This document shows, one piece after another, positions 1 through 12,111 of a stretch of DNA of 12,111 nt. Within the stretch, counting starts at the first letter, position 1; each line of letters starts with the position of its first letter. The stretch comes from Bacteroidetes bacterium CG23_combo_of_CG06-09_8_20_14_all_32_9 (GTDB lineage: Bacteria > Bacteroidota > Bacteroidia > Bacteroidales > GWA2-32-17), in assembly GCA_002771395.1 (NCBI GenBank), contig PCSS01000299.1:1-12111 (forward strand), given 5' to 3'. The position numbers and the translations under genes were made by a program. Below the pieces are notes generated by a model. The model made no database searches. It was not told where the DNA came from and saw only the letters and a program-made list of their open reading frames with translations.

Positions 1-3000
1 AATCCGCCCTTAGATTAAGGTCGCTTTTAAAAGTTTTTGAATTTATAAGAAAAGTAAGGTCTTTATAGCGATATCCTGTTCCAAAAATAAATTCTTTACT
101 TTGCATTTCTGTAATCTGGTTATTAGATAGCCCAAACGCAAGGTTACGACTGCGTTTAATTTCAACCTTTGCAATTACACTATTAATCATTGTACCGTCA
201 AGACTAAATAACGGACTAAACTGCTCATTAATTGAAACAGCATTAATTTCGCGTTCAGGAATAAAATTACCAAGTGTATATCGTACCCAGTTTAATCCAT
301 TATCCTCATGGTAATCAAGGCTGGTAATAAATGAATTAACACTGTACGAAGAACGGTAGGCATGGGCAAAAGTAAGGGTCCGGAAATATTTTTTTATGAA
401 TTTGATTTTTGTTAATCCTCCATAATTTACACTCCAGTTGGGACTCATAGCGGCAACTCCCGGAAACGATGTAAGCCATATATGTTCCGGGCTTTTGCCC
501 GAATAAGCTGCTAAAAATGCAGGAATAAGAACATCCTGAGATGTTGGTCCGTAACCATCGGGAAAACCGGCACTATCGGTTTGCCCGGTGTAATTGTACA
601 AGTCTGCGAGTGAATTTTCAAGGCGCCGGTCTCTGAATCTATTAGCTATTGTTATTCTGTTACCTTTAAACTTTGTAAAGTTTTTAGAACTGTAATCGGC
701 AGTAAATTTTTCAAAAGTTGTGTGCCATGTATTGTAGGTCATACTAAAACTACCGCTAACCTGTTCTCCATACCCATAGAACCGGTCTTCTGAACTGTTA
801 TAACGAAAATATTTTGTTGTGTTTTCGGAATAAGTCCTGTTTGCTGTAACGTCAATCCTCATTGCTGTTAAAGGCTCAATAGTTGCACGAAGATTAAGTG
901 TTTTGGTATTATTCATCAGATACGGAGCATTTAAAAGCGTATCCTTAGTAAGCCAGTGATAATTGTTAGCCGCTTTTAAACCAAACCCCGTATCTTGGAA
1001 ACCTGAAATAAAACCAAGCCCGGGCGCCCAATTGGGACCATCGTATTGTTCCATTCCCATAAATTGAGTACGTGGCAGGTATCCGGGTAAAACCGTTCCG
1101 TTGTTTTCTGAATACGTTACATTAATATTTTTAACACACATCATAAGCCGGGCTGTTTGCTCAAGTGCAATTATAAAAATATTATCTTCTTTTATTCGCT
1201 GACCGGTAATTACCACATTTGCACCATAAACATCTTTATTTGTGGTAATTAAAACACGATTTTCGTTAACGATTTTTACAACAGGAGTAATTTCTGTTCC
1301 TGCAGAATCGGTAAGTTTTACGATAACATCAAGCGTTCCGAGTTTATGAGCGATAGATTTAGGGATATTCGCTTTAAAATTATAATGTCGCGGTGGGTCG
1401 CCTTGTTTTGGAAATACAACGGTTTCTTTTTGCTTCTTGGCCGGTTTTTTCCCTTTCGCGTATTTCTGATTAATGCGCTGCAAAAAAGGAAGTTTATTGT
1501 AAAGCGACAGCATGTTTACCTGACCACTTATTTGATTAGTATTACTGTTTTTAATTGTATTTCCCAACTTAATACTATCATTGGCAAAACGAGGTGATGC
1601 AACCCATTCGTAAGTTCCGCCATATCTTGCTGAAGCCGATAACCAGTTAAACATAGGAACTTTGTTGATGGGAATAGTATAATTCAAATTAAAATTATGA
1701 CGATAATTTGTGGTTCTTCCAAAATTTGAAATGTTTGACCATACCGAATCTTTCCAGTGTTCGTATTCCTGCCTGTAATTATTGTCAACTCTTTGACCAT
1801 ACATTACAGGTTCATCAATTCTTGCAATGTTATTAGCCGAAAAATCAAATTTAAGCGACTTGGTAATATCAAATTTTAAATCGTAAATCCTGTTCCACCG
1901 AAAATCTTTTGTATAGGTTGCCGGGATGAGATAATTTATATTTTCGATGTTGCGCAATTGAACTTCATTATAATCCCTGTCCATATCTGTCATAAAAGAA
2001 AACTGCGATGGCATAAAGTAAAAATTAAAATCTTTTATAAGTTTGAGGAACGGTTTATTAAGTAATTTGCTGTTCTTAAAAGGAACAACATTTTTAGGTG
2101 TTGAATTAAAGTTATATGTAAGTGCGCCTCTGTACATTTTCTGACGGTTATAAACGGTAGAAATATTTCTCGAAAATTGTTCGCTAAAGGAATAACTAAC
2201 AGCAAAATTTGAAATATTCCATGGTGCCGGAGAGGTGTTTGTGCTATTTATTTTAACATTAGTAAAATTTAAACTTTTTCGCCGTGAATAATCCTGAACC
2301 ATACGTCGCAGAGAATCTTTTTCACTTTTTGCAGAAAGATCGGCAAGCGAAACTTTTAACGGGATATCCGGGTCAAGAGGGTTATACTGGGGGTTTTTTA
2401 CGCCTTCCGAATATCCTATAAACATTGGAACACTGAGCTTTATTTTTTCGGGTAAAAATTTACCCAGTTCAAAGTTTGAGGCGATATCGTACTGCAAAAT
2501 TTCTTCTTTACTGCGTTCGTTCACTTTCTTTTCAATGCTGCCAAATCCAGGCGTACTTGTTGAGCCCGACAGAGTTACCATTCCAAAATCGGCTAATTTT
2601 GTTGACATGCGAAGATTCGCAGCCCATCCGCCTTTCTCATCAAAATCGGTTAAACGAAGTTCGTTAATCCATACCTCAACACATTTTGGCATGCCATCAT
2701 CGGCAAGCCGATTTTGGGTTTTTGAACGGTTACGGATGCCAACCATAATTGTTCTTATATTGCTTATATTTGGGTTTCCAACAACCGAAATCCGATTATT
2801 CCCCCCCTGGTAAGATGAAAATGGTGATGTTAAAGTTATTGAACTTCCGCTTTGCCTCATAGCAGTGTTACGCTGTTGTTTTACTTTTTGCAAATCTTTA
2901 AACGGAAAATCGAACATATTTGATTCGGGCCAAACTAATTTACGGGCATTTTCGTCTTCGTTATTATACGAACCCGGTGGAGTAATTGAAAGAGGAATTT

Positions 3001-6000
3001 CGTACTCGTAATAATTGTTTTGATAATCGGAACCCAAACGAATAAAAGCGTATAAATCATTATCGCTTATTGGTAATCCTTGCATTGCTTCGGCATGTAC
3101 AAACATTTGCAGCCGTTTATACTGACGAACATCAAGCGTTACATTTTTATAAGCAGCACGGGCATCACCATCTTTAAGTTCGCAAACTTTAAGTACCATC
3201 GCCTGTTCGTTTAACTGGCGAAGTTGCGGATTAGTAGGGTCTATTACGCGGTTTACTCCAGGTGGAAGTACATAGTTTACAGGAGTTTTAGAGCCGTTTT
3301 CTTCAATATTTACAGCAGAAACATCAAATGCAGTTTCAACAGGTTCGTTTGGAAGAATTGGTCCGCCTTCAAGAAATGAAGCATTGTATTTTCTCCACTC
3401 ATCGCGTACTAACTCAAGTTTTGCAAAACGTAATATTATGGGTTTATCGAATCCTCTCAAAAACATTCTAAAAAAACGAACAGATTTAAAATCCTGAATG
3501 GAACCAACAGTAGTATCGGGAGTATAAAGAGGTATTTTAAACTGGTACCATTTTACCTGGTCGCCATTTTTATTTTGCCCTGTAACCTGGTCAACAATAT
3601 AATTTTGTCCGATGTTTAATTTATCTGGTCGCAATTGAATGCGGTACTGGAAATAGCTTTCAAATTCGCTTAGTGTATTATCGCGGTTTATATCTTCTGT
3701 GTTAGGTTGAGTAGTTGAAGCATTTGAATAATCCTTCTCGGGCGAAAGTTCTGTAGGTAAACTATTTGCTTCAAGTCCGTTGTAATTTTTATAACGGTTT
3801 AAAATTCCGAGTTTTTGGTTATCGTAATCTGTTCCGCGGTAAAAATGATAATTATCGCTTGATGGGTCTGTATGAGCATTTTGGTAGGCTGTAGAATTTT
3901 CTCCATATTTTATACGTATAGAATCAAGATAAGCGAATTGTGCGTCGGTATTAGAATTGCTGAAGAAAAATTTTTCATCAGCGTCTGATAACCCATCAAT
4001 TCCCACATCCTGAAAAGGACGGGATTCAATCTGGTTATCAAAAGCATTTACAACAGATTGAACCACAGGAACTCTTCCCCAAACGGTAGTATCAACAAGT
4101 GTAACATTTGCTGTAGAGGGCAAACCGTTTTCGAAAGATTTTCTGCCGTCGCGTAAAACATCTTCTGAAATATCGCCAAGGTTAAAATACAGATTACCAC
4201 CTGTGTGTGTTGTATCGTAAACAAAAGGGTCCATCATCCAGAACTCAATAAATTCTATATTTGCAGCTTCAAAATCGTTACTTTCAATTCGTCGTGTTAT
4301 ACCACCCCATCTCTTGGCTGGGTTTAACAATTTGCCATCGGAAGTGATATCAGAATAATCGTAATTATATGGTCCTCTTTCTTCGGGATAATAAGCAAGA
4401 TTAAAAATAGAAATGTAAGTCGGAATACCACTTGCAGGTTGTTTAAAGGGCCAAATTTCCTTTTCATAAACCTCCCTGCTTAAATGATTAAGTAAATCGG
4501 CGCTTATATCTGGTGGTGTTACCGATGTGTTATCACGATAAAATACGGAAGGGTCAATAACATACCACGCTATTTTTGCACGATTAAAACCAAATTCAAG
4601 ATTATTTACCAATAACCCTTCAGGAAATAATCCCGGTTGCTCTTGCGGTGTGCTTGCCAGCACCCATGAACCAATAGAACTTAAATCAATTGAAGATTTA
4701 CTTCCTTCAAAATCATCAATATAAGAAATTCCGTTTTTTTCTATCGCTTTGCTATGTCCGGGAATAAGATGTGCAAATTCCCCCATAACCATTACTGTTG
4801 AAGGCGCTTTTGTTTCGAGAAAAGGAAGTTTGTCAACAAGTTTAGTTAAAAATCTTGATTCTGTACGATACGTTCCGTCTAATCCCCATATTGTGTTAGA
4901 AATAGGTTCATCGCCAATATTTACTTTTTGAGTAAGCGGTCTTTCGGTTAAATTTAAAATTGTGCCGCCAAAATTAAAATCTTTTGAAAGTTGATAATTC
5001 AGGTGCATTCCCATAAGAGTTTTACTCTGAATGTTAAATAACGATTGACTTTCGAGCGATATTTTAATTGGTGTTCCTGATTGTAAAAGACCCTGGTTAA
5101 TAATTTTAACGCGTCCCAAAGTATAGTCAACGGTATAATCCTGATTTTCGACAAGTATTACTCCACCGGCAGTAACTTTTACCGAGCCTTGCGGGATGTT
5201 CATAGCATTTAGGGCGATATCGGAACCCGATGCGGATTTATAGCTACCTTTCATAAAAAATTTATTTTTTTCGGCTACCTGTCGGGCTTTGCTTTGAGTT
5301 GAATCATAAAGTTCAAAATAAGCATATTGCGAAGCAAGTGTAGCCTGATTTGGGTCGTTCTCTACCATTTTATTAAACAAATACAACCCAAATGGTTCTT
5401 TTACAGGAAAAATAATCCTGCCGTTAGAAGAATTAATAGTTACTTTATCAATAAAATCGAAACGGCTGTCGGGGTAAGGGTCAAGTTGCGAGTTTAAATG
5501 GTCAAGGTTAAGTACTTCAATAAGTGGTTTACGATCGATAGCACCAACCGGAACAAAGTTAATTGCAGTACCTGTTTTATCGTTTTGGTACATAACATCA
5601 AGTTTAAAATCATCGCTATTAACCTGGTATGCACCAATAGAATAGATATTTTTCATCATTAGGGTCCAATAAGGACTTTTTGGAGTAAGCGAAGTTCCTT
5701 TTATTAATTTTAATATAAGGGCATTTGGCGATGCTATAGTATTTGAGAACTCACCTACTTTGAAGTTTTTTCCACCAATGGTGTATTCGTAAGCGACAGC
5801 AAGAACTTCATCGGAATTTAATGCAGAATTTAAAGAAATATAGCCAAGTGTAGGATAAATTGTATATTCTGAGGGACTTAACATTCGCATAGATTCTATT
5901 GCGTTATAATCGTTTCCGGGGGAAAATATATTTTGAAATAATGCTGTAACGTTTGAAAGTGTGCGAATACCGGGATAATCAACTTCAACATGATTAAGTG

Positions 6001-7219
6001 AATTAATTGAATCGCTGGGGTAAACATAAGGGTAGCCCATAGTTGGAATAACATTGATATTATGAATATTGAGTTGTCCATTAGAATCATACCCTTCGCC
6101 TAAATCATTAAAAGCAACTACATTACGTGCATCGGTATAATTTCCGCTTTTATTGGTAACCCAAACTTCTATGCGGGTTATATTTATGCCTGAATTTATT
6201 AAAGGAAGATTTGCTAAAAATTTATCGTAATTGTCGTAAAAATATTGCCCAAGAAAAAAGTGTCGGTTGGCTTCATACTGGTCGGCATATACCTCAAAAG
6301 TGCTTATTTGTGCTCCGCCCTGCACATCAACCACCTGCGATTTACCTTTTTGTTGCGAAAAAATATTTGTAACAGTTAATTTTCCAAATTGCAACTCTGT
6401 TTTAATACCGAAAAGGCTGTAGCTTCCATTAATGAGCGAGCCGGTTAATGGCAGGCTTACGTTACCGGCTTCTATTAAGCGGATAATTTCATCGTCTTTG
6501 CCTTCATAAGCAAGTTTCATTTTATTTTCAAATTCAAACGATGCTTCGGTATTATAACTGGCACTGAGTTTAAGTTTATCGCCAATTTGCCCGGTAACAT
6601 TCATCTGAATTTCTTCCTGAAAATCAAATGTGGTAACCTTTCTTTGTTTTACGGGAAGTTGTGGATTATCGGTGCGTTGTGTATTTAGTCCAAATATAAG
6701 TTTGGCTGAACCTTGTGGTTTTATGTCAATATTACTGCTTCCAAAAATGGTGTTAAAAACATCACCCGGAACATGAATTTGCGGAACAAGATTAGATTGA
6801 TGTTCAAAATTCTCACCCTGAAAACGTTGCCTCCAGTAATTTCTTACGCCTCTGTTAAAATCGTAATGTTGATATTCTTCAAACGACATTGATTCGGGTG
6901 AACGGTACCTGAGGGTTCCAACATTTTCATTAATATGATATTCATTATTTTCGCCATCGTAATCAATATTAGTTAATATGTTTGCGGGTTTGTGCAAATA
7001 CATTCCCGATTCGTAACCCTCGTTTGAACCGGCTTTATTTCCTTGGTCATTAAATGGATATGGAAGCCCCGTAGTATCTTTATTGCCGGTATCGGGTGGT
7101 GTAATAAAATCATCAGAAATTACAAGTGAATCGTGCCTTGTAACAGGATTCAACATTATAAATGGCAATACTGATGAAAGGGCAGTAAAAAAAATGATAT
7201 TTATAAATACACTCTTCAA
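1..7219 (-). CDS. sprA: SprA, outer-membrane translocon of the type IX secretion system (C-terminus cut by window edge)
   Basis: SprA is the very large outer-membrane beta-barrel through which type IX secretion (T9SS) cargo leaves the cell; it was first found as a gliding-motility protein in Flavobacterium. Reading leftward, the frame is open for 2,406 codons, against about 2,400 residues in characterised SprA, so only a short C-terminal piece is missing. Family features visible include an early block with EEYQHYDFNRGVRNYW (near residue 115), the conserved YIDDFEGS motif (near residue 832), and long runs of alternating polar and aromatic strands as expected for a barrel. No ATG opens the reading frame before codon 22. 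The TTG at 7219 is preferred because it gives a classic signal peptide (MKSVFINIIFFTALSSVLP) and lies just after the ruvA stop, which is in the same frame. There is no strong Shine-Dalgarno, as is usual in this phylum. The gene is probably co-transcribed with ruvA. The identity is very secure; the start codon is inferred. Confidence 0.96.
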   Translation of the reverse strand, partial: MKSVFINIIFFTALSSVLPFIMLNPVTRHDSLVISDDFITPPDTGNKDTTGLPYPFNDQGNKAGSNEGYESGMYLHKPANILTNIDYDGENNEYHINENVGTLRYRSPESMSFEEYQHYDFNRGVRNYWRQRFQGENFEHQSNLVPQIHVPGDVFNTIFGSSNIDIKPQGSAKLIFGLNTQRTDNPQLPVKQRKVTTFDFQEEIQMNVTGQIGDKLKLSASYNTEASFEFENKMKLAYEGKDDEIIRLIEAGNVSLPLTGSLINGSYSLFGIKTELQFGKLTVTNIFSQQKGKSQVVDVQGGAQISTFEVYADQYEANRHFFLGQYFYDNYDKFLANLPLINSGINITRIEVWVTNKSGNYTDARNVVAFNDLGEGYDSNGQLNIHNINVIPTMGYPYVYPSDSINSLNHVEVDYPGIRTLSNVTALFQNIFSPGNDYNAIESMRMLSPSEYTIYPTLGYISLNSALNSDEVLAVAYEYTIGGKNFKVGEFSNTIASPNALILKLIKGTSLTPKSPYWTLMMKNIYSIGAYQVNSDDFKLDVMYQNDKTGTAINFVPVGAIDRKPLIEVLNLDHLNSQLDPYPDSRFDFIDKVTINSSNGRIIFPVKEPFGLYLFNKMVENDPNQATLASQYAYFELYDSTQSKARQVAEKNKFFMKGSYKSASGSDIALNAMNIPQGSVKVTAGGVILVENQDYTVDYTLGRVKIINQGLLQSGTPIKISLESQSLFNIQSKTLMGMHLNYQLSKDFNFGGTILNLTERPLTQKVNIGDEPISNTIWGLDGTYRTESRFLTKLVDKLPFLETKAPSTVMVMGEFAHLIPGHSKAIEKNGISYIDDFEGSKSSIDLSSIGSWVLASTPQEQPGLFPEGLLVNNLEFGFNRAKIAWYVIDPSVFYRDNTSVTPPDISADLLNHLSREVYEKEIWPFKQPASGIPTYISIFNLAYYPEERGPYNYDYSDITSDGKLLNPAKRWGGITRRIESNDFEAANIEFIEFWMMDPFVYDTTHTGGNLYFNLGDISEDVLRDGRKSFENGLPSTANVTLVDTTVWGRVPVVQSVVNAFDNQIESRPFQDVGIDGLSDADEKFFFSNSNTDAQFAYLDSIRIKYGENSTAYQNAHTDPSSDNYHFYRGTDYDNQKLGILNRYKNYNGLEANSLPTELSPEKDYSNASTTQPNTEDINRDNTLSEFESYFQYRIQLRPDKLNIGQNYIVDQVTGQNKNGDQVKWYQFKIPLYTPDTTVGSIQDFKSVRFFRMFLRGFDKPIILRFAKLELVRDEWRKYNASFLEGGPILPNEPVETAFDVSAVNIEENGSKTPVNYVLPPGVNRVIDPTNPQLRQLNEQAMVLKVCELKDGDARAAYKNVTLDVRQYKRLQMFVHAEAMQGLPISDNDLYAFIRLGSDYQNNYYEYEIPLSITPPGSYNNEDENARKLVWPESNMFDFPFKDLQKVKQQRNTAMRQSGSSITLTSPFSSYQGGNNRISVVGNPNISNIRTIMVGIRNRSKTQNRLADDGMPKCVEVWINELRLTDFDEKGGWAANLRMSTKLADFGMVTLSGSTSTPGFGSIEKKVNERSKEEILQYDIASNFELGKFLPEKIKLSVPMFIGYSEGVKNPQYNPLDPDIPLKVSLADLSAKSEKDSLRRMVQDYSRRKSLNFTNVKINSTNTSPAPWNISNFAVSYSFSEQFSRNISTVYNRQKMYRGALTYNFNSTPKNVVPFKNSKLLNKPFLKLIKDFNFYFMPSQFSFMTDMDRDYNEVQLRNIENINYLIPATYTKDFRWNRIYDLKFDITKSLKFDFSANNIARIDEPVMYGQRVDNNYRQEYEHWKDSVWSNISNFGRTTNYRHNFNLNYTIPINKVPMFNWLSASARYGGTYEWVASPRFANDSIKLGNTIKNSNTNQISGQVNMLSLYNKLPFLQRINQKYAKGKKPAKKQKETVVFPKQGDPPRHYNFKANIPKSIAHKLGTLDVIVKLTDSAGTEITPVVKIVNENRVLITTNKDVYGANVVITGQRIKEDNIFIIALEQTARLMMCVKNINVTYSENNGTVLPGYLPRTQFMGMEQYDGPNWAPGLGFISGFQDTGFGLKAANNYHWLTKDTLLNAPYLMNNTKTLNLRATIEPLTAMRIDVTANRTYSENTTKYFRYNSSEDRFYGYGEQVSGSFSMTYNTWHTTFEKFTADYSSKNFTKFKGNRITIANRFRDRRLENSLADLYNYTGQTDSAGFPDGYGPTSQDVLIPAFLAAYSGKSPEHIWLTSFPGVAAMSPNWSVNYGGLTKIKFIKKYFRTLTFAHAYRSSYSVNSFITSLDYHEDNGLNWVRYTLGNFIPEREINAVSINEQFSPLFSLDGTMINSVIAKVEIKRSRNLAFGLSNNQITEMQSKEFIFGTGYRYKDLTFLINSKTFKSDLNLRAD
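7197..7219 (-). promoter_or_regulatory. Inferred TTG start and signal-peptide segment of SprA
   Basis: In the sprA frame an in-frame TAA (the ruvA stop, 7238-7240) lies seven codons upstream of TTG 7219, and the first ATG is 63 bases downstream at 7156. Starting at ATG would remove the basic residue and most of the hydrophobic stretch needed for export of an outer-membrane protein. TTG is therefore the only good start seen. Upstream there is only a weak GCAG purine patch. Confidence 0.7.
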
Positions 7220-7237
7220 ATCTGCAAAATAGATGTT

Positions 7238-7819
7238 TTACAATTGTTTTAATGCTTGTTTTACAAGTTCTTCGGCAGACATGTCTGCTTTTTCTGCCAA
7301 TAATTTACTGAGTGTTTTTTCGGTAATACTTCTTGAAAAACCTAACATTAACAATGCAGATAACGCTTCATCTCTTATTGTATTGTGTACTCCTGTTAAA
7401 ATTTCTCCTAATGCTCCGGCTTTAGCAATTTTATCGCGTAAATCAACAATTATTCGTTCGGCAGTTTTTTGTCCTATTCCTTTTATTCCTTTAAGCTTCA
7501 ACACATCGCCGCTCATAATCGCTTTCTGAATTTCGTCGGGATTTAACGATGAAAGCATCATTCGGGCGGTATTGGGACCGACTCCGCTAACCGAAATAAG
7601 CTGGCGGAATAATTCCCTTTCCTGACGCGCGTGAAATCCGAAAAAAATTTGTGCATCTTCCCTGACAACATAATGGAGGTATAACATGCAATTTTCGCTG
7701 CCACTAAGCTTGGAATATGTGTGCAACGATATATTGATTAAATAACCAATACCTGCGTTTTCAACAACTGCATAAGCAGGAGTAATTTCGATAAGTTTTC
7801 CTTTTATATATTCATACAT
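7238..7819 (-). CDS. ruvA: Holliday junction branch-migration protein RuvA
   Basis: RuvA is the DNA-binding tetramer that holds four-way junctions open while the RuvB ring motors drive branch migration in recombinational repair. The 193-residue product has the usual length and all three domains: an N-terminal OB fold (about 1-63) carrying the acidic pin E54-D55 in REDAQIFFGF; a middle domain with two helix-hairpin-helix motifs, SGVGPNTA (78-85) and GIKGIGQKTAER (111-122); and after a linker the small C-terminal RuvB-contacting domain (about 148-193). The start is ATG 7819; no upstream extension is needed to complete the OB fold. The stop is followed 18 bases later by the sprA start, the ruvA-sprA order common in Bacteroidota. 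In many relatives a malic-enzyme gene lies upstream; here the upstream neighbour is an unrelated divergent ORF. A degenerate TAnnTTTG-like element (TTTATTTG, minus strand, 7848-7855) could be its promoter, but this is weak. Confidence 0.97.
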   Translation of the reverse strand: MYEYIKGKLIEITPAYAVVENAGIGYLINISLHTYSKLSGSENCMLYLHYVVREDAQIFFGFHARQERELFRQLISVSGVGPNTARMMLSSLNPDEIQKAIMSGDVLKLKGIKGIGQKTAERIIVDLRDKIAKAGALGEILTGVHNTIRDEALSALLMLGFSRSITEKTLSKLLAEKADMSAEELVKQALKQL

Positions 7820-8007
7820 ATTATTGATTTTTTTGTTGAAGAAAACTCAAATAAAGACGAAATATAAAAAACCTGCTAAAGTAGTAAATAAACGCGGTTT
7901 GGCATTGTAATAATAAATTCGTAACAACTAAGCGAGGTTATTGTGTTTATTTATAACAAAATAAATTAACGGAGGCAAAGAAAAAATCGGCGTAATAGAT
8001 AAAATTA

Positions 8008-8367
8008 ATGCTCAAAACATTTGTAACCGTTACAGTAACCGAAGATGGCTGTACCAAAACAGCTCAAGCAACAATATGGGTTTTAAACGGTACCGTCTTG
8101 GAAGAATACACAAAAGAAAGTCTGCAGTTTAATGTTTACCCAAACCCCACAACCGGTGATTTTACTATAGAATGTACCTTACCTCAAAACAAAACCGGAA
8201 AAGTAAAAGCATACCGTAATACCGGCTCACAGTCAGGCGAACACCCATTAGAACCCGGTTACAACAAATTTATTATGCCCGCAGGCAAGTGGAATGAAAA
8301 TGTTATTTTGGTTGGAATTTATATTGAAGGCAGGCAAGTGCCGGTGGAGAAGGTGGTGAAAAAATAA
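8008..8367 (+). pseudogene. Orphan type IX C-terminal sorting domain, probable 3' remnant of a secreted-protein gene
   Basis: The 119-codon ORF opens with FVTVTVTEDGCTKTAQATIWV (residues 5-25), the pattern of the last strands of a PKD or Ig-like adhesin repeat. A linker follows, then YPNPTTGDFTIE (44-55), the hallmark start of a type A T9SS C-terminal sorting domain, ending with a short hydrophobic strand and the basic tail VEKVVKK. Such domains direct cargo through SprA and are cleaved at the cell surface. Here no signal peptide precedes the domain, the ORF begins within an adhesin-like strand, and an in-frame TAG lies three codons upstream. A GGAGG at 7972-7976 is more than 30 bases from the ATG, too far to serve it. 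These points suggest the 3' end of a larger gene left by deletion or rearrangement. An alternative is a genuine small ORF with an unknown role. The sorting-domain identity is firm; the pseudogene status is inferred. Confidence 0.72.
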
Positions 8368-8560
8368 AAAATATCCTTCTTCTTTATCGTTTTAGAAATT
8401 AAAAGGTTAGGGTTAATTGACAAAAAGATACCGTTATTTTTTAACCATATACCCGATAACCTAAACTGTAACAAATCATAACGTGACTTCTAAAAAATGA
8501 TTTTTCTTAGTGCACTTTGAGTCTTTGCTAAATATTTATTTCTTTTTGGTAAGGTGATTA
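8368..8560. other. Convergent intergenic gap with two weak inverted repeats
   Basis: This gap lies between the ends of the sorting-domain remnant and the siaC-like gene. Two structures are visible. The first is a nested pair of arms: AGGTTA 8404-8409 with TAACCT 8457-8462, enclosing GGTTAA 8411-8416 with TTAACC 8441-8446. The second is AAATCAT 8473-8479 with ATGATTT 8497-8503, followed by further T residues. The second could act as a weak terminator for plus-strand transcripts, but its stem is AT-rich and its loop long. Confidence 0.3.
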
Positions 8561-8935
8561 CTAATACCCCACAAAATTAAAATTCAAATCTATTAGTTTA
8601 GAAAAGCGGCTTCCTGATGATAGCATATCTGAATCTTCCTTTTTATAATGCCAATTAATTACTACTTCATGTTCCTTGGCAATATTTTCGAGAATCAACA
8701 GAATTTTAGCAATTTGTTTGGCTGAAGCTGTATTAAAATATTCGAAGGAAAAATCAAAAACCGTCAAATCAATTGGGTTGACAGAATAATCGTTTAGCCA
8801 TTTTATAACCGGTTCATAAAAGCCAATTGCATTTTCGGGAAGTGAACTGGCAGATATTTGAAACAGCCTGTTAGCCGGATCAAACACAATTTTAGGAGTA
8901 TCTTCTTTAGCTTCTATTATAAGTGTTTCGGTCAT
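8561..8935 (-). CDS. SiaC-family (DUF1987) regulatory phosphoprotein
   Basis: This 124-residue protein matches the DUF1987/SiaC family in size and motifs: an N-terminal strand pair with TPKIVFDP (13-20), the block ISASSLPENAIGFYEPVIKWL (27-47), and the core DFSFEYFNTASAKQIAKIL (61-79). In Pseudomonas aeruginosa, SiaC is a partner-switching protein phosphorylated on a threonine by SiaB and dephosphorylated by the PP2C-type phosphatase SiaA; unphosphorylated SiaC activates the diguanylate cyclase SiaD. The likely acceptor here is T69 in YFNTASAK, with S71 as alternative; this is read from the motif and not proven. The start ATG 8935 is one base after the stop of the upstream tandem SiaB-like gene, which implies one transcript and translational coupling. 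Its downstream target is unknown because no cyclase gene is nearby. The protein is cytoplasmic, with no signal or membrane segment. Confidence 0.9.
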   Translation of the reverse strand: MTETLIIEAKEDTPKIVFDPANRLFQISASSLPENAIGFYEPVIKWLNDYSVNPIDLTVFDFSFEYFNTASAKQIAKILLILENIAKEHEVVINWHYKKEDSDMLSSGSRFSKLIDLNFNFVGY

Positions 8936-8936
8936 A

Positions 8937-10064
8937 TTATACTGTAGTTATTACAGTTTGTAAAGAAAAAAACACAGAATCCTGGGCGGTTTTAATAAAA
9001 CTGTACGAAAGAGGATTTCCACTTTTTATCCGTAAATCTATAATACCTAATCCGGCTTTTTTAGAACTGTCTGATTCAAAATTGAAAAGGCACTTGTTAA
9101 AATATTCATCAAGTTTTTCCATGGATAAAGAATTTACATTTTCTAATTTTTTCTTTAGAGCCTTTGTTTTGTTAATATCAACATAATTTCCGGTTATAAT
9201 TGTATATAATCCCTTATTCTCACCTATGATGAATACTCCAGGGACACTATTATGCGAAGAATCAAGAGTATAGCCATGTTTTACTATATTCTGAAGCATT
9301 TCAACAACTATATAAAAAACTTTCTTTTTATGACTAATAGTTCCTTTCATTTGTCCTTCTAAAGAACCAAGTAGAATCATCAAACTTTCCTGATTAAACG
9401 GGCCGTTGGATACCAAAAGAATGTTTTCTTTGTTTAATGTATTGTGAATGTTAATTATGTTATTAAGGCTTTCTTCTTTGTGTTCCAAACTGCCTTCTAT
9501 ACCTTCGAGTGATGGGATTGTATGAAGATAAAAGAATGACGAATCTTTATTTATCCGACTGAAGTGGTAATGTAATTTATTCCCCGATTTGCGTGCCATA
9601 TCTATTAAACCTAAGCCGGCACCACCTTTTGAGGATAAGGAGCCTCCTTCCAAAACTATTTTGTAATAATTCTTTAAATCTTCTTTTTCGAGACTATTAA
9701 TAGTTTCAATAAGCTTCTTTATATAATCTATATTATTGTTCATCACCATGTTACCGGTGGTAATAAAATATTTGTCATCATGTTTTTGTATAACAAACAG
9801 CCCGTTATTGTCGGGCAAATCGTCTTTTATATCATTCTGATGGCGGGTAATATTTTGCAGACATTCTACCAAAATACTGTAAACACGTTTTTTAATTTTT
9901 GAAGATTGCTCTTCCTTTTCAAGCTTATTTTCGGTAAGTGCAAGAATATTATCGGTAATTTCCTGAGTAAATCTGCCGCGATACACATATCCCAGATTAT
10001 CTTTCTGCATAGCCTTAAACAAAATAAAAACAAATCTCAGAAAATCAGTATTATCGGATTGCAT
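8937..10064 (-). CDS. Tandem two-domain SiaB-like (DUF6272) GHKL-fold protein kinase
   Basis: The 375-residue protein is two homologous SiaB-like domains in a row, repeating with a period of 188 residues. Domain 1 (about 1-185) has the N-box VECLQNITRH (66-75; E67, N71) and glycine-rich GGAGLGLIDMARKSGN (147-162). Domain 2 (about 198-373) has VVEMLQNIVKHG (253-264; E255, N259) and KKAGLGIIDLRIKSGN (335-350). Between these boxes the halves also align (FITTGNMV with IITGNYVD; IETINSLEKEDL with LENVNSLSMEKL). SiaB relatives are usually a single domain of under 200 residues that phosphorylates SiaC. Domain 1 looks canonical; domain 2 keeps the Glu/Asn pair but has KKAG in place of GGAG and R-I-K in place of A-R-K, so it may bind ATP poorly or play a regulatory role. 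It is soluble, with no membrane segment. It is the first gene of an operon with the siaC-like gene one base downstream. Family assignment is confident; the division of labour between domains is inference. Confidence 0.88.
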   Translation of the reverse strand: MQSDNTDFLRFVFILFKAMQKDNLGYVYRGRFTQEITDNILALTENKLEKEEQSSKIKKRVYSILVECLQNITRHQNDIKDDLPDNNGLFVIQKHDDKYFITTGNMVMNNNIDYIKKLIETINSLEKEDLKNYYKIVLEGGSLSSKGGAGLGLIDMARKSGNKLHYHFSRINKDSSFFYLHTIPSLEGIEGSLEHKEESLNNIINIHNTLNKENILLVSNGPFNQESLMILLGSLEGQMKGTISHKKKVFYIVVEMLQNIVKHGYTLDSSHNSVPGVFIIGENKGLYTIITGNYVDINKTKALKKKLENVNSLSMEKLDEYFNKCLFNFESDSSKKAGLGIIDLRIKSGNPLSYSFIKTAQDSVFFSLQTVITTV

Positions 10065-10132
10065 AGTTAATTTTTGAAACAGTAAAAATACTAAATTTCA
10101 TACAATTTCTATAAAAAAAAACAACTATAAGA

Positions 10133-10162
10133 AAGTACAAATGTAATATATTTACTGTACTT
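10133..10162. promoter_or_regulatory. Dyad overlapping the candidate siaB-like promoter
   Basis: AAGTACA (10133-10139) and TGTACTT (10156-10162) are perfect inverted 7-mers with centres 23 bases apart, about two helical turns. One half overlaps the candidate -7 element. This layout is what a dimeric repressor operator would look like, but in AT-rich DNA it could arise by chance. Confidence 0.3.
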
Positions 10163-10167
10163 CTAAA
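10138..10167 (-). promoter_or_regulatory. Candidate promoter of the siaB-like/siaC-like operon
   Basis: Read on the minus strand, TACATTTG (10145-10138) matches the Bacteroidota -7 consensus TAnnTTTG exactly. Seventeen bases upstream lies TTTAG (10167-10163), only a rough match to the -33 TTTG. The element sits 73 bases before the start codon. The -7 match is good and the -33 match poor. Confidence 0.4.
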
Positions 10168-10230
10168 AATTGTTTTTTCTTTGTTATGCTTATTTTTCAA
10201 AATTACTCACATATTAATTGTTTTTTAAAA

Positions 10231-10258
10231 GTAGAGACACGCGTCCGTGTGTCTCTGC
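10231..10258. repeat. GC-rich perfect-type hairpin, REP-like palindrome
   Basis: AGAGACACGCG (10233-10243) pairs with CGTGTGTCTCT (10246-10256) with one G-T wobble. Pairing extends outward by one T-G and one G-C pair. The palindrome stands out from surrounding AT-rich DNA. It resembles the dispersed GTAGAGAC...GTCTCTAC palindromes common between genes in Bacteroidota and some other phyla. It is not followed by a T tract, so a terminator role is doubtful. Confidence 0.75.
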
Positions 10259-10335
10259 TCCGGTTTAAAAATCTTGTCCGCCTCGAAAAATCTAATTTTT
10301 AGAACCCCTCTTAATAACTAAAAACAGACAGTATT

Positions 10336-10529
10336 TAACAGGGTAAACGCAGAAGAAACATCCACGACTAAATAAAGACACACAAGAAAATGATTATTTT
10401 AAGGTTGAGAGGAATGAAGGTTGAGGTTGAGAAAAGATTGAGAAAACAAGATTGAAAAAAGATTGATTATGACGAGTTTACTTCAATCTTATCAATCTAC
10501 TTCAATAAAATTCTGCGTTTACCCTGTTA
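10336..10529. repeat. Element bounded by a perfect 19-bp inverted repeat (MITE-like)
   Basis: The left arm TAACAGGGTAAACGCAGAA (10336-10354) and the right arm (10511-10529) are exact reverse complements, 156 bases apart. Similarity continues imperfectly outward for about 14 bases (10322-10335 against 10530-10544). The interior carries no ORF of note. Its middle is purine-biased with repeated GGTTGAG and AGATTGA words (10402-10466), then turns to the complementary TCAATCT words (10483-10507), so the inside can also fold back on itself. This could be a small non-autonomous transposable element or a folded intergenic RNA element. No clear target duplication is seen beyond the terminal TA. Confidence 0.65.
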
Positions 10530-10567
10530 GATAACTGCTATTTCTATTCAGTTCATTAATTTTTAAG

Positions 10568-10600
10568 CTGTCTAACAGGGTTCACCCCGTGAGATAGTTT
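10568..10600. repeat. Third and fourth copies of the TCTAACAGGGT repeat, forming an imperfect palindrome
   Basis: TCTAACAGGGT (10571-10581) is an exact inverse of ACCCTGTTAGA (10521-10531) in the preceding element. It is followed at once by a degenerate inverted copy, CACCCCGTGAGATAG (10583-10597), so the segment is itself a near palindrome with 8 of 10 positions matching. This shows that the 19-bp arm belongs to a small family of repeats rather than being an isolated pair. Confidence 0.6.
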
Positions 10601-10632
10601 GAAAAAAGAGCGAACAATATATAAATAACAAT

Positions 10633-10668
10633 TATCTAATGGGGTAAATCAGCGGTATCAGCGGGAAA
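10633..10668 (+). repeat. Degenerate fifth repeat copy with internal ATCAGCGG duplication
   Basis: TATCTAATGGGGTAAA (10633-10648) is a variant of the TATCTAACAGGGTAAA core. It runs into a directly repeated word, ATCAGCGG, occurring twice (10648-10655 and 10657-10664) before GAAATT. The second part resembles the short (A)TCAGCG/CGCAGAT repeats often scattered between genes in Bacteroidota. Confidence 0.5.
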
Positions 10669-10721
10669 TTGGAAAATAGTATTTTTTACTTGCGGATTTT
10701 AGGTTATAACAGAAAAATAGA

Positions 10722-10748
10722 TTGTTACAAAATTATTTCTTATTTTTG
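10722..10748 (+). promoter_or_regulatory. Candidate promoter of the phosphatase gene
   Basis: TATTTTTG (10741-10748) matches the Bacteroidota -7 consensus TAnnTTTG exactly. TTG (10722-10724) lies 16 bases upstream, one base shorter than the usual 17-23 spacing. The start codon is 36 bases past the -7 element, giving a short leader. No Shine-Dalgarno is seen; the A-rich stretch TAAAAT just before ATG is typical for the phylum. Confidence 0.5.
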
Positions 10749-10784
10749 CTTTATCATTCCTAAATTTTTATTCATCTGTAAAAT

Positions 10785-11951
10785 ATGAAAGAAATTAAAA
10801 TTAAGATATGTGGAATTTTGCCTTTAACTAAGAAACAGTTTATTATAGGTTTTTCGTTTTTTTTCATATTTTTCGTAGTAACAATTATTTCCTTTTATTT
10901 TTTCCCACCCCAAAAATCACCCGAAGAAGCATCATTTCTTTCAAAATTATTTAAAGATTATGGTTTACTAACCTTTTTCTTTTTTTTGATATGGTTGATT
11001 GCAGAAGGAATATTTTACTGTAATAGATTTATTAAAGTCCAATATAAACTGATAGAAGAACAAAAGCACGAAGTTGACATTCGCAATCAATACATCGAAC
11101 AGCACAAAAAAGAAATTATTACCCAACGTGTTAAAATAGAAACTCAACACAATTTGGTAATTGCTCAAATGACAACAATTTCAAACCAAAAAAAAGAATT
11201 GTTAGATAGTATTCAATATGCTTATCGTATTCAGTGTGCATTGTTACCACCTTTTTATTATGTAAATCAATGTATCCCTGATTGTTTTATTTTATATTTG
11301 CCAAAAGCTATTGTAAGTGGTGATTTTTATTTTGTTGAGCAATCGGGCGATTATACCATTGTTGCCGCGGTAGATTGTACCGGGCATGGTGTTCCGGGTG
11401 CTATGATGTCGGTAATAGGTTACGATTTATTAAATCAGGCTGTTAAAATAAATAAAATCACCAAACCTTCAGATATTCTATCATTTCTTGATGCCGGAGT
11501 TACCGATATTTTACGCCAAACACATAACGAAAGCGGAGTAAAAGACGGAATGGACTTGTCGGTTGTAAGCATAGACAGGCGAATGCGAACTTTTGAATAT
11601 GCAGGTGCTTACAATTCAATTTATTTTATTCATAATAAGCAGTTAACCGAAGTTAAATCTGATAAACTTCAGATTGGTGTAAACGAAGATGGAATTACCG
11701 ATGTTTTTACAAACAACGGCTTACCAGTAGTTAAAGGCGACATGCTTTACTTATTCTCCGACGGTTATGCCGACCAGTTTGGAGGTCCCAAGGGGAAAAA
11801 ATTAAAATACAAACAATTTCAAACTATATTAACTGAAATATCAGGTGAAACAGTAGAAAATCAAAAACAATTAATTAATCAGAAATTTATGGACTGGAAA
11901 GGTGAGCAAGAACAAGTTGATGATATTTTAGTTATAGGAATAAGAGTTTAG
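10785..11951 (+). CDS. Membrane-anchored SpoIIE-type (PP2C-like) serine/threonine phosphatase, SiaA-like role
   Basis: The 388-residue protein has a short basic N-terminus, two membrane helices (about 19-40 and 60-79) joined by a roughly 19-residue loop, a coiled-coil stalk (about 82-148), and a C-terminal SpoIIE phosphatase domain. The junction DSIQYAYRIQCALLPP (141-156) is the regulatory helix typical of this family in Bacteroidota. Metal-binding motifs are all present: SGDFYF (178-183, D180), DCTGHGVPGAMMS (197-209, D197), GMDLSVV (255-261, D257), FSDGYADQFGG (324-334, D326) and QVDDILVIG (377-385, D379/D380). The family removes phosphate from serine or threonine of small regulator proteins; the neighbouring SiaC-like protein is the likely substrate. 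It is transcribed away from the siaB-like/siaC-like operon. The outside loop is too short for a folded sensor domain, so the signal would enter through the membrane helices, the stalk or a partner. In the usual KDIVSGDFYW block this protein has KAIVSGDFYF. The phosphatase call is secure; the pairing with SiaC is inferred from proximity. Confidence 0.92.
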   Translation: MKEIKIKICGILPLTKKQFIIGFSFFFIFFVVTIISFYFFPPQKSPEEASFLSKLFKDYGLLTFFFFLIWLIAEGIFYCNRFIKVQYKLIEEQKHEVDIRNQYIEQHKKEIITQRVKIETQHNLVIAQMTTISNQKKELLDSIQYAYRIQCALLPPFYYVNQCIPDCFILYLPKAIVSGDFYFVEQSGDYTIVAAVDCTGHGVPGAMMSVIGYDLLNQAVKINKITKPSDILSFLDAGVTDILRQTHNESGVKDGMDLSVVSIDRRMRTFEYAGAYNSIYFIHNKQLTEVKSDKLQIGVNEDGITDVFTNNGLPVVKGDMLYLFSDGYADQFGGPKGKKLKYKQFQTILTEISGETVENQKQLINQKFMDWKGEQEQVDDILVIGIRV

Positions 11952-12014
11952 AAATAAGCGTTACTATTCACCCATTTGTATATAGATGCAGGAGGCAGGA
12001 ATGCCAACTGCCAG
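11952..12014. other. Short gap after the phosphatase with a small hairpin
   Basis: GGCAG (11994-11998) can pair with CTGCC (12008-12012). There is no T tract, so this is not a convincing terminator; it looks like the leading edge of the tandem repeat block that follows. Confidence 0.35.
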
Positions 12015-12111
12015 TCATTCGCTTCGTTGTCATTCAATTATCATTCGCTTCGCTGTCATACGATTGTCATTCGCTTCGCTGTCATTCAATTGTCATTCGC
12101 TTCGCTGTCAT
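12015..12111. repeat. 26-bp tandem repeat, at least 3.7 units, cut by window edge
   Basis: Units begin at 12015, 12041, 12067 and 12093, each 26 bases long; the last is cut after 19 bases. The shared core is TCATTCGCTTCGCTGTCAT followed by a variable tail of the type TCAATTG. Copy 1 has one core change (GTTG for GCTG) and copy 2 has the tail ACGATTG. There are no unique spacers, so it is not a CRISPR array. All frames give the low-complexity peptides typical of non-coding repeats. Confidence 0.9.

Follow-up and report, generated by a model that had tools for sequence, protein, structure and literature searches.

Two kinase domains of the SiaB/DUF6272 family are joined in one protein of 375 aa, which is encoded on the minus strand at positions 8937 to 10064 of a 12,111-nucleotide stretch of Bacteroidota DNA (the window, meaning the whole stretch that was analyzed). 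Judged by the conservation of their ATP-site boxes, the two halves are not equivalent. We propose, with a probability of about 0.58, that this SiaB-type partner-switch kinase is an unequal pair on one chain, with a first half that works as a kinase and a second half that is its diverged partner.

The ORF begins with ATG and is covered by two stretches of PF19788 (DUF6272; whole-protein E value of 1.3e-70, 235.7 bits against a Pfam cut-off of 26.6) and by two stretches of the NCBIfam model NF038262 (SiaB_fam_kinase; 262.4 bits against a cut-off of 85). The equivalog model for the biofilm regulator SiaB, NF038264, scored 142.1 bits, below its cut-off of 225. The N-terminal domain (residues 1 to 193; 9486..10064, minus strand), delimited by the alignment of the halves and by column counts in 315 tandem proteins, has a complete G2 box, and the C-terminal domain (residues 194 to 375; 8940..9485, minus strand) has a diverged one. 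Alignment of one half to the other gave a score of 240, compared with a mean of 37.3 (standard deviation, 6.5; maximum, 69) for 1,000 shuffles (z of 31), and in an ungapped scan of offsets 60 to 329 the offset of 188 alone stood out, with a score of 172 and a next best of 0. These results confirm the two SiaB-like kinase domains in tandem that a first-pass annotation of this DNA had described. The "exact 188-residue period" that it also reported holds for the motifs it named and from residue 52 onward, but residues 9 to 48 pair at an offset of 191, with a gap of 3 residues in between. All six residues of its motif pairs (E67/E255, N71/N259, and A149/A337) are as it gave them; A337, however, is no conserved equivalent of A149, which is alanine in 315/315 aligned tandems, whereas the 337 column holds A in 101, T in 78, and S in 66.

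Both halves adopt the GHKL fold of Pseudomonas aeruginosa SiaB (PDB 6kko) in structural comparisons with an AF2 model of the tandem (pLDDT of 82.7, pTM of 0.84), the second half included, for which the first-pass annotation had considered that the fold might be missing. The same fold is predicted in a relative fused to SiaC (model pTM of 0.72). The pLDDT of the tandem model falls below 50 at residues 144 to 147 and 331 to 337, that is, at both G2 boxes, and the model is therefore no judge of the ATP sites. SpoIIAB and RsbW, the anti-sigma kinases that share the GHKL fold with the tandem halves, are the next structural neighbors. Each of them switches partners in an ATP-dependent manner, the other components being a STAS-type protein and a PP2C phosphatase.

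We compared the ATP-site boxes (ExxxN and GxGLG) in 315 aligned tandems and fusions, which are the best matches of two queries together with their loci after removal of duplicates and are not a random sample. In the first half, both boxes are complete: the N-box (E67 to N71; 9852..9866, minus strand) and the G2 box (SSKGGAGLGL, residues 144 to 153; 9606..9635, minus strand) contribute, with N105, the residues found in all 315 rows (E67, Q70, N71, N105, S144, G147, G148, A149, G150, and G152), K146 is kept in 310 and L151 in 314, and the GGAGLG run is thus a kept feature of first halves. The second half has its N-box as well (E255 to N259; 9288..9302, minus strand; E255 in 309/315 and N259 in 314/315), along with N293 (315/315) and most of the GLG (304 to 307 rows; G338 in 304 and G340 in 306). 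Its G2 box is diverged (DSSKKAGLGI, residues 332 to 341; 9042..9071, minus strand), K336 occupying the position of G148 in the first half and so replacing the first glycine of GxGLG. That column is K in 127 tandems, E in 65, N in 37, and G in 27, which leaves 288/315 second halves without the first G2 glycine; all but one of the 27 glycine-bearing second halves (26) belong to SiaC-fused proteins. A separate set of 116 rows, which includes the second tandem of the source genome and in which A149 is replaced by serine once, gave the same picture, with glycine at the G148 position in 48/48 first halves, 19/20 non-tandem domains, and 1/48 second halves. Since 19 of the 20 comparison domains keep this glycine, its loss is a property of the second half and not of the family. 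The second half is also the less conserved one overall (mean identity to the window protein of 0.538 versus 0.676 for the first half), being lower in 119/119 listed tandem relatives. This pattern favors a single working kinase accompanied by a diverged partner. Losing one box glycine is not proof of lost activity, and with its N-box, N293, and GLG kept, features that a dead domain could dispense with, the second half may still bind ATP.

Directly downstream of the tandem, with one spare base past its stop codon, lies a gene for a SiaC-family phosphoprotein of 124 aa (8561..8935, minus strand; PF09345, E value of 1.3e-33), which scored 58.3 bits with the SiaC equivalog NF038265, below its cut-off of 150. 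Alignment to SiaC chains places its T69 (codon at 8729..8731, minus strand) at the phospho-acceptor T68 of P. aeruginosa SiaC, and this position is T or S in all 189 rows that we aligned (132/132 fused and 57/57 separate SiaC). Among 80 loci with a tandem, 57 have a same-strand SiaC gene directly after the tandem (at most 94 bases away, in some cases overlapping), 14 have SiaC fused in frame, and 1 has it on the opposite strand; none was found in the remaining 8, one of which is cut by a contig end. A SiaB-SiaB-SiaC fusion used as a query had 2,366 matches, and all 120 that were listed, query included, carry both Pfam families. In the 132 fused rows, 9 to 12 residues separate SiaC from the second SiaB domain, and these fusions have one SiaC per two SiaB domains. 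Such gene fusion is itself evidence that the tandem acts on SiaC. In a paired covariation analysis of SiaC with each half (189 rows, effective number of 112), within-domain pairs were hardly enriched. Four loci (L055, L065, L072, and L075) have one tandem SiaB followed by two SiaC genes in a row, and one of the 14 in-frame fusions (L067:4936-6195), possibly a broken one, has only a stub of SiaC that ends after about 36 matched residues.

The P. aeruginosa kinase SiaB phosphorylates T68 of SiaC, SiaA removes the phosphate again, and it is the unphosphorylated form of SiaC that activates the diguanylate cyclase SiaD (PMC7278518 and the accessible parts of PMC7647112 and PMC8457831). The accessible part of PMC7647112 also reports a 2:2 SiaB:SiaC complex and a requirement of SiaC for ATP use by SiaB. 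P. aeruginosa SiaB (6kko) has one domain in a chain of 181 residues, whereas the window protein joins two domains in one chain, and the G2 box of the second is diverged. As in the SiaABCD system, a SiaC partner is encoded alongside, with the equivalent of T68 present, and the tandem represents a variation on the SiaB switch, not a novel type of system. The SiaB-SiaB-SiaC relatives follow the same logic as Rv1364c, which, in the accessible part of PMC7693655, carries a kinase and an anti-sigma-antagonist domain on one chain and is reported to phosphorylate its own antagonist domain. According to that same part, Rv1364c differs in also having a sensor and a PP2C phosphatase and in the one GHKL domain named for it, against two kinase domains in the tandem and a phosphatase encoded elsewhere. 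In the literature that we searched, consisting mostly of non-subscription papers and lying outside the main SiaB-SiaC structure paper, we found no description of the tandem.

A candidate for a SiaA-like partner is encoded on the plus strand at 10785..11951, diverging from the tandem at 720 bp from its start. This PP2C/SpoIIE phosphatase (PF07228, E value of 3.6e-16) has hydrophobic N-terminal stretches, read by eye, and matches the C-terminal part of SiaA (NF038263; E value of 2e-52; 178.7 bits, below the cut-off of 700). The source genome contains 21 SpoIIE match rows, which makes the identity of the phosphatase partner unsure.

The tandem is a real, conserved architecture and is not peculiar to the source genome. 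A search with the full-length protein returned 2,065 matches of 206 to 656 aa at an E value of 1e-10 or better; among the best 120, 119 have 350 to 399 residues and one has 313. In a scan of contigs, at least 533 stretches encode a relative, and the 80 loci kept from these, all with a tandem-length match (from query residue 19 or lower to 369 or higher), were labeled Bacteroidetes, Bacteroidia, Bacteroidales, Salinivirgaceae, or Marinilabiliales, with a few Chlorobi/Chlorobiota and some named by genus. Across the phylum, 18 of 296 sampled genomes (source included) have DUF6272 above the cut-off; counted by frame length and with seven below-cut-off rows excluded, they hold 22 single-domain frames, three tandems (two of which are in the source genome), a frame of 627 aa, and a broken gene. 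Within the order, 89 of 198 genomes (source included) have DUF6272, and the best 150 matches, which come from 77 genomes, comprise 104 frames of single size, 35 of tandem size, 10 of about 500 aa, and one of 722 aa, as sorted by length and not domain by domain. A tandem or larger frame occurs in 36 of these 77 genomes (source included), and 27 have both sizes, among the matches listed. By these frame-length counts, tandems are in the minority across the phylum sample and occur regularly within this order; the view of the first-pass annotation that SiaB is normally a single-domain protein agrees with the 22 single-size versus 3 tandem frames, and the alternative that it had raised, that the tandem might be the common form in the phylum, does not. 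Six genomes (G311, G331, G350, G356, G364, and G460) have 17 to 19 DUF6272 matches each, a tandem counting twice, which is a large expansion of the switch. Elsewhere, a 625-residue frame (L019 in G160:C121) appears by eye to combine a receiver, a PP2C phosphatase, and a SiaB-like domain; a profile match (DUF6272) backs the SiaB part alone.

The source assembly (74% complete, 400 contigs) contains a second tandem on contig C41, 38% identical to the first, and a single-domain copy on C163. Its three SiaC matches each directly follow one of these three SiaB genes, the one on C41 being cut by the contig end. We built a careful tree from 34 domains of each kind (N halves, C halves, and single domains); relative to a quick tree of 116 rows, 35 rows that were near-copies or long branches, including P. 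aeruginosa SiaB, were dropped and 21 single-domain proteins were added, and the tandems in both trees were hand-picked from lists. The N halves formed one group (support of 100/97) and the C halves another (90/61), with the second tandem of the source genome included (98 and 54, respectively, in the quick tree). This grouping suggests a single origin of the tandem that predates the spread of the relatives sampled. The split that the first-pass annotation had wished to date with such a tree thus appears ancient, and a recent duplication in this lineage was rejected, as even the genome's own second tandem has its halves grouped separately by N and C. The N halves join single-domain proteins of the class (98/85). 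A tree with N and C halves placed together was not rejected (p-AU of 0.246), so that duplication and fusion of older paralogues are both possible origins. Two loci (L142:480-2066, confirmed with Pfam, and L141:358-1979) have SiaC preceded by a pair of unfused single-domain SiaB genes; as direct precursors of the tandem they are not supported, their SiaB genes falling among the single-domain proteins.

The first-pass annotation suggested that the fused pair could act as a built-in dimer or bind two SiaC molecules. Part of this stands, in that two SiaB domains do share one chain, but the halves are unequal. If both were active kinases, each binding and phosphorylating one SiaC, the tandem would be a covalent SiaB homodimer; the E/N box of both halves, the GLG of nearly all second halves, the GHKL fold on either side, and the 2:2 stoichiometry given for P. 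aeruginosa in the accessible part of PMC7647112 fit such a symmetric arrangement. It is nonetheless unlikely, given that the first G2 glycine is absent from the second half in 288/315 tandems versus 1/20 comparison domains, that the second half is the less conserved, and that the fusions offer a single SiaC to two SiaB domains.

Two further possibilities concern what the altered domain, or the whole chain, might do instead. The second half could be a nucleotide sensor whose noncatalytic binding of ATP or ADP gates the first half allosterically, the tandem thereby reading the energy state of the cell; the conserved N-box, N293, and GLG, together with the only partial loss of the G2 box, are consistent with this role, which we regard as quite improbable. 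It is also conceivable that neither half is mainly a kinase and that the tandem is a scaffold sequestering SiaC, as anti-sigma factors do with their partner. SpoIIAB and RsbW, to which its halves are structurally close, are indeed partner binders as well as kinases, but the invariant boxes of the first half and the conserved Thr/Ser acceptor of SiaC are what a kinase-substrate pair would keep, and we hold the scaffold to be very improbable indeed.

With the first half working and the second as its diverged partner, the arrangement that we favor, the first half would bind Mg-ATP and phosphorylate Thr69 of the neighboring SiaC. The second half would stand in for the second subunit of a SiaB dimer, keeping SiaC in register with the first half, and may weakly bind nucleotide or sense it. 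The phosphate would be taken off SiaC by a PP2C phosphatase, perhaps the product of 10785..11951, and unphosphorylated SiaC would then act on an output. In the many relatives with SiaC fused to the chain end, kinase and substrate would form a fixed 1:1 module, being on the same chain. As for the output, GGDEF domains had no match on the contig of the window (C253) or in seven related genomes (sharing with the source its genus in one case, its family in one, and its order in five), so that the known SiaABC output was not found in 7/8 genomes searched; one partial match on contig C32 leaves room for a cyclase output in the source genome. More tentatively, and at somewhat less than even odds, the kinase-pseudokinase chain could be a basic building block of an extensive partner-switch network in Bacteroidales-type bacteria, which have up to 19 SiaB-domain matches per genome and little sign of diguanylate cyclases in the few genomes examined. 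Its fullest form, with SiaC fused, would be a self-contained switch in which phosphorylation is controlled in cis by the degenerate half.

Known from work on biofilm control in a single pathogen, the SiaABC switch has spread and multiplied in uncultured Bacteroidota. The architectures that we saw range from a single SiaB, through two SiaB genes with SiaC and a tandem SiaB with SiaC, to all three domains on one chain, and this range opens to experiment the question of why two subunits are needed in a dimeric switch kinase, because one half is naturally fixed in an altered form.

A scan of positions 7800 to 10900 gave 17 promoter-like sites (14.4 expected) and 2 terminator-like sites (1.2 expected). 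On the opposite side of the locus from the phosphatase gene are ruvA and a frame of 2,406 codons that is open at the window edge. An ORF of 119 residues at 8008..8367 (plus strand) has a weak match, below the cut-off, to a type IX secretion tail and is preceded by in-frame stops; it is perhaps the remnant of a gene for a secreted protein.
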